A stretch of 64,000 nucleotides of DNA, taken from the NCBI GenBank assembly GCA_016844945.1, contig JAERTJ010000086.1, forward strand, positions 100,180-164,179, given 5' to 3'. Under the pieces are notes generated by a model. It was not told where the DNA came from and ran no database searches. It was given only the letters and a program-made list of their open reading frames with translations. Both the position numbers and the translations under genes were made by a program. This document shows positions 1 to 64,000 of the stretch, in pieces (positions within the stretch are counted from its first letter, which is position 1; every line of letters starts with the position of its first letter). Source of the DNA: Fidelibacterota bacterium. GTDB taxonomy: Bacteria; Fidelibacterota; UBA8477; JABMPR01.

Positions 1-296
1 CCTGCGCCCCCCATATGAAATACAGCAGAGATATAGTCGAAATTGGTCTCAGCCAACCATTCTGAGTGAACAAAAAGTGCTTCACTCCCCCGGACTTGTG
101 TGGCTGCACCCGGATTCCAGTACAATGCAGTCGCATCATTGACACTTGCCACATGTGCGCCACCCATACCAACGGATCTACCACCCACTTCAATACCCAG
201 AAAATAAGCAGCTGTGGTACCTACCATAGATTGACTCAAGCCCAGCATCGGTATACTTAGCAGGGCAGTTAGCAGAATATTTTTCATGTTGTTCAT
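1..296 (-). CDS. PorV/PorQ-like outer-membrane barrel protein, N-terminal part
   Basis: The 98 visible codons begin with a signal peptide (hydrophobic stretch ending near SMVG) followed by EVGGRSVGMGGAHVASVNDA and TALYWNPGA. This glycine-rich start is the hallmark of the PorV/PorQ/UPF0164 group of outer-membrane barrels, whose members include the type IX secretion shuttle PorV. The gene runs off the left edge, so only the N-terminus can be judged. An AGGAGGGAGGAAGT purine run precedes ATG at 294-296; a second in-frame ATG at 285-287 is possible. It is 12 bases downstream of the large surface-protein gene on the same strand, so the two are probably co-transcribed. A role in exporting or anchoring that protein is inference. 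A plain fatty-acid-transporter-like barrel is the alternative. Confidence 0.72.
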   Translation of the reverse strand, partial: MNNMKNILLTALLSIPMLGLSQSMVGTTAAYFLGIEVGGRSVGMGGAHVASVNDATALYWNPGAATQVRGSEALFVHSEWLAETNFDYISAVFHMGGA

Positions 297-308
297 ACTT
301 CCTCCCTC

Positions 309-3300
309 CTATTTCACTATGGCCAATTTGCCAATGGTTTCACCGGCTTCGCCGGCATCGATATGGTAAATGTAAATTCCGTAAGCAATATCTAAGCCTT
401 CTTTGGTTCTGAGATTCCAGGAAACTGAACCATCAAAAATATTGGAGTCATGGGTCAGGGTCTGAATATGATCTCCGGTAATGGTATAGAGTCGAATCTC
501 ACAGGAGGCTGGCAAATGAATAAAGTCTATCCTCCGTTCTCCGCGCCCGCTGGCAAAGCGATTTACTGGCTCCCAACTGGCTGCTGCCAGATAGGGATTT
601 GGAACAACTCGAACTTTATCTTCCCAACCGTCCATGGCAGCTAACGACGCGCCTGCGCTCTCTGTTGTATACCTGAAAACATCTTCACTGGTAAACGGCT
701 TTGTGGTATAAAAATGTAGTGAGTCTCCTACCCCAACAGACTCGATGTCTGAGTAGGCAGTATCAATCACAATACCAACACCGGGTACAATGGATGTGGT
801 GATGGTATCATTAAAAGTAAAACGAACAAACCAGGTCAAAAAGCTGTCCTGCTCTGCAGTCTGGTGTGCAAAGTATGTGATAAAATCGCGAGCCGTATTG
901 TTCACAGGTTTGTATCCAACCAGCGGCATGATTTCATCTGTCGTCAGATCCTTAACGTGAAACTTGATATCCTTAACGGCAATGGTACTTCCCACTCCGA
1001 CATAGGGAATGGAGGTTCCAACCACCTCATCAGCAAAAACGATTGCGTAGTCATGAGGCATTCTTCTGGCGCTATAGGCAGCATTAACACCATAACTAAT
1101 ATCAGGCGATAATTCAAAAGGACGATTCAATCCAATAAGCTCCTCGATGGGTTCCACCTGCCACATGTTGTTAAAGTCATAACGAATTCCATCAATGACT
1201 TTGCTGGCGAGTCGAATATCTGGCTCAACCAATCCCATGTTTCCGTTGACATACTGATATTCTGCAGGTCCAGTTCCAAAGTTTGGTGAGTTGGCCATGA
1301 TTGTATCTAGTTCACCATCCATAGCTCTGGTAACCGTGTAGGTAGTGGTGATCTCTTGAAGTTCATCAGGATCATTTTGATCCAGATTGGGCTCTCCTGG
1401 ATCGGGTTGACCATTACCCTCGGTTCCATCAGCATCTGGACCATGATAAACACCCAGGAAGACGGTCCGCGTCTGAAGCATACGATAGACGGAAGCGCCT
1501 GAATCGGCTGCCCAGAGACCATCTGAACCGACATCATGAAGGATGGAATCACCAAGTGAAGGATCGTATGAACCCGCATCATCAGCATTGTAAAAGGCGA
1601 CCCAGTCCCCATCATTATCGATGCCATCATTGCTCATGTCCTGAAATGTGATTTCATATTCTGCATCATTTTTCACAGCTGTGGCATCTAGAAAATTCAG
1701 CGTGATATTTCCCTGACCTGAACCAGCGATATGTGCAATTCCGGAATTCTGAGGTGCCTGATAACCAGCAGTACGAGCGTTGGGTACAACACCGACGGTG
1801 TTTTGATCATAAACGATACTCCCGTTCAGCTCAAGAATGGTTTTTGAACACTCCGCCGGATAAAAACTGTCACTTCCACGATCATAGGAAACTACGGCAT
1901 AGAAATACTGCTGACCATTCACTACTGTGGTATCATGCCAGACATGGGTCAAACCTTTATCATCACCCAGGTAAAAAGCCGCTCCCTGGACACGATCCAG
2001 ATCCCCGTCATAAAAGCCCTGAACATCATTGATCAAATCAAACTGATCAATGGGTTCATAGAAAACTGCATTTCCAAAACCATCAGTAATGGTGTTGACC
2101 TCATTAAATCCAAAGTCAGTAGCACGATAGATCTTATAACCTTCAAAATCGTATCCGTTGACTGGGTCATATGAAAATTCAGCCAGGTCATCCCAATACA
2201 GGGTCACACGTCCATCACCGGCAACTGCTCTAACAGTGGGTCTATCTGGTGGTTTGGCAAAATTGTAGTTGTTATCGTAAATCTGCTGGATCGTGATCTT
2301 GTTATTCAGAATATCATCAAAATCTTCACCAAAGACCAATCCTACAGAGAAACGTTCGGTTTGACGTGCCTTTAATGGAAAGAATCCAGCACCATAGATG
2401 AAGTCACCATCCACGGGATTGGTTTCAATATCATTTGATTTGTCAATACTGGGAGCCAGTTTGCTCCAGAGTTGAGCATCATTTGACATGCGAATTTTTC
2501 CAGGAGGGGTGAAGTAGGTAAAACTGGTGAGACCGATCTGATCAGATTCATCGATATCTGTTTTATCAATATGGGGTTCACCTGGGAGACCTGTATCATA
2601 GAGTTTACCGTCAGGACCGGGTTGAAATCCTGAGGTAGGCATACCATCATCTTCACCGATGTCATAGGTTAGCGGTACACCATCCAGGCCCACATCATCG
2701 TTGCCTATTTCCCAGTCACCATCATTATCGATCCCATCATCGCGACCCTCATCCAACATCAGATCGCTTGTACCAATGTTATTGAGGTAGTCGATGTATT
2801 GAAAAGGTGGCAAGGGTGCTGCAACGTTGTCAATGGTTCTGTCCACACGGTTGGCATAGTGATTCAGTGTATCTTCATCAATAATACCATTGAAGTTATC
2901 ATCCAGCAAATTACGGATATCTTCTTTGAATACCGTTCTATGACCAGGTGTTGTAATAATTTGCACGACGCGTCCCTGGGAATAGAGATCTGTGGTATCT
3001 TCAGTGAGAATCACGATTGTACGTTCATAGGTCTCGGCATCGATAACCACAACCGGATCACCCAGATTAAAACTATCTGGTTCAAAAAAGGCTGGTTCAA
3101 AGGTTGGGGCTAATCCGTCAGCAAAATTGTCACCATCATTGTCTATACCATCTACAGCATTACCTGGTGACTCTAGGAAGGCATAGCCGGCATAACCAAC
3201 TGGACCATCAAAACAGGGACTAAATGCAGGCGGACTGTCAAAGGAGTAGGTGATATCGTTTTCTGCATCAAAGTAAGCCAAATCATCCTCTGAATCCCCA

Positions 3301-4283
3301 CAACGGCCACCAGCAAGGGTTCCAACCATCATTCCAAAGGCTGCTTTGAGATAATTGGTCGTTCCCTGATTCGTCACATCATACAGCCAGAAAATAGCAT
3401 CCTCTGCCAGAAAGTGAGACCACTGTAATCCTCTAACCGCAACTGATAGTCCCATTCCATAGCGGAATGAGTCAGTTGAGTCAGGACTAAAGACCCGTCC
3501 TGAGCTGGGGTCACCAGCTGATTTATGATTGAATTCCCTATCATTATTATCGTCCATGACGAAGTAGGATTCCTGGTCAGCATTCTTCACATTTTTTCCG
3601 AAATATCCATTCCATGAGCCTGCCCAACCGGGATCATCAACATCCTGAAGCTTATCCGGCCAGAAAAGGGGCCAGGAATCGGGAATGCCATCATCATCTT
3701 CAGAATTTGGTAGACCATCAGGACCGTCGCTATCCAGATCCGTGGACATTGCTACTTTATCTGTATCAGAATTCGCATATCCAGGGACAGGTTCAAAGGT
3801 CCAGGAGTTGTCACCCACAATAGGTCCATCTGTCCATCCACGGGGGCCATCACTGGTTCCTACGGATCTAAAAACTTTATAGACCTTGGCGATGTAAGGA
3901 TACTGTACCCCATCAACGACAGCTGGTGGATTCAATATCTCCTGAATCGAGAATTTTGTGAATTGACTACCTTCTGGGTCAACCAATGTATCCATTGTGG
4001 AGGTATTCAGATATCGTAAGGTGTCTACCCAGCTTTGCTCAGCTTCAACACCTAGCAAGGGACTCACATCTCCAATATACATATTCCCTGAACCGATGGG
4101 CCACTCCCCCTCTGGATCTCCACCAATAGTGCCGGCAACCAGACCATAATTAAAAAAGACGGTTCGAATTTTATTCCCGGCGTGTATACCTTTTTTCCTG
4201 AAGGTAGCATCACCATAAGATTGTGCCTGTAGGGAGGCAGAGATGAGTAATCCCAGAACAAGAATATATTTTAGCGTTTTCAT
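309..4283 (-). CDS. Giant secreted surface protein with Asp-rich calcium-type loops, Fn3 and FlgD/type IX-like C-terminal domain
   Basis: 1324 residues. A signal peptide (about residues 1-21, ending LQAQS) precedes a long body with many Asp/Gly/Asn loops. DGIDNDGD occurs three times, with further related stretches such as SDGPDGLPNSEDDDGIPD; these resemble thrombospondin type 3 or EF-hand-like calcium loops. A fibronectin type III-like segment (RPTVRAVAGDGRVTLYW ... GYKIYRA) lies near residues 690-820. The last 95 residues (VRVVPNPYLAAASWEP ... GIYIYHIDAG ... KLAIVK) match FlgD-Ig/type IX sorting-type domains that end in a short basic tail. Its ATG overlaps the stop of the upstream TonB receptor by one base (TAATG), and a PorV-like gene follows. 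Substrate and function are unknown; a surface-exposed partner of the receptor is inference. Confidence 0.8.
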   Translation of the reverse strand: MKTLKYILVLGLLISASLQAQSYGDATFRKKGIHAGNKIRTVFFNYGLVAGTIGGDPEGEWPIGSGNMYIGDVSPLLGVEAEQSWVDTLRYLNTSTMDTLVDPEGSQFTKFSIQEILNPPAVVDGVQYPYIAKVYKVFRSVGTSDGPRGWTDGPIVGDNSWTFEPVPGYANSDTDKVAMSTDLDSDGPDGLPNSEDDDGIPDSWPLFWPDKLQDVDDPGWAGSWNGYFGKNVKNADQESYFVMDDNNDREFNHKSAGDPSSGRVFSPDSTDSFRYGMGLSVAVRGLQWSHFLAEDAIFWLYDVTNQGTTNYLKAAFGMMVGTLAGGRCGDSEDDLAYFDAENDITYSFDSPPAFSPCFDGPVGYAGYAFLESPGNAVDGIDNDGDNFADGLAPTFEPAFFEPDSFNLGDPVVVIDAETYERTIVILTEDTTDLYSQGRVVQIITTPGHRTVFKEDIRNLLDDNFNGIIDEDTLNHYANRVDRTIDNVAAPLPPFQYIDYLNNIGTSDLMLDEGRDDGIDNDGDWEIGNDDVGLDGVPLTYDIGEDDGMPTSGFQPGPDGKLYDTGLPGEPHIDKTDIDESDQIGLTSFTYFTPPGKIRMSNDAQLWSKLAPSIDKSNDIETNPVDGDFIYGAGFFPLKARQTERFSVGLVFGEDFDDILNNKITIQQIYDNNYNFAKPPDRPTVRAVAGDGRVTLYWDDLAEFSYDPVNGYDFEGYKIYRATDFGFNEVNTITDGFGNAVFYEPIDQFDLINDVQGFYDGDLDRVQGAAFYLGDDKGLTHVWHDTTVVNGQQYFYAVVSYDRGSDSFYPAECSKTILELNGSIVYDQNTVGVVPNARTAGYQAPQNSGIAHIAGSGQGNITLNFLDATAVKNDAEYEITFQDMSNDGIDNDGDWVAFYNADDAGSYDPSLGDSILHDVGSDGLWAADSGASVYRMLQTRTVFLGVYHGPDADGTEGNGQPDPGEPNLDQNDPDELQEITTTYTVTRAMDGELDTIMANSPNFGTGPAEYQYVNGNMGLVEPDIRLASKVIDGIRYDFNNMWQVEPIEELIGLNRPFELSPDISYGVNAAYSARRMPHDYAIVFADEVVGTSIPYVGVGSTIAVKDIKFHVKDLTTDEIMPLVGYKPVNNTARDFITYFAHQTAEQDSFLTWFVRFTFNDTITTSIVPGVGIVIDTAYSDIESVGVGDSLHFYTTKPFTSEDVFRYTTESAGASLAAMDGWEDKVRVVPNPYLAAASWEPVNRFASGRGERRIDFIHLPASCEIRLYTITGDHIQTLTHDSNIFDGSVSWNLRTKEGLDIAYGIYIYHIDAGEAGETIGKLAIVK

Positions 4284-7200
4284 TATTTTACTCCCACTGA
4301 GAAGCCGACGGTAAAACGTCTGGGGTCACCATACCAATCGGGATGCAAAAAGTAATCATCCAGTGTATTAATTGCTTCCACAGCATTATTTGCCTCTGCA
4401 CGTGCTTGAGCCAGTGTGTATTTAGCCGAACCCGTGTCACCATAAACAGTATACTCGTTCTGAATGTCAAACAGGTTGTCAAACTTGGCGTATACATTCA
4501 TTTTTAATCCAGACAGGGTGATGTTTTTGTAAATTTTCATATCATACATCTGCGTGAAGGGCTTAGTGCCCCCATTAGGTGTTGCCACACCAAGGTTTCC
4601 CTGTTCATCGCTGGGTGTATAGGGTAATCCACTGCCCAGACGTGCATTGAGACTCACACCCCAACTTTCGAGGTTTCCAACAGTGATATTACCACTAAAA
4701 CTATGTCGTTGATCCCAGTCTAGCCTAAGAAGTCTGACTTCAGGCTCGGTGTTGCCCTGACGCGCATTAAATGCGGCATTGGGATCGGAAGCATTTCCCT
4801 CAGCGATCTGGAATGTATAATCGAGATTCGTCATCCACATCTGAGAGTACCTTTTCTCAAACGAGATAGTTACACCGCGTGTGTTGGCATAATCACGGTT
4901 CACAAACTGAGCATACTTTCGTTGATCATATGTCAATACAATTTTGTCAGCAGAAATCAGGTTTCGGATGTCCCTAAAATAAAAATTGACAGTGATACCC
5001 ACATCATCTGTCAATTCCTGTTGCAACCCAATTTCGTATGAAATTGTCTGTTGAGGTTCTAGATCGGGATTACCTACCAATGAGTTTACAATCCCGGTTC
5101 CACTTCCAATTCGGTACTCTGGGTTTGTAAACAGATCCTGCAGATTTGGAATCTGGAAAAAATGACCATATGAAATGTGAATTACACCGCGGTCGGATAT
5201 GGGATATCCCAGACCAATTCTGGGACTGATTTGCCATTTGGGTTCGGCATCCTTGTACCAGAATGCTCTTCGTTCGTCTGGGGTAAAAGCATTTTCGTCT
5301 GTTTTTTCAGAAAAATCGTATACACCATCCAGGTCAACATCGGTAAAAACTTCACCAGGTTCATAGCTACCACTAGAATCAGCATCGATATAGGGTTCTG
5401 AATCATCGATATGACCATCACCATCGGCATCTCGCCATCGGTTAGAAGCTTTAATCGGTGAGTAAACATCTGGATCTCTCGGATCTTTTGGTACAATACC
5501 ATCTGAGTCGAAGTAATCAAGCCGCAGTCCAGCATTCACAATGAGGCTCTTGAATTCTAATTTTGTCTGCCCATACGCAGACAATTCCTTGGGCTGAACT
5601 TCAAGGTTAAAACCAAACGGGATGCCTGTCTGAAGGTCATAGGCAATAAAGCGTCGATAGATGTCATCTAACCTGGCTTGAGCACCTACCTTAACTTCCA
5701 CAACTCGATTGACCTGACTGGTTAAATCGCCTTTAAATACTTGAGATTCAGTCTTTCGATTAAACCAGGAATTGTCAACTCCCCCAGTGAAATAACTATA
5801 TAGCTGTTGGGCGCTCAGGGCGTTTACCAGATTGATATCCTTCGGATTTGGATTGAATGCATCGAGAGTATCATCACCATCTGTATCTAAATATTTTGAG
5901 AATGCCCACTCATCTTCGTATTTGTATTCCTGCCACTCATAATTCACTTTTGAGTAACCCAGTTGATAAAAAGTCTTTTCAGTTAATTGATGGTTGATAT
6001 TGAAGGTAATACTGCCCCCATTTTTGTACCTATGGAGGATGGCATCTGGATTGAGCTGCATAGCCTCACTCCAACCCTGTTGATATGATTCATCCTGTAA
6101 AAGGTTTAGACGAAGTGACAATCTGGGTGTGACACGGTAAGTAAATTTTACATGGTAAGAAGTTTTCTCATATGGATTCATGGGCACAAATGCTGAATCA
6201 CCAGTCCCCAGGCGATAACCATCATTTTTAAATGCCACAAGCGAGTCCAGATTAAGGGGTGCATACCCAATGGTTCCCTGAGGGATGGAGTCGGGGTCAG
6301 CATCTCCAACATACAAACCTTTTAGCCACCACCTACCTTCACCATCACCCCCCAGACCCGTGTTTGGGTTTATCTCATCATAAAAAGTATCATCAATGTT
6401 AAACTGACGGACACCATAGCGATGTCCTTCAGCCACAAATCGACGAATGGTACCAAAAGCTGTCAACTTTCCGGGAATGATCGGACCAGAAATATTCGCC
6501 TGAAGATTGTATTGAGAGATAGGTGAAAATGAGTCAATATTTCTGTAGATATCTGTATTGTTGGAAAGTTGATCGCCAGCATAGCCCATGACATTCCACT
6601 CGATCTCATCATCTCCATCTTTGGTCACAATATTGACCACACCGGACATAGCCTGACCATATTCAGCATTAAATGCACCTGTGATCAGCTGCAATTCTTG
6701 GATTGATGCATTCTCAACGTCAACAGCCATGCTACCGTCATAGGGATCAGTAACTGGGATACCATCAATCATATACAGGGTTTCACCGTGGCGACCACCG
6801 CGGATATGACCATCCACAACACCGGCCTGCATTGACAAGACATCGTTGAAAGTTTCAACAGGCATTGCTTCCAGCTCGGCGGAGGTGATATGTGAAGCAC
6901 TTGATGTTAGATCCTTCACTACCAGGGGTCGCTCTGCTGTCACAGTAACAACTTCTCCGGACTGAAGAACTTGCGTTCCTAAATCGAATGTCAGATCAGT
7001 CGTGAGATCGACGGATACAAGGACTTCAGTCTTTCTGAGTGCCTGGTATCCAATCATGGTTGCTGTAACAGAATAGCTACCGGGAGGAAGCCCGGTAATG
7101 AAATAATCCCCATCCAGCCCAACTGAAGCACCAAAAGTTGTACCATCAACGATGACATTACAACCAATGAGGGGATCACCACTCTCGGCATCCCGAACAT

Positions 7201-7303
7201 ACCCTGCAATTTTACCTGTAGTACCTGCAGTCAGATGTGTAGAAAAAAGAAAACTTAGGACGAACAACCACCTTATCGGCGACGAAAATAATTGTGTCTT
7301 CAA
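4283..7303 (-). CDS. TonB-dependent receptor with carboxypeptidase-regulatory-like N-terminus
   Basis: 1006 residues. A signal peptide (to about residue 26, HLTAG) is followed by a CarboxypepD_reg-like Ig domain (KIAGYVRDAESGDPLIGCNV ... GDYFITGLPPGSYSVTATMIGY, about 28-110). Then come a TonB plug domain (LEAMPVETFNDVLSMQAGV, IRGGRHGETLYMIDGIPV, EYGQAMSGVVNIVTK) and a long outer-membrane barrel ending VGFSVGVK. An extracellular-looking Asp-rich insert near residue 620 (DADGDGHIDDSEPYIDADS) resembles EF-hand loops and echoes the loops of the downstream protein. The start is TTG at 7301-7303, because an in-frame TGA lies four codons upstream and no ATG follows before the signal peptide; GAGTGAGA is a weak ribosome site. 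It imports an unknown ligand across the outer membrane, in an operon with the surface protein and PorV-like gene. Confidence 0.9.
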   Translation of the reverse strand: MKTQLFSSPIRWLFVLSFLFSTHLTAGTTGKIAGYVRDAESGDPLIGCNVIVDGTTFGASVGLDGDYFITGLPPGSYSVTATMIGYQALRKTEVLVSVDLTTDLTFDLGTQVLQSGEVVTVTAERPLVVKDLTSSASHITSAELEAMPVETFNDVLSMQAGVVDGHIRGGRHGETLYMIDGIPVTDPYDGSMAVDVENASIQELQLITGAFNAEYGQAMSGVVNIVTKDGDDEIEWNVMGYAGDQLSNNTDIYRNIDSFSPISQYNLQANISGPIIPGKLTAFGTIRRFVAEGHRYGVRQFNIDDTFYDEINPNTGLGGDGEGRWWLKGLYVGDADPDSIPQGTIGYAPLNLDSLVAFKNDGYRLGTGDSAFVPMNPYEKTSYHVKFTYRVTPRLSLRLNLLQDESYQQGWSEAMQLNPDAILHRYKNGGSITFNINHQLTEKTFYQLGYSKVNYEWQEYKYEDEWAFSKYLDTDGDDTLDAFNPNPKDINLVNALSAQQLYSYFTGGVDNSWFNRKTESQVFKGDLTSQVNRVVEVKVGAQARLDDIYRRFIAYDLQTGIPFGFNLEVQPKELSAYGQTKLEFKSLIVNAGLRLDYFDSDGIVPKDPRDPDVYSPIKASNRWRDADGDGHIDDSEPYIDADSSGSYEPGEVFTDVDLDGVYDFSEKTDENAFTPDERRAFWYKDAEPKWQISPRIGLGYPISDRGVIHISYGHFFQIPNLQDLFTNPEYRIGSGTGIVNSLVGNPDLEPQQTISYEIGLQQELTDDVGITVNFYFRDIRNLISADKIVLTYDQRKYAQFVNRDYANTRGVTISFEKRYSQMWMTNLDYTFQIAEGNASDPNAAFNARQGNTEPEVRLLRLDWDQRHSFSGNITVGNLESWGVSLNARLGSGLPYTPSDEQGNLGVATPNGGTKPFTQMYDMKIYKNITLSGLKMNVYAKFDNLFDIQNEYTVYGDTGSAKYTLAQARAEANNAVEAINTLDDYFLHPDWYGDPRRFTVGFSVGVK

Positions 7304-7591
7304 ATCCGTGTCTCACTCTTTTTAAAAGATTAGTAACCCTCCTCTGAGTTACGTTTCCAGAACTTATTGGAATGATGTCACCATGTCAAGATAATTTGCT
7401 TGACATTAACAATCTCCAAACCCCTGTTTCTTCCAGTCTTTTAAAGGGTCTGTCAGCATAATTTGTATGACAAATATTATGGCTTTCCCCTTCCCTCAAG
7501 TGAAGCTCGAAAGGGATTGATTATCAATAAGATGTCCCTGAAACGAAAGAAATGATTTGCTTGATTCCCCTCTCTGACATATTTCATAGAC
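7304..7591. other. Divergent promoter region between TonB receptor and parvulin genes
   Basis: A 288-base spacer between divergent genes. I found no open frame with a ribosome site, no tRNA and no terminator in it. It must hold promoters for both sides; the only one I can suggest is the minus-strand TTGACA listed separately. TTTGTATGACAAA (a short inverted repeat) lies within 7462-7474 on the plus side. Confidence 0.5.
7361..7389 (-). promoter_or_regulatory. Candidate promoter of the TonB receptor operon
   Basis: On the minus strand a perfect -35 hexamer TTGACA (7384-7389) stands 17 bases from TAAGTT (7361-7366), a poor -10 with only three matches. It is 58 bases upstream of the TTG start. 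This assumes a sigma70-like consensus, which may not hold in this phylum. Confidence 0.25.
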
Positions 7592-9283
7592 ATGAATTTA
7601 AAGACCTATGCAAAGATGCTTTTTTTACTCTTCATGACAGTATTTCTCATTGTTTCATGTAACAAAAGTGAGCTGTCTCACGAGGTTGTAGCCTCTATCG
7701 ATGGTGACCCCATCACGCTGGAAGATTTCAAGCGAGCGTATATCCCAGTGCTTCTATATTCTGACAAAAAGGAAACACCAGAAAGCCGTGAAGAAGTACT
7801 TAACTATCTCATCGATCAGACCATCCTTGCCAAAGAAGCTCAGGATTTAAAACTGGATACAATCGCCACCCTTGATGTCCTGAGAAGAACCGCCGAAAAA
7901 ACTGCCTTTACTCGGATTCTATATAAGGAGTGGGTGAAAGAATCTATAACGACCCCCTCTGAAGCTCGATTACGAAAAGCATATATAAACAGCCACAATC
8001 CCCGACTGGTTCGTCACCTGTTTACTGACGATGAAGAGCAAGCGGTAAAATATTATGAGATGCTTATTCAGGGAGCCAATTGGGATTCACTGGCTGCAAT
8101 CAGCTTTGATGATCCCTCTCTGGCATACAGTGGGGGTGTCCTGGGGTGGATGAAATTTGGAGATATGGATCCCGAGTTTGAGCGAGCCGTCTATGACCTG
8201 GAAGTGCATGAAATATCAAAACCCATTCAAACCCAGTTTGGCTGGCATATCATTCGCGTGGATGAAGAATCCAAAGATCTCATGCTCACTGAATACGACT
8301 TCTCACTGGAACGCTCGAAGCTGGAACGGGTTTTTCGCGAGAGGGAGGAAAAAAGGCTCTCTGATTCCGTTGTAAATGCCATGATGACTCAAGCCAATCT
8401 GCAGTTTGTACCACGGATTGCACCTAGGGTCTGGACGGTCATGCATGATCAAATCCATAGGTTACTTGAGGAACCGGAGCTTGAAGCGTCCATGGGGTTT
8501 GAACTACAAAACTTTGAATATCAACTGGAGCCTTTGCTAAATGAGCCCATGCTCACCTTTGGCACCACAACCTGGACCGTGAAAGATTTTCTTCAAAAAC
8601 TGCCTGAAATGAATCGACAACTCATGCTATCCGACCTGAAAACTGCGACAGCTTTTCTGGTAAGAGATGAGATTATCTATCTGGAAGGTACAAAACGCTC
8701 ACTCCAGAACAATCCCAGCGTCATTGCTGAAGTCCAGGATCGTGAGAACCAGTTTCTTTCGAACCTTTACCTCCGACATCTCGCAGAGAAGCAACCTATC
8801 AGTGAGCAGGTAGTTCGCAGTTTCTACAAGCAATTCGCAACTACACGTTACCAGGCGCCAGATAGCTTATACATTCAGCAATTAGAATTTCTCTCGAGGG
8901 CTTCGCAGCTGGCATTTTTAAAGTTGCTTGAAGGCGGGGCATCGTGGACAAATGCTCACTCAAATCCTGAAGTTTCAGTGATGATAAAGAATCTGGGGTG
9001 GTTCCAAGGTGCTCGCGAGGACTATGCAAATTACTACCATGAACTGGTAACACTTCCGTTGAAAACGCTGATCCATCCACAAAATTCAACAGACAGTCTT
9101 ACCTATATCGCAGCCACCCAGCGTCGCAGACATGCAAAACCCCTGGAGCAGATCTACTCCCAGGTCAGAATAGATGCTGAAAATGATCGTTTGGATAAAT
9201 TGCGCCTAAAAGAAGTCCAGACCCTAGCTAAGAACCATGATATCCAGATTGACCTGGATAAACTCCACAACTATCAATGGTGA
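7592..9283 (+). CDS. Parvulin-type peptidylprolyl isomerase lipoprotein (PrsA/SurA-like)
   Basis: 563 residues. A lipoprotein signal (hydrophobic core then VSC, Cys23) is followed by a SurA/PrsA-type N-terminal region (VASIDGDPITLEDFKRAY, YLIDQTILAKEAQ). The PpiC rotamase domain covers about residues 130-225 (VRHLFTDDEEQAVKYYEML, GGVLGWMKFGDMDPEFE, IQTQFGWHIIRVDEE), and a long helical C-terminal region follows. It should fold or chaperone envelope proteins at the periplasmic face of a membrane, consistent with the many outer-membrane proteins nearby. It is transcribed away from the TonB receptor operon, and its 3' end overlaps the convergent amylase gene by 10 bases. No strong ribosome site precedes ATG 7592, so the exact start is slightly uncertain. 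Confidence 0.88.
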   Translation: MNLKTYAKMLFLLFMTVFLIVSCNKSELSHEVVASIDGDPITLEDFKRAYIPVLLYSDKKETPESREEVLNYLIDQTILAKEAQDLKLDTIATLDVLRRTAEKTAFTRILYKEWVKESITTPSEARLRKAYINSHNPRLVRHLFTDDEEQAVKYYEMLIQGANWDSLAAISFDDPSLAYSGGVLGWMKFGDMDPEFERAVYDLEVHEISKPIQTQFGWHIIRVDEESKDLMLTEYDFSLERSKLERVFREREEKRLSDSVVNAMMTQANLQFVPRIAPRVWTVMHDQIHRLLEEPELEASMGFELQNFEYQLEPLLNEPMLTFGTTTWTVKDFLQKLPEMNRQLMLSDLKTATAFLVRDEIIYLEGTKRSLQNNPSVIAEVQDRENQFLSNLYLRHLAEKQPISEQVVRSFYKQFATTRYQAPDSLYIQQLEFLSRASQLAFLKLLEGGASWTNAHSNPEVSVMIKNLGWFQGAREDYANYYHELVTLPLKTLIHPQNSTDSLTYIAATQRRRHAKPLEQIYSQVRIDAENDRLDKLRLKEVQTLAKNHDIQIDLDKLHNYQW

Positions 9284-11112
9284 TCTAGCACGTTAAGGAT
9301 GCTGTTTTTCCCACCATATGGATCCTGAGAAAACTCACTGGCATGTGGATTGGCGATCCAGTCAGACCCGTTTAAGACAAATTTATACGTATAGGATCCC
9401 GGCTTAACCGGTATTGTTGTGAATAGGGTATCTCCCTGTTTATGATTGGAATACTCCTCAGCCAGCCAATTGTTAAAATCTCCAGCAACCTCCAACTTGT
9501 CAACGCTGCCTTCGGGATCCAGGTAATAAAGAGTGATTTGCTGATAGTCTCTGGATAGCCTGTCTGTAAAATCTACCCATGTGGGTAATATGGAATCAGC
9601 TCTCCCCCGTAATGCCCACACCGTCATGCTGTTGCCAGGCAGTCGCAGATAGAATTCATTCCCTTCTTCACGTAAGACACCCACACCATAAACAGGTTGG
9701 GGCTCAAAGCTCTCTATCCCCGGCGGTTTGGGAAGAGATACAAATTCCTCAGTTGAAGCATTATTAAGACAAATCAGGAGCTGATCTTCACCCACTGAAC
9801 GTAGATAGGCATAAATAGACCAATCTTTGTACACCTCATGGAAACTTCCCTGGGATAGTGCAGGGTAAGTATGACGTAGCTGGGTCAATTCACTAAACTC
9901 CATTTTACGCTTGAGTTGTTCAGAGTTCAGTGTGGTTGGTAGCGGTAGTCTATTCAGAAAATCTTGAGGGATTCCATTAGCGTCCTTCACTGGATAGCCA
10001 TCCATCCCGATTTCCGTACCGGAGTAGATAACTGGCAATCCCGGAGCTGTCATCAGCCAACCCAATGCTAGTTTCTGCTTGTCCCAGGACTGCTCAGCCA
10101 GACCGGCATTAAAACGGGCAACATCATGATTATCAATGAGTGTGGCAAACCGTGTGGACGCTAAGTCAGTTGCATTTTCCTGATAAAAGTCTGAAAAATT
10201 TTTAATGGGCGCACCTTTGTTAAAGGTTCTCTGAATGGCATAGTAACCCGGTATGTCAAACAAATAATCAAACCCGATGTCAGCATAAGGTTTAATCCTG
10301 AAAGCCTCACCCCAGAATACCTCTCCCATGAGTAAAAAATCTGATCCTGCTATTTCTCGAACATCCCTGACATAACGTTCCCAAAACTCAACTGGAATGT
10401 GTTTAACTGCATCCAGCCTGAATCCGTCGCAGCCTGTTTCATCGATCCAGTATTTTGAGACATCCATGAGGTATTGATAAACCGCATCATTTTCCTGTGC
10501 CAGATCAGGTAAGCCATGCAACTCACCTATTTCAATCTGCTCTTGATCAAACCAGTCAGTTATCTCAAAAGGCTTCCCCTGCTCATCCCAATGATACCAA
10601 TCAGTTTTTTCTGGATCATCGATCCAGGGGTGATCCGCGGCAGTTTGATTAAAAGGCATATCAAAAATGATTTTCATTCCCCGTGCATGAGCCGAGTTGA
10701 CCAAGAGCTTTAAATCGTCCAGGGTCCCGAAATGTTCATCCACACTGAAGAAATCAATGGGATGATATCCATGGTATGCCCACCACCCTACATAGTCTGA
10801 ATTTGAGTTATCCAGAAAAGGTGAGATCCAAATCATAGTAATTCCCATGGATTGAAGGCTATCCAGATTTTGGGTAATCCCGGATAAATCCCCTCCCTGA
10901 TAATGCTTCAGTGCTTCTGGATTAGTACCCTCATAAGCCAAATAACTCCCCGGTGTCTGACCAGAATTATTTGATGTGTCCCCATCTGCAAAACGATCTA
11001 TGAGCACAAAATACATGATTTCTGCAGAGGAAGCGGTCGCAGCCTGACGACATCCGGCTATTAAGATGAATACAAGACTAACACTCAAAAGAAGCAATAT
11101 TTTTTTAATCAT
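9274..11112 (-). CDS. GH13 alpha-amylase-family lipoprotein with C-terminal CBM48/AMPK-type glycogen-binding domain
   Basis: 612 residues. The lipobox LIAGC (Cys21) predicts a membrane-anchored, extracytoplasmic enzyme. GH13 regions are visible: region I IIFDMPFNQ (about 148-156), region II GFRLDAVKH with the nucleophile Asp234, region III LLMGEVFWG with acid/base Glu264, and region IV FATLIDNHD with Asp330. The usual Asn-His of region I is Asn-Gln here. Residues from about 525 (VDKLEVAGDFNNWL ... GSYTYKFVLNGSDWIANP) form a CBM48/AMPK-like glucan-binding domain, unusually placed at the C-terminus. It probably hydrolyses alpha-1,4 glucans outside the cytoplasm; the cytoplasmic GH57 and phosphorylase at 41684-45413 could use the products. 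A palindrome sits 20 bases upstream of the start. Neopullulanase or cyclomaltodextrinase specificity cannot be excluded. Confidence 0.87.
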   Translation of the reverse strand: MIKKILLLLSVSLVFILIAGCRQAATASSAEIMYFVLIDRFADGDTSNNSGQTPGSYLAYEGTNPEALKHYQGGDLSGITQNLDSLQSMGITMIWISPFLDNSNSDYVGWWAYHGYHPIDFFSVDEHFGTLDDLKLLVNSAHARGMKIIFDMPFNQTAADHPWIDDPEKTDWYHWDEQGKPFEITDWFDQEQIEIGELHGLPDLAQENDAVYQYLMDVSKYWIDETGCDGFRLDAVKHIPVEFWERYVRDVREIAGSDFLLMGEVFWGEAFRIKPYADIGFDYLFDIPGYYAIQRTFNKGAPIKNFSDFYQENATDLASTRFATLIDNHDVARFNAGLAEQSWDKQKLALGWLMTAPGLPVIYSGTEIGMDGYPVKDANGIPQDFLNRLPLPTTLNSEQLKRKMEFSELTQLRHTYPALSQGSFHEVYKDWSIYAYLRSVGEDQLLICLNNASTEEFVSLPKPPGIESFEPQPVYGVGVLREEGNEFYLRLPGNSMTVWALRGRADSILPTWVDFTDRLSRDYQQITLYYLDPEGSVDKLEVAGDFNNWLAEEYSNHKQGDTLFTTIPVKPGSYTYKFVLNGSDWIANPHASEFSQDPYGGKNSILNVLDHH

Positions 11113-11131
11113 GCACCATCATAGAACATGA

Positions 11132-11147
11132 GTTGAAAGATTTCAAC
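11132..11147. promoter_or_regulatory. Perfect inverted repeat in the amylase/selD divergent spacer
   Basis: GTTGAAA-GA-TTTCAAC is a 7+7 inverted repeat beginning 20 bases upstream of the amylase ATG and 64 bases from selD. Its position suits an operator for the amylase gene. No bound regulator can be named from sequence. Confidence 0.4.
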
Positions 11148-11210
11148 AAAAACATTTGTCCATCGTTCGCTTTTGTCGTTGGCACCCCAAACGGTTGGAT
11201 TATTTTAATT

Positions 11211-12266
11211 ATGATGAATAAGAGTCTAGAAATAAATCTGACCGCCAAAGTCAAAGCCGCCGGCTGAGCAGGCAAAATTGGTCCAGGGGACCTGGGCGAC
11301 ATACTTTGCGGGATTGATATTTTATCACATCCTGACCTGCTCGTAGGGATTGACCATCGTGATGACAGCTCAGTGTACAAGCTCAGTGAAGATATTGCAA
11401 TTGTGCAATCCCTGGACTTTTTCACACCCATTGTCGATGATCCTTATACCTTTGGTCAAATAACGGCTGCCAACGCGTTTAGTGATCTCTATGCCATGGG
11501 GGCCAGGCCGGTCACTGCCTTGAATATTGTTGCTTTTCCTGTTGACGATTTGTCCAACTCTGTCCTTAAGGACATTTTGCGAGGCGGGATCAGCAAGATT
11601 AATGAATCTGGGGCGGTACTGGCAGGTGGACACTCCATAAAAGATGATGAACTCAAATATGGTCTCTCCGTAACAGGCACTGTTCATCCAGACAAGATTA
11701 TCTCTAACAAGGGGGCTCAAGCTGGAGATGTCCTCATCCTCACCAAAGCCCTGGGAACAGGGATCGTCGCAACCGCTCTCAAGCGAAAAGTTGCTACTGA
11801 TGAACAAGTTCAACCCATGGTTGAGAGCATGATTCAGCTCAATAAAATAGCCTCTGAAACGGCTCAGAATTATTCCATAAATGCCATGACGGATGTAACG
11901 GGGTATGGGTTGATTGGGCACCTGCTGGAGATGCTTGACTCAAGTTTTATGGATGCCAGAATATATGTGGATGATCTACCTCTACTACCCAGCGTTCTGG
12001 ATATGGCAGAAAAGAATATTGTTCCCGGTGGTTTATTAACTAATAAGAAATATTATCATCCCCGAGTCGCTGTTGGAAGTTTAGTCTCTGAAGAACAGGA
12101 AATGATTGCGGTCGATCCTCAAACTTCAGGGGGCTTGCTCATTAGCACACCGGCTGAAGCAGCTGATAAATTACTAAGTGATCTACATGCCAATGGGATC
12201 GAAATTGCTACAATCATCGGGGAGATCACAAACCCCAGCGCAGAACCACGAATTTCACTACAATAG
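11211..12266 (+). CDS. selD: Selenide, water dikinase containing selenocysteine (UGA at 11265-11267)
   Basis: SelD makes selenophosphate from selenide and ATP, the selenium donor for selenocysteine and selenouridine. Reading from ATG 11211 gives a short N-terminus, then AAG-TGA-AGKIGPGDL. The TGA is codon 19, exactly where SelD carries its catalytic Cys or Sec, with the essential Lys at 22. The frame then runs without interruption to 12266 (LVGIDHRDDSSVY, FTPIVDDPYTFGQITAANAFSDLYAMGARP, LAGGHSI, DVTGYGLIGHLLEM, DPQTSGGLL), giving 351 residues, the normal SelD length. Starting at the internal ATG 11373 would lose the active site and the ATP-binding N-terminus. A hairpin just 3' of the TGA supports readthrough. 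Only a weak ribosome site is seen. The gene implies selA, selB and selC elsewhere in the genome. Confidence 0.9.
11265..11297 (+). promoter_or_regulatory. Selenocysteine UGA with bacterial SECIS-like hairpin
   Basis: The TGA codon (11265-11267) is followed after 13 bases by GTCCAGG (11281-11287), loop GGA (11288-11290) and CCTGGGC (11291-11297): a 7-bp stem with one G-U pair. The loop starts with GG and lies 20 bases beyond the UGA. Bacterial SECIS elements are described as stem-loops inside the coding region with the apical loop roughly 16-37 bases after UGA and a G among the first loop positions, so this fits. Confidence 0.8.
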
Positions 12267-12288
12267 CTTCTCGAATATTACTTCATTA

Positions 12289-13398
12289 TCACAGATAGAT
12301 ATGAATCTGGGTTAGCAGCTGTGATTCAGGTTCACTTGATTCACCTGGGAACTCGAGCTGACTTGTACGATAGCCCAATTTGACCTCAATACCTCTTACT
12401 GGAAAAAGTTCCAACCCAATGCTGGTTCTATTTATGGCGCCAGTTTGAAGTTCCATATCCGGATCAAAAAACTCATAACGTCCAACCACTTCAACCCCCT
12501 GGAGAATCCGATAACTCATTTGATGTAGCACTGCCAGGTTAGAGGCATCCTTGGATGGCCAACCACTCATCTTTGACCATTCACCTAATAGGACCAGATT
12601 CCCGCTTGCTAATCCCCAGGTGGCTACAGTTGCCTGGGTGTTCTGGGCTTCATTGAGGACACCGAACCCTGCATGACCAGTAACTACATTGCCCTCGAGC
12701 ATATAATTCGCTTTAAACGCACTGAAGTTTTGTGAATCCTCAATCATATCACTTTGTATGAAGGCTGATCCAGCCATAACAGAAAGCTCAAGTCCTGCGA
12801 GTGGAGCAGCTCCCACTTCAATGAGTGTTGGAGGATCTATGAAGGGAGTAAAAGGCATTCCCTCTCTACCAAGACCTAGCGTTGTAAGGTTTCCGCCACG
12901 AATAAATGTGCTGTGATCATCAATTCGCCACCCCAAAGTAGGTAGCTCTTTGCCCACTGATATCCAGCTCTCAAGGGGCAGTCCCTCATATCGCAGACCA
13001 CCGGTAAACTTGAATTCCTCCAGGACACGTCCCACCTCAACATGGGCAATCAGGTTACCAAATTCAGCACCTGAGTAGAGCGCAAATTGCATTGGGAACT
13101 GTCTTAAATCTTTATCTGTCTGGGCAATCATCTGATAGCGCGTGTCGATCCCGAAGGTGAGGGGGAAGTCACTCTCATCATCGAAGTCGTCAACATCACC
13201 TTCCCATGGCAGCTGCACATCTCTCATAATCATGCTCTCACGAGCGTAATCCTTCCCATAGGTGTTTCTGGCTCCTCCACCTCCCTGGTAGGAATGACAG
13301 GAACCACAACTGACTGACTCCATCATGGCGAACCTTGGCAAGGCTATTAAATTTGTGGCTATGAGGGCGAATAGTAGAATTTTTATGATCTGTTTCAA
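12289..13398 (-). CDS. Secreted c-type heme protein with barrel-like body
   Basis: 369 residues, not recognised as a named family. A signal peptide (about 1-20) is followed at once by a single heme c motif CGSCH (Cys31, Cys34, His35). The remainder reads as alternating hydrophobic and polar beta strands (FGIDTRYQMIAQ, QFALYSGAEFGNLIAHVEVGRVL, VEVVGRYEFFDP, IEVKLGYRTSQLEF) and ends in LLTQIHIYL, like a small outer-membrane barrel. It overlaps the upstream cytochrome lipoprotein by 4 bases (ATGA), so the pair is translationally coupled and probably works together in electron transfer at the outer membrane. The donor and acceptor are unknown. A periplasmic beta-rich cytochrome that is not in the membrane is the alternative. 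Confidence 0.7.
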   Translation of the reverse strand: MKQIIKILLFALIATNLIALPRFAMMESVSCGSCHSYQGGGGARNTYGKDYARESMIMRDVQLPWEGDVDDFDDESDFPLTFGIDTRYQMIAQTDKDLRQFPMQFALYSGAEFGNLIAHVEVGRVLEEFKFTGGLRYEGLPLESWISVGKELPTLGWRIDDHSTFIRGGNLTTLGLGREGMPFTPFIDPPTLIEVGAAPLAGLELSVMAGSAFIQSDMIEDSQNFSAFKANYMLEGNVVTGHAGFGVLNEAQNTQATVATWGLASGNLVLLGEWSKMSGWPSKDASNLAVLHQMSYRILQGVEVVGRYEFFDPDMELQTGAINRTSIGLELFPVRGIEVKLGYRTSQLEFPGESSEPESQLLTQIHIYL

Positions 13399-14393
13399 TT
13401 GTCTAGTGCTCCCTGGTCAATCCAACGCTCAATTCGGTCAATTGTTGAATCTGCTAATGGAGGTGCGCTGAGTGGCATTCTGGATCCTGCTGTACCTCTG
13501 AGTTTCATAATCAACCTGCTGCTCGCGCCATCACCAGCAATCACTACCGCTCCACTATTAGCACCTGACATGAGTTGTGCGTACGAGCTCAAATTGAGAC
13601 CCGCACTGGTTCCATGGCACCCGGTGCAACTTCCATCCCACACTGGCTGAACTGAGGTTGCATAACTTACAGCTTCCTCTGCATCAGCGAGCAGGCTGAT
13701 GACATCAGGCGATGAAGAGCTGTTTGAATAGATGGTCATTTCACCATCATAATTTCCTGCAATCACCGGTTCGAAGGTCACGGTTACACTGATGGATGTT
13801 CCGGGGATCAAATGTTGTGGAAAGACCGTATCCACCTGAAAAACATCCTGTTCGACTGTGACCGAGTCAATTGAAAGGGTATCATTCCCGGTACTGGATA
13901 AGGTGATCTGTTTTTGAACACTCCCATCACTGAGAATCTGACCAAAATCTAGCTGGTTATCTGAGAGAGATAGGACAGGGACTGGCACAGCAGTTCCCCT
14001 TCCGCGCACCTGGATTGCCAGGTCAGAATTTTCTGGATCATTACTGCTCACCAGAATTTCTGCGGGATAGGTAGCATTACTTTGTGGGGTAAATGTGACG
14101 ACTAGATTCAATGTATCCTCTGGATTGAGATTAAAGTCCCCTTGGGGATCCAATGAATAGACTGAACTATCCTGAACCAATGCCAGGGTAACCTGAAGTT
14201 CCCCTTCCCCGTTATTAATCAGCCGAAATCCTTTGGTCTGGGTAGCCCCAATCGTAATGGTTGAAAACTCAATGCTTTCAACATCAACAATTAATTGCGG
14301 CAGGAGGATTTCTGGATCTCCCATATCACTACAGCTTCCCAGTAATAATTGAAGCAATGTCATTGCACTAATGAGTCTGATAAATGTTTTCAT
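13395..14393 (-). CDS. Lipoprotein with two HYDIN/ASPM-type Ig domains and a C-terminal cytochrome c domain
   Basis: 332 residues. Lipobox LLGSC (Cys21). Two ASH/HYDIN-like immunoglobulin repeats follow (about 35-133: IEFSTITIGATQTKGFRLIN ... VSSNDPENSDLAIQVRGRG; and 140-236: LDFGQILSDGSVQKQITLSS ... IYSNSSSSPDVISLLADA). A C-terminal cytochrome c-like domain has CTGCH (Cys256, Cys259, His260), and Met306 in SRMPLS is the likely distal ligand, as in short cytochromes of planctomycete type (YAQLMSG, MPL ... IDRIERWIDQGA). The Ig domains probably act as a spacer that presents the heme away from the membrane. It is the first gene of a two-gene unit with the barrel-like heme protein. Confidence 0.75.
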   Translation of the reverse strand: MKTFIRLISAMTLLQLLLGSCSDMGDPEILLPQLIVDVESIEFSTITIGATQTKGFRLINNGEGELQVTLALVQDSSVYSLDPQGDFNLNPEDTLNLVVTFTPQSNATYPAEILVSSNDPENSDLAIQVRGRGTAVPVPVLSLSDNQLDFGQILSDGSVQKQITLSSTGNDTLSIDSVTVEQDVFQVDTVFPQHLIPGTSISVTVTFEPVIAGNYDGEMTIYSNSSSSPDVISLLADAEEAVSYATSVQPVWDGSCTGCHGTSAGLNLSSYAQLMSGANSGAVVIAGDGASSRLIMKLRGTAGSRMPLSAPPLADSTIDRIERWIDQGALDN

Positions 14394-14659
14394 GCCTCGA
14401 TAATATATAATTCAAATCGCTGGTCAAGGATTTACATGACTATATTTATCACAATATGAATCCAATTAAAGCGCTTACACAAAATCGTCTGAATGTAAAA
14501 CCGAAAGTGAATCAATTGATTCCAGCAAATCAATGATACAAGATGCGTGGGCTAAAACATGTTCCATGAGCAATCAGTGATAAACTAAAATAAATCGTTT
14601 AATTCCTGTCATCTCCAATCATATTTACGCAGGTTTCAAATCGAGAAGTAGAAGGAACT
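14394..14659. other. Divergent spacer between cytochrome pair and copA
   Basis: 266 bases, AT-rich, with no credible open frame or RNA gene. It contains the perfect palindrome GAATCAATTGATTC at 14509-14522, about 137 bases before copA; a CueR-type or CsoR-type copper operator was looked for and not recognised. Confidence 0.45.
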
Positions 14660-16891
14660 ATGGCTCCAAATAAATCAATAGACTCAGATCAACAGCATCA
14701 GTATGAATTTGATGTTGAGGGCATGAGTTGTGCTGCCTGTGTGGCAAATGTGGAATCTGCACTCCATTCCATTGAAGGGGTTGGAGAGGTCTCTGTGAAT
14801 CTTGCAACAGAATCTGCTCAGGTGACATCCTCAACACCCATCCCAATCAATAAATTCACACGCACCGTTTCAAAAATGGGTTATAAGCTTGAACCTCAGG
14901 GCAGTTCATCCCTTGTGAGCAGGCAGCAGCGGTCAATATCAACCTGGAAAAGATTATTGATAATCCAGGCAATTTTTGGTGTCCCTCTTTTGGTTTATGC
15001 CATGCTGGAGATGTTCACAGCAATCCAGATTTTTCCAAGAGTGACAGGAATCCTGATTCAGCTTGTCCTGGCGACCATTCTAGTCATCAGTGGTAGTGGT
15101 TACTACCGACGGGGATTTCAACATCTCATCTTGCGTGTACCAAACATGGATTCCCTGGTGGCACTGGGTACCGGGTCAGCATATTTGTATTCAATCATTT
15201 CCACAATGAACCTGATCCAGGGATTCGAGATTGAAGGGTTTACGACCCTCTACTTTGAGGCAGCTGGTACGATTTTGCTCTTTATCACCTTCGGGAAATG
15301 GTTAGAGGCACTGGCACGGGGCAAAACAACTGAGGCATTAACGGGACTCATGGATCAAATGCCTACTGAAGCTGAAGTAAAACGTGATGGTAAATGGGTT
15401 ATGTTAGGTCTTGACCAGGTCATAATAGGTGATGAGGTCAGGGTCAATCCACATACAAGAATTCCAGTAGACGGTGTCGTGTTAGCAGGCAGGAGTAGCA
15501 CTGATGAATCTTCCATTAGTGGTGAATCAATTCCTGTTGAGAAAGAGGAAGGCAGTTCTGTCATTGGAGCCAGTCTGAACCTTCAGTCTGGAATGGTTAT
15601 CCGGGCTGAGAAAATTGGGCGTGAGTCCATGTTTGGCCAAATCATCACTCTGGTAGAATCAGCTCAACTTAAAAAACCAGAAATCCAAAAACTAGTCGAT
15701 AAAATCGCAGCAGTCTTTGTTCCCATCGTTTTGAGTCTTGCACTTCTAAGTGGACTGGTCTGGTTGCTGCTGGGTTTTGGAATCACTTTCGCCATCAATG
15801 TTATGATATCAGTGATGATTATTGCCTGTCCATGTGCGCTGGGACTTGCAACACCAACGGCTTTGGTGGTTGGTAGTGGAATCGCGGCACGGGGTGGCAT
15901 TCTCATTAAATCTGCAGATGCTTTCCAGCAATTAAGTAAGGTGGATATCATGGTGTTCGATAAAACAGGCACTTTAACCACAGCTGATCCACAAGTTGTG
16001 GGATGCTTCCCTGTGGATACTACGGGATATTTTAGTCTGGCTATGGGCTTGGAAGAAAAGAGTCAACATCCCCTTGCCAGGGCATTGCTCAAACACGGTA
16101 CAAAACTGGGGCTCCAGGCAACAGAAATGGAGAATGTAACTGAACAGCCCGGTTCAGGGATTCAAGGCTATCATGAGCAATCCTGTTTTCATTTTCGTCG
16201 GCTGAATCCAGATGAAGATCTACCAGAAGATTTTTCCAAGGTCTCACAATCATATGATGAAAAAGGGTTTACTACTTCGGGTATTTTTTCCGATGACAAT
16301 ATTCTAGGGCTCATCGCTTTTTCCGATATCATTAAACCGGAGGGTAAAAGTGTTGTGCGTGCATTGAGGAACCGAGGTGTTGAATCCTATTTACTATCAG
16401 GGGATAAGCCTAAAACGGCTGCTCGGATCGCTAAAGAAGCTGGAATCGATAATTTCCAGGCACAAGTGTTACCTGCGGATAAACATGATGAGGTAAAATC
16501 TCTACAGAACCAGAGCAAGATTGTAGGCATGCTAGGTGATGGTATCAATGATGCACCTGCATTGACAGTGGCGGATATTGGAATTTCATTTAAAGGCAGT
16601 ACAGATATTGCAATCAATGCTGCAGACATCATCCTGCTGAATGATTCACTGAATCATGTGGTATACGCCCATCGTATTGCACAGGCAACCATGGGTAAAA
16701 TTCGTCAAAATTTATTCTGGGCATTTATCTATAACCTGGCTGGAATTCCCATTGCCATGGGCGTGTTATTTCCATTTACAGGGATGCTGCTAAACCCAAT
16801 GTTCGCAGGGTTGGCAATGGCATTTTCGTCCGTTTCAGTCGTCAGTAACACCTTGCTTCTCCGGCAAAAGAATTATTTCACAAAGTTATGA
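14660..16891 (+). CDS. copA: Copper-exporting P1B-type ATPase
   Basis: 743 residues. One N-terminal heavy-metal domain with GMSCAACVANVES (Cys24, Cys27) is followed by eight predicted membrane spans, the actuator motif SGESIPVEKEEG, the ion-path motif CPC (Cys393, Cys395 in IIACPCALGLATP), the phosphorylated Asp434 in DKTGTLT, an HP motif (QHPLAR), and the hinge GDGINDAPAL (Asp627). The CPC motif plus the CxxC domain is typical of Cu(I) export from the cytoplasm, though silver may also be moved. GAAGGA lies ahead of the ATG. It is a single-gene unit ending in a strong terminator at 16895-16922. No copper-responsive regulator or copper chaperone is adjacent. Confidence 0.93.
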   Translation: MAPNKSIDSDQQHQYEFDVEGMSCAACVANVESALHSIEGVGEVSVNLATESAQVTSSTPIPINKFTRTVSKMGYKLEPQGSSSLVSRQQRSISTWKRLLIIQAIFGVPLLVYAMLEMFTAIQIFPRVTGILIQLVLATILVISGSGYYRRGFQHLILRVPNMDSLVALGTGSAYLYSIISTMNLIQGFEIEGFTTLYFEAAGTILLFITFGKWLEALARGKTTEALTGLMDQMPTEAEVKRDGKWVMLGLDQVIIGDEVRVNPHTRIPVDGVVLAGRSSTDESSISGESIPVEKEEGSSVIGASLNLQSGMVIRAEKIGRESMFGQIITLVESAQLKKPEIQKLVDKIAAVFVPIVLSLALLSGLVWLLLGFGITFAINVMISVMIIACPCALGLATPTALVVGSGIAARGGILIKSADAFQQLSKVDIMVFDKTGTLTTADPQVVGCFPVDTTGYFSLAMGLEEKSQHPLARALLKHGTKLGLQATEMENVTEQPGSGIQGYHEQSCFHFRRLNPDEDLPEDFSKVSQSYDEKGFTTSGIFSDDNILGLIAFSDIIKPEGKSVVRALRNRGVESYLLSGDKPKTAARIAKEAGIDNFQAQVLPADKHDEVKSLQNQSKIVGMLGDGINDAPALTVADIGISFKGSTDIAINAADIILLNDSLNHVVYAHRIAQATMGKIRQNLFWAFIYNLAGIPIAMGVLFPFTGMLLNPMFAGLAMAFSSVSVVSNTLLLRQKNYFTKL

Positions 16892-16894
16892 TAC

Positions 16895-16922
16895 AAAAAA
16901 AGGGTCCCGAGGGACCCTTTTT
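16895..16922 (+). terminator. Bidirectional rho-independent terminator after copA
   Basis: A-tract and GGGTCC (16902-16907), tetraloop CGAG, GGACCC (16912-16917) then a five-base T-run. Flanking A and T runs on the two sides let it serve both copA and the convergent DUF3467 gene. Confidence 0.9.
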
Positions 16923-16942
16923 CACAACTTCTAATTGAATTA

Positions 16943-17263
16943 CTAGTTCGGCATATTTCCTGGTTTGGGATGCATTCCTGGAAAAGCCATCGGATCAGGC
17001 ATCCTGATCTCTCCGTGTTCAGTTTCGTATTTGGTAATGTTTTGTTCGAGAGCTCTCAGAAGCGCTTTAGTATGACTGGGGGTCATGATAACGCGCGATT
17101 GTACATTTGCTTTCGGAGAACCAGGCATCACACGCACAAAGTCCATGACAAATTCAGCCGCAGAGTGTGTAATGATCGCCAGGTTTGCATATTCTCCATC
17201 AGCGACCTTTTCATTGACTTGAATTTGTATCTGTTGTGCAGGTTTATTTTTTTTTGGTTCCAT
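16943..17263 (-). CDS. DUF3467 family protein
   Basis: 106 residues. It matches the small conserved bacterial DUF3467 family by its pattern: an N-terminal charged strand IQIQVNEKVADGEYANLAIITHSAAEF, then FVMDFVRVMPG and a helix VIMTPSHTKALLRALEQNITKYE, ending in a Pro/Met-rich tail. No signal peptide, so cytoplasmic. The biochemical role of the family is not established. AAGGAA precedes the ATG. It lies 32 bases downstream of the zinc-ribbon gene on the same strand and they probably share a transcript; the pairing gives no clear functional hint. Confidence 0.8.
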   Translation of the reverse strand: MEPKKNKPAQQIQIQVNEKVADGEYANLAIITHSAAEFVMDFVRVMPGSPKANVQSRVIMTPSHTKALLRALEQNITKYETEHGEIRMPDPMAFPGMHPKPGNMPN

Positions 17264-17295
17264 TTTTTATTTCCTTCGAAGGGTGGTGCCTAAGA

Positions 17296-17637
17296 TTAAG
17301 ACTGCCAGGGTTTATTTCTGGAGAGATTGGGGTTATCTTCCCCCCACTCTTCTTCAGTATGATCGGGATCCTTATCCCAGTCAATCTCTGCAGCTTGTGT
17401 ATCAGGGAGATCCTGATCATCAAAATCAGATTCTTCAAATCTTAAGTATTCATCGCCATACACAGATTCATCAAAAAAGTCGATATCTTCTACGATTTCC
17501 GCTACCATAAGGAATTCCAGGAAATCCATATACTTTTTATTTTTAAGATTCGTTGCACAGTGTGGACAGACGAGAGATTTAGCTAATTTCTCCTCTGAAA
17601 GTTCTTCACCACAATTCGGGCATACAATATCTTCCAT
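17296..17637 (-). CDS. Small acidic zinc-ribbon protein
   Basis: 113 residues. The N-terminus has two CxxC knuckles, CPNCGEELSEE and CPHCATNL, forming a rubredoxin-like zinc ribbon over about residues 6-29. The rest is strongly acidic (EDIDFFDESVYGDEYLRFEESDFDDQD, IDWDKDPDHTEEEWGED), which would suit a protein that contacts a basic partner. A ribosome site (GAGGG) precedes the ATG. No enzymatic motif is seen, and the function is unknown. It is the first gene of a probable two-gene unit with the DUF3467 gene, and is divergent from the DksA/TraR-like gene. Confidence 0.65.
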   Translation of the reverse strand: MEDIVCPNCGEELSEEKLAKSLVCPHCATNLKNKKYMDFLEFLMVAEIVEDIDFFDESVYGDEYLRFEESDFDDQDLPDTQAAEIDWDKDPDHTEEEWGEDNPNLSRNKPWQS

Positions 17638-17803
17638 TATACCCTCACATTAATAGGTTGATAATTCCAATGGTTCATAAAGCGCGCAAATGTAGTCGGT
17701 GACATAGGGGGTGCCAAGAGGTTTTTAAAACCGCTAAATTTGCTAGGAAAATCATGTGCAGACGATATATTGCAACAATTAAAGCATTATTTGAAGGGTT
17801 AAA

Positions 17804-18199
17804 ATGGCGGCAAAAAAGTTCAACAAAACGACACTTAAGAAGTTCAAAGAGCTACTTATGGACGAGCGTAATCGTATTGCTGAAGACTTGGATTATCAGA
17901 AAAGTGAATTAAATAAAACAATTACTGATAGTGCCGGAGAGCTCTCGTCTGCAACCTACCACATGGCTGACGTTGGGACAGATATGGCTGAGAGAGAGAA
18001 AACTAGTTTGTTCGCACATAGACAGGCTAAATACCTTAGCGATGTTGATGAAGCTCTGGAAAGAGTGGATGAAGAGACCTATGGTGTTTGTATCATTTGT
18101 GGCGAACTCATCGAAGAAGGTCGCCTGGTCGCAGCTCCCATCGCCAAGTACCACGTATCATGTAAAGAGACTCAGAACCAGCGTAATCACAATCAATAA
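17804..18199 (+). CDS. DksA/TraR-family zinc-finger protein with a His in the zinc site
   Basis: 131 residues: an N-terminal coiled-coil (about 5-90) and a C-terminal finger YGVCIICGELIEEGRLVAAPIAKYHVSC. The family finger is normally C-x2-C-x17-C-x2-C; here Cys96, Cys99, His117 and Cys120 occupy those places, so the third ligand is His. The coiled-coil tip has HMADVGTDMAERE, closer to the TraR/YteA branch (ADxGT) than to classical DksA. Such proteins enter the RNA polymerase secondary channel and modulate initiation, often with ppGpp; that is family knowledge. AAGGG stands before the ATG. It appears to be monocistronic. Confidence 0.85.
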   Translation: MAAKKFNKTTLKKFKELLMDERNRIAEDLDYQKSELNKTITDSAGELSSATYHMADVGTDMAEREKTSLFAHRQAKYLSDVDEALERVDEETYGVCIICGELIEEGRLVAAPIAKYHVSCKETQNQRNHNQ

Positions 18200-18217
18200 G
18201 TGCGGTATATCACGCTA

Positions 18218-18715
18218 CTACTTCATCTCAAGTAAAGCAATCAGGTTTAAAATATTTTTTTCATAGAACCCACTCTCGCTCTGGGAGTAGATCACGTTTA
18301 AATCAGATTTCTCATCCCCAAACCCAATTTTTAGCGAAATATTTAGTTCCCCGATCAATTTTACTAACCGAGAGCCTGGATCAGGTTCCAGCTGCAGCAA
18401 GATGTCAGGATTAAAGCCCACAATCTTACTCTGTATGTCGACCCTTATTTCTGAATTCGGAGCATAGTTCATCTCCTCATAAACATGCTGGATATTCAAT
18501 TCAGAACGTTCTGAATCTTTAGGAACCAGGAGCAGGTATTCAAACTGTTCAGGGAGATTGTACATGCGCTGCAAGGCGTAGCGGGCAATTCTCAACCATT
18601 CAGGTTTTTCTGGATAAATAATTGCAATCCGTTGAATGGTCTGAAATCTTTCCTGAAAACTGTATGGATTTTGTGGTGTTGGTTTTTTGGTTGGTATTAG
18701 TCTCATAAGGAGCAT
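18218..18715 (-). CDS. Conserved hypothetical protein (possible DUF6913-like)
   Basis: 165 residues, no signal peptide. The sequence alternates short beta strands and helices: IQRIAIIYPEKPEWLRIARYALQRM, FEYLLLVPKD, VGFNPDILLQLEPDPGSRLVKLIGELN, IGFGDEKSDLNVIYSQ and a C-terminal NILNLIALLEMK. The order, an alpha/beta N-half followed by a GF..E..DL strand, is reminiscent of a small Bacteroidetes family of unknown function, but I am not certain. The start could be ATG 18715 or the in-frame ATG at 18706; neither has a clear ribosome site. It faces the DksA-like gene convergently with an 18-base gap and no recognisable terminator between them. Confidence 0.55.
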   Translation of the reverse strand: MLLMRLIPTKKPTPQNPYSFQERFQTIQRIAIIYPEKPEWLRIARYALQRMYNLPEQFEYLLLVPKDSERSELNIQHVYEEMNYAPNSEIRVDIQSKIVGFNPDILLQLEPDPGSRLVKLIGELNISLKIGFGDEKSDLNVIYSQSESGFYEKNILNLIALLEMK

Positions 18716-18889
18716 GATTTAATTGAAATCACAGACAGAAACAATCCCCTATTTGATTTTCAAGTCATCATTTCTCAATTTGTCCTCCCAATAATTCTTA
18801 CAATTTATCCAGATCTGAGCGCTCCATCACGGGTGCATAAAATTGACATATTTTTCGCCTGAATAATCATTGCATCATCTGCGAGAAAA

Positions 18890-21022
18890 ATGAATTTATG
18901 CACCATGTTTCGAACCAGCTTATACAGTCTTCTATTCATCTCTACCCTCCTGGCTCAGGACTATCGTTGGCCCATCAGAGCCTCACAAAGTTTATCTGCA
19001 ACCTTCTGTGAGTATCGGTCCGGGCATCTACATGCCGGTATAGATATCAAGACCTGGGGAGAGATGGAAGTACCCTGCCTGGCGATTGGGAATGGTTACA
19101 TTGAAAAAGTTCTGGTAGGCTACAATGGCTACGGGCGCGGTCTCATTCTACGCCTGGAGGATGGTAGCCAGGCAGTATACGGTCATCTCGAGCAATTCAC
19201 TCCCCTCATCGAGCGAAGAATTCTCACCCAACAGCTAGAACTCGAGAGATATTCTATGCGAATGGAGTTTTCACCAGATGAATATCCTGTGACTGCTGGA
19301 CAAATCATTGGGTATAGTGGGACATCTGGTACAGAGCACCCCCATCTTCATTTTGAGATTTGGGATTCGCTAAGGACTGTCCTGAATCCACAACTGTTTT
19401 ACCCTGGGATCAAAGATACTAAACGACCTATCATGGATGAAGCCTTGCTCTTACCAGATAGTGAGAACAGCAGAATTAATGAGAGCCGATTTCCCCTTAT
19501 CATCGATTTTCATGCACCTATTGAACCCGTGGCGATTACTGGTCCGATTCGTGTAGCTATAAATGCCCATGATCGAGCGGATGGCACCTTTAATAAGTAT
19601 AATGTTTATTCAGCTGAGGCACAGATTAATGACTCACTTGTCTTTAAACGCCAGTTCGACCAGAGTTCTAATCGTCTCATGGATGAGGTTGACCATATCT
19701 ACCCTGGCATGCGGGGTCGCAGAGGCTGGCGCTTCATGTCACTATTCAATAAAGAAGCAGAGAAAAGTGTTCCCTTTTCACCTCCTGGGATGCATGGTAT
19801 TATTGCACCTGCAGGAATCTCAAGCCTGACGTTGAGAGTTGCCGATATTCATGGTAACGAGACCAGCCGAAATATTGTAACTCATGAGGAAATTCATGAC
19901 ACCTGGGAACTCAAGCAAGATGAGAGCAATTTCATTCTAACCCGCCACTATCCTCAAAATGGATATGAGAAAGTACAATTTTTTACCGGTGATAATTCTT
20001 TCATCCCCATATCAGAAACCCTTTACCGACTCCGTTCCACAACCTGGGTTTTGTCAAACAGTTATGCTGAAACGGGTATCCGTGCCCTGGGAACCTCCAG
20101 TGTAAATACCAAGTGGATCGTACCTCCTGCTGATCAAGGTTTGCCTGTCCTGGACTACTCCTGGTCCAGATTGGAGGGAGGTTATGTGCTCAGACTGGAA
20201 AGTGAAGAGCCCTATATTTTTCCCATCACTTACTCCCTGGTGTTTGGTGACAGTTTGATTTCAGGAGAAATGAGGCAAACCTCCCCAACGCATGCAGAAA
20301 CCGATATTCACCCACTTCACATCCGGGGACAGGCAGAGCGCCTGGAATTTTTACGAGGCTCCGATTTGACAGCGTACATGGAAATTGATTCCTCCCGGGT
20401 TTTGCCTCCTCAAGAAAGCAAGTCGTTCTTGATCGATGAACTCGATGTTCAGATTCGAGCAAGCAATCAGGGTTTAAACAAGATCTTTTTCACAACAGAT
20501 ACAACAGCATCTGAATTTGAGGGACGAACAGTTCTTGGCGTTAAAATTGGTGTTTTAGGGGATACATCCAACGCCTTCCTCGCTGAACTTACTTATGAGA
20601 ATCTGGACTCCTCCTATTCAATATTTTCCCCAGGAAAAAAGAAAAGATGGAGAAAAGTTTGGAATGCTGATACTTCAGGAGCTTTCAAGTTAATTCTCCA
20701 ACAAGGGGCTACTCTTTTTGCGCTCCAGGACAACCGCGGACCTGTGGTCAAACCAAACAGCTCCTATTCAAAGGTAAACCGAGGTCAACGTCTGGTTTTT
20801 AAGATTCTTGACAACACTGGGATTGTCTCCTACCCGCGCTCAGGGATCAGGGCGTTTATAGATGATGATCTATTTTTTCCTGACTACAACCCTTTGAGGA
20901 AAGAATTGTCTTTCCACATCCCGGGTAGAATAAAATCAGGTCCCCATGTATTCAAATTTTCAATCGAAGACCAGTCCGGGAATACCACGAATTACTCTCG
21001 ACGAATCAATGTGATAGGATAA
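18890..21022 (+). CDS. Secreted M23-family (LytM-like) metallopeptidase with long beta-rich C-terminus
   Basis: 710 residues. A signal peptide (to about LLAQ, residue 23) leads into an M23 domain: HAGID (His48, Asp52), VYGHL (His99), HPHLHFEI (His152, His154), the zinc and catalytic residues of this lysostaphin-type family. M23 enzymes cut peptidoglycan cross-bridges or serve as degenerate scaffolds; here all ligands are present, so it may be active. The remaining 550 residues are beta-rich and unassigned, perhaps several Ig-like domains (VADIHGNETSRNIVTH, IEDQSGNTTNYSRRINV). It should act in the periplasm. One base separates its stop from the rhomboid gene. A TTGACA at 18843-18848 could be part of its promoter. 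Confidence 0.85.
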   Translation: MNLCTMFRTSLYSLLFISTLLAQDYRWPIRASQSLSATFCEYRSGHLHAGIDIKTWGEMEVPCLAIGNGYIEKVLVGYNGYGRGLILRLEDGSQAVYGHLEQFTPLIERRILTQQLELERYSMRMEFSPDEYPVTAGQIIGYSGTSGTEHPHLHFEIWDSLRTVLNPQLFYPGIKDTKRPIMDEALLLPDSENSRINESRFPLIIDFHAPIEPVAITGPIRVAINAHDRADGTFNKYNVYSAEAQINDSLVFKRQFDQSSNRLMDEVDHIYPGMRGRRGWRFMSLFNKEAEKSVPFSPPGMHGIIAPAGISSLTLRVADIHGNETSRNIVTHEEIHDTWELKQDESNFILTRHYPQNGYEKVQFFTGDNSFIPISETLYRLRSTTWVLSNSYAETGIRALGTSSVNTKWIVPPADQGLPVLDYSWSRLEGGYVLRLESEEPYIFPITYSLVFGDSLISGEMRQTSPTHAETDIHPLHIRGQAERLEFLRGSDLTAYMEIDSSRVLPPQESKSFLIDELDVQIRASNQGLNKIFFTTDTTASEFEGRTVLGVKIGVLGDTSNAFLAELTYENLDSSYSIFSPGKKKRWRKVWNADTSGAFKLILQQGATLFALQDNRGPVVKPNSSYSKVNRGQRLVFKILDNTGIVSYPRSGIRAFIDDDLFFPDYNPLRKELSFHIPGRIKSGPHVFKFSIEDQSGNTTNYSRRINVIG

Positions 21023-21023
21023 A

Positions 21024-21659
21024 ATGTTTATCCCTTTAAAGGATACGAACCCAGCGCTTCGAAAACCCCTGATCACTTACGGTTTAATCCTTACGAATAT
21101 CATTTTCTACCTTTTGAGTTATGTCTATCATTTCAACAGTCTGGTCTTCTCAAAAACGGTTTTCCTGAATGATCTATTGGTAGCAGTACCCACCCTATTC
21201 ACCTACCAATTTCTTCATGGGGGGTGGAGCCACCTCCTATTCAACATGCTCTTTCTTTATATATTTGGGGATAATATTGAAGGGTCACTGGGCAGGAGAT
21301 TCTTTTTAGTTTTTTACCTCATTTGCGGGATAGGAGCGGCTCTTTCTGAAGTGTATTTGGATCCCTATTTTGGTCTGGACGGACCTGGTCTCCTTATCGG
21401 TGCATCAGGCTCAATTTCTGGTGTACTCGCGGCGTATGCACTGAGATATCCTAAGGCTAAAATTCTTACCTGGACAATTTTCATCCTCTTCCTGGAAATA
21501 CGAGCAGTCTGGTTTATTGGAATCTGGATTGCCATGCAATTTTTATTCGAAATACTGACACCTAACGGCGGTACAGCTTATATTGCACACATCGGTGGTT
21601 TTATTACAGGATTGGTTGTTTATAGCATCTATCACAGATATCAATTAAGCAGGATTTAA
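21024..21659 (+). CDS. Rhomboid-family intramembrane serine protease
   Basis: 211 residues with six predicted membrane helices. The family signature is complete: HGGWSHLLFNMLFLYIFGDNIE (about 65-86), the catalytic serine in GASGSISG (Ser128) and the catalytic histidine in AHIGGF (His189). It should cleave membrane-protein helices within the inner membrane. It sits between the M23 peptidase gene (one-base gap) and cdd (TAATG overlap), so transcription with both is likely although the functions differ. Substrates cannot be predicted. Confidence 0.92.
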   Translation: MFIPLKDTNPALRKPLITYGLILTNIIFYLLSYVYHFNSLVFSKTVFLNDLLVAVPTLFTYQFLHGGWSHLLFNMLFLYIFGDNIEGSLGRRFFLVFYLICGIGAALSEVYLDPYFGLDGPGLLIGASGSISGVLAAYALRYPKAKILTWTIFILFLEIRAVWFIGIWIAMQFLFEILTPNGGTAYIAHIGGFITGLVVYSIYHRYQLSRI

Positions 21660-22048
21660 TGACGAAAAACAAACTCATTGAAGTTGCTCAGGAAGCCCGA
21701 AAAAAGGCATACGCAAAGTATTCAGATTTTTTTGTGGGTGCAGCTGTCCTGACTGATTCAGGTAAAATTTTTCCTGGATGTAATGTTGAAAATGCCAGTT
21801 ATAGTCTCACCATCTGTGCTGAACGAACAGCTCTCCATTCAGCCATTGTAGCCGGGGAGAGAAAATTCACGCATCTGGTTGTTGCCACCGAAAATGGTGT
21901 AAGCCCCTGTGGTGCCTGTCGTCAGGTCATCTGGGAGCTGTGTGGGGATATCCCTATCACCATAGTCGATGAGAAAGGTGTGTGTACCGAAACACGATCA
22001 TCAACACTACTACCACTTGCATTTGACCAGAACGATCTCAATAATTGA
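21659..22048 (+). CDS. cdd: Cytidine deaminase
   Basis: 129 residues, the size of tetrameric cytidine deaminases. It converts cytidine and deoxycytidine to uridine and deoxyuridine. The zinc and catalytic motifs are NASYSLTICAERTALHSA (Cys-Ala-Glu; Glu is the proton shuttle) and SPCGACRQVIWEL, so zinc is held by three cysteines. The N-terminal YSDFFVGAAVLTDSG and GCNVENAS bind the nucleoside. The start overlaps the rhomboid stop by one base. It opens a salvage run with tdk, a CNT transporter and adk. Confidence 0.93.
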   Translation: MTKNKLIEVAQEARKKAYAKYSDFFVGAAVLTDSGKIFPGCNVENASYSLTICAERTALHSAIVAGERKFTHLVVATENGVSPCGACRQVIWELCGDIPITIVDEKGVCTETRSSTLLPLAFDQNDLNN

Positions 22049-22088
22049 GCACCTGCCTAAAAATTAATTTCAGGAGAATTCTATCACC

Positions 22089-22652
22089 ATGGAGCATTTA
22101 ACGCCCCACCACTCCGGCTGGATTGAAGTCATTACCGGTTCCATGTTCAGCGGCAAAACCGAGGAACTTATACGCAGACTTCGACGGGCACAGATTGCTC
22201 GTCAACATGTTGCAATTTTTAAACCTGATATCGACAACCGGTTTAGTGAAGACCATATTGTTTCACACAGTCAGCAACAACTGGAGTCAACGAAGGTTAA
22301 AACAGCCAAGGATATTCTCCAACTTGCTAAACATATGCAGGTTGTGGGAATTGATGAGACACAATTTTTTGACGATGACATTGTTGAAGTATGCCGAACA
22401 CTTGCACGTCAGAAAAAACGCGTGATTGTTGCTGGACTAGAAAAAGACTATCGCGCACAACCCTTTGGTCCCATGCCTGAGCTAATAATAGATGCTGAAT
22501 ATGTGACTAAGAATCTGGCTATCTGCGTGGTGTGCGGAAACCCAGCAGGGTTCACACAGCGATTAAATAACACAGGGGACCAAATCTTGGTGGGTGAGGC
22601 TGAAGCCTATGAAGCCCGTTGTCGTAACTGCTATGAAGAACCTGAGGATTAG
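22089..22652 (+). CDS. tdk: Thymidine kinase
   Basis: 187 residues, type II thymidine kinase. It phosphorylates thymidine (and deoxyuridine) with ATP. P-loop [18 protein letters not shown] (about 17-34), DETQFF with the catalytic Glu, and a structural zinc site CVVCG ... CRNCY. The thymidine-binding lasso AYEARC is present. AGGAGA stands 11 bases before the ATG. It is placed 40 bases after cdd and 3 bases before the nucleoside transporter gene, consistent with an import-then-trap pathway for deoxynucleosides. Confidence 0.94.
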
Positions 22653-22655
22653 ACT

Positions 22656-23873
22656 ATGCAAAGACTAACTGGATTATTGGGCATCGCTGCAATTCTGGGT
22701 ATTGCCTATCTCATGTCAAACAATCGCAAATCAATCAATTTTCGTATTGTATACTGGGGGCTTGGGCTGCAAATCGCCTTCGCTATTTTCATTTTAGCTA
22801 CTCCCATTGGCCAACCCTTATTTGAGTTTTTTGATAGGGGTGTTCGCAAACTATTGTCCTTCTCAGATGAGGGTGCTGAATTTCTGTTTAATGCTCTAGC
22901 CATAGGTCCCGGGAATGATGGGAGTTTGGGCTTCTTTTTCGCATTTCAAATTCTGCCAACAATCATTTTCTTTTCAGCGTTCATGGCTATTCTTTATCAT
23001 TTTGGTGTCATGCAGTTTATTGTCAAATATATCGCTCGAGGAATGCAGAAGTCCATGAAGACCAGTGGTTCAGAGACGTTATCTGCCTCAGCCAATATTT
23101 TTGTGGGCCAGACAGAAGCACCTCTGGTTATCAGACCCTTTGTAAAAACGATGACTAAAAGCGAGCTCATGGCTGTGATGACAGGAGGATTCGCAACAAT
23201 GGCGGGGGGGGTGTTGGCAATCTATGCAAAATGGCTAGCCGATATACCTAACATTGCCGGACACCTCATGGCTGCTTCAGTGATGAGTGCCCCAGCAGCA
23301 TTGGTACTCGCCAAGATCATTTATCCCGAAGTAGAAACCTCTCCCACCCAGGGTGATCTAAAATTGGAGATTGAGAAAACCAGCGGCAATGTCATGGAAT
23401 CTATTGCCAGAGGAACCGGTGATGGGATGCGCCTGGCTGCCAATGTTGGAGCCATGCTTATTGCCATCGTTGCCCTGGTTGCAGCAGCCAATTATGGACT
23501 GAGCTGGATCGGACTCAGTATTCAACAAGTTCTGGGCTGGGTATTCTCTCCCCTGGCCTTCCTAATGGGAGTCCCCTATGCCGATATTTTTACGGTTGGA
23601 CAACTCATGGGTGAGAAAATTGTACTTACTGAACTAGTTGCTTATGCCCATCTCCAGGAGATGTCTGGGGTATTGACTGAGAAATCAATGATTATTAGTT
23701 CATATGCCCTGTGCGGCTTTGCAAATTTTGCTTCTATTGGAATTCAGATTGGTGGAATTGGTGCTCTGGCTCCAGAAAGAAGGGGAGATCTTTCACAAGT
23801 CGCACTGAAAGCCATGATTGGTGGAGCCCTGGCTTCGTGGCTAACTGCAACTGTGGCAGGAATTATGCTATAG
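22656..23873 (+). CDS. Concentrative nucleoside transporter (CNT/NupC family)
   Basis: 405 residues and about ten hydrophobic segments. The family motifs are visible: a core with ANIFVGQTEAPLVIRPF (about 148-164) and GGFATMAGGVLAIYAKWL, then PAALVLAKIIYPE, then the C-terminal YALCGFANFASIGIQIGGIGALAPERR. CNT proteins bring nucleosides into the cell with Na+ or H+. The position immediately after tdk and close to cdd shows that imported nucleosides feed salvage. Ion and base specificity cannot be settled by eye. Confidence 0.92.
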   Translation: MQRLTGLLGIAAILGIAYLMSNNRKSINFRIVYWGLGLQIAFAIFILATPIGQPLFEFFDRGVRKLLSFSDEGAEFLFNALAIGPGNDGSLGFFFAFQILPTIIFFSAFMAILYHFGVMQFIVKYIARGMQKSMKTSGSETLSASANIFVGQTEAPLVIRPFVKTMTKSELMAVMTGGFATMAGGVLAIYAKWLADIPNIAGHLMAASVMSAPAALVLAKIIYPEVETSPTQGDLKLEIEKTSGNVMESIARGTGDGMRLAANVGAMLIAIVALVAAANYGLSWIGLSIQQVLGWVFSPLAFLMGVPYADIFTVGQLMGEKIVLTELVAYAHLQEMSGVLTEKSMIISSYALCGFANFASIGIQIGGIGALAPERRGDLSQVALKAMIGGALASWLTATVAGIML

Positions 23874-23945
23874 AATATGTTGTGTTATAATGAATGGCTA
23901 AAAGCCCATGCAATATTGATTACATAAATTTGGAGAAAGATTAGT

Positions 23946-24587
23946 ATGCGTATAATTCTTTTAGGACCTCCCGGTGCTGGTAAAGGCACCCAGGCTAAAA
24001 TGATTGTGAAGGATTTTAAAATTCGCCAATTATCGACAGGAGACCTCCTCCGTGAGAATCGTCGACAAGGAACTGACCTTGGTAAAGAGGCACAAAAATT
24101 CATGGATGGTGGTGATCTGGTCCCTGACTCAGTGATTCTGGGTATGGTTGCAAAGGAGTTTAAAAAGCCTGAGCTCAAACCTGGTTATATTCTCGATGGA
24201 TTCCCACGGACATGCCCTCAGGCAGATGGTCTGGACCAGCTCTTAAAGGATCAAGATCTGGCACTTGACCATGTTCTGGTTCTTGATGTTCCTGACTCAG
24301 AATTGGTTCGTAGATTGACTGCCAGAAGAAGCTGTTCAGAATGCGGTCATATTTACAACCTGGTATTCAACCCACCCAAATCTGAAGGTGTGTGCGACCA
24401 TGACGGCAGTCCACTTGTTCATCGTTCTGATGATACAGAAGAAACCGTTGTGAATCGCCTGAAGGTTTACAAAGACCAAACACGACCATTGATAGATCAC
24501 TACAACCCGCAGGGGTTAGTTCGACTTATAGATGGGACGGGCAATGTGAAGGATATCTACGATTGTATCCTGAAAGTCTTGAAGTAA
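23946..24587 (+). CDS. adk: Adenylate kinase
   Basis: 213 residues, long-lid adenylate kinase (ATP + AMP to 2 ADP). P-loop GPPGAGKGTQA (7-17), AMP-site RQLSTGDLLR and GYILDGFPRT, and a LID with a zinc site of the form Cys130-x2-Cys133-x16-Cys150-x2-Asp153 (CSECG ... CDHDG). TGGAGAAAG precedes the ATG. It is followed 4 bases later by coaE, and both probably continue the transcript of the salvage genes although 72 bases separate it from the transporter. Confidence 0.96.
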   Translation: MRIILLGPPGAGKGTQAKMIVKDFKIRQLSTGDLLRENRRQGTDLGKEAQKFMDGGDLVPDSVILGMVAKEFKKPELKPGYILDGFPRTCPQADGLDQLLKDQDLALDHVLVLDVPDSELVRRLTARRSCSECGHIYNLVFNPPKSEGVCDHDGSPLVHRSDDTEETVVNRLKVYKDQTRPLIDHYNPQGLVRLIDGTGNVKDIYDCILKVLK

Positions 24588-24591
24588 AGCA

Positions 24592-25185
24592 ATGTACATC
24601 CTCGGGGTTACTGGAAATATTGGTTCGGGCAAGAGTAGTGTCAGTGAACGGCTGGCTTACCATGGTGCCTTTGTCTCACATTCCGATGCTCTGGCGAAAG
24701 AAATTCTCCAGAGCAACCCCGGAATCATTGAACAGCTTTGCGCCCGCTTTGGAGATGACCTCCTTGATGCTTCAGGAATTCTTCAAAAACACCTACTCGC
24801 GGAAAGAGCTTTTGCAACCCGTGAGGATCAATTATTCCTGAACCATCTGATACACCCGGAGGTCAAAAAATCCACTCTGGAAGAGATCGAGCATTCTCGC
24901 GACGAAGGATATTCGCTATTTGTCATCGATGCTCCCCTACTCTTTGAAGCCCATTTAGACAGTATCACGGATAGTGTACTCGTTGTTGTTGCGGATCGCA
25001 TTTTTCGGGAAGGACGAGTTGAACGTCGTAGTCAGATAACAAAAGTGGATTTTGAAAGACGAGATGCTCTCCAAATGCCCAGAGAAGAAAAAATTCGGCG
25101 GGCTAATCATGTCATCGACAATGAAGGCACACTTGAAGAGCTATTAGAGAAAGCTGATATCTTTTTTCAGAAGCTTAAGTTTTAA
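24592..25185 (+). CDS. coaE: Dephospho-CoA kinase
   Basis: 197 residues. It catalyses the last step of coenzyme A synthesis, phosphorylating the 3'-hydroxyl of dephospho-CoA. P-loop GNIGSGKSSVSERL (about 7-20), HSDALAKEIL (the Asp of the family motif), LIHPEVKKS and the central VIDAPLLFEAHLD are all present. Its ATG follows the adk stop by 4 bases without an obvious ribosome site, suggesting coupling. The 3' end overlaps the convergent dgt gene by 11 bases. Confidence 0.93.
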   Translation: MYILGVTGNIGSGKSSVSERLAYHGAFVSHSDALAKEILQSNPGIIEQLCARFGDDLLDASGILQKHLLAERAFATREDQLFLNHLIHPEVKKSTLEEIEHSRDEGYSLFVIDAPLLFEAHLDSITDSVLVVVADRIFREGRVERRSQITKVDFERRDALQMPREEKIRRANHVIDNEGTLEELLEKADIFFQKLKF

Positions 25186-26407
25186 GATACGAATGTAAAC
25201 GAATTGCATGATTATCAGTCATGCCAGCTACCCAATCACACACCATCCGCATTTTTTTATGCTCGGGGAGATTTTCAGACAAGCCAGTTGGTAAAGGCAG
25301 AAGCTCAAACACAGGTCGCTTTCCAAACACTGCATCCCGATAGTAAATAAACAGTTCTTCAAGAATTTCCACACCTGCTGATTCAGGGATTTTCACATAC
25401 TGTGAGTTGTAAATCAAATTGTAATTGAGAGCCCGTAACGCCATAAGTTCAGCATGGGACTCTTCAGCCATTTCCAGCTGAAATTTGTAGCGAGGCACAT
25501 CCACAAACGGTTCAGGAATAGCCCTGATAGAAATGGAATAAATCCAACGTCCTATGAGACTGGCTATAAAACGAGACATGGGAATTTTATTGTCTAATAC
25601 ATCAGAGACTTCATTTTTAAGTGACTGATGAACATCAATTTTCTGATCATCCCAGAAAACTTGCACCTGTTCAGCAGTCAGCAAACTTTGTTTGACACCA
25701 TCGAATAAATCAGAGGTCGTATAGGCAATGTCATCGGAAAGATCCATGATGGCGCACTCAATCGGTCTCACTTGAGTACCATGCTGAGTCAAGTCATCAA
25801 GCGTAGGATTTTCATGGACCCAGCTCAGAATTTCCCCCTGCTCTGGGTACAGAAATTTTGCTCCTCTGGGGGAATTCTCTTTCCCCACAATTTTATACTT
25901 GAGAATGCTATCCAGACAGGCCCGTGTAGCTTGCATTCCAGATTTCTCGTAGGCCCGTTTATCGCCGCGTACAATATCTGTCAGAATACGTAAGGATTGG
26001 GCATTCCCCTCAAATCCTCCCCAATCATCCATAAGGTCATTGAGGCGTGATTCACCCTGGTGACCAATGGGTGGATTTCCTAAATCATGAGCCAGACAGG
26101 CTGCTTCAACCAGGGCTGAGTCAATCTGATAATCCGGAGTTAACAATTTGGAACTACGATTCAGGTAGTTTACAACAGACCGTCCGATCTGAGCCACTTC
26201 AATGGAGTGCGTCAACCGGGTACGATACTGGTCTGATTGTCCTGTTACATAGACTTGCGTCTTTCCCTGGAGGCGTCTAAATGCAGTGGAGTGGATCACT
26301 CGATCTCGATCAATTTCAAAGGCATTGCGATATTCATTCTCCGGCAGGTGACGCTCACCAAGAGATTCACAATCCCAGTCTGTATAGAATTTATTTTTTT
26401 GAGTCAT
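25175..26407 (-). CDS. dgt: dGTPase-like deoxynucleoside triphosphate triphosphohydrolase
   Basis: 410 residues. The N-terminal motifs RDRVIHSTAFRRLQGKTQVY and RTRLTHSIEVAQIGRS (His67) and the HD pair ACLAHDLGNPPIGHQGE (His107, Asp108), with a later Asp in MDLSDDIAYTT, define the dNTP triphosphohydrolase branch of the HD superfamily. It releases tripolyphosphate from dGTP or other dNTPs and so helps balance pools. The convergent layout with coaE and nearby tdk, cdd and adk places it in a nucleotide-themed neighbourhood. Whether it is a true dGTPase or a broader dNTPase is not decidable here. Confidence 0.92.
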   Translation of the reverse strand: MTQKNKFYTDWDCESLGERHLPENEYRNAFEIDRDRVIHSTAFRRLQGKTQVYVTGQSDQYRTRLTHSIEVAQIGRSVVNYLNRSSKLLTPDYQIDSALVEAACLAHDLGNPPIGHQGESRLNDLMDDWGGFEGNAQSLRILTDIVRGDKRAYEKSGMQATRACLDSILKYKIVGKENSPRGAKFLYPEQGEILSWVHENPTLDDLTQHGTQVRPIECAIMDLSDDIAYTTSDLFDGVKQSLLTAEQVQVFWDDQKIDVHQSLKNEVSDVLDNKIPMSRFIASLIGRWIYSISIRAIPEPFVDVPRYKFQLEMAEESHAELMALRALNYNLIYNSQYVKIPESAGVEILEELFIYYRDAVFGKRPVFELLPLPTGLSENLPEHKKMRMVCDWVAGMTDNHAIRLHSYLKT

Positions 26408-26477
26408 TAATTCAAAATAAGCGGGAAATGAGTGACTAACAATTGATTAGAATGGATTTAGATAAATCTCAGGATTA

Positions 26478-27386
26478 CTATTTTCGTCTGGCTCTGGGAT
26501 GAAAACTACTATGAACTTCTTTCAAATATGTACTGTCCAGGTGGGTGTAAATCTGTGTCGTAGAAATATCAACATGACCAAGCATTTCCTGGACGATTCT
26601 CAAGTCAGCCCCCCCTTCGAGAAGATGCGTCGCAAAAGAGTGGCGGAAGGTGTGAGGGCTCACCGGTTTATTAAGACCAACCGATTCAGCAAGTTTCTTA
26701 AGGATAAACCAGATCCCCTTGCGCTGAAGGGGTCTACCCTTATTGTTCAAAAATAGTATCCCCTCATTAAAATAGCCTTTCTCTAATCCAGGTCGACTAT
26801 GCTCGATATACTCCAGTAGCCACCGTTTTGCCTCACCGCCCAGGGGAACAACTCTTTCCTTATTGCCTTTTCCGCGAATCAGTATAAGGTCTTCATCCAG
26901 GAGTAATTGTTCAAGGGTCAAATTACATACTTCGGATACACGCATCCCTGCAGCGTACATGAGCTCAAACATGGCTCTGTCACGAACCCCAAGATGAGTA
27001 TCAGTATTAATGGCATCCAGCAGTAGTTCAACATCTTCAAAGTTTAATATTTTGGGCAGACTTGCAGGGAGCTTCGGAGAATCCAGAAATTGAGTGGGAT
27101 CAGTCTCAAGATGACCTTCCATGACCAGGAATTTATAGTAAGCCCTCAGGGAGGAGAAATGCCTGGCAACGCTGGTTTCAGCCAGTCCCCGCTGTTTAAG
27201 TGTTCGCGCATAGTCAATTAAAACTTGATGATCCACCTTATCAGGTCGATTGATTTTCTTCTCAGCAAGAAAAATCCAGAAATTGCTTAAATCATCCAGA
27301 TATGACTGTTGAGTATTCCTGGCAAGGTTGCGTTCAATGCGTAAGTAGTTCAGGAAATCCTGTAGGAATTGCTCAGATCGGCTCAT
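26478..27386 (-). CDS. xerD: Tyrosine recombinase of the XerC/XerD type
   Basis: 302 residues, the standard Xer length. An N-terminal SAM-like core-binding domain (about 1-90, LNYLRIERNLARNTQQSYLDDL) is followed by the catalytic domain. The catalytic set is complete: Arg149 (GMRVSE), Lys173 (GKGNKERVVPLG), His245 and Arg248 (HTFRHSFATHLL), His271 (LGHVDISTTQIYTH) and Tyr280. It most likely resolves chromosome dimers at dif. No integrated element, att site or second recombinase lies nearby, so I treat it as housekeeping. XerD rather than XerC is a guess from the motif wording. Confidence 0.88.
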   Translation of the reverse strand: MSRSEQFLQDFLNYLRIERNLARNTQQSYLDDLSNFWIFLAEKKINRPDKVDHQVLIDYARTLKQRGLAETSVARHFSSLRAYYKFLVMEGHLETDPTQFLDSPKLPASLPKILNFEDVELLLDAINTDTHLGVRDRAMFELMYAAGMRVSEVCNLTLEQLLLDEDLILIRGKGNKERVVPLGGEAKRWLLEYIEHSRPGLEKGYFNEGILFLNNKGRPLQRKGIWFILKKLAESVGLNKPVSPHTFRHSFATHLLEGGADLRIVQEMLGHVDISTTQIYTHLDSTYLKEVHSSFHPRARRK

Positions 27387-27631
27387 GGGAGAATATAAGC
27401 GAGTTAGGGGTTAGGGGTTAGGAGATAGGAGTTAGAGGTTTGTCTTGCTGAGGCCGAACGCAGTGAGGGGACTCGAAGCATTCAATTTTACCCTACAGGT
27501 AAAAGTTACTGGTCGAGAGTGATTTGCATGGTACCAGTCATGGTGAGCACTGCGAAGAAGTTTGATCCTTTATGCAAATCTCGGCTATGGATCAAGACCC
27601 TTCACTGGTGTTCAGGATGACTTGTGGAAAA
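27387..27631. repeat. Low-complexity and repeat-like intergenic stretch
   Basis: 245 bases between two same-strand genes. 27402-27439 is an imperfect tandem run of a 7-base GGGGTTA-type unit that decays to GGAGATA and GGAGTTA. The remainder, read on the minus strand, has phrases such as GTCATCCTGAAC, GGGTCTTGATCC and CACTGCGTTCGGCCTCAG, the style of dispersed intergenic repeats seen in many FCB-group genomes. I see no open frame or RNA gene. Dispersed status needs the whole genome. Confidence 0.45.
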
Positions 27632-28375
27632 CTAGGCTTTGTGGATTGCTTTGGCGAATTGTTCCATGAGGTGTGAGTTTTCAACATCCTCAAGCACATT
27701 CCCGGTAACAATGAATGAAGCGCCGGCTTGAACCAGAGTCTGAGCGACTTCCGGCGAATGGATACCACCGCCAACAATGATTGGAACATCTGTATACCGA
27801 CTTACTGCATGAGCCATCTGAGGAGTCACTGAATACTGTGCTCCACTACCAGCTTCGAGGTATATAAACTTGAATCCCAGGTAATCTGCTGCAAGTGCAT
27901 GGGCTACTGCAATTTCATCCTTATCCCGGGGAATGGGTTTAGATCCACTGACAAACTCAGCAGTTGTCACTCTCCCACTCTCAATAATCATATATGCAGT
28001 TGCTATGGGTTCAATCCCTAGTTCTCTAACAACAGGAGCGGCCTGGACCTGATCACCAATGAGAAATTGCGGGTTTCGGCCACTAATCACAGAAAGGTAG
28101 AAAAGGGCATCTACATGTGGAGTAAGCTGATTGATGTTTCCGGGGAACAGAATAACGGGTAAAGTTGCTACTTCCTGAATAAGCTTCATCTTGCTCTGCA
28201 CACCTTCACCAAGAATCATTGAACTGCCTACCATGATTCCATCTGCGCCTGAGGTGTTAATTTTCTTAATAAAAGTTTCGACCTCATCGAGATTCCACCG
28301 ATCGGGATCAACTAGGACTAGATAACCGGCGCCCTTGGTTGCCCTGGTTTCAAGCATTTGCTCATAGACACTCAC
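27632..28375 (-). CDS. Geranylgeranylglyceryl phosphate synthase family protein (GGGPS/PcrB)
   Basis: 247 residues, a single TIM barrel. Family marks are YLVLVDPDRWN (about 18-28), ADGIMVGSS, VILFPGNINQLTPHVDALFYLSVISGRNP, the prenyl-chain region EPIATAYMIIESG, FIYLEAGSGAQ and the phosphate site IIVGGGIHSPE with IVTGNVLE. The enzyme joins glycerol 1-phosphate to geranylgeranyl or longer diphosphate, the first step of archaeal ether lipids; bacterial members occur in Bacillales (PcrB, heptaprenyl) and Bacteroidetes-like groups. Chain length cannot be read here. It overlaps gcvPA by 4 bases, so it is translated from the glycine-cleavage transcript. No glycerol 1-phosphate dehydrogenase gene is in the window. 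Confidence 0.88.
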   Translation of the reverse strand: MSVYEQMLETRATKGAGYLVLVDPDRWNLDEVETFIKKINTSGADGIMVGSSMILGEGVQSKMKLIQEVATLPVILFPGNINQLTPHVDALFYLSVISGRNPQFLIGDQVQAAPVVRELGIEPIATAYMIIESGRVTTAEFVSGSKPIPRDKDEIAVAHALAADYLGFKFIYLEAGSGAQYSVTPQMAHAVSRYTDVPIIVGGGIHSPEVAQTLVQAGASFIVTGNVLEDVENSHLMEQFAKAIHKA

Positions 28376-29715
28376 GCAGAATATCCTTTCAGGAATTCAA
28401 CAAGCCCATCCATTTCAGTTTTGCTTCGCTTTTCAGTGACAGCGATGAGGATTTGATTGTCAGACTCACCTTTGAATTGACTCAAAGAGATTCCTGGGAA
28501 GAATCCAGCCCTAGCCCCAGCTCCAACAAGTGATTTAGCTTGACCAGGCACTTCAACTACGAACTCATTGAAAAAATATTTTGTCTTGGTTGTATACCCA
28601 TCAAGATTATTGATAGCCTCAGCCAGATAATGTGCCTTCTGCGTACAGAGCTCAGCAACTCGTTTCAAACCGTTCCGACCGAGCGTCGACATATAAATAC
28701 AAGCCGCCAATGCGTTCAAACCCTGATTCGTACATATATTTGAAGTAGCTTTTTCTCTTCGAATGTCCTGTTCCCGCGTTCGTAAGACCATGACAAAGGC
28801 TCGGTTCCCATGGACATCGATACTTTCCCCTGCAATTCTACCTGGGACTTTACGTATGAGAGGGGTTTTGACTGCCATAAAACCGAGGTAGGGTCCTCCA
28901 AAACTCATGTGATTCCCCAGACTCTGCCCTTCACCCACGGCAATATCCACACCTTGTTTCCCTGGTGCTTCCAGTAGATTCAAACTAATGGGGTTAACCA
29001 CAGCAATGAGCAAGGTTTTGGGATCAGCAATGCTGGCTTTTATCGATGACAGATCCTCAAGACCACCGTAAAAATTGGGATTCTGGATGACAACGCCAGC
29101 TATATCTGAATCAAGTTTATCACTAAGAGCATCAAAACTGGTTACCCCTTCAGCAAGGTCTACGAACTCGAATTCAAGACCCTGATGGTGGGCATAAGTA
29201 ATTGCTACATCGATATATACGGGGTTGACACTTTTTGAAATAAGAATCTTTTTTCTACGAGTGTGCCGACTGGCCAAAAGACAAGCTTCAGCCATAGCAC
29301 TGGCACCATCGTACATTGAACTGTTTGCCAGATCCATCCCTGTAAGTTCACACATCATGGATTGATACTCATACATGGCTTGCAAGGTCCCCTGCGAAAC
29401 CTCAGCCTGATAGGGCGTGTAAGCCGTATAGAACTCTGAGCGACTGATCAGTACGTCAACGACATGGGGAATGAAGTGATCATAACTGCCTCCTCCCAGA
29501 AAAGAAACATGAGTAGCTGTACTGGCATCCCTGGAAAGCATCTGCATGACATCGGATTTATGCTCAAACTCTGACTTTGCTTCAGGTAATGGTAAATCAC
29601 CTCTAAAGCGTAAAGCCTTTGGAATTGCCTCAAGCAGCTCTTCAAAAGAAGCGATACCTACTTCATTTAATAGTTTGAGTTGTTCTTCTTCCGTGTTGGG
29701 TATGTACTGGTGCAT
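28372..29715 (-). CDS. gcvPA: Glycine dehydrogenase (decarboxylating) subunit 1
   Basis: 447 residues from ATG 29715; the first part of a split P-protein of the glycine cleavage system, which decarboxylates glycine and passes the aminomethyl group to GcvH. Typical marks: the start MHQYIPNTEEEQLKLL, FLGGGSYDHFIPHVVD, YTPYQAEVSQGTLQAMYEYQ, MYDGASAMAEA, GEGQSLG and TSNICTNQGLNAL. This subunit lacks the PLP lysine, which is carried by GcvPB; gcvPB and gcvT are not in this window. AGGAG lies 4 bases before ATG 29715, which favours this start over an in-frame alternative at 29757 that would run into gcvH. It overlaps the GGGPS-family gene by 4 bases. Confidence 0.92.
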   Translation of the reverse strand: MHQYIPNTEEEQLKLLNEVGIASFEELLEAIPKALRFRGDLPLPEAKSEFEHKSDVMQMLSRDASTATHVSFLGGGSYDHFIPHVVDVLISRSEFYTAYTPYQAEVSQGTLQAMYEYQSMMCELTGMDLANSSMYDGASAMAEACLLASRHTRRKKILISKSVNPVYIDVAITYAHHQGLEFEFVDLAEGVTSFDALSDKLDSDIAGVVIQNPNFYGGLEDLSSIKASIADPKTLLIAVVNPISLNLLEAPGKQGVDIAVGEGQSLGNHMSFGGPYLGFMAVKTPLIRKVPGRIAGESIDVHGNRAFVMVLRTREQDIRREKATSNICTNQGLNALAACIYMSTLGRNGLKRVAELCTQKAHYLAEAINNLDGYTTKTKYFFNEFVVEVPGQAKSLVGAGARAGFFPGISLSQFKGESDNQILIAVTEKRSKTEMDGLVEFLKGYSA

Positions 29716-29719
29716 GATT

Positions 29720-29724
29720 CTCCT
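29720..29724 (-). promoter_or_regulatory. Ribosome-binding site that fixes the gcvPA start
   Basis: AGGAG on the minus strand, followed by AATC and ATG 29715. It supports the conserved MHQYIPN start. Confidence 0.7.
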
Positions 29725-29725
29725 A

Positions 29726-30103
29726 TTAGGAAATACTTGAAGTGTATTCCTCTGCACTCATAAAACTATCTAATTCTGCACTATCAGAAATGGTGACTTT
29801 GAGAATCCATCCCTCACCATAAGCATCCTGATTGATCAATTCAGAATCATCTTCTAATTTTTCATTTACTTCATTGATACTACCACTCAATGGTAAAAAG
29901 ACATCGGCTACTGTCTTGACTGCTTCAATAGTTGCAGCGACATCACCTTTTTCAAAGTCTTCTCCCACGCTTGGCAATTCGACAAAAACAACATCGCCAA
30001 GTTCCCCCTGGGCATAGTCAGTGATTCCGATAGTAGCTACATCACCTTCAATGCGAATCCATTCATGGTCACTGGTATACTTGAGATCTGCAGGTACATT
30101 CAT
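29726..30103 (-). CDS. gcvH: Glycine cleavage system H protein
   Basis: 125 residues. The lipoyl-carrier protein shuttles the aminomethyl group between the P and T proteins. YTSDHEWIRIEGDVATIGITDYAQGELGDVVFVELP leads to the lipoyl domain, with the modified Lys63 in ATIEAVKTVADVFLP; GEGWILKV completes the fold. It is placed 10 bases upstream of gcvPA and presumably leads the transcript gcvH-gcvPA-GGGPS. I looked for a glycine riboswitch upstream and found none: only about 63 bases separate its ATG from the accC terminator. Confidence 0.95.
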   Translation of the reverse strand: MNVPADLKYTSDHEWIRIEGDVATIGITDYAQGELGDVVFVELPSVGEDFEKGDVAATIEAVKTVADVFLPLSGSINEVNEKLEDDSELINQDAYGEGWILKVTISDSAELDSFMSAEEYTSSIS

Positions 30104-30166
30104 TTTTTAATTCTCCTTGATGAGATTGTTACATCACACTTTCAAAAATTTAATATGTCCTAAACA

Positions 30167-30203
30167 GCAAAAATCCCGCCGAATCTTGGATTCAAAGCGG
30201 GAT
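30167..30203 (-). terminator. Rho-independent terminator after accC
   Basis: On the minus strand ATCCCGC and GCGGGAT (30173-30179 and 30197-30203) enclose a nested GAATC/GATTC pair and are followed by a T-run. It ends the efp-accB-accC transcript before gcvH. Confidence 0.85.
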
Positions 30204-30232
30204 AATTTAACTGGTAATTAAGAGGGCTCCTC

Positions 30233-31591
30233 TCATTGTGCGCGATCTGGGTCAAATTTAAATGATTCCAGGAAATGTGTATCAAAATTGCCCTTTCGAA
30301 CCTTCTCGTCCTCAAGCAGTTGGATATGAAATGGAATCGTCGTCTTTGGTCCTTCGATGATAAATTCTCTCAAGGCACCCAGCATGCGATCAATAGCTTC
30401 CTCTCTGTTGGGACCATGCACCACCAATTTGGCTAGCATAGAATCGTAATGAGGAGGAATTTGATACCCGCTATAAATATGACTGTCCACACGAATGCCT
30501 CGACCACCGGGAAAATGTACACTTTCAATGAACAGTGGTGATGGCCTGAAGTTTTTTGCTGGATCTTCAGCATTGATACGACATTCAATGGAATGTCCAC
30601 GTAACTTCAATTTCCCCAACCAATCAGGTAATTTTTCTCCTGCATGACAGGCAATCTGTTCTTTGACGATATCTACGCCACTCACTTCTTCAGAGACAGT
30701 GTGTTCAACCTGGATACGTGTATTCATTTCCATGAAATAAAATTTGCCATGCTTATCCAGCAAAAATTCAATGGTCCCGGCACCCACGTAGTTTACACGT
30801 TTGGCTCCGGCTACAGCAGCAACACCCATTTCATGTCGTAACTCCTCAGAAACGACGGGGGAGGGAGATTCTTCTAAAAGTTTTTGATGGCGTCTCTGAA
30901 TCGAACATTCGCGTTCTCCCAAGGAATAGATATTGCCGTGGGAATCACCAAGAAGTTGAACCTCAATATGCCTGGGGTTCTCAATGTATTTTTCAAGATA
31001 AAGACCATCATTGCCAAATGCCGTACCGGATTCAGCCTGTGCCATGCCATAAAACATGGCAACATCTTCACCTCTGTAAACCACACGCATTCCTCGTCCA
31101 CCACCACCGGCAGTTGCCTTCAGAATGACAGGATAACCCATCTCATCAGCCATTGTTCTGGCTTCTTCAGCAGAAGTCAGAATACCCTGGCTTCCAGGGA
31201 TAACAGGGACCCCGGCAGCCTTCATTGTTTCCTTGGCAGAAGCCTTGTCACCCATGGAATTAATCATGTCCCCATCGGGACCAATAAAATCGATATCATG
31301 ATTTTTGCACATGTCTGCAAAATCTGCATTTTCAGCAAGAAATCCGTAACCAGGATGAATGGCATCTGCATTAGTCACTTCTGCAGCAGTCAGAATAGCC
31401 TGAGTATTCAAATAACTCAGATTTGACGGACCTGGTCCAATGCACACAGCTTCATCAGCAAATTTTGTGTGAAGGGATAACTCATCAGCCTCGGAAAAAA
31501 CGGCGACACTCTTAATACCCATCTCTCGACAGGCACGAATGACCCGCAGGGCTATTTCACCACGATTTGCAATGAGAATTTTTTTATACAT
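30233..31591 (-). CDS. accC: Acetyl-CoA carboxylase, biotin carboxylase subunit
   Basis: 452 residues. It carboxylates biotin on AccB with ATP and bicarbonate, the first half of malonyl-CoA synthesis. The N-terminal [23 protein letters not shown], the ATP-grasp glycine loop [40 protein letters not shown] and the C-terminal ECRINAEDP with the tail [15 protein letters not shown] are all typical. Nine bases separate it from accB. The carboxyltransferase genes accA and accD are not here. Confidence 0.96.
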
Positions 31592-31600
31592 GCGGTTTTA

Positions 31601-32044
31601 TCAGGGTTCGATGAGGAATAGAGTCTGGCCATATTCGACAGGTTGGGCATTCTCAATCTGTATATCAAGAATAACACCAGATACTTCAGCCTCAACTTCA
31701 TTCATTATTTTCATGGCTTCGATAATGCAGAGTGTATCACCTTTGCTCACGTGATCCCCAACCTTAACAAAGGGATCCACATCAGGACCTGGAGAGCGAT
31801 AGAAAGTACCAACCATGGGAGACTTGATGGCCTGTCCCTGGAGTGAACTTTCTTCCTCTGCCTCAACAGCGGGAGCAGGTGCAGCTGCTTGTGGTGCAGC
31901 CTGGGTCGCCCCTGAATTCTGGACAACAACACTGTTACCCTGCCTGGAAACCCGAATCTTTTTGCCCCAACGTCCAACCTCAATCTCCGAGATGGTGGAT
32001 TGCTCAAGTAGAGCGATGAGTTGTTCTATGTCTTTAGTATTCAA
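31601..32044 (-). CDS. accB: Acetyl-CoA carboxylase, biotin carboxyl carrier protein
   Basis: 147 residues: an N-terminal helix region ([24 protein letters not shown]), an Ala/Pro-rich linker (about 45-65) and a biotinyl domain. The biotin attachment lysine is Lys112 in [36 protein letters not shown] is the typical thumb-containing segment of acetyl-CoA carboxylase carriers. It lies 13 bases after efp and 9 before accC, the common efp-accB-accC order. Confidence 0.95.
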
Positions 32045-32057
32045 AATAAATGTTCTC

Positions 32058-32621
32058 CTAAACCCTCACACGTTCGAGATAATCCCCCGTACGAGTATCA
32101 ACCTTGACCTTGTCACCAATATTCAAGAATAGGGGGACCGTCACTTTTAAACCTGTCTCAAGAAAAGCTGGTTTGGATCCACCGGTAGCTGTGTCGCCAC
32201 GAAGACCTGGATCTGTTTCTTTAATCTCCAGAATGACATGGGGTGCCACCTCAACATCAACTGGAGTAGTATCACGGAACAGAACTTTTATGATGTCATT
32301 CTCTTTTAAATAATCTTTCACAGATTCCATGAGCTCAGCATCGATGGCAATCTGCTCATAGGTTTCATTGTCCATGATATGATAGTGGGATTCGTCAGAA
32401 TAGAGATACGTCATTTCATTAGCAAGCAGTTTGACATCATCGATTTTTTCACCGGATCTGAACGTTTGCTCAATGACCTGACCACCGGGAATTTTCTTTA
32501 ATTTTGTTCTGACAAAGGCATTACCCTTGCCTGGTTTAACATGAAGAAATTCAACGACTTTCCAAAGATTGCCATTGAATTCCATTACCAGATTGTTTTT
32601 TATATCAGATGTGCTACCCAT
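32058..32621 (-). CDS. efp: Elongation factor P
   Basis: 187 residues. EF-P relieves ribosome stalling at consecutive prolines. The three-domain EF-P/IF5A fold is shown by [30 protein letters not shown], with Lys32 in PGKGN at the position that is modified in many bacteria, then [19 protein letters not shown] and the C-terminal [23 protein letters not shown]. No modification gene (epmA, earP) is nearby. It heads the accB-accC unit. Confidence 0.96.
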
Positions 32622-32822
32622 AATTGTTGACCATACTCCTTCTTAAGTGGCGCGAAGTTAACCGGGGGCTGAAATCATGGCAAACTTTTTATCCTTGTGT
32701 TGTTCCAGTTTGGCATGTGAGATATGCTCGATATCCAACAATGAAACCTCAATGGATGTTATCTATTCCCAGACCTTTTTCAGCCTTTTTCCTCTTGCCT
32801 TACCAACTCCTGAATCCTATTA

Positions 32823-34457
32823 ATGGCTATGGAATTTTTGATCAACATATTACCGGATAAATGGCTTGAAACACTCCCCTTTATAGGTCTCTACGCTGAG
32901 AGTCATTTTAGATTCCGTATCCCTTTTAGCCGCTATTTCAAAAAGGAACCAGAACTCATCTTTGATACACCCTGGCGGTTGGAGCCAGGACTTGATCCGA
33001 TCATTTTTTTGGTGATTAAAGATGCCCATCAATATCCAATTATTTTAGATGGTGTGGAAATCGAGGTCTATCATAAGGGTCAAATGATCGGAGTCCGGAA
33101 ATGGTCATTGGACGAAAATATCCAGGAGCGGCAGACACACCGAGAATTCAGACTCACTGATATTGAAGTTCCAAATGGTGAAATTGAAATAATCCCAAAG
33201 CTAAAGTATCATGTGGATGGAAAAGTTAAAAACCTGGTTGTTGACAATTATTCTCTAATTGAAAAACTACCCTTGAGAATTACAAAGGGAGTCCATGGGT
33301 TACCAGGCCTGAAGGGCTGGCTTTCAGGTGATACCCACTTGCATAGTTCACTTACATCAGACCAAATCGAATTTGGTGCATCCCTGGAGCAGACGCGCGC
33401 TTGCGCTCAACTGGTAGGAATGGATTTCATAACTGCCACTGATCACTCCTATGATCTTGATGACATGCCAGAAAACTATATGGAAAATGATCCAGATCTT
33501 AAAAAGTGGACTGAGAGCAGGCAGGCGATAGCTCATATGAATCAAGAACATCCAATCCCTATCATTCCTGGCGAGGAAATCAGTGTTGCAAATTCACGTG
33601 GTTCTACGGTTCATTTCCTTCACTTTAATGACCCGGTTTATTTCCCTGGGAATGGCGATAGTGGGGAGAACTGGCCACAGGTGAGATCTCAATTATCCAT
33701 TGATGAGATCCTTGCGAAGCGGAGCACAAATACTGTTTCTGTGGGGGCTCACACGGTTTATAAATTTCCATGGCTCCAGCGGCTACTTTTAAACCGAGGC
33801 TGGTGGGAACCCCAAGACCATGATAATCCAGAGTTAGATGGTGTACAAATTTTATGTGGTACACCAGCCTCGGGCTCATTCCACGAGTCACGACAGCATT
33901 GGATTGAAGCCCTCTTAAGGGGGAAACAACTTGGTGTTTTTGGTGGAAGTGATGGACACGGCAATTTCAATCGAAACTGGCATGTAAAATTGCCCGTTTG
34001 GTCATTAGGGATTCATGAGGATCAAATTTTTGCCCAGTCAAGAACCTTGTTACGAAGTGATTCAACACAGAATAGCGATCTGATCGCTGCGATGAAAAAC
34101 AGACGTTCCGCCCTTTCTACTGGACCCGTTGGCGAGCTGCTCGTGACATCTGCAAATTGTGTTGCAGGCATCGGGGATACCCTCACCATTAAACCAGGTG
34201 AAAAATTAAAAGTCTCCATCAGAGGTATGAGTACAGCAGAATTCGGTAAACATATGGATGTATCCCTATTTTCCGGTAATCTGGAAACACAGGAAGAAAG
34301 TCTCTATTTTCACCAAACCAACCATACAGATGAGTTCAGTATTGAATTGGATTATGAAGGAAGTTCGAATGCCTATCTTCGCCTGGAAATCACCAGTGAA
34401 GGTTCACGCTGGCCTGGTGTCTACATATCTAGTCCTATCTGGCTAAACTTAGAGTGA
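32823..34457 (+). CDS. PHP-domain metallohydrolase, CehA/McbA-like
   Basis: 544 residues without an evident signal peptide. After about 165 residues of beta-rich N-terminus comes the PHP core: GWLSGDTHLHSSLTSD (His172, His174), GMDFITATDHSYDLDDM (His208), IIPGEEIS, VGAHTVYKFPWLQ, and a late FGGSDGHGNFN. These are the metal ligands of the CehA/McbA group, members of which hydrolyse phosphoesters or carbamate esters. The C-terminal 130 residues are again beta-rich. The substrate is unknown. A DUF2141 gene follows by 31 bases. ATG 32823 is chosen because upstream sequence has no coding features, but the ribosome site is weak and the in-frame second Met two codons on is possible. Confidence 0.8.
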   Translation: MAMEFLINILPDKWLETLPFIGLYAESHFRFRIPFSRYFKKEPELIFDTPWRLEPGLDPIIFLVIKDAHQYPIILDGVEIEVYHKGQMIGVRKWSLDENIQERQTHREFRLTDIEVPNGEIEIIPKLKYHVDGKVKNLVVDNYSLIEKLPLRITKGVHGLPGLKGWLSGDTHLHSSLTSDQIEFGASLEQTRACAQLVGMDFITATDHSYDLDDMPENYMENDPDLKKWTESRQAIAHMNQEHPIPIIPGEEISVANSRGSTVHFLHFNDPVYFPGNGDSGENWPQVRSQLSIDEILAKRSTNTVSVGAHTVYKFPWLQRLLLNRGWWEPQDHDNPELDGVQILCGTPASGSFHESRQHWIEALLRGKQLGVFGGSDGHGNFNRNWHVKLPVWSLGIHEDQIFAQSRTLLRSDSTQNSDLIAAMKNRRSALSTGPVGELLVTSANCVAGIGDTLTIKPGEKLKVSIRGMSTAEFGKHMDVSLFSGNLETQEESLYFHQTNHTDEFSIELDYEGSSNAYLRLEITSEGSRWPGVYISSPIWLNLE

Positions 34458-34488
34458 TGCATACTCCACCTCATTTCAGAAGATCCTT

Positions 34489-34938
34489 ATGAAACAATAC
34501 CTTATACTCGCGCTCTCCCTGATATTCATGCAAACAATCATGGCAAATGATCCCCCAGGAGATACGGTTGATCTGGTGGTCACAGTTAGTGAAATAAAAT
34601 CCGAACAGGGTGGACAATTGATTATTGCACTTTTCCAGGGATCAGATACCTGGTTAACTCCTGATGGTGATGTTGCCAGTTTCGTCACTCCTGTTACAGA
34701 TCAAAGCGAGGTTCAGACTACTTTCCATGGGTTACCGCTGGATCAGGAATTCGCGATTTCTGTGGTCCACGATAAGAATAGCAATAACAAAATGGATTTC
34801 CGCTGGCTCCCTCCCGGTCCTGCAGAGGGTATTGGTGTTTCAAACAATACAATGAGAATGGGTCCTCCTGAATTCCAACCTGCGGTGATAAACATGCAGG
34901 GAAGTCCAACTTTTATCACCATCCCCCTCCAGTATTAA
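34489..34938 (+). CDS. Secreted DUF2141 domain protein
   Basis: 149 residues. A signal peptide (about 1-19, MQTIMA) precedes one DUF2141 domain: VTVSEIKSEQGGQLIIALFQ, FHGLPLDQEFAISVVHDKNSNNKMDFRW, PPGPAEGIGVSNN. The DKNSNNKMD segment looks like a calcium-type loop and is a regular feature of the family. Function is unknown; it is periplasmic or exported. It probably shares a transcript with the PHP-domain gene, 31 bases upstream. Confidence 0.82.
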   Translation: MKQYLILALSLIFMQTIMANDPPGDTVDLVVTVSEIKSEQGGQLIIALFQGSDTWLTPDGDVASFVTPVTDQSEVQTTFHGLPLDQEFAISVVHDKNSNNKMDFRWLPPGPAEGIGVSNNTMRMGPPEFQPAVINMQGSPTFITIPLQY

Positions 34939-35010
34939 CAACAGCAGGTACCTACCAGTAATGGGTACATGGCTTCATATAGCATTAACTGTATCTGGTT
35001 GTATTTACGC

Positions 35011-35039
35011 TTGCCTTCAAGTGTTGATTATACTATACT
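35011..35039 (+). promoter_or_regulatory. Candidate promoter for the STAS-like gene
   Basis: TTGCCT (35011-35016), 17-base spacer, TATACT (35034-35039), the latter matching the sigma70 -10 consensus in five of six positions. It would give a leader of roughly 105 bases ahead of 35151. Confidence 0.4.
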
Positions 35040-35150
35040 TAAACTCTTTCCACTATCTAGTATTGATGTACTTTATTTTCTCAGGAATCCCCATTGTGCT
35101 TCGAGAATGTTGATAATAGCCAATAAGCTTATAAACCAAGGAGGTACAGG

Positions 35151-35543
35151 ATGTACAAGATCGATAGAACAGGATATGGGTTCAAGCTCACATTTTCAGA
35201 TTTTATCCAGGCTGATGAGATGAAAAAATGGGTCGGGGAGGCTACAACGGTACTAGCTGGAGCTCCCGCAAAGTTTGGCATATTTGTAGATATGCGTGAA
35301 CTGAAGCCACTTCCCCCAGAGGCACAGGCAGAAATGCAAGTGGGTCAAAAATTATTCAAAGAAAAAGGCATGGAACGTTCTGTAGTGATTGTTAACAGCG
35401 GAATAACAAAAATGCAGTTTCAGAGAATTGCCAAGGAAACTGGAATCTATAATTGGGAACGTTACATTGATGCTTCATCAGTTTCAAACTGGGAGCAGAT
35501 TGGTGTCGATTGGATTAGCCGCGGTGTAGATCCAGACCAATAA
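35151..35543 (+). CDS. Small cytoplasmic protein, SpoIIAA/STAS-like fold
   Basis: 130 residues, no signal peptide. The pattern MYKIDRTGYGFKLTFSD, then a helix, then KFGIFVDMRELKPLPPEAQAEM, ERSVVIVNSGITKMQFQRIAKETG and a C-terminal YIDASSVSNWEQIGVDWI alternates beta strand and helix as in SpoIIAA-like/STAS domains, where FVDMRE corresponds to the central strand. The serine of anti-sigma antagonists is not clearly present, so I do not claim that role. A strong ribosome site AAGGAGG precedes the ATG. It is monocistronic with its own terminator. Confidence 0.62.
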   Translation: MYKIDRTGYGFKLTFSDFIQADEMKKWVGEATTVLAGAPAKFGIFVDMRELKPLPPEAQAEMQVGQKLFKEKGMERSVVIVNSGITKMQFQRIAKETGIYNWERYIDASSVSNWEQIGVDWISRGVDPDQ

Positions 35544-35590
35544 TTCTTACTTTGGAGTGAGATCATACTGAGGTCTTCCACATAAAATGG

Positions 35591-35636
35591 AAATTCCCCT
35601 AATGCGGATAAATCATACTGCCGGGGGATTTTTTTT
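35591..35636 (+). terminator. Rho-independent terminator after the STAS-like gene
   Basis: AAATTCCCC (35591-35599) pairs with GGGGGATTT (from 35623) over 9 bp with one G-U, followed by a run of T. The loop is long at about 23 bases. Confidence 0.75.
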
Positions 35637-35655
35637 ATTGGGGGATCTTGCATAA

Positions 35656-36510
35656 TTAATTCTTGTTCGCTTGTCGAACTTGTCGCTCCATCTCCTTCCA
35701 CTCTCCAGGTGACAAAACATCCAGAAAATTGAATTCCCCTGCACCTTTGAGCCATTCTCCTCCATCAATGGTAACAGTCTCTCCATTAATATATTGGGAT
35801 TGATCAGATACCAGAAATACAGCCAGATTTGCTAATTCAATATGATCACCAACCCTATTCAAAGGGATTCTCTCGATAAATTTTTCTTCTAGACCAGGTG
35901 GTAATAACCTATTCCAGGCTCCTTCGGTTGGAAAAGGACCCGGTGCTATGGCATTCATGGTGATACCATACTTTGCCCATTCCACAGCCAGACTTCTGGT
36001 CAAGGTTTGAACCCCGGATTTTGCAATAGCAGACGGCACAACAAAACCTGACCCGGTGGAGGCATAGGTTGTCACAATATTAAGGACGCGGGCGATTTGT
36101 TGTTTCTGGATCCAGTGTTTACCAAAAGCCAACGTTGTGTTGTAAGAACCTTTTAGGACAATATCTGTAATGACATCGAAAGCTTTATGACTCAGTGCTT
36201 CAGTGGGGCTGACAAAATTTCCAGCAGCATTATTTAACAAAACATCGACTTGTCCAAAGGTATCTACGCATCTACCTAAGGCGTTCTCTACTTCCTTGTA
36301 ATTGCGGACATCCAGCGCTATGGGCAGAACGTCTCCTCCCGTTTCAGAGATCAGTTCTCGGGCAGTATTTTCCAGCACATCAAGTTTACGGCTGGCAATC
36401 ACCAAATTTGCTCCCAGCTCCAGGAAGCGTTTACCCATGGATCTCCCGAGTCCAGTACCTCCACCTGTAATAAATATTGTCTTTCCTTTGAGTAAATCTT
36501 TTTGGAACAT
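35656..36510 (-). CDS. Short-chain dehydrogenase, 2,4-dienoyl-CoA reductase-like
   Basis: 284 residues from ATG 36510. The NAD(P) motif TGGGTGLGRSMG (TGxxxGxG), ASRKLDVLE, LLNNAAGNFVSPTE (NNAAGNF is characteristic of the dienoyl-CoA reductase-like branch) and a late GETVTIDGGEWL are present. The catalytic region is unusual: the usual Tyr-x3-Lys is SAIAKSGVQTL, so Tyr is replaced by Ser, as in known 2,4-dienoyl-CoA reductases. It probably reduces unsaturated acyl-CoA intermediates in fatty-acid oxidation. AAAGGAG stands 8 bases ahead of ATG 36510, which fixes the start; an upstream in-frame ATG at 36570 lacks support. No other beta-oxidation gene is adjacent. Confidence 0.85.
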   Translation of the reverse strand: MFQKDLLKGKTIFITGGGTGLGRSMGKRFLELGANLVIASRKLDVLENTARELISETGGDVLPIALDVRNYKEVENALGRCVDTFGQVDVLLNNAAGNFVSPTEALSHKAFDVITDIVLKGSYNTTLAFGKHWIQKQQIARVLNIVTTYASTGSGFVVPSAIAKSGVQTLTRSLAVEWAKYGITMNAIAPGPFPTEGAWNRLLPPGLEEKFIERIPLNRVGDHIELANLAVFLVSDQSQYINGETVTIDGGEWLKGAGEFNFLDVLSPGEWKEMERQVRQANKN

Positions 36511-36518
36511 GGTGAAAT

Positions 36519-36525
36519 CTCCTTT
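36519..36525 (-). promoter_or_regulatory. Ribosome-binding site that fixes the SDR start
   Basis: AAAGGAG on the minus strand, 8 bases from ATG 36510. It supports the shorter start beginning MFQKDLLKGK, just before the first strand of the Rossmann fold. Confidence 0.75.
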
Positions 36526-36605
36526 GACGTAACCTGTCTTGCCACTTGAGGTGAAACAAGAATTATTCACGGGAATCTATTGACATATGCTAATAGCAAG
36601 TTAAG

Positions 36606-36634
36606 TTGCTTTGTTTTTTAAAGTACTTTATAAC
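36606..36634 (+). promoter_or_regulatory. Candidate promoter with embedded palindrome for the winged-helix/TonB operon
   Basis: TTGCTT (36606-36611), 17-base spacer, TATAAC (36629-36634). The perfect palindrome TAAAGTACTTTA (36619-36630) overlaps the spacer and -10, where a repressor would act. The downstream winged-helix protein is the obvious candidate binder, by inference only. Confidence 0.3.
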
Positions 36635-36655
36635 TCGACTGGAGTGTTTAAGATT

Positions 36656-37264
36656 ATGCACAAAGATATTGATCAACATGAAGCTAAAGAACAGCTCGAC
36701 TTAATCCGATCCATCATGGATGATGGACAGAAGGTTATTGCCGACAATGGCGAAGGTTTTATCGTCTGGGGTACCCTCATCCTTACCGCTGGCTTTGGTT
36801 CAGTCCTCCTCCACTACCTTAATCTGCAGTTCCTGCAGGGATGGACCTATGTACTTATGGTCAGCCTGGGCTGGATTTATATGTTTACCATCAACCGTTC
36901 ACGGGAAAAGTGTGTGGTTGGGAATGCGTTCACCAGAAAAATTCTAAATTCTATCTGGACCTCCGTACTCCTGACCATGACAATCCTGGGATTTATTGGA
37001 GCAATATCAGGTACCATCGACATACACCGCATTACTGCAGTTCTATATACCGTTGTGGGAATTGCTTATTTCATGCAAGGCATCATCAGTGGCAAGACCT
37101 GGGTCAGAAATCTTGGTTTTGGTTGGTGGGCAGGTTCAATCCCTCTGTTCTTTCTGACCGACATCGCTGCTGGAATTCTAGCTGCAGCCATGATGATTGG
37201 CTTACAAATCATTCCTGGAATCATCTTTCATCGCCAATGGAAGGCGCAATTTGCACAGGATTAA
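36656..37264 (+). CDS. Multi-span membrane protein of unknown function
   Basis: 202 residues from ATG 36656. A soluble, charged N-terminus (MHKDIDQHEAKEQLDLIRSIMDDG) precedes about six hydrophobic segments (FIVWGTLILTAGFGSVLL, WTYVLMVSLGWIYMFTI, ILNSIWTSVLLTMTILGFIG, TAVLYTVVGIAYFMQGI, WWAGSIPLFFLTDIAAG, MMIGLQIIPGIIF). I do not recognise a named family; this helix-plus-spans arrangement next to a winged-helix gene is recurrent in FCB-group genomes. GGAG lies 11 bases before this ATG. An upstream start at 36611 would overlap the putative promoter and is rejected. Two bases separate it from the regulator gene. Confidence 0.7.
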   Translation: MHKDIDQHEAKEQLDLIRSIMDDGQKVIADNGEGFIVWGTLILTAGFGSVLLHYLNLQFLQGWTYVLMVSLGWIYMFTINRSREKCVVGNAFTRKILNSIWTSVLLTMTILGFIGAISGTIDIHRITAVLYTVVGIAYFMQGIISGKTWVRNLGFGWWAGSIPLFFLTDIAAGILAAAMMIGLQIIPGIIFHRQWKAQFAQD

Positions 37265-37266
37265 AC

Positions 37267-37578
37267 ATGAATGATTTTGACTATCAACAAATTGATGATT
37301 TGATCCATTCCCGGATTCGGCTGGCTGTTATGGCAGCCCTGGCTTCCATGGGACCTGCCAGTTTTTCACTGATCAAAGAAAGTGTGGGAGCCACAGATGG
37401 AAATCTGAGCGTTCACATCAGGAAGCTGGAAGATGCAGGGTATGTGAGTGTAGACAAATCTTTTATCAATCGTAAACCTGTGAGTATCTACAATCTCACT
37501 CCAGAAGGCAAAGCGGCACTTGCAACTTATGTTCAATATTTAGAAAACTTATTACCAATGAGCGACAAGAAGGTCTAA
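37267..37578 (+). CDS. Winged-helix transcriptional regulator (HTH_27/MarR-like)
   Basis: 103 residues, almost entirely one DNA-binding domain: DDLIHSRIRLAVMAALASMGPASFSLIKESVGATDGNLSVHIRKLEDAGYVSVDKSFINRKPVSIYNLTPEGKAAL. The recognition helix is TDGNLSVHIRKLEDAG and the wing is VSVDKS..NRKPVSIYNLT, as in the small 'winged helix DNA-binding' family that regulates adjacent membrane or transport genes. It sits between the membrane protein (2-base gap) and the TonB receptor (3-base gap), so all three are one operon and it probably controls them. Confidence 0.85.
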   Translation: MNDFDYQQIDDLIHSRIRLAVMAALASMGPASFSLIKESVGATDGNLSVHIRKLEDAGYVSVDKSFINRKPVSIYNLTPEGKAALATYVQYLENLLPMSDKKV

Positions 37579-37581
37579 CAA

Positions 37582-40038
37582 ATGAATAAATCTATTCTTA
37601 CTCTTATTTTCCTTACACTATGTACACCTCTGCTTCAGGCTTCCCCTGGTGAAACTATTGAAGGCATGATCATTGATCGTGATACTCAACACCCACTCCC
37701 TGGCGCTAACGTCATTATTGAAGGAACCCATTTAGGTGCAGCTACTAATGTTGACGGGAGGTTTACAATCCAGAATGTCCCTGCCGGTAGTTATTCGGTA
37801 AAAGTCCACATGATAGGGTACAAATCACAAGCACGTGCCAACATCCACGCCCTCCTTAATCGCGCCACAACCCTTAACATGGCACTGGAACCAACCACGC
37901 TCTCTGGATCAGATGTGATTGTCACTGCAGGCTATTTCGAGAGTGTTAAGGATGCCGCCACCAGTGTTCGGAGTGTTGACTTTGAAGAGATTCGATCTGA
38001 TCCCGTTGGAGCGTACGACATCCTGAGCATGATGCAATCACTCCCATCTGTTGTATCAGGAGCCGATCAGACCAATGAGATCATCGTACGAGGAGGATCA
38101 CCTGGGGAGAACCTGTTTGTCATGGATCATCTGGATATTCCCTACCCCGTACATTATCCTGAACAGGGAGCCGGTGGTGGTCCGGTTACCATGGTGAACA
38201 CTGATTTTATTGAAAAAATAGATTTCTTTGCAGGTTCATTTCCAGCACGCTATGGGGATAAGCTTTCATCCGTCATGGATGTAAGTGTCCGAGAAGGAAG
38301 TCGTGAGAGTCGGGAAACAAAGGTGAGCTTTGATATGGCTGGATTTGGTGCCAGTTTTGAAGGACCTATTACACCAAACAGTTCCTATCTTTTTTCAATA
38401 AAACGCTCATTTCTTGATTTTATCATTCAACAGAGCGGTCTCATGGCAATTCCCAAATACTGGACTTTCCAAGGAAAGGTTGCCTATGATTTGAGTCCTA
38501 AGGAAAAGATTTACCTCAATTATCTCGGTGGAATTGATGCCATTGATATTGTTGGTGAGGATAGTCCACAGCAACGCAATGCCGAAAATGTGGGTTACAA
38601 AAGCCAACAACACACCCTTGGGATCACTTATAAAAATCTATTCTCCAAGCAAGGTTATGTGCTTGCCTCATTGGCTCAGAATTTCGTAGAAATGGATATT
38701 GATGCTTTCCGCGTAACAGATGAAGGGGAGCATGATTCATTTTACCGCGGGTTGAGCATCGAGAAGGAGCTCATTTTCAAAGCGGATATGGTTTATAAGT
38801 TTACACCCTCCTTTGAATTCTCAGCAGGTGTAAAGACTATTCGAGCACCCAACACCTGGGACTATGCATGGCATAGCGATGAATTGAAGCTGTATGGATA
38901 TTCCCATGACACAACTTTAGTCCCTGCACTTCCCATTTCAGTGGACGAATTTTATGCACATTATCTTGGGGATACGACTGCTATAGTTGTTCCGCTCAGA
39001 ACCCTTGATACCATCGAGTCAGCAGACTCAAGTATTGCTCATACATATAACTCTGGTGGGATACATGCCCAAATTCGGTGGAAGGCAACCCAACTGACTG
39101 AACTCACTCTAGGTGGACGTGCTGAGTACAACGCATATCTGGAGCGGTCTAATTTTTCACCTCGAATAAATCTCTCTCAACAATTGTTTCACAACGTCAA
39201 GACCAACCTTGCCCTGGGACGTTACTTCCAGGCACCCTTCTATGCCCTGCTCATGGCTGAAGGAGACATAGGCAGGGAGTTGGATTTTTATTATGCGGAT
39301 CAGGTCGCACTGGGTGTTGAATATCTGCCGCGGGAAGATGTGCGAATCACCCTGGAGGTGTTTAATAAATCTTTTCATGATATGCCCCGTCAGGAAGTCT
39401 TTTCAGATACAGCCAACAGAGACAGCCTGAGTCACTATGCCAATATTGGGGCGGGGCGCTCACGTGGTCTGGAATTTTTTGTTCAGAAGAAATTCTCGCA
39501 TAACTGGTATGGTTCCTTCAGCTATAGTCATTCTGTCTCTGAAGGTCTTGATCCAAGGTATGAAGAAGAAACTTACTACCCCTGGGATTATGATTATCGC
39601 GATGTGGTCAGTCTGGTTGGTGGATACAAAATTAGATACATGGATTATGATTGGTATCAAAACTACAAAGAGACCCTATTCGCCTCCTTCACATCCTGGT
39701 TACCCATAGCCCCATCTGATGAATATGAAATCAGTTTTCGATTCAGATATTCAGGCGGTAAACCTTTCACCCCAAAAATATATGATCACAATGTACGACG
39801 CTGGTACGTCAACACGGATGCTTATAATACTGAACGCATGGAGGAGTATATTCGATTTGATATCATGCTCCTGCAACGCTTCTATTATGAGAAAATGAAC
39901 CTGGTTGCGTTCTGGGATATAATGAATGTCTTTAATCGAGATAACCCCTGGGATTATGTCTATAATGAGGATGGCACCAAGGATATTGCGCTGCAATTCA
40001 AGACTTTTCCCATCGGTGGAGTGACACTGGAGTTTTAG
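37582..40038 (+). CDS. TonB-dependent receptor with carboxypeptidase-regulatory-like domain
   Basis: 818 residues. A signal peptide (about 1-20) leads to a CarboxypepD_reg-like domain (IEGMIIDRDTQHPLPGANVI ... GRFTIQNVPAGSYSVKVHMIGY, about 24-100). Next come the plug domain (AYDILSMMQSLPSVVSGADQ, IIVRGGSPGENLFVMDHLDI, FAGSFPARYGDKLSSVMDV) and a 22-strand-type barrel ending in FPIGGVTLEF. It is only distantly like the receptor at 4283-7303 and has no Asp-rich insert. The ligand is unknown. As the third gene after a membrane protein and winged-helix regulator, its level is probably tied to the ligand sensed by that regulator. Confidence 0.9.
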   Translation: MNKSILTLIFLTLCTPLLQASPGETIEGMIIDRDTQHPLPGANVIIEGTHLGAATNVDGRFTIQNVPAGSYSVKVHMIGYKSQARANIHALLNRATTLNMALEPTTLSGSDVIVTAGYFESVKDAATSVRSVDFEEIRSDPVGAYDILSMMQSLPSVVSGADQTNEIIVRGGSPGENLFVMDHLDIPYPVHYPEQGAGGGPVTMVNTDFIEKIDFFAGSFPARYGDKLSSVMDVSVREGSRESRETKVSFDMAGFGASFEGPITPNSSYLFSIKRSFLDFIIQQSGLMAIPKYWTFQGKVAYDLSPKEKIYLNYLGGIDAIDIVGEDSPQQRNAENVGYKSQQHTLGITYKNLFSKQGYVLASLAQNFVEMDIDAFRVTDEGEHDSFYRGLSIEKELIFKADMVYKFTPSFEFSAGVKTIRAPNTWDYAWHSDELKLYGYSHDTTLVPALPISVDEFYAHYLGDTTAIVVPLRTLDTIESADSSIAHTYNSGGIHAQIRWKATQLTELTLGGRAEYNAYLERSNFSPRINLSQQLFHNVKTNLALGRYFQAPFYALLMAEGDIGRELDFYYADQVALGVEYLPREDVRITLEVFNKSFHDMPRQEVFSDTANRDSLSHYANIGAGRSRGLEFFVQKKFSHNWYGSFSYSHSVSEGLDPRYEEETYYPWDYDYRDVVSLVGGYKIRYMDYDWYQNYKETLFASFTSWLPIAPSDEYEISFRFRYSGGKPFTPKIYDHNVRRWYVNTDAYNTERMEEYIRFDIMLLQRFYYEKMNLVAFWDIMNVFNRDNPWDYVYNEDGTKDIALQFKTFPIGGVTLEF

Positions 40039-40139
40039 TAAGAAGATTAAAAGCCACTGATTTTGCTTTAGGGAGATGCTTTTTAGCCACGGATCCTCAC
40101 AGATAAAACACGGATTGAACTAGCTTCGGTTCCCTACTA

Positions 40140-40172
40140 AACCTTACGAAGGTTTAAAACCTTCGTAAGGTT
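40140..40172. repeat. Palindromic intergenic repeat, copy 1
   Basis: AACCTTACGAAGG (40140-40152), loop TTTAAAA, CCTTCGTAAGGTT (40160-40172): a perfect 13-bp hairpin about 100 bases after the TonB receptor gene. A degenerate copy occurs at 50892-50925. It is not followed by a long T-run, so it is more like a REP-type element than a simple terminator. Confidence 0.65.
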
Positions 40173-40244
40173 CTTACACATATTTCAATTCAATAAAAAA
40201 ATAGCATACAATATTTTTTGCATTCAGGCGTCTGTAAGGGTAAG

Positions 40245-40826
40245 ATGCAAAATGCCATTTCCATATCGACACCAACAAAAATGAAAGTTCGTAATCATAA
40301 GATTGCCGCCATTGTAGCTGAAGCCCGAAGCTGGCTCCTGGAGTCTGTGCGATCCCGAGTACCAAGGTTTGAAGATGCTGAAGATATTGTTCAGGATGTC
40401 CTTCATCAATTCACAGGCACCTATGATCAGATTCGCAACCTTGAAGCAAGCTCAGCCTGGTTGTATCGGGCTGCCAGCAACCGGATAAGCGACTTCTATC
40501 GTAAGCGGTCTAGAACCATTGAGGGCACAAACCGGGATGCTGTGAGACCATCAGGAGACGAAGACAACCTTCTTGACAATATCCTGGCTGATACGGAATC
40601 AACACCAGAGCGACAGTTTGATCTGGAAGAATTGGAGCAACGACTAGAATCTGCCATAGATTCTCTACCTGTAGCACAGCAGGAAGTGTTTATCTGGCAT
40701 GAAATAGAAGGTCTCAGTTTCAAAGATATCTCAACCCTGACGGGTGACTCTGTGAACACTCTACTTTCCAGGAAAAGATATGCTGTAATGGCTTTGCGAA
40801 AAAAACTACAAGACTTGAACATATAA
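40245..40826 (+). CDS. RNA polymerase sigma factor, ECF type
   Basis: 193 residues from ATG 40245. Region 2 (FEDAEDIVQDVLHQFTGTYDQIRNLEASSAWLYRAASNRISDFYRK) contains the DAEDIVQDV core-binding motif and the -10 reading helix. Region 4 (LEQRLESAIDSLPVAQQEVFIWHEIEGLSFKDISTLTGDSVNTLLSRKRYAVMALRKKL) has the helix-turn-helix. GTAAGGG lies before ATG 40245; ATG 40218 upstream lacks a site, and ATG 40281 is a shorter option. It is followed by a His-rich membrane protein and a Spy-like lipoprotein, an order typical of envelope or metal stress sensing. No classical anti-sigma factor is present unless the neighbour acts as one. Confidence 0.9.
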   Translation: MQNAISISTPTKMKVRNHKIAAIVAEARSWLLESVRSRVPRFEDAEDIVQDVLHQFTGTYDQIRNLEASSAWLYRAASNRISDFYRKRSRTIEGTNRDAVRPSGDEDNLLDNILADTESTPERQFDLEELEQRLESAIDSLPVAQQEVFIWHEIEGLSFKDISTLTGDSVNTLLSRKRYAVMALRKKLQDLNI

Positions 40827-40842
40827 TTGAAAGGAATAAGAC

Positions 40843-41157
40843 ATGTGTAAACCAAAACCAGGAAAAATCATTGGAATTGGACTCTTTGTCATTGTTGCAA
40901 TTTTTGGATTTGCCGCTGTCACCATGCTCCTATGGAACTGGTTGATCCCAACATTGTTTAGTGGTCCAGTGATCACATATTGGCAGGCCATGGGTCTACT
41001 GGTTCTCTCAAAACTGCTATTTTCTGGTGGCTCAAGAGGTCATAGATCGCATCATCACAAATCACCTCATGGCTGGAAATCACACCTTAGGGAACGCGTT
41101 GAAGTAGATACAGCCCCACAGAAGCGTAGTGATAATGGTGAAGAACTGAATCAATAA
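40843..41157 (+). CDS. Small membrane protein with a His-rich tail
   Basis: 104 residues. Two hydrophobic segments (IIGIGLFVIVAIFGFAAVTMLLWNWLIP and WQAMGLLVLSKLLF) are followed by GGSRGHRSHHHKSPHGWKSHLRERVE, a His/Lys/Arg-rich soluble tail that may bind metal. It is located 16 bases after the ECF sigma gene. Its size and place suggest a membrane-bound modulator of the sigma factor, but no anti-sigma motif is recognised, so that is inference. Similar short proteins beside ECF sigma and Spy/CpxP-like genes recur in Bacteroidetes. Confidence 0.72.
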   Translation: MCKPKPGKIIGIGLFVIVAIFGFAAVTMLLWNWLIPTLFSGPVITYWQAMGLLVLSKLLFSGGSRGHRSHHHKSPHGWKSHLRERVEVDTAPQKRSDNGEELNQ

Positions 41158-41169
41158 GGGATATTATTT

Positions 41170-41613
41170 ATGAATAAATTGAAATTACATAAACGTACGG
41201 GAATTGCCATTCTGATTATTGCAGGTATGCTGGGTATCATGGCTTGTGGTTCCCACCACGGACATCATGGCAAGCATGGGGAGCGATTTTTAAAGAAGGC
41301 GACCCGAAAACTGGATTTGACCGTAGAACAAAGTGCCCTTCTACAACAGGTCGTTAAAACAGCAGAAGATTTTAAAGGAGAGTTCAATACAGAACATGAA
41401 AATTTGAGCGAACCTTTTAAAACCAACCTGTCACAACCAGAGCTAAATCTTGACCAATTGAATCAACATTTTGAAGACCTGGAATCAAAGCTCCATGCAT
41501 TCCGAAAAGATATTCTGGGAAAGTACGCTGAATTTCATTCAAGTCTTGATCAGGATCAACGTACAAGAATTGTTGGGATGCTCGAAAAAATGGAAAAACG
41601 CCATAAGCAATAG
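41170..41613 (+). CDS. Spy/CpxP-like periplasmic lipoprotein
   Basis: 147 residues. A signal sequence ends in a probable lipobox (GIMAC, about residue 26), followed immediately by SHHGHHGKHGERF, a His-rich metal-binding-looking stretch. The helical body KKATRKLDLTVEQSALLQQVVKTAEDFK carries the LTxxQ motif of the Spy/CpxP/ZraP group, ending with VGMLEKMEKRHK. These proteins act as periplasmic chaperones or metal-responsive modulators. The His tract and the preceding ECF sigma factor argue for a metal or envelope stress role. It ends the three-gene operon before the terminator at 41632-41662. Confidence 0.78.
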   Translation: MNKLKLHKRTGIAILIIAGMLGIMACGSHHGHHGKHGERFLKKATRKLDLTVEQSALLQQVVKTAEDFKGEFNTEHENLSEPFKTNLSQPELNLDQLNQHFEDLESKLHAFRKDILGKYAEFHSSLDQDQRTRIVGMLEKMEKRHKQ

Positions 41614-41631
41614 TTCGTACGGGTTTAGCAC

Positions 41632-41662
41632 AAAAAAAAGACCGGTTGCCCGGTCTTTTTTT
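41632..41662 (+). terminator. Bidirectional terminator between the Spy-like gene and glgP
   Basis: A-run, GACCGG (41640-41645), loop TTGC, CCGGTC (41650-41655), then seven T. It suits both convergent genes. Confidence 0.9.
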
Positions 41663-41683
41663 ATATGTTCAGTATGTGATGAC

Positions 41684-43327
41684 TCACTTGTAGTATTCGT
41701 CCAAATAATCCTGAACCATTCTGGTGCCTGTATACTGGACACCGGTTTTAATGGATTCGCGGATCATATTGAGCCACTTGGTCTGGTCATCATAGTAAGT
41801 CGGGATAACTTGTTCTTCCAGCAAGCGGTAAAGATGATCTGCATCAGCTGCATCATTGGCATTTTCTGCATCACCGATTGCCCAGCCATTCACGCCATCT
41901 TCACAAGCTTCTGCCCACCACCCATCCAGAATGGATAAGTTAGGGACACCGTTTAGAGTGGCTTTCATACCAGAAGTCCCAGATGCCTCATTGGGTCGAA
42001 GCGGTGTATTGAGCCAAACATCTACACCTGCGGTGATCAGATTTCCCAACCACATGTTATAATTTTCAAGGAAGATGATCTTGACGTCTCCAAGTAATTC
42101 CTTCGCCTGAAGTACGATGTCTCGGAGTATCTCCTTACCGTGATCATCTCTTGGGTGCGCTTTTCCTGCAAAAACAAACTGAACCTTGCCTTTTGCTATT
42201 TTGACTAAGCGTTCCTTGTCATGGAAGATCAGGCGTGCGCGCTTGTACTCGGCAGCTCGCCTGGCAAACCCGATGGTCAGGGTTTTATTTGTAAGTGCAC
42301 GTTGAGACTGAGAATTTGCATAGTCCAGAAGGAATTTTTTCTGTCCACGTTTAGCAAATAGCAACTCTTCATCAGGCACAGAGTCAACTTCCAGTAATCT
42401 TTGAGGATTTTCACGCCAACCAGGTAAGTTCCGATCAAAGACTTCTCTAAAAATCTTGCCCACCCAATAACGGTGGAATACACCGTTGGTCACATGACCT
42501 ATTTTAAATTTTGGGAACTGCTCACGAGCGACTACACCGTGGAGATCAGACACGCCATTAGCGCTACGACTGAAGTAAAGACCCAATTCGGTCATATGAA
42601 CCCGTCCATTCAGCACCATGGAGGGTAGATTTAATCCAGAAGGCAGCAAATCACCGATGAGACGCTTGACTCTATCCACAGCAAAATGATCATGACCAGC
42701 AGGAACAGGCGTGTGAGTGGTAAAATGGCAACGTTTCCGTACTTTATCTTCATCTCCTCCAAACTCACTTAACAATTCGAGAGTCAGAAATGAACAATGA
42801 CCTTCATTCATATGATAGGTAGAAAAATCTTTGTATCCCAGCTTACGCAAGGCACGTACACCTGCAAAACCCAGAACAGCTTCCTGAAGGATACGATGGT
42901 CTTTGCCACCAGAATAAAGCCTCAGGGTTATATTCCGGTCATCAGAGTGATTCAGGTCTACATCTGTGTCCAGCAACAAGATGTCAATGGGTGTGCCTTT
43001 AATACCCTCAAAGGTGTATTTCCAGACCTGTACATGTACTTCACGTCCCCGCAATGTGAGGGTGATAGTTCCATCCAGCTTTTCCAGAAGGGGATCAGGT
43101 TCAAACCGAGGATAATTTTCAGTTTGATTCCCATCCTCATCCATTCTTTGTTTGAAATATCCCTCTTTGTACATCAGGGTCACTGCGACCATGTTTACAT
43201 CGAGATCTGCGGCAGCCTTGATATGGTCACCTGCTAATATTCCAAGTCCCCCACTATATGTGTGCAGACTGGGTGAAATTCCAATTTCTGCACTGAAATA
43301 GGCTACAGTGGCTTGATCGTTTGACAT
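41684..43327 (-). CDS. glgP: Alpha-glucan phosphorylase, short GT35 type
   Basis: 547 residues, the compact form found in Thermotoga-, archaea- and FCB-type organisms rather than the 800-residue E. coli form. It releases glucose 1-phosphate from alpha-1,4 glucans. The N-terminus VAYFSAEIGISPSLHTYSGGLGILAGDHIKAAADL, the substrate loop YHMNEGHCSFL, THTPVPAGHDHF and the PLP site EASGTSGMKATLNGVPNLSILDGWW (Lys455) are intact. It lies 13 bases downstream of the GH57 glucanotransferase gene, so the two are co-expressed: the transferase lengthens short maltodextrins and the phosphorylase degrades them. Confidence 0.93.
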   Translation of the reverse strand: MSNDQATVAYFSAEIGISPSLHTYSGGLGILAGDHIKAAADLDVNMVAVTLMYKEGYFKQRMDEDGNQTENYPRFEPDPLLEKLDGTITLTLRGREVHVQVWKYTFEGIKGTPIDILLLDTDVDLNHSDDRNITLRLYSGGKDHRILQEAVLGFAGVRALRKLGYKDFSTYHMNEGHCSFLTLELLSEFGGDEDKVRKRCHFTTHTPVPAGHDHFAVDRVKRLIGDLLPSGLNLPSMVLNGRVHMTELGLYFSRSANGVSDLHGVVAREQFPKFKIGHVTNGVFHRYWVGKIFREVFDRNLPGWRENPQRLLEVDSVPDEELLFAKRGQKKFLLDYANSQSQRALTNKTLTIGFARRAAEYKRARLIFHDKERLVKIAKGKVQFVFAGKAHPRDDHGKEILRDIVLQAKELLGDVKIIFLENYNMWLGNLITAGVDVWLNTPLRPNEASGTSGMKATLNGVPNLSILDGWWAEACEDGVNGWAIGDAENANDAADADHLYRLLEEQVIPTYYDDQTKWLNMIRESIKTGVQYTGTRMVQDYLDEYYK

Positions 43328-43340
43328 TTATTCCTCGTAT

Positions 43341-45413
43341 TTAAGATTTGAATTTAGTGATGCTCAGAAGGATATCGATTTCGAATGATTCCCCTGGGTT
43401 AAGATTTAACTGCCAGTGTGGCAATAAAGCTGATGCTTGATAGACGCGTTCGAATCCTGCTTCAGACATTGAAATGGTCTCAATGGGTGAGCGCCATAAC
43501 TGGCTACTCTCTGAGAACTGAAGATTGATTTTAAAGTTATCCCACTCATTGACCAAGCTCACGTCCTCAATATCCGGGTCATCACCCTGGGAATTAAGGC
43601 TGCCGCTGTTCACGCCATTCAGTAGATAGTATCGGTCAGGTGAATTACCACCTAACAAGCCAAAATTGAATTCCAGTCCATAGCTTTGATTTACCGTTGA
43701 TTCGCCGGCGTTTTCAACACTCACTTTTATTGCTAATTGATTGTCATGCAATTCAACGGTTTTATGAATATTCAATGTGGCAGATTCGCTGACAGCCTGA
43801 CTTTGGATAGACACACCTGCTTCGTCTTGAGCCACACGGCTTGATTTGCTTGTAAAATTTTCTTCCAGGGTACCTCGATAGTGAGCATCCTGGGTTTGAT
43901 CTGCTGAGAAAATGTGATCTATGAGACCATGACGTCTATATTGATCAACAAATAACTTATCCTGAAGTCCATCTTCTTTGGTTAAGACGATATCATGAAT
44001 GGATCCACCGGAAGCCTGGTTCTGGCTGGCATGAGCAAGCTTTTCGTGGTAGTGTTCGGAGTAACGCTGGACGTAATTTGTAACATTAAAATTTGAGGGT
44101 AGCCAGTCAATTTCTCGGATATGCCCCTGATCGGCAGATAGAAATACCTGCACATTATTACTCCTAAGCCTGTACTCACTTATCCCATCGCTATCCAGAT
44201 CAGTCAGACCAGGAAAAACACCACCTGCTTCTACAAATGCTTCTTCAGCTTTGAGGAGGTGCTCATAGATTGCGTGTCTCAAATGAGGTAGATAGAGTCC
44301 ACCAAATACGCCATGCCAATATGCACAATTGCACTGGGCTCTATACAAGTCGTCTCGAAGCGACTCAGGTATTCCACCTTTGCTCTCGAGTTGATGGAGA
44401 TTTATGGAGAGAAATTGTACACGCTTCTGCATCCAATTGGATTCTGGATACTTGGTAAAAAAGTTGCGCCACATCCCGCCTTTGATAAAGGGGCGACTTT
44501 GCTCTCCTTTTCCCTGTGAATTTAGATCGTGGACCAGGTGATCCATCTGTCGTCCCAGATTCGTAGGAAGTGTCCACTGGGACATTTCAAAATATGAAGA
44601 AGTGGGGAGATAGACCAGGTCTCTGGGAGCGTGACTCTCATGATATTGCTTAAATGTCGTGGTGCTCAACCAGTCCTGGTTCTCAGTTAATAGTGTAAAA
44701 AATCTTTCCAGCCATTTTTGGCCGTATACAGTTTCCCAGGTTCCTGGCCAGATTCCAAACTTTTCACCATCATCAGCCATGACAATCAGGTTGTCAGCAG
44801 AATCAGTTGCATAACTTCTGAGGATATCTATGGCTTGTTGTGGGTCCTCAAAGGGCATGGCATAGCGCATTTTCTGAGATATGGGAAAAACGCTAAGAAC
44901 TTTACCTTCCTGCTCAGTGTTGTAATATCCTCCCAAATCATTGGGGTCGACACCTGATGTGAGGAAGTGATAATCATCAACAACCATATAGTCTATATCA
45001 GATTTACTGAGGCTCTGTGCCAGATGGGGTTCCCAAACACGCTCAGTGAGCCAGTTCCCCTTGACTTCATACCCCAAACGATCCTTTGCCCAGGCATTCA
45101 TTTTCTGAATTTGCCCGACACGATCTGCCTCAGGAATCATGGCAAGAATGGGTTCATAGAACCCACCACCAATGACCTCAATATTGCCTCTTTCAACCAG
45201 TTTCTTAAACAGGTCAAGGACATCAGGTCGATGGATTTCCAGCCATTCAATCAAAGATCCACTAAAGTGAAATGCCATGCTGATATGAGGAAACTTGTCT
45301 AATACCTGAAGAAATGGTAAATAGGACTTGTCACATGCATGATGAAAGACATCATCAAAATTGCCAACAGGCTGGTGGTTATGAATTCCAAAAATGAACT
45401 GGACTTTTTTCAT
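43341..45413 (-). CDS. GH57 4-alpha-glucanotransferase
   Basis: 690 residues from ATG 45413. It matches the Thermococcus litoralis-type enzyme: start VQFIFGIHNHQPVGNFDDVF (GH57 region 1), FYEPILAMIPEADR, WLTERVWEP with the nucleophile Glu124, VMADDGEKFG with acid/base Asp214 (the T. litoralis enzyme uses Glu123 and Asp214), and C-terminal domains of the DUF1925/1926 type. It transfers maltooligosyl units between glucans and is cytoplasmic. A GTG at 45437 is in frame but would add eight unconserved residues. It precedes glgP by 13 bases and is separated from gap by a terminator. Alpha-amylase activity is the alternative assignment in this family. Confidence 0.9.
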   Translation of the reverse strand: MKKVQFIFGIHNHQPVGNFDDVFHHACDKSYLPFLQVLDKFPHISMAFHFSGSLIEWLEIHRPDVLDLFKKLVERGNIEVIGGGFYEPILAMIPEADRVGQIQKMNAWAKDRLGYEVKGNWLTERVWEPHLAQSLSKSDIDYMVVDDYHFLTSGVDPNDLGGYYNTEQEGKVLSVFPISQKMRYAMPFEDPQQAIDILRSYATDSADNLIVMADDGEKFGIWPGTWETVYGQKWLERFFTLLTENQDWLSTTTFKQYHESHAPRDLVYLPTSSYFEMSQWTLPTNLGRQMDHLVHDLNSQGKGEQSRPFIKGGMWRNFFTKYPESNWMQKRVQFLSINLHQLESKGGIPESLRDDLYRAQCNCAYWHGVFGGLYLPHLRHAIYEHLLKAEEAFVEAGGVFPGLTDLDSDGISEYRLRSNNVQVFLSADQGHIREIDWLPSNFNVTNYVQRYSEHYHEKLAHASQNQASGGSIHDIVLTKEDGLQDKLFVDQYRRHGLIDHIFSADQTQDAHYRGTLEENFTSKSSRVAQDEAGVSIQSQAVSESATLNIHKTVELHDNQLAIKVSVENAGESTVNQSYGLEFNFGLLGGNSPDRYYLLNGVNSGSLNSQGDDPDIEDVSLVNEWDNFKINLQFSESSQLWRSPIETISMSEAGFERVYQASALLPHWQLNLNPGESFEIDILLSITKFKS

Positions 45414-45467
45414 TATTCGAGGTTCCGGATTATGCACGGGTTTAAACGTAAAGTTCTAATAGACAAC

Positions 45468-45495
45468 AGAGCCGACTGCATTCACAGCCGGCTCT
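45468..45495 (-). terminator. Hairpin terminator after gap
   Basis: AGAGCCGACTG (45468-45478), 6-base loop, CAGCCGGCTCT (45485-45495), an 11-bp stem with one G-U pair, 22 bases downstream of the gap stop. The T-run on the minus strand is weak (TTGTCTATT), so it could also be a processing or pausing hairpin before the GH57 gene. Confidence 0.65.
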
Positions 45496-45516
45496 ATTTA
45501 TCAACAAAGGGTTATT

Positions 45517-46518
45517 TTACATACCCTTGAACAAATTGATCAGGTCAACAACGCGGTTGGAATAGCCCCATTCGTTGTCATACCAGTTCAGTGTCTTGAC
45601 GATACGGTTTCCAACAACTCGAGTATATGATGCATCATAAATTGAGGAGTATGGATTTCCGATGATATCAGAGGAAACAAGGTGATTCTCGTTATACTCT
45701 AAGACATTCTTCAGACGATCGGTTGCTGTGGCTTCGCGAACAGCGGCATTGATATCTTCAACACTGACATTGCGATTAACTTCAACAATCAAATCAACAA
45801 CAGAACCATCAGCGACAGGTACACGAGCAGCGATACCATCCAGTTTTCCCTTGAGTTCAGGAAGAACTTTTCCAACGGCGCGGGCTGCACCTGTTGTGGT
45901 TGGAATGATGTTCTCTGCAGCAGCACGGCTACGACGCCAGTCTGAGTGAGGTACATCCGCCAGACGCTGGTCATTTGTATATGCATGTGTGGTTGTCATA
46001 ACACCTTCAACGATACCAAATGCATCATTGAGAACCTTGGCCATTGGAGCCAGACAGTTTGTTGTACAACTGGCGTTGGAAACAATACGATGTTCTGGTT
46101 TCAGACCATCCTCGTTTACACCAAGTACAACGGTGTAATCTACATCATCCTTAGAAGGAACGGTGAGAATCACACGTTTGGCGCCAGCATCTAAATGAGC
46201 AGTCAATGCTTCTTTAGTTCTGAAAACACCTGTTGCTTCAATAACAACATCGATGTCAAGGTCAGCCCAGGGTAAATCACCAGGGTTGCGTTCACTCAAC
46301 ATTTTAACAGTATCATTTGAGGTATGGAGAACATCACCTTCAAAACGAACGTTCTTATCTCCAAATCCACCCATGACAGTATCATATTTCAGTAGATAGC
46401 CAAGCGCTTCATGATCGAACAGATCATTGATAGCTACGACATTGATATCGTCACGTTTATCTAAAATACGGAATACGGAACGACCGATACGCCCGAATCC
46501 ATTAATGGCTACTCTCAT
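45517..46518 (-). CDS. gap: Glyceraldehyde-3-phosphate dehydrogenase, type I
   Basis: 333 residues. Rossmann motif NGFGRIGRSVFR, NDLFD (Asp32, NAD preference), catalytic Cys151 in SNASCTTNCLAP, His178 in TTTHAYTNDQ, RRSRAAAENIIPTTTGAA, and the C-terminal NWYDNEWGYSNRVVDL. It oxidises glyceraldehyde 3-phosphate to 1,3-bisphosphoglycerate. Its start lies inside the last codons of the upstream paralogue (4-base overlap, ATGA type), so the two are translated together. No pgk or tpiA is in the window. Confidence 0.97.
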   Translation of the reverse strand: MRVAINGFGRIGRSVFRILDKRDDINVVAINDLFDHEALGYLLKYDTVMGGFGDKNVRFEGDVLHTSNDTVKMLSERNPGDLPWADLDIDVVIEATGVFRTKEALTAHLDAGAKRVILTVPSKDDVDYTVVLGVNEDGLKPEHRIVSNASCTTNCLAPMAKVLNDAFGIVEGVMTTTHAYTNDQRLADVPHSDWRRSRAAAENIIPTTTGAARAVGKVLPELKGKLDGIAARVPVADGSVVDLIVEVNRNVSVEDINAAVREATATDRLKNVLEYNENHLVSSDIIGNPYSSIYDASYTRVVGNRIVKTLNWYDNEWGYSNRVVDLINLFKGM

Positions 46519-47534
46519 GCAGCACCTCCTTCCACCCCGAGCTTAGCATAAGCAAGGGCTAGATCTACCAATCTCCCGGCCTGGCCGAGACTATTATCAT
46601 ACCAGCTAAGGGTTTTAACCATGCGTTTGCTTGATTTCATCGTACCCTTGGTGTCAAAAAGTAGAGAATGTGCGTTTCCAATAACATCACTTGAAACGAT
46701 TGGATCTTCTGTTACTTCAATATATCCTGCTAATGCACCACCAGCAGCCTTGCGCATGGCTTCATTAACTTCTTCGATTGTGGAGTCACCTTTGGTAAGC
46801 ACGCAGGTCAAATCGAGGAGTGATCCCATAGGAACAGGTACATTCAGGGCTGAACCTTCGATTTTGCCTTCAAAGCGAGGTAGGATCTGTTCCATCCAGT
46901 ATGGACTGATATTGACATTTGGAATGATGTTTTCTGCGGCAGAACGACTACGTCTAAAATCTGCTGCGGCAGTATCACGTAGGGGTTGATCACTGGTATA
47001 TGCATGGATAGTGGTCATCATGGCGTGTTCCACACCAAAAGCCTTATCCAGTGTATCCAGCATCATGGCCAACGCGTTGGTCGTGGCAGATGCAGCGGAA
47101 ACAATTTTATCACTGGCTTCCATGGTGTCTTCATTGACACCCATGACAATCACGCGATCAATATTATCCTGTGGCAATGAACCAAGGATCACACGTTTTG
47201 CACCAGAATTCAAGTGTGCCTGCAGGGCTTCACGTGTGCGATATTTGTGGGTTGAATCAATAACAACATCCACATCAAAAGCATCCCAGGGAACATCTTT
47301 TGGCTCAACACCATGTATCAGGCGAGCTTTCTGATCACCAACGACCAGGAAGTTTCCTTCCAGGCTGGCATCAACTGGATCTCGTCCATCTGTTTTTAGC
47401 AAGTAGTGCAGAATATCGGTGCGACCGATATCGCTAATTGCAACAACTTCCATTTCAGGCTGGTTAAGGCTTAAGCGGTAGACATCTCTACCAATCTCAC
47501 CAAATCCCATCAGCCCGATTCTAATCTTACTCAT
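46515..47534 (-). CDS. GAPDH-like protein lacking the catalytic cysteine
   Basis: 339 residues from ATG 47534. The full GAPDH fold is readable: GFGEIGRDVYR nucleotide loop, VVIDSTHKYRTREAL, GAKRVILGS, IHAYTSDQPLRDT (His177), RRSRSAAENIIPN, NVPVPMGSLLDLT, LSWYDNSLGQAGRLVDLA. But the catalytic motif SNASCTTNC is SAASATTNA: the nucleophile position is Ala150 (codon 47085-47087) and the second Cys is Ala154. It cannot perform the normal thioacyl chemistry. The intact frame and coupling to gap argue against decay; it may be a regulatory or structural partner. GGAGG stands 8 bases before ATG 47534, preferred to ATG 47549. A TrmB regulator gene is upstream. Confidence 0.9.
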   Translation of the reverse strand: MSKIRIGLMGFGEIGRDVYRLSLNQPEMEVVAISDIGRTDILHYLLKTDGRDPVDASLEGNFLVVGDQKARLIHGVEPKDVPWDAFDVDVVIDSTHKYRTREALQAHLNSGAKRVILGSLPQDNIDRVIVMGVNEDTMEASDKIVSAASATTNALAMMLDTLDKAFGVEHAMMTTIHAYTSDQPLRDTAAADFRRSRSAAENIIPNVNISPYWMEQILPRFEGKIEGSALNVPVPMGSLLDLTCVLTKGDSTIEEVNEAMRKAAGGALAGYIEVTEDPIVSSDVIGNAHSLLFDTKGTMKSSKRMVKTLSWYDNSLGQAGRLVDLALAYAKLGVEGGAA

Positions 47535-47542
47535 AGAATGTG

Positions 47543-47547
47543 CCTCC
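47543..47547 (-). promoter_or_regulatory. Ribosome-binding site for the GAPDH-like gene
   Basis: GGAGG, 8 bases before ATG 47534. It lies just inside the alternative ATG at 47549, which has no comparable site, so the shorter start is favoured. Confidence 0.7.
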
Positions 47548-47605
47548 ATTTCGATCCCGTTTGTGGGGGGAACGATTGTTTAAAGGTTAGATAAATATTC
47601 AAAGG

Positions 47606-48439
47606 TCATTTCTTCTTAAAGTGAATAACAGCTTCATGATCTTCACTGAGAAGATCATCCAGATTATGGATTTCACCATGGAGCATTTCCGCGATGACAG
47701 CACCTAAGTCAAGATCATAGCGCTGTCCAAATAGGGTTAAATCAAGAATTATATAATTTAGGGCGATAGCTACAATGGCAGAATTTCTGGTCCAGGCTAC
47801 CTTGTTGGTGGGCATCATTTCAACACCGCCCAATAGTGCGGAATCATGATCAACAACCAATAAGATTTTACTACTCCAAACATCTTCAAGCCGTTGGCTA
47901 TCCAGGTTGTAGGCAAACACTGTCCCAATATCAGTCGGTACATCGCAGAACGAGAATATGACAATATCAACACCGCGCTTCTCTGCGTCCATGAGATCGG
48001 TGTACAATTTTTGGTACTCTGTCAGCCAGATGGATAGATAAATGGATTTGTCAGCATTTTTGATCATGTGCCTGGCGCGATCAATCATGCTGTCATATCC
48101 GCGGATATTCCAGAGATCACCAACTTCAAGGTCTGTATTCACATTTTTCAAGGAATCCTTGAGTGTGTCGAGGTTGGTGGTAAAGTTGGTTTCCAGAACG
48201 TTGAATAAATGATCTGGTGGTAGTGGTATATAGCGTGTTGGATTAGAGTCCACACAACTGACCATTCCTGTACTTTCCAGACGCTTCAGAATTTCATAAA
48301 TTGCTGAACGAGGAATCCCTGATTTTCCACTGATTTCATATCCTGTAGCTGGATTATTTTGCAATAAGCTAAGGTAAGTTTTAGCCTCGTTGGATGTGAA
48401 TCCGAATGATTTGAGAGCGGGGAGTAGCTTTTCGTTCAT
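47606..48439 (-). CDS. TrmB-family transcriptional regulator
   Basis: 277 residues. The N-terminal winged helix LKSFGFTSNEAKTYLSLLQNNPATGYEISGKSGIPRSAIYEILKRLESTGMV (about 8-62) and a coiled linker precede a TrmB-type effector domain (IRGYDSMIDRARHMIKNADKSIYLSIW ... GVDIVIFSF ... ILLVVDHDSALLGGVE). TrmB proteins sense sugars in archaea and control maltodextrin uptake, glycolysis and gluconeogenesis; bacterial members are less known. Being the first gene before the GAPDH pair and near GH57 and glgP, it probably regulates this central-carbon block. Two inverted repeats precede its start. Confidence 0.87.
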   Translation of the reverse strand: MNEKLLPALKSFGFTSNEAKTYLSLLQNNPATGYEISGKSGIPRSAIYEILKRLESTGMVSCVDSNPTRYIPLPPDHLFNVLETNFTTNLDTLKDSLKNVNTDLEVGDLWNIRGYDSMIDRARHMIKNADKSIYLSIWLTEYQKLYTDLMDAEKRGVDIVIFSFCDVPTDIGTVFAYNLDSQRLEDVWSSKILLVVDHDSALLGGVEMMPTNKVAWTRNSAIVAIALNYIILDLTLFGQRYDLDLGAVIAEMLHGEIHNLDDLLSEDHEAVIHFKKK

Positions 48440-48458
48440 TAGCGTGTCTCATTCCTTA

Positions 48459-48482
48459 GTTACGTCCTAATATATTCGTAAC
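48459..48482. promoter_or_regulatory. GTTACG-N12-CGTAAC inverted repeat upstream of the TrmB gene
   Basis: GTTACG (48459-48464) and CGTAAC (48477-48482) are separated by 12 bases and start 20 bases before the TrmB-family ATG (48439). The half-site spacing of about 18 bases centre to centre suits a dimeric regulator. Autoregulation is inference. Confidence 0.45.
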
Positions 48483-48499
48483 ATAAGGCAGGCATAGTA

Positions 48500-48519
48500 T
48501 TTTTTAACCGGTTAAAAAA
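48500..48519. promoter_or_regulatory. 20-base perfect palindrome in the TrmB/MMPL divergent spacer
   Basis: TTTTTTAACCGGTTAAAAAA is perfectly self-complementary. It stands 61 bases from the TrmB-family start and 69 bases from the MMPL start, so a bound protein could control both. A terminator is unlikely because both flanking genes read away from it. Confidence 0.6.
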
Positions 48520-48587
48520 ATTCTTCAAATGCAGCAGCCAATTCCTTTTCCTTTCATAGCTGTAGGGCTTGCAATACATTTCTTGCC

Positions 48588-50861
48588 ATGAAAAAATTGA
48601 TCTACCTTATCACCCACTTCCCCAAGACAATAATATTACTTAATCTGCTCGTTATTGCTCTATTAGCCCTACCCATATATAGGATAAACATTAATCCAGA
48701 TTTACAGGCTCTCATTCCTGCTGATGACCCGGATGTCATACGCATGGAGGAATTGGAAGAAGAATTCGGTGGATTAGATGTTATCCTCATCAGCTTTCAT
48801 ACTGAGGATGTCTTTGCCCCGGAAGCTCTAAAGGTGATCGATGACCTGACCTATGAGTTGGAGGGATTGCCCCACCTGGATCAAGTCATAAGCCTGACCA
48901 ACTATGAAGCTACGCTCAGTGATGAAGAGTCCATGACTGTGGATACCTTCATCCAGGAGTTTCCTCAGACTCAGGCAGAGAGTGATTCAATTGCAGTAGC
49001 AGCAAATTCAGATCCCATGTTAGGTCGGTTACTGGTATCAGCAAATAGGACCTATACGGCTCTTATGATCTTTAGTGATGTGGATGCAGACGAAGTATCC
49101 ACTGTTGATACCTTGCATGCAATTCTACGCCCCTATCAGGAGCAGGGGTATGATTTGAAGCTGGGTGGCATGCCTGTCATCAGGTCTCAGATCTCTGAAG
49201 ATATAGGACACGATACAACCACATTTATCCCGGCTGGAATGGTTCTCATCGCTTTGTTGCTCTACTTTAGTTTCCGCTCTCGCCGTGGCGTAATATTACC
49301 GCTCCTGGTGGTTCTGCTATCCATTTTAGGGACTTTAGGTCTTATGGCATGGATGGGGCTCATGTTATCAGTCATCTCCAGTATCATGCCGATCATGCTA
49401 ATCGCTGTGGCCAGTGCCTATGGTATACACATTATCACCCGCTACTTTGAAGATTGTGCCAGCATGGATGAATCCGCAGATAGTAAGGCAGTGGTAGCCA
49501 GTGTAATCGAACATATGCTGCGTCCCCTTTTCCTGGCTGGATTAACTACGGTTATTGGTTTCATGTCATTGCTTTCCCACATTTTACCCGCATCCAGAGA
49601 AGTCGGGGTACTCACTGCCTTTGGTGTAGCATTGGCGTTTGGGTTATCTATCACATTTATTCCTGCTGTGCTCGTCCTTTCTCATAAACCCAGCCTTATC
49701 CGACAGAGTAAAAACACAACCAATAGATTACTTTCTAGAATTCTCGTCTGGGTTGGGCGTCTGGTGTTCAACAGAAGAGGGGTCATCATTGTCGGTTTTG
49801 TGGTGCTCACCATTGTATCTGCTATCGGTATTCCTTCCGTGGAGCTGGATAGCAATCCCCTTAATTACTATGGACCAGAATCCTCTGTCCGAGTTATTAA
49901 CAACATCATTGACGAGCATTTTGGTGGTAGTACGACTATGTCAATTGTTCTGGAAGGTGATATCAAATCACCAGAAGTTCTTAATCAAATTGATCAGATC
50001 CAAAATTTTCTTGAAGGACGTGAGGGTGTTGGCTATACACTGGCGATCACAGATTTTATCAAACTAATGAACCAGTCCATGAATGGTGGGGATCCAGATT
50101 ATTACACCATACCTGACACCCGTGAGCTGGTCTCACAATATCTCCTACTCTATTCCTGGGAGTCCAGTGATGGTTATCTGGATACCTATGTGGATTATGA
50201 TTACCGGAATGCTCAAGTTGTGGTTCGATTGAATACCATGGATGTTTATTACATGGTAGATCTACAGAAAGAGTTGGATAACTACCTCGATGAAAATATC
50301 CATGTGGACAATCAGCCTAAAAGTGAAGGCTATGCCGTCCTGTTAGGAAATTTGATGCCAATGATGGTCAAAGGTCAAATTCGGAGTCTGGTACTATCGG
50401 TCTTTCTGGCTGCTCTGGTCACAGGTCTTGTTTTTAGATCTTTTTCTGCGGCGCTAATCAGCGCAATGCCTCTTGCTTTCGCTATCGCCGGGGTATTTGG
50501 TTTAATGGGATACATGTCTATTTATTTGAATACAGCCACCTCAATGCTCAGTTCCATCATGATTGGAATTGGTATCGATTATACCCTTCACTTCCTGTTC
50601 AGATTCAGGACTGAAATTCGCAGGGGGTTATGCGATGAGGAAGCCATCGTAACAACCCTGAGCACCACGGGACAGGGTATCATCATTAATGGTTTCTCCG
50701 TTATCGTAGGATTTGCTGTGTGCATGTTATCCACGTTTATTCCGATCTACTTTTTTGGTTGGCTGATTGCCGTATCCATATTTATGTGTTTGATTGCTGC
50801 ATTGACGCTGCTCCCCCTCGTCATTGTCCTCACCCGCCCCAAATTCATTTATAATAGATAG
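48588..50861 (+). CDS. MMPL/RND-family transporter (HpnN-like)
   Basis: 757 residues. Twelve membrane helices in two repeats, each with one span, a large periplasmic loop (LDVILISFHTEDVFAPEALK; TTMSIVLEGDIKSPEVL) and five spans. The MMPL signatures are IMPIMLIAVASAYGIHIITRYFED and MLSSIMIGIGIDYTLHFLFRFR. MMPL/HpnN proteins move lipids or hydrophobic compounds to the outer layers of the envelope. It stands alone, divergent from the TrmB gene and 282 bases before the TetR gene; it resembles the second MMPL protein at 51770, so they may be old paralogues. Confidence 0.88.
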   Translation: MKKLIYLITHFPKTIILLNLLVIALLALPIYRININPDLQALIPADDPDVIRMEELEEEFGGLDVILISFHTEDVFAPEALKVIDDLTYELEGLPHLDQVISLTNYEATLSDEESMTVDTFIQEFPQTQAESDSIAVAANSDPMLGRLLVSANRTYTALMIFSDVDADEVSTVDTLHAILRPYQEQGYDLKLGGMPVIRSQISEDIGHDTTTFIPAGMVLIALLLYFSFRSRRGVILPLLVVLLSILGTLGLMAWMGLMLSVISSIMPIMLIAVASAYGIHIITRYFEDCASMDESADSKAVVASVIEHMLRPLFLAGLTTVIGFMSLLSHILPASREVGVLTAFGVALAFGLSITFIPAVLVLSHKPSLIRQSKNTTNRLLSRILVWVGRLVFNRRGVIIVGFVVLTIVSAIGIPSVELDSNPLNYYGPESSVRVINNIIDEHFGGSTTMSIVLEGDIKSPEVLNQIDQIQNFLEGREGVGYTLAITDFIKLMNQSMNGGDPDYYTIPDTRELVSQYLLLYSWESSDGYLDTYVDYDYRNAQVVVRLNTMDVYYMVDLQKELDNYLDENIHVDNQPKSEGYAVLLGNLMPMMVKGQIRSLVLSVFLAALVTGLVFRSFSAALISAMPLAFAIAGVFGLMGYMSIYLNTATSMLSSIMIGIGIDYTLHFLFRFRTEIRRGLCDEEAIVTTLSTTGQGIIINGFSVIVGFAVCMLSTFIPIYFFGWLIAVSIFMCLIAALTLLPLVIVLTRPKFIYNR

Positions 50862-51143
50862 AATTCTTTAGCTACAGGCTGGAGTAACCTAAACCTTGCG
50901 CAGGATTGAAACCTTCTCAAGGCTTCACCACAAGATGTTTGGCATGGAGGCTAAGCCTTCCTGCTGTACCTAACCTGGCCAGTGTAGGTGAATCGAAGCC
51001 TATGATCCGGTATTTGGACATTTCGATGAACTCGATGTTCGGGGGAGAATGAACCAAGCATTGGTTGAGGTTCCTCGAAATCAAAAACTGGCTGGCAAAG
51101 TTTTTCTTGATTGGGGGAGTAAATTTTCCTAGATTGGAAACGT
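50862..51143. other. Intergenic stretch with degenerate repeats before the TetR gene
   Basis: 282 bases. A degenerate palindromic repeat occupies 50892-50925; the middle (about 50940-51100) has no convincing coding sequence on either strand and reads like an eroded dispersed repeat. The TetR operator candidate begins at 51135. I see no RNA gene. Confidence 0.4.
50892..50925. repeat. Palindromic intergenic repeat, copy 2 (degenerate)
   Basis: AACCTTGCGCAGG, ATTGAA, ACCTTCTCAAGGCTT: the same plan as the element at 40140-40172 with several mismatches in the stem. It begins 31 bases after the MMPL stop, again at the 3' end of a plus-strand gene. Confidence 0.5.
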
Positions 51144-51164
51144 ATGAAACAGAAAACGTTTCCA
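51135..51164. promoter_or_regulatory. Inverted repeat overlapping the TetR start codon, candidate operator
   Basis: TGGAAACGT (51135-51143) and ACGTTTCCA (51156-51164) are perfect 9-base inverted half-sites separated by 12 bases. The left half ends right at the ATG and the right half lies in codons 5-7. TetR regulators commonly bind such palindromes to repress their own operon. Confidence 0.6.
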
Positions 51165-51773
51165 TCGACCCCTGACACAACTACCCCTGAAGGTCCTATT
51201 CTGGAGCACGGTCTTGATATGATATTCCGGGAAGGAGTTCGCGGTTTTACTGTGGAATCTCTCGCCAAAGATCTTGCCATGAGCAAGAAGACAATCTACA
51301 AATTCTTTCCCACCAAAGAGATTCTCATACAAACCATTTTTCAATACATCACTACTGTCATTGCCAAAAAATTTCAAAAGATCCATAAACTGGAAATCAA
51401 CCCATTGGATAAATTTGACACGGCGATCAATGAAATCGTGAAGACATTGAACCGTGTATCCATAGCCAAAATCAGCGAGCTTAAGGTGAGATATCCGCAG
51501 GTCTGGAGAGAAATAGAAGCCTTTAGACTTGCCCGGAGAGATGATTTTCTAACCATTTTCAAAGAAGCTCAACGACAGGGATATGTCCGGGATGAAATAG
51601 ATCTTGAACTTACTTCCCTCATCTTTATGCAGATCATAAATGATGTTTTCCAACCTGAATTTTTTATACAACATCAGATTGGACTCAAAGAAACCCTGCT
51701 GGCCTATAAAAATATTTTTTTACGGGGGATCATCACTGAAAAGGGTCTAAAACACATAGAGGATAAAATATGA
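51144..51773 (+). CDS. TetR/AcrR-family transcriptional repressor
   Basis: 209 residues. The helix-turn-helix is in the N-terminal third: LDMIFREGVRGFTVESLAKDLAMSKKTIYKFFPTKEILIQTIF (about 25-67), the standard TetR layout. The remaining helical domain binds an unknown ligand, probably a lipid or hydrophobic compound given its partner genes. The stop overlaps the second MMPL gene by 4 bases (ATGA), so repressor and exporter are coupled. The inverted repeat at 51135-51164 suggests self-repression. The first 20 residues (PSTPDTTTPEGP) are probably disordered; a later start at Met26 is possible but would cut into the first helix. Confidence 0.88.
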   Translation: MKQKTFPSTPDTTTPEGPILEHGLDMIFREGVRGFTVESLAKDLAMSKKTIYKFFPTKEILIQTIFQYITTVIAKKFQKIHKLEINPLDKFDTAINEIVKTLNRVSIAKISELKVRYPQVWREIEAFRLARRDDFLTIFKEAQRQGYVRDEIDLELTSLIFMQIINDVFQPEFFIQHQIGLKETLLAYKNIFLRGIITEKGLKHIEDKI

Positions 51774-54070
51774 AACAGTGGTTTATCAATCAGTCTGTAG
51801 AAAACCCAAAAAGAAGTATACTTCTTACCGTTCTTATCACCCTGTTAATGGGTACAGGGCTCATGCATTTCACTGTAGAAGATGATTTCATGAAGATGCT
51901 GCCCCAGGATATCCCTTCCATGGTCACACTAAATGAGTTGAAGGATGAGTTTGGCAGCACAGACCTCATGTTTCTGGGCTTTGGAATTCGTGGCGACGAC
52001 GTCTTGACTTCCAAGAATCTGGCTACCCTCTGGGATGTGGCATACGAATTGGAGGAGATCGAATATGTGGATGAGATCATGTGCATCTCTACCACTGATA
52101 AGATGGAAAGTGTGGATGGATTTCTGGAGGTGATGCCCCTTCAGGAATACCGTGATCTCTCAGCGGAGGAGGTTGCAGCGCTCAGGACTTATCTTGATGA
52201 AAACTCAAAAATTAAAACACGGAACATCGGTGAGAAGGGTGACTACTTCAATGTGATTATTCGACCTAATATTGGTGCGAAAAATGATGTATTGGTGAGT
52301 GAGATGGAGGCCATTGCAGATAAATACCTGAGCGACTATGATGTCCATTGGGGTGGGCAGGCATATCTTACTGGGGCTCTACCCGTCATGATACGGAATG
52401 ATGTCATGGGTCTCATGCGGGTCGGTTTAATCGGTATGTTACTGATCCTTCTGTTCAGTTTCAGGAATGTACCGGCTGTCCTGGGTGTGCTGGCAACCAT
52501 TATCCTTTCACTTGTGTTTATGCTGGGTTTCAATGGCTGGATGATGAAACTTACCGGGTCTGATAAATTTATGTTCGGCATCCTGAATACCTCCATGCCC
52601 ATCATCCTCTTGACTATAGCTAACTCTTACGGGGTTCATGTTGTCACTAAATTCTTCAGGAAGATGCGGACCAACAAGGATTCCCGGGCAGCCGTAAGAG
52701 ACACACTCAGCTCCCTGATTCTGCCAATCTACCTCACTGCGCTCACAACTGTGGCTGCTTTTCTGTGTATGGTCTTTGCACCTCTGGAACCGCTTTTTGG
52801 CTACGGTTTTGTTATCTCATCGGGAATTTTGTGGGCCTGGATACTCTCTACCATGTTCCTCCCCTCTATTCTGGTACTGAAAAAGTGGAAACCAGATTCA
52901 GCTGCTGTCTCACACCCAAGTCATTTCGAAAGATTCGTCATCGTTTTTGGTGAACAGGTCATCAAACGCCCCAAGACCGTCCTTATAGGCGGTGCCATTG
53001 TGATCATGATTGGTATTCTTGGAATATTCAAGCTCAACATTGAAGTAAACATGAAAGCCTTCTTCAAACCGGAAAACCCCATTCGTCAAAGTCTTGAGTT
53101 TATGGATAATGAGATGACTGGTACCATGGATCTTCAGCTGCTTATCAATGCTGATCTCAAATCCCCAGAGACACTCACGAGGATGGCTAGTATTCAGGAA
53201 TTCATGGAAGCTCATGAATCGGTGACTCTGTCTATCTCAATCGCAGATGTGATCAAGCAGATGCATCGTATGGTCAATGATGATGATCCAGCCTTTGAAA
53301 CCATTCCAGATACACGGGATAAAGTGAATAACCTGTTCACAATGTACTCCATGTCTGGTGATCCTGAGGATTTCAGTTCCCTGGTCGACTATGATTATGA
53401 GAAGGGTCTAGCGACCTCTATGATGAGATCCATATCAACATCCGAAATTGTCGTACTGGTTGAGGAGATTGAAGCATTTCTCCAGCAAGACGATTACAAG
53501 GATCTGAATATCACCATCACTGGTCTACTTATTGTCTTCAGGGATCTGGTTGCACTGATCATCCAGAGCTCTTTTATCAGCATTCTCGCTTCCATTCTGA
53601 TAATTGCCCTTATTGCTGGTTACTTCTTCAAACATTGGCTCTGGGGTTTGCTAGCCGTTGTGCCTCTCAGCTCAGCCGTAATTCTGAACTTTGGACTCAT
53701 GGGTATATTTGGCGTAGATTTAAATCATGTTACTGCCCTCCTGTCAGCCATAATCATCGGTGTCGGTGTAGATTTCGCCATCCATTATATTAGTCAGTTC
53801 AGAACCCACCTGAATCGTCACGGACTGGATGGTAAGTTAAGCACAGAGACAATGCGTGATGTAGGATTCCCTGTAATTCTGGATGCTGCATCCAACATGG
53901 CTTTTGGTGCGCTGCTATTCTCAGTGTTTATCCCCATGATACATATGGGTGGATTAATGGTGTTCGCCATGGTCTCGACTTCGACTGCGACCCTCACATT
54001 GTTGGCGATTTTGTTGGAACTGAATAAAAAACGTCTGGCCCGTATTGAAGGTATTATGGTCCCTGAATAA
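51770..54070 (+). CDS. MMPL/RND-family transporter in a TetR operon
   Basis: 766 residues with twelve predicted spans, like the protein at 48588 (LNTSMPIILLTIANSYGVHVVTKFFRK; LLSAIIIGVGVDFAIHYISQFRTH). The two share phrasing in the periplasmic loops (LKDEFGSTDLMFLGFG, DLQLLINADLKSPETL, ETIPDTRDKVNNLFTMYSMS), so they are paralogous. A downstream LolA-like protein and an outer-membrane barrel suggest a trans-envelope path for lipids or hydrophobic molecules, a grouping known for MMPL/HpnN clusters with LolA-type proteins. The substrate is unknown. Confidence 0.88.
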   Translation: MKQWFINQSVENPKRSILLTVLITLLMGTGLMHFTVEDDFMKMLPQDIPSMVTLNELKDEFGSTDLMFLGFGIRGDDVLTSKNLATLWDVAYELEEIEYVDEIMCISTTDKMESVDGFLEVMPLQEYRDLSAEEVAALRTYLDENSKIKTRNIGEKGDYFNVIIRPNIGAKNDVLVSEMEAIADKYLSDYDVHWGGQAYLTGALPVMIRNDVMGLMRVGLIGMLLILLFSFRNVPAVLGVLATIILSLVFMLGFNGWMMKLTGSDKFMFGILNTSMPIILLTIANSYGVHVVTKFFRKMRTNKDSRAAVRDTLSSLILPIYLTALTTVAAFLCMVFAPLEPLFGYGFVISSGILWAWILSTMFLPSILVLKKWKPDSAAVSHPSHFERFVIVFGEQVIKRPKTVLIGGAIVIMIGILGIFKLNIEVNMKAFFKPENPIRQSLEFMDNEMTGTMDLQLLINADLKSPETLTRMASIQEFMEAHESVTLSISIADVIKQMHRMVNDDDPAFETIPDTRDKVNNLFTMYSMSGDPEDFSSLVDYDYEKGLATSMMRSISTSEIVVLVEEIEAFLQQDDYKDLNITITGLLIVFRDLVALIIQSSFISILASILIIALIAGYFFKHWLWGLLAVVPLSSAVILNFGLMGIFGVDLNHVTALLSAIIIGVGVDFAIHYISQFRTHLNRHGLDGKLSTETMRDVGFPVILDAASNMAFGALLFSVFIPMIHMGGLMVFAMVSTSTATLTLLAILLELNKKRLARIEGIMVPE

Positions 54071-54097
54071 ATAATTAATCAACAGAAGGATTATGAT

Positions 54098-54862
54098 ATG
54101 AAATTAACAACAAGAACACTCCTGTATGGGCTGTTATTCATTCTCCCATTGAGCATTTTTGCTGAAACAGGCTATGAGCTAGCCAAAGCCATGGAAGATA
54201 AAGCTGCACCAAAAGATATGAAATCCAACATGACCATGGTGCTGACGAACAAGAAAGGAAAAACCAGGGAATCGACCATTCGATCCATTTCTGCAGATGA
54301 TAACCGGAAACAGATTATCTGGTTTCTGGCTCCAGCAGATGATAAAGGTGTCGCTTTTCTAAAGATTGAGCACCTGGATAAGGATGATGAGATGCGACTC
54401 TGGCTCCCGGCCTTCAAGAAAGTTCGCCGCATATCTTCAAAGAAAAAGGCTGATTCGTTTATGGGCTCAGATCTGAGCTATGAGGATATGACATCGAGAG
54501 AACTGGATGAATACACCTATGAAATCCTGGGCGAGAAAACCATCGATGGTGTAGCCTGTCACATTCTGCAGAGCACACCTAAGCCTGGTGTAACTAGAAC
54601 CTATAAACGCTTTGTTACCTATGTTAGCAAGGCGGATCTGGTTGCCATTCTGGATGAAGCTTATGATACACGTGACAAACTGTTAAAGCGACGCGTCATG
54701 AAATACCAAAAGAGTAAATCTTATGATCTTCCCACCGAAATCTATGTGGAAAACGTACAGAAGAAGACCAACACAAGACTGACTTTCAGTAGTCAAGAAG
54801 TAGACACGGGTGTAAAAGCAGATCTCTTCCAGGAAAAGAACCTAAAACGAATGCCCAAATAA
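54098..54862 (+). CDS. Periplasmic outer-membrane lipoprotein-sorting-type protein (LolA-like)
   Basis: 254 residues. A signal peptide (about 1-21) is followed by a LolA/LolB-like beta fold: MKSNMTMVLTNKKGKTRESTIRSISADDNRKQIIWFLAPADDKGVAFL, MRLWLPAFKKVRRISSKKKADSFMGSDLSYEDMTSREL. The segment from MRLWLP to the DLSYEDM motif is characteristic of the 'outer membrane lipoprotein-sorting' family found with MMPL transporters. It probably carries a hydrophobic cargo across the periplasm between the MMPL protein and the outer membrane. AGAAGGA lies before the ATG; 27 bases separate it from the MMPL gene. Confidence 0.87.
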   Translation: MKLTTRTLLYGLLFILPLSIFAETGYELAKAMEDKAAPKDMKSNMTMVLTNKKGKTRESTIRSISADDNRKQIIWFLAPADDKGVAFLKIEHLDKDDEMRLWLPAFKKVRRISSKKKADSFMGSDLSYEDMTSRELDEYTYEILGEKTIDGVACHILQSTPKPGVTRTYKRFVTYVSKADLVAILDEAYDTRDKLLKRRVMKYQKSKSYDLPTEIYVENVQKKTNTRLTFSSQEVDTGVKADLFQEKNLKRMPK

Positions 54863-54894
54863 GTCAGATGTATCTAGTGGAAAAGGATTTCAGC

Positions 54895-56271
54895 ATGAAC
54901 AAGATATTCTCACTCATACTGCCCTTCATCATATTGCTTCCTCTTGGTCTGAGTGGTCAGATCAATCTCTCAGGGGAGGTTACGCCTGGTGCCATGCTAC
55001 GGATTAGTGATGGTTCCCTCATCGATTTGCCATTCAGGGTTGGAACCCTTTCGGCAGGATATGCGTTTGGTGATTTTGAGCTCAACACCACAACCTCCAT
55101 TGAGTCCCGCTGGATAGATCCTGAATTCTCCGAGGATATGCTTCAGTTCAGAGAGGCTTATCTCATGTGGTATCCTGCTTTCGGTGAAGTCAAACTGGGA
55201 AAAATGATACACGCCTGGGGCGCTGCCGATGCCAACAACCCAACTGATAACCTATCACCCTACGATTATTACTATATGTTTCTTGCTGGCACAGATAGAA
55301 AACTCGGAACTTTTAGTATAGTTGGAAAAGCTTACTTCGGTGATGTTCAGCTTGAGGTCATCGCTATCCCTGAGTTTGAATCCAACCGTCTTCCTCTGGA
55401 TGAGCCAGATTTCCCCATCCAGCTTCCAGTTCCTCCAGGTGCTCGTTATTGGATGCCTGAAAATGAATTTGAAATTGGTGCCAGAATTCAATATGCCCTG
55501 GGGATTGGAGACATTTCTGCTTCTTACTTTAGGGGTCATGACCGATCTTTTTCACCGGCTGGTATGCTAGTTAATGTTTCACCCGTTTTCGTGGGGGAGG
55601 AGCCAAGCTTTACACACCAGCTAACCTACAGAAAGACAGATGTAATCGGTCTCGATGCCGTTTTATTTCCAGGTAATTGGACATTACGCGGAGAGTTCGC
55701 CTACTTCCTATCCAAAACACCTGAGATTGATTTTGATATGTCGAGGATCACTTATGATGCAAAATATTTACAGTCTGTGATTCAGGCAGAATATTCCTTT
55801 TCAAATAATGTGCAGCTCATGGGGCAGTACATCAACACGAACTATATCTCCACTGAATCTGACTTGATACCTGGAAGTGGAATGATCACTGCTCAAACTA
55901 CTTTGCAGGATCCAAACAGTCCCTTACCGGATTCAATCCGGATTCCAATGTTGGCTCAGCTTGGTAGTTTTGGTGTACCAGAATTTTCAGCAGGGATGGG
56001 AACACCTTTTGGTCTGATTTCTGATCAGGTCGTGGTGCTATCTACCATGGTGACAACACTGGATAATGATCTGGAACTAGGTGCCATGTTCATGATCAAT
56101 TTGGCTGAAACAGGATACATGACGAACCTGAATTCAAGCTATACCCTATGGGAAGGTTTAAATTTGGATGCCACCCTCTCCTATTTCATAGGTGGAGATG
56201 AAGAAGATAACAAATTCAAGCAGCTCGAAGATTTCTCCAACCTAAATTTAGGACTCACGGTGAACTTTTAA
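54895..56271 (+). CDS. Outer-membrane beta-barrel protein (DUF1302-like) of the MMPL operon
   Basis: 458 residues from ATG 54895. A signal peptide (about 1-22, GLSGQ) precedes repeated amphipathic strands: FELNTTTSIESRWIDPEF, FREAYLMWYPAFGEVKLGKMIHAWGAAD, IGARIQYALGIGDISASYFRG, and the terminal NLNLGLTVNF with a C-terminal Phe expected of barrels. GEVKLGKMIHAWGAADANNPTDNLSPYDY recalls the G-K-Q-hxxWG motif of DUF1302 proteins, which accompany MMPL/LolA-like genes in many bacteria. AAAGGA stands before this ATG. It would be the outer-membrane end of the export path. Confidence 0.75.
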   Translation: MNKIFSLILPFIILLPLGLSGQINLSGEVTPGAMLRISDGSLIDLPFRVGTLSAGYAFGDFELNTTTSIESRWIDPEFSEDMLQFREAYLMWYPAFGEVKLGKMIHAWGAADANNPTDNLSPYDYYYMFLAGTDRKLGTFSIVGKAYFGDVQLEVIAIPEFESNRLPLDEPDFPIQLPVPPGARYWMPENEFEIGARIQYALGIGDISASYFRGHDRSFSPAGMLVNVSPVFVGEEPSFTHQLTYRKTDVIGLDAVLFPGNWTLRGEFAYFLSKTPEIDFDMSRITYDAKYLQSVIQAEYSFSNNVQLMGQYINTNYISTESDLIPGSGMITAQTTLQDPNSPLPDSIRIPMLAQLGSFGVPEFSAGMGTPFGLISDQVVVLSTMVTTLDNDLELGAMFMINLAETGYMTNLNSSYTLWEGLNLDATLSYFIGGDEEDNKFKQLEDFSNLNLGLTVNF

Positions 56272-56286
56272 TTATATTTAGCCACG

Positions 56287-57201
56287 ATGAATCGTTTTGA
56301 TAAAAAGTACAACCGAATTGCTCGTGGGATTTCACCCATTGATCTCACCAGCAATTTTTCGCAAGAAGACCTGAGCTGGGACGATTTTTTTACAGATCGC
56401 TCCAGCTCAAACACGACTCAACTTTTTCTAGGTAAATATTCGAAGGATGGAATCAAATTCATCATGGATCGCTTTGGTCTGGCAAGACAGGCCAGGCATC
56501 TGGGAATCAGGCACCCTTCAGTAGAAATTGACACAACGGATCCATACCGACATCGACTTATCATCTATAACGGTCGAGAGCGGGATAGAGACCACATTAT
56601 TATGGAATTTGTCGCGAGGTATCAACATCTCACACCAAAAGATATTGATGTTGAAAATGAATATACAAATCAGCTCAAAGTTTTAATGGTTGAGTGGTTA
56701 CTACTCCAGAATCCCAAATCGAAATTCACCCATCGAAGACCCAGGTTACCCGGTCAGATTCATCCAGGATTAGGATTGGGCGATCAACTTTTTGCACTTT
56801 TTACCATCATGGGACGACACTTAAAAGTAGATGGGATTATTAATGTGCCAGAGTACTATCATACCGGGCTCTTATTTAGCAAACGGTTTGTGTTTTTGAG
56901 TCCTTTTGTACAGGCTCAAGTACTTCAGGTCGCGCAAGATTTGTGGAAAAAATACAGGTTGGCTGTCATTGCCTGGGCAAGTGCTACAGGCAGCATCAAA
57001 AACCAGGAAACTGGAGAAATCCTTTCCTGGCAACCCCGCCGTCAGATTATTCCAATTCGGAGCCAACTCAGGCAATACTTCAAATCCGAGGATTATGTGG
57101 CAATTGCAGGTGGGTTAAGTGATAAAAAGATTTATACCCTGGATGAGCCAAGGTTGCGTGAGGCGCTATCCAAGATGGATGAGCCACCCTTCCAGTTTTA
57201 G
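56287..57201 (+). CDS. Conserved hypothetical cytoplasmic protein
   Basis: 304 residues, no signal peptide or membrane span; family not recognised. Visible landmarks are GISPIDLTSNFSQEDLSWDDFFTDR, RHRLIIYNGRERDRDHIIMEF, THRRPRLPGQIHPGLGLGDQLF and VDGIINVPEYYHTGLLFSKRFVFLSP. The RPRLPGQ.HPGLGLG stretch followed by a helix and the VPEYYH segment look like a conserved active or binding site, and the overall pattern could be a GNAT-like alpha/beta fold, but I am not sure. It begins 15 bases after the barrel gene of the MMPL operon and may be co-transcribed. Confidence 0.55.
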   Translation: MNRFDKKYNRIARGISPIDLTSNFSQEDLSWDDFFTDRSSSNTTQLFLGKYSKDGIKFIMDRFGLARQARHLGIRHPSVEIDTTDPYRHRLIIYNGRERDRDHIIMEFVARYQHLTPKDIDVENEYTNQLKVLMVEWLLLQNPKSKFTHRRPRLPGQIHPGLGLGDQLFALFTIMGRHLKVDGIINVPEYYHTGLLFSKRFVFLSPFVQAQVLQVAQDLWKKYRLAVIAWASATGSIKNQETGEILSWQPRRQIIPIRSQLRQYFKSEDYVAIAGGLSDKKIYTLDEPRLREALSKMDEPPFQF

Positions 57202-57226
57202 TTTGTGTTGTTAATAAATCTTCTGA

Positions 57227-57403
57227 TTAAGGCAATTTTACGACAGAAGATTCCCAACTAGTTTTCTCGATTTCTGAATTTCCCCGCGTGACATTAGCCG
57301 GTAAAAACCTTACCAGTACGATAGATGCCACAAGCACCAAAAGGGTCAGAAGAACCTGTGTTGATGCAGTTTTTTTCTGTTTTTCCACCCGAAACGACTT
57401 CAT
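57227..57403 (-). CDS. 58-residue single-span membrane protein coupled to the TatT-like lipoprotein
   Basis: ATG at 57401-57403 overlaps the upstream TGA (57400-57402) in an ATGA arrangement, the typical sign of translational coupling. The product has a basic N-terminus (MKSFRVEKQKK), one strongly hydrophobic segment TQVLLTLLVLVASIVLV (about residues 15-31), RFLPANVTRG and a polar tail ending WESSVVKLP. It is predicted to be a bitopic inner-membrane protein. No family is recognised. The coupling and clean membrane topology are the reasons to call it a gene. Confidence 0.65.
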   Translation of the reverse strand: MKSFRVEKQKKTASTQVLLTLLVLVASIVLVRFLPANVTRGNSEIEKTSWESSVVKLP

Positions 57404-58260
57404 AGATTAAACCAGTTTTCCTTTTCAGCTTTGATCATTAATCTTTCAGCTAGTTCCTTTTCAGCCATGTTCTCAGGATAATAACTAAGGGACTGATTGG
57501 GAGTTGCGGTGACGACTTTAGTTAAGAGTTCGTAAAATAAATTTTTATCTTTTGCCAGTGGACAATAGTACTGGGCCATTAAGGTATAATTGCCCAGGTA
57601 TTCTGGTGAAAGGGATATAGCTTTTTCAAAGGACAGGCGAATAGCTTCTAGATCAGTTTGGGATTGAGGGTCCCGAGCAAGGAGGGCTCCTTTATATCTA
57701 AAATATGCCCCATGGTAATAGGATGAGTCTAAATCATGAATGTGTTCCAGGGTTGTCCAGATCAATTCACGTTTGCCCAGCCGTACCAGTGTTCCTTTAG
57801 TGCTGAGCCACTGCCCATGATTGGCCATTCCCCAATAGAGAGCATCCACGGAGTTGAGATCTAAACCACGGACTGCCATTGATTCCTCACCTGTTGAGAA
57901 TAACAGATTTCTATAATCGCTATTTTGTTTCAGGATAGTCTGGCTGGTCTCATACCCTAGCATAAACAGGCTATCTCTAACCTGGGATGAGTGGTGTAGA
58001 TATTGTGCACAATAATAGTAGGCCTTTGAAAGTTTAGCCCAGATTTCCAGCGACGAGGAATCAGATTCAGCGAGTTGCTTGTAAGCCATTAAGGAACTTT
58101 TGGCATTTAGAGTATCTGCCCTCAGCTCCCAAAGGCTATCTGCTGTGTTTAGTGTAACCGCTTCAGAGAGTGTTGGTGTATCAGGTGTTATGGGGATATT
58201 GCTAGAAGTACACGCAAGGAATATTGCAGTAATACTGATAAATATTAGACGTTGCACCAC
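57400..58260 (-). CDS. TatT-like lipoprotein (TRAP-associated T component family)
   Basis: 286 residues, probably starting at GTG 58260 with AAGGGA upstream. Lipobox IFLAC (Cys17). The helical body has TPR-like repeats (SLEIWAKLSKAYYYCAQYL, IRLSFEKAISLSPEYLGNYTLMAQYYC) and the family-like motif VDALYWGMANHGQWLSTKG (about 139-157), which resembles the ALYW..A.WG signature of TatT, a periplasmic lipoprotein linked to TRAP transporters in spirochetes. No TRAP permease or substrate-binding gene lies in the window, so its partner may be encoded elsewhere or it may serve another complex. A 58-residue membrane protein overlaps its 3' end. Confidence 0.7.
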   Translation of the reverse strand: MVQRLIFISITAIFLACTSSNIPITPDTPTLSEAVTLNTADSLWELRADTLNAKSSLMAYKQLAESDSSSLEIWAKLSKAYYYCAQYLHHSSQVRDSLFMLGYETSQTILKQNSDYRNLLFSTGEESMAVRGLDLNSVDALYWGMANHGQWLSTKGTLVRLGKRELIWTTLEHIHDLDSSYYHGAYFRYKGALLARDPQSQTDLEAIRLSFEKAISLSPEYLGNYTLMAQYYCPLAKDKNLFYELLTKVVTATPNQSLSYYPENMAEKELAERLMIKAEKENWFNL

Positions 58261-58406
58261 TTTTGTGACTTCCCTTTATGAGTAATTATACTCTCATCCT
58301 CAAAAACGGCCAAATATAGCTTCCATGAATTCGGTATTACAAATGTTGTTTCACGCAAATATAAATCATTCAGGGATAAAATACCATACGATCCACGGGG
58401 AGAATG

Positions 58407-58422
58407 TTCTGGGAACCCAGAA
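58407..58422. other. Short palindromic hairpin downstream of the M14 gene
   Basis: TTCTGGG-AA-CCCAGAA, 24 bases after the M14 stop. There is no T-run on the minus strand, so terminator function is doubtful. Confidence 0.3.
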
Positions 58423-58445
58423 AAACTGAGTGAAGGACTTTATCC

Positions 58446-60704
58446 TTATTCGCCAACTATTATTTTTTCAATGAGTTGAATAAGATCCCTGATATCAATT
58501 TCAGAATCACCATTCAGGTCAGATATCTCATGAGTTTCAGCATCGAGTTCAGTATTGTCTAAAATGTTTTCCAGGAGTATAACTGCATCGGCAATATTGA
58601 CTTGACCATCCCGATTAAGATCACCACTATGAAAGCCAATTCCCCAGCCAAGCACACTGAGGTTATCGATGCTCATACCCTCACCTTCAAAATAATTATC
58701 GCTCATAAGCCGAAACCCCACTAGGACTGAGGGTGATCCTGAAAACTGAGTCAGGGAAACTTCCTCGTGAATCCAGGTCTGAGTTCCATGATATCCTGGT
58801 TCTCCAAAAGGCTGAACGGTGCTTCCATTCCCCAGGACTGTGTGTAGTCCCGGAAGGGGTACCCAGGTCACCCCCTCATCATCAGAAGCCAATACCTGAC
58901 AGAAATCATAATAGATTTCAATATCCCAACTTGCATCAAACACCAATTTTGGTGTCGAATACCCTCTAAGGTCTATGGGATCATTCAACGTAACCATTGA
59001 TGTATTTAGAGGTGGGTAATCACCGAAGGGAGAGTCGGTCATAGCCAGGGTTCCTCCAAAGGCTGATGTTGTGGTCCCCCACTCATCTGAATTCCATAAC
59101 TCTAACCCGGCTTCAAAATCATCTAAAAATAGTGTGTCCGCTATTCCCACATTCCAGAAAAAGGTATCCGACTGAATGATGTAGTTACCTTTTTCAATTG
59201 AAAGAACTAACTGAGCCAGCGCCCCTGAGGGAGCGGTAATTTCAAAGGTTAGATCATCTATTACAGGATTGAGGCTGGTTTGGGGAGCCAACCCACTTAA
59301 ATCAAAACTGGTCACAGAGGGAATAAGACTGCTATCCGGTGAGCTCAAGTAGAGGGTTGTATTTAGTGTTTCAAAACCTAAACCTTTATTCCTTACCACC
59401 AGGTCTCCAGTAAGTACATCACCCTCCTCTGGAATATCTGGTATGTTTAACTCAAAGGTTTCTATCTGGATCCACCCTCCAGCACAACCAGCCAGGTGAG
59501 TATTCATACTCATATTGCTTTGCGCCAACTCGAATATCACATCAGAGCTGGGCCAAAAGCCGCCTTGAGCCCAGGCACCTACTTCAGGGGTAAAATTGAT
59601 GATACCCAATTCACCGAACATATAGTCAACCGCATCACCATTCACCAGATAACCCACGGTTTCAGCACCCGTTCCAAATAGATAGTTATTATCTAGCACC
59701 AGATCCTGACCCATCTCACTATAAATTTCAGCATCTGGAGTTGGGAGTTCCTGAGTTGGATTGTAGCCATAGGGTCTGATCAGCAGATTACCATAGCTGT
59801 GATAATTGAAAACCGTTTGAAAATCATTTGAGAGGACAAAGTCTCTCAATGCCTGTGTCTCAGGTTCAGAGAAGGAAGATTCACCGCGATAGGTGACAGA
59901 ACAAGAATCTGGACTGGATCCCGTATCATCATATCCCCAATGGAACCCCCAGTTGCGATTGAGGTCCACACCGGGAGAACTTGAACATCCCGGACGTCGA
60001 TTCTTACGGTGCAGGCCACCCCCCTCTGGATAGGTGAGTTCATTATAAGCATAACCATCAGGGTTGACGACCGGGATAAACCAGATTTCCCTTTCATCAA
60101 CCAGGTAGCTAATGACCGGGTCTGTCCCATAGTTTTCGGCTAACTCCATTGCAAAATACATCAGTGTCATCATGGCAGCGGGTTCCCGTGCATGGATAAG
60201 TGAGTTATAGAGAACCTCTGGCTCAGCTTCATCAATGTCAGGGTTGTCAGAAATTTTAAATGCCCAGATATCCCGCCCTTCATAGCTCTCACCAATACTT
60301 GTTTTGGCTGAGACAATGTGTGGGAATTCAACATGAAGTGTATCCATGGTGGCGATAATTTCATCCAGGGTTAAATAGCCACCCATGCTCCCGAATTCCA
60401 AATCTCTTACCGCGCCCTGGCTAAGATGTGTAGCATAATGAGCGCTCATATCCAGGATGATATCCTCTGGTGTGTACCCTCGATCCATAAGAACTTCTTT
60501 TTCGCTCTGGGCGACGATAGCATCAATATACACACCACGCCTGATGTTCATGGCTTCAGGATCGAGCCCCAATACTTGAAGTTCTTGTAGTGTAACATCC
60601 GTATTCCCAGTCCAGATGCGTATCTGATCATATTGCTCAAGACCCAGAGCAACCTGACATCCCAGGATCCAGATGAGTATCAATGTTATCATACATCGTT
60701 GCAT
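58446..60704 (-). CDS. Secreted M14 zinc carboxypeptidase with a C-terminal dockerin-like domain
   Basis: 752 residues. A signal peptide (about 1-21) and propeptide precede the M14 domain: HAREPAAMMT (His171, Glu174), NPDGYAY, HRKNRR, DLNRNWGFHW, YHSYGNLLIRPYGY (His302) and the catalytic Glu374 in FTPEVGAW, the full carboxypeptidase A/T set. Beta-sandwich domains follow (about 410-690). The C-terminal 60 residues (GDLNRDGQVNIADAVILLENIL; SDLNGDSEIDIRDLIQLIEKII) form two calcium-loop repeats like a type I dockerin. It removes C-terminal residues from extracellular peptides. It lies 18 bases downstream of the M1 peptidase gene, so both are co-expressed. Confidence 0.9.
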   Translation of the reverse strand: MQRCMITLILIWILGCQVALGLEQYDQIRIWTGNTDVTLQELQVLGLDPEAMNIRRGVYIDAIVAQSEKEVLMDRGYTPEDIILDMSAHYATHLSQGAVRDLEFGSMGGYLTLDEIIATMDTLHVEFPHIVSAKTSIGESYEGRDIWAFKISDNPDIDEAEPEVLYNSLIHAREPAAMMTLMYFAMELAENYGTDPVISYLVDEREIWFIPVVNPDGYAYNELTYPEGGGLHRKNRRPGCSSSPGVDLNRNWGFHWGYDDTGSSPDSCSVTYRGESSFSEPETQALRDFVLSNDFQTVFNYHSYGNLLIRPYGYNPTQELPTPDAEIYSEMGQDLVLDNNYLFGTGAETVGYLVNGDAVDYMFGELGIINFTPEVGAWAQGGFWPSSDVIFELAQSNMSMNTHLAGCAGGWIQIETFELNIPDIPEEGDVLTGDLVVRNKGLGFETLNTTLYLSSPDSSLIPSVTSFDLSGLAPQTSLNPVIDDLTFEITAPSGALAQLVLSIEKGNYIIQSDTFFWNVGIADTLFLDDFEAGLELWNSDEWGTTTSAFGGTLAMTDSPFGDYPPLNTSMVTLNDPIDLRGYSTPKLVFDASWDIEIYYDFCQVLASDDEGVTWVPLPGLHTVLGNGSTVQPFGEPGYHGTQTWIHEEVSLTQFSGSPSVLVGFRLMSDNYFEGEGMSIDNLSVLGWGIGFHSGDLNRDGQVNIADAVILLENILDNTELDAETHEISDLNGDSEIDIRDLIQLIEKIIVGE

Positions 60705-60722
60705 ATTTATCCCATCAAATCC

Positions 60723-63662
60723 TTAATTGCTAATGGTAAAAACCCAGGGATTTGCGGAGAGTCGATTGACCCATGCTCCATCCTCATATCTCATCATGCT
60801 GAGTTCCAGTTTTACTTTTACCGGTCTGAATATAGTTGATGCCCAACTTGTACGTGCCCATGTGGGTTTATACGTCAGGGCAAATCCAAGATCACTTACT
60901 GTTTTCCAATGACTTCCATCCTGAGAATACTGACCCACATCGAAGAACATTCCAAAATCAAGTGTATTGGGCACATATGAAACAGATCGCAGGAGAATAT
61001 CTGTATTGTTTGACCAGATAAAATTTGCAGATATATCCAGAGAATCAGAATACCCACGCATCCTGCCCCCCCCTTTGAGATAGTAACGTGAACCAAAGAT
61101 TTCAGCATTCTCGATGTTGTGCAGAGAACTTGCCATACGATTTAAGTAGACGCTTCTAATGTCCTGGGAAGCCAGGCGGCTTTTTATCATATCCGGTGTT
61201 GCACCATAATTGGTCAAAAGATTCATACGATTGTTGATATTGAAGTAGGGATAATAACGCTTCCAATTGCTCATAAGAGATATCTGGCTAAAATCTTCAC
61301 CATATCCCCCCAAACCCCGGGGAGAGGTATAAGCATTCATCGTAAAACCATAATCTCCACCCAAGAGGTCATTTTGATAATCATACTGAATGCCTAGCCG
61401 TGTAAAATCAACTCTATCAGCAGGATTCAAATTTGCATGAGATGCATCCGTCTTTTCCAATCTTAGGGTTAAATAATGAATGGGATTTGCCCAGAACCTC
61501 TTGGCCCAATTCAGTTCGTATGCCAGGAATACATGGGTCATTGAACGCCAGACTTTAGCCTCTCCAAATGCAGTCGCTTTAAATGGCAAACCTATCTGCA
61601 ATTTTTTGAAAGATACTGAAACATCGGGATTTCCTGATCCCAGATTATGATCAAGTTCAGTCATTAAGTAATTGCCCGTGTTACGATAGACACGTTTAAT
61701 CTGGACGCCTAACCCAGTTCCAGCCAGATCGCTGTAGCCAAACCTGGGTTTCCACAGGTAGAGATTTCTATCATCAGGATAGGCATCCCAGCCTTTGTAA
61801 TTATATCGCCAGGCTCGTTCTCTCTGTGAGCTGTTATTCCGACGGTCCACATCAAAGAATACATTGTCGGGATCGAGGATCACATAATCCGGTCTGAAAT
61901 CTGATTCGATTGCAACACTTCCCCTAGAGCGAAACCGAAATTCCTCTACCGTGGCTGAGGCTGTCTCACCATGCTTACCGAAGACCGTAGCTGACATGGG
62001 AACAAACATACCCCCTAAATTATCCATATTCACCATAGTTGTGAAATGATCCTGGTCATGTTCCTTAACCTGCCAGTCACTCAATTTATAATCTACATAA
62101 TGGGTGGTATGGAGCCATTGATCAAAAAACCAATCCAATTCTTCACCACTGGCATCTTCCATTGCTTTGATAAATCTGGCCTCGTTAACATGCTTTAGCG
62201 CCCATCTAGAATAGTAGAGGCGCATCCCCATGAGAAAGCGTTCTTCACCCAGATAGTTCTTGAGCATATCCAGCATGATACTGGCTTTGTCATACACATT
62301 ATCGCGATATGAAGCATAGCTACTAAAGTTATAACTACGGGTAGCAATTGGTTCATTGGCACATGAGGTCATGAATCGAATCACAGGCTTAAGCGCCGCC
62401 TCCTGATACATTTGCCGGGGGAGATTATCATGCTCGAATTGGGTAATGTTATTTCTTGTGATATCATATCCATTATCGGGATAGTGGTGCTCTTTATACC
62501 AGCGGGTCTGAAAAGAGGTAAAGCCTTCATCCATCCAGGCATCATCTAATTCATCATTCCCTAGAATTGCGTAGAACCAATTATGACCAATTTCATGTAC
62601 AGTGAGGCTTTCACTTTCTGAGGCATCCATGATCAGCATGGGATATTCCATTCCCCCACTCAGTAATGCTTTGGTGACAGTCATTTGGGGCCAGGGATAC
62701 ATCCCAAATTTTTCAGATAGCCATTGAATAGCTGATTTACCGTATTCGACCACATCTTTGGTCCATTGCTTACCAACCTGGGTCGTGTATAAAACATGAA
62801 TCTCTACATCTTTCCAGAATCCATTTTCATAGACAAAGTCAGGAGAACATAGCCAGGCGAAATCATGGACATTTTCGGCAACAAAAGTGACTTGCCGTCT
62901 ATCTGCACTATCCAATCCTGCCAGATACTTTCCCCGATCCTCGCGAAACTCTGCGACCCATTCATCCCAATTTCTGGATGTGTCTACACTTACATCTGAC
63001 CAGCCAGGATCTCCATCACTGACAACCCCGGTTGCACCAACCACTTGCTCCATGGGTAAATCCATTTTCACCCTGAAATTGCCAATTTCACCATAGAATT
63101 CACCCCAATCACCAAAGGGATCATCATGCCAGCCATTCTCATCATAGACTACAAATTTTGGATACCACTGAGCAAAATCGAACTGTTGCGCTTTCCAACC
63201 TGAACGATCAATATGTGGATGTATAATCGACTTCCAGTCCAGATGAAATTGAAGCGTATCGCCTGGGGCCAGGTCATTTTTCAATTGAATATCGAGGATC
63301 GTATCATCACGAATGGTAAAGTCGAGTTCTACTGAATCAACCGTGGCTTTTGCGACCTTGATACCTGTCCAACCTTTGTCCATGTCGATAGATTCATTAT
63401 AATCATATTCCCATACTTCCTGAGCAATAGTACCTTCATTAAAGGCATTATGGTATAAGTGCATGAGCATTTGATGGAGTGTATCTGGAGAATGATTGAC
63501 GTATATCAGATCCGAAGTTCCAGTGAGTATCTTCTTTTCCGTATCAAGGATAATATCCATATCATACTCGACCCATTGTTGCCAATATTGACCGAATCCC
63601 GATCCAAAAATTAGGAGGAAAATGAGAACGACTTTACTGGATGTGCGATTCAGTGATACCAT
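60723..63662 (-). CDS. Secreted M1-family metallopeptidase
   Basis: 979 residues. A signal peptide (to about GFGQ, residue 25) is followed by an M1 N-terminal beta domain (YDMDIILDTEKKILTGTSDLIYVN). The gluzincin core has the GGMEYPML substrate motif and the zinc site HEIGHNWF (His356, Glu357, His360) with Glu379 in WMDEGFTSF, an exact HExxH-x18-E. The last 350 residues read as beta strands with periodic aromatic residues (YNYKGWDAYPDDRNLYLWKPRFGYSDLAG, ... LGFALTYKP), possibly a membrane barrel or surface domain. It cleaves N-terminal residues from extracellular peptides. AGGGGA stands before the ATG. It leads an operon with the M14 gene. Confidence 0.9.
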   Translation of the reverse strand: MVSLNRTSSKVVLIFLLIFGSGFGQYWQQWVEYDMDIILDTEKKILTGTSDLIYVNHSPDTLHQMLMHLYHNAFNEGTIAQEVWEYDYNESIDMDKGWTGIKVAKATVDSVELDFTIRDDTILDIQLKNDLAPGDTLQFHLDWKSIIHPHIDRSGWKAQQFDFAQWYPKFVVYDENGWHDDPFGDWGEFYGEIGNFRVKMDLPMEQVVGATGVVSDGDPGWSDVSVDTSRNWDEWVAEFREDRGKYLAGLDSADRRQVTFVAENVHDFAWLCSPDFVYENGFWKDVEIHVLYTTQVGKQWTKDVVEYGKSAIQWLSEKFGMYPWPQMTVTKALLSGGMEYPMLIMDASESESLTVHEIGHNWFYAILGNDELDDAWMDEGFTSFQTRWYKEHHYPDNGYDITRNNITQFEHDNLPRQMYQEAALKPVIRFMTSCANEPIATRSYNFSSYASYRDNVYDKASIMLDMLKNYLGEERFLMGMRLYYSRWALKHVNEARFIKAMEDASGEELDWFFDQWLHTTHYVDYKLSDWQVKEHDQDHFTTMVNMDNLGGMFVPMSATVFGKHGETASATVEEFRFRSRGSVAIESDFRPDYVILDPDNVFFDVDRRNNSSQRERAWRYNYKGWDAYPDDRNLYLWKPRFGYSDLAGTGLGVQIKRVYRNTGNYLMTELDHNLGSGNPDVSVSFKKLQIGLPFKATAFGEAKVWRSMTHVFLAYELNWAKRFWANPIHYLTLRLEKTDASHANLNPADRVDFTRLGIQYDYQNDLLGGDYGFTMNAYTSPRGLGGYGEDFSQISLMSNWKRYYPYFNINNRMNLLTNYGATPDMIKSRLASQDIRSVYLNRMASSLHNIENAEIFGSRYYLKGGGRMRGYSDSLDISANFIWSNNTDILLRSVSYVPNTLDFGMFFDVGQYSQDGSHWKTVSDLGFALTYKPTWARTSWASTIFRPVKVKLELSMMRYEDGAWVNRLSANPWVFTISN

Positions 63663-63730
63663 AGTTAAATCCCCTGGATAGTCCGCTTCACAGATAATTG
63701 CAATAAGGTGATAAGGTAGCTGGTTTTTTA

Positions 63731-63777
63731 CTGATTATGGAGTAAAAACGCTAACAAATGTCTTTCTCCATAATCAG
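63731..63777. other. 12-bp perfect inverted repeat between aspS and the M1 peptidase gene
   Basis: CTGATTATGGAG (63731-63742) and CTCCATAATCAG (63766-63777), 23-base loop. It is 31 bases after the aspS stop and 69-115 bases before the M1 start. No T-run follows on the minus strand. It may be a terminator-like hairpin for aspS or an operator for the peptidase operon. Confidence 0.5.
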
Positions 63778-63807
63778 CATACGGGTACAAACTCCCTGGT
63801 GAGAATC

Positions 63808-64000
63808 CTACTCGATGAGTTTGATGTGCAGTTCTTTTAGCTGTTGTGCATCCACATTGGACGGGGCCTCATCCATGAGTGATGATGCTGAAGTCGTTTT
63901 TGGAAATGCTATGACGTCTCTGATATTTTCAGTGCCAGCCAAAATCATGATCAATCGGTCAAAACCAAATGCAATCCCACCGTGAGGTGGTGCACCATAT
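63808..64000 (-). CDS. aspS: Aspartyl-tRNA synthetase, C-terminal fragment
   Basis: The last 63 codons of a class II synthetase enter from the right edge: [20 protein letters not shown] (motif 3, with the ATP-binding Arg) and [27 protein letters not shown], the bacterial-type AspRS ending. It charges tRNA-Asp (or also tRNA-Asn if non-discriminating; not decidable from this part). The stop is TAG at 63808-63810. It may be read with the downstream peptidase genes unless the inverted repeat at 63731-63777 ends the transcript. Confidence 0.93.

What the first reader, a model, noticed from the sequence alone, without database searches (positions are those of the whole stretch)
11211..12266. SelD is itself a selenoprotein, read through UGA with an internal SECIS-like hairpin
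The frame from ATG 11211 is open to 12266 except for one TGA at codon 19, inside AAG-x-AGKIGPGDL, the exact site of the catalytic Cys/Sec of selenophosphate synthetase. A 7-bp hairpin with a GGA loop begins 13 bases after the TGA. An ATG-to-stop caller would report a truncated 297-residue protein. It shows the organism uses selenocysteine and suggests autoregulation of SelD by selenium supply.
Basis: partly seen in the sequence, partly recalled or inferred. Interest (0 to 1): 0.82.

Follow-up and report, generated by a model that had tools for sequence, protein, structure and literature searches.

The report
Selenium-donor enzyme built with selenium
This uncultured marine bacterium encodes the enzyme that makes the cell's selenium donor with a stop codon at its catalytic site, which is predicted to be read as the selenium amino acid selenocysteine; this arrangement is already well known in other bacteria.

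Summary
The frame is full-length SelD (TIGR00476, 373.9 bits) with one TGA at the catalytic Cys/Sec position. The genome carries selA and selB on the same contig and a tRNA-Sec; TGA also ends 13 of 34 long window ORFs. The best SelD match in 21 of 23 genomes of the order has this TGA. The 7-bp GGA-triloop hairpin fits the published bacterial SECIS limits. A codon-preserving test supports selection for it in 18 of 18 distinct order sequences against 2 of 32 Cys-type SelDs. Four further genes of this genome have an in-frame TGA at a redox-Cys site; three share SelD's layout, 7 bp plus a G[G/U]N triloop 17-22 nt after the TGA. Sec-containing SelD is long known; the autoregulation idea dates from 1996 and was not testable here. 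Verdict: well-supported new member of a known kind in Neomarinimicrobiota. Modest new points: a shared SECIS layout within one genome, and a SelD hairpin register that differs from that of other lineages.

The parts
   Evidence: TIGR00476 373.9 bits, cut-off 125; PDB relatives 3u0o, 2yye; start by congeners
11265..11267 (+). TGA codon at the catalytic Cys/Sec position, predicted Sec
   Evidence: aligned to the Cys of two solved SelDs; in the best match of 21 of 23 order genomes
11281..11297 (+). predicted SECIS hairpin, register B: 7 bp with GGA triloop (loop 11288-11290)
   Evidence: -11.0 kcal/mol, mean pair probability 0.99; wobble constraint in 18 distinct order sequences
11280..11292 (+). 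alternative register A, GGUCC-AGG-GGACC, the helix shared with Sec-type SelDs of other phyla
   Evidence: outer four pairs form in 104-111 of 114 Sec-type sequences each; all five pairs in 56 of 114 Sec-type and 0 of 32 Cys-type; -7.0 kcal/mol in this gene
11373..12266 (+). truncated ORF (GTG start, 297 aa) that a stop-obeying caller reports; lacks the catalytic N-terminus

Best explanation
The gene is selD, and its TGA at the catalytic position is predicted to be read as selenocysteine, with the hairpin just downstream likely acting as the SECIS that recruits SelB and Sec-tRNA. Steps shown: SelD identity; TGA at the Cys/Sec site; the hairpin and selection for it at synonymous sites in the order; selA, selB and tRNA-Sec in the same draft genome; conservation across the order; other genes with a TGA at a redox-Cys site. 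Steps inferred: the ribosome inserts Sec there, the full-length product (350 residues) is the active enzyme, and its selenophosphate feeds SelA, including for its own synthesis. A dependence of SelD level on selenium would follow from this but is untested.
For: TIGR00476 over cut-off. selA, selB and tRNA-Sec found. SelD matched in 21 of 23 order genomes, each best match with one TGA at this position; selA over cut-off in 21 of 23; tRNA-Sec over gathering score in 21 of 23. Phylum: 128 of the 150 listed matches have one TGA, 22 none (my count; more matches are not listed). The hairpin meets the bacterial SECIS limits printed in PMC13188914 section 5: 3-nt loop, 7 bp, G first, spacing 20 nt, -11.0 kcal/mol. 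Synonymous-recoding test: p<0.05 in 18 of 18 distinct order sequences (this gene z -2.56, p 0.006), 35 of 96 other Sec-type, 2 of 32 Cys-type. Four of the five TGA genes found in this genome have 7 bp plus a G[G/T]N triloop, against 14 of 3243 window TGAs.
Against: The 59-base region is not unusually stable against dinucleotide shuffles (z -0.45). No Rfam family matches 11200-11400 even at E up to 1. 61 of 96 Sec-type sequences outside the order do not reach p<0.05 in the recoding test. One of five TGA genes (AhpD-like) lacks the 7-bp triloop. The tRNA-Sec lies on another contig (C10) and the bin has 6% contamination, although 20 of the 22 other order genomes also carry it over the gathering score. 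No expression or protein evidence exists.
Confidence: 0.95

Rival explanations
1. The TGA is a true stop: the gene is a pseudogene, or only the 297-residue downstream protein is made.
For: TGA is the stop of 13 of 34 long window ORFs; the ORF list and a database report the 297-aa ORF.
Against: The TGA and the frame on both sides of it are kept in the best SelD match of 21 of 23 order genomes; the catalytic motif around it is kept in all 21; Sec machinery is present.
Confidence: 0.02
2. TGA is reassigned genome-wide (for example to Trp), so no Sec is involved.
For: Two database proteins of close relatives, P0003 and P0004, have W at this position, as expected of a caller using another code on short contigs.
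Against: TGA ends 13 of 34 long ORFs in the window; Trp would be odd at a catalytic Cys site; a tRNA-Sec with anticodon tca is present.
Confidence: 0.01
3. The TGA is a sequencing or assembly error for TGT/TGC.
For: The genome is a draft of 234 contigs.
Against: Same TGA in 16 congeners and 4 further order genomes, and codon constraint concentrated in the hairpin.
Confidence: 0.005
4. Sec is inserted, but the working SECIS is register A (GGUCC-AGG-GGACC, loop 17 nt after the TGA), not the reader's 7-bp hairpin.
For: Register A is the helix shared by Sec-type SelDs of other phyla: pair 18-24 is C-G in 111 of 114 Sec-type and unpaired in 32 of 32 Cys-type, and pair 17-25 is A-U instead of U-A in 2 of 114. 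All five A pairs also form in 17 of 18 order sequences.
Against: In this gene B is -11.0 against -7.0 kcal/mol, pair probability 0.99 for B and 0.00 for A. Wobble bases needed only by B are fixed in 18 of 18 order sequences while neighbouring codons vary. The one exception, L033 (Asp to Glu), keeps 6 of 7 B pairs but loses an inner A pair. Three other TGA genes of the genome have 7 bp plus a triloop.
Confidence: 0.1

Closest known systems
Sec-containing SelD of bacteria (surveyed in PMC1794560 and, for marine samples, PMC2398784)
   Same: In-frame TGA at the catalytic Cys site of a full-length SelD, in a genome with selA, selB and tRNA-Sec. [quoted passage not shown] PMC2398784 (passages incl. 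[quoted passage not shown]
   Different: Host is an uncultured lineage whose named relatives are Neomarinimicrobiota. No Sec-type FdhA was seen: the 2 molybdopterin-oxidoreductase matches have no stop in the match.
Bacterial SECIS consensus model (bSECIS), as printed in PMC13188914 section 5
   Same: Loop 3 nt, stem 7 bp, G in the first loop position, spacing 20 nt, -11.0 kcal/mol: all printed limits met.
   Different: Narrower: four of the five TGA genes found in one genome share 7 bp plus a G[G/U]N triloop at 17-22 nt.
Cys-type SelD: single-domain forms and NifS-like/SelD fusion forms
   Same: Same family and motif around the catalytic residue.
   Different: Cys codon, and the hairpin is not kept (all five A pairs 0 of 32, all seven B pairs 0 of 32, recoding test 2 of 32).

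Membership tests
SelD (selenide, water dikinase) | Match over the curated cut-off of TIGR00476 | tested here: met
   373.9 bits against 125
SelD (selenide, water dikinase) | Catalytic Cys/Sec and following Lys in the N-terminal motif (their roles are recalled) | tested here: met
   U19 and K22 in AAG-U-AGKIGPGDL, aligned with AGCGCKISP (3u0o) and SGCAAKVGPGDL (2yye)
SelD (selenide, water dikinase) | Makes selenophosphate from selenide and ATP | not testable with these tools
   No biochemistry possible
Bacterial selenoprotein gene | In-frame TGA at a site that is Cys in relatives, conserved among orthologues | tested here: met
   best match in 21 of 23 order genomes, 2 without a SelD match; 32 Cys-type relatives with TGT/TGC at the site
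Bacterial selenoprotein gene | selA, selB and tRNA-Sec in the same genome | tested here: met
Bacterial selenoprotein gene | Downstream SECIS within the published limits | tested here: met
   against PMC13188914 section 5
Bacterial selenoprotein gene | Sec present in the protein | not testable with these tools
   Needs 75Se labelling or mass spectrometry
Rfam SECIS families | Match to an Rfam model | tested here: not met
   No match at E up to 1 in 11200-11400; not filed under any Rfam family
Selenium-autoregulated gene | SelD output depends on selenium supply | not testable with these tools
   Old hypothesis; no data here

The most novel reading that the evidence does not exclude
This lineage has its own strict SECIS grammar, tuned to its SelB: a perfect 7-bp stem with a G[G/U]N triloop about 20 nt after the UGA, reached independently in unrelated genes (selD, selW-like, AhpC/TSA-like, thioredoxin-like). 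In selD it arose by sliding the ancestral GGUCC/GGACC hairpin three bases downstream inside an overlapping palindrome, so the recoding signal changed register while the protein motif stayed almost the same.
Probability: 0.4. Interest if true: 0.45.

Novelty: new member of a known kind. Interest (0 to 1): 0.27.

Why it matters
It makes it very likely that this Neomarinimicrobiota-type genome decodes selenocysteine, and shows how standard annotation loses the catalytic N-terminus of its SelD. The hairpin comparison gives a concrete, testable SECIS rule for finding further selenoproteins in this lineage. A SelD that would need its own product to be made is an old self-dependence question; it is present here but not solved.

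Tried and rejected
Rejected: true stop, genome-wide reassignment and sequencing error (see rivals). Rejected: the idea that the hairpin alone forces the Asp of GPGDL. The DNA sample had Asp in 106 of 114 Sec-type and 0 of 32 Cys-type. But among the 27 stored proteins with a readable motif, leaving out the query and 3 with Trp at the site, 14 of 23 Cys-type proteins also have Asp. The Cys sample is 20 genes of this phylum plus 12 others, mainly clostridial, so it is a narrow control.

Rejected: SelD as the only selenoprotein; four more TGA genes were found. The own genome was searched for selenoproteins with only five other protein families (PF00384, PF00578, PF10262, TIGR03167, PF02627), so the list is not complete. 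No 2-selenouridine synthase over cut-off (24.1 bits against 219.75). No Rfam match. Raw folding energy against shuffles is not informative.

Dropped rows: 9 of 60 fetched stretches gave no readable motif and were left out. 129 Sec-type loci collapsed to 114 distinct 48-base sequences, which also removes the overlap of L048-L057 with order loci already held. Of the 80 loci, 57 were read and 22 more; two of these, mis-set by a second chance hit (L090, L100), were repaired and the last (L108) added. In one search the SelW motif read only the own gene; the looser one read 19 of 20 (L220 not read), and two chance hits in L213 and L214 were ignored. Chance read-through frames printed beside the named genes were ignored. 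The 34 ORFs were picked by me from the 80.

Full report
What is there. The frame 11211-12266 reads through as SelD except for one TGA at 11265-11267. TIGR00476 scores 373.9 bits against a cut-off of 125. In the alignment to solved SelDs the TGA falls on the first Cys of AGCGCKISP (3u0o) and the Cys of SGCAAKVGPGDL (2yye) (I recall these as the E. coli and Aquifex aeolicus enzymes). The start is more likely the second ATG, 11214, because all 16 congeners read have Met there and 2 of them have a Leu codon at residue 1. The neighbours are an alpha-amylase family gene and a gene with no Pfam match, both on the opposite strand, so selD stands alone.

The machinery. The window is contig C86:100180-164179 of a 4.73-Mb draft in 234 contigs, 90.69% complete with 6% contamination. 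selA (512.6 bits, cut-off 267.9) and selB (342.2 bits, cut-off 242.25) lie about 91-96 kb away on the same contig, with an Nramp-family gene between them. tRNA-Sec is on C10 at 72.8 bits against 47, and ARAGORN calls it tRNA-SeC, anticodon tca. In the 23 genomes of the order, selA is over cut-off in 21 (none in G225, a contig-end piece in G240) and tRNA-Sec is over gathering score in 21 (not in G224, G226). Named relatives are Candidatus Neomarinimicrobiota (L048-L057, 73-79% identity; two named proteins); the window's own record is not named to me.

Conservation of the TGA. SelD is matched in 21 of the 23 order genomes, and each best match has one TGA inside, read at the same position in all 21. 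The two without a match (G225, G239) are 86% and 63% complete. Over the phylum, 202 of 245 genomes have some match, weak ones to other families of the superfamily probably included. Of the 150 matches listed (more are not listed), I count 128 with one TGA and 22 with none; 20 of those 22 lie in frames of 736-762 codons. TGA is still an ordinary stop: 34 long window ORFs end in TAA 14, TGA 13, TAG 7. A database holds the truncated form of this gene (P0002, 297 aa); P0005-P0089 are 256-329 aa, and P0003 and P0004 show Trp at the site.

The hairpin. Raw stability is unremarkable (z -0.45 against shuffles), so I tested it with the protein sequence held fixed. SelD DNA from 129 Sec-type loci (114 distinct) and 32 Cys-type loci was stacked without gaps from the TGA or Cys codon. 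In the 18 distinct order sequences (codons counted from the TGA as 0) Gly-5 is GGT 18 of 18, Gly-7 GGG 18 of 18, codon 8 GAC 17 of 18, the Leu-9 wobble base is G 18 of 18 and the codon-10 wobble base is C 18 of 18. The neighbouring Ala-1, Gly-2, Ile-4, Asp-11 and Leu-13 codons vary. With 500 synonymous recodings per sequence, the real sequence folds better than the null at p<0.05 in 18 of 18 order sequences (mean z -3.58; this gene z -2.56, p 0.006), 35 of 96 other Sec-type and 2 of 32 Cys-type. These sequences are related, so the counts are not independent events.

Two registers. Register A (GGUCC/GGACC) is what Sec-type SelDs of other phyla share. Its pair 18-24 forms in 111 of 114 Sec-type and 0 of 32 Cys-type, and its pair 17-25 is A-U instead of U-A in 2 of 114. 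A also forms fully in 17 of 18 order sequences, but the wobble bases that only B needs are fixed in 18 of 18. That A is the older register is an inference; no tree was made.

Other TGA genes of this genome. SelW-like (Rdx, CAVU, L198), AhpC/TSA-like (GWUPYC, L195/L201), thioredoxin-like (SYUGSC, L200) and AhpD-like (CHYU, L221) each have one in-frame TGA at what I know as the redox-Cys site of these families (Pfam support). PF00578 gave 14 matches, 2 with a TGA. The first three carry GCAACCA-GTT-TGGTTGC, ACAGTTG-GGT-CAACTGT and GTGCGGA-GGT-TCCGCAC at 22, 21 and 17 nt after the TGA, next to SelD's GTCCAGG-GGA-CCTGGGC at 20. AhpD-like has no 7-bp triloop. So 4 of 5 share the layout, against 14 of 3243 TGA triplets in the window. 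In the order, all 20 SelW-like matches (20 of 23 genomes) have one TGA; 19 of the 20 could be read, and 18 of these have the 7-bp stem with GTT or GTC loop 22 nt after the TGA; L202 does not; L204 has a two-sided change in the stem.

Known or new. Sec-containing SelD is long known: PMC1794560 (passages) calls FdhA and SelD the most widespread selenoproteins and mentions SelD as single selenoprotein in several species; PMC2398784 (passages) reports SelD among the commonest marine ones; PMC8318568 (passages) states that SelD itself contains Sec. The hairpin meets the SECIS limits of PMC13188914 (section 5 read). The autoregulation proposal is in the title of a 1996 paper, which I saw only in reference lists. 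One search (Marinimicrobia and selenoprotein) found two papers; (any two of five terms, 15 of 3,549 listed) put the same two first. In PMC8318568 the phylum stands in a list and a table of reconstructed genomes; PMC9012183, on KSB1, I saw in the listing only. The library lacks most subscription papers, so I claim no first report.

Verdict. Observation confirmed, main reading supported, autoregulation untested. New member of a known kind; interest low to moderate, raised slightly by the shared SECIS layout and the register difference.

Noticed in passing
L045:340-2538 (G214), and rows with 736-762-codon frames: L045 is a cysteine-desulfurase-like (Aminotran_5) plus SelD fusion with Cys at the catalytic site. 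Nineteen more Cys-type SelDs of the phylum lie in frames of the same size but were not domain-checked. PMC2398784 (2008) had detected a NifS-SelD fusion only in one Geobacter (passage).
   Followed up: partly
G112, G113 (L151/L130, L183/L131); G094, G103 (L160/L189, L153/L186): Some genomes of the phylum carry both a TGA-type SelD and a Cys fusion-size SelD, and others two TGA-type SelDs; bin contamination is not excluded.
   Followed up: no
P0003, P0004, P0097: Database proteins with Trp at the Sec position, probably from contigs called with TGA as Trp.
   Followed up: partly
L085, L099, L105, L110, L127; L152, L179, L188: These Sec-type SelDs do not form register A fully (GGC facing GAC, or GAG in place of GAC) and may use another hairpin register.
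   Followed up: no
L221:1354-1926: AhpD-like gene with TGA in CHYU; best hairpins have 5 bp, one with loop TGGGT 16 nt after the TGA.
   Followed up: partly
L001:178-1440 (-), contig C86: An Nramp-family transporter gene (57.5 bits) lies between selA and selB; a link to metal or selenium supply is only a guess.
   Followed up: no
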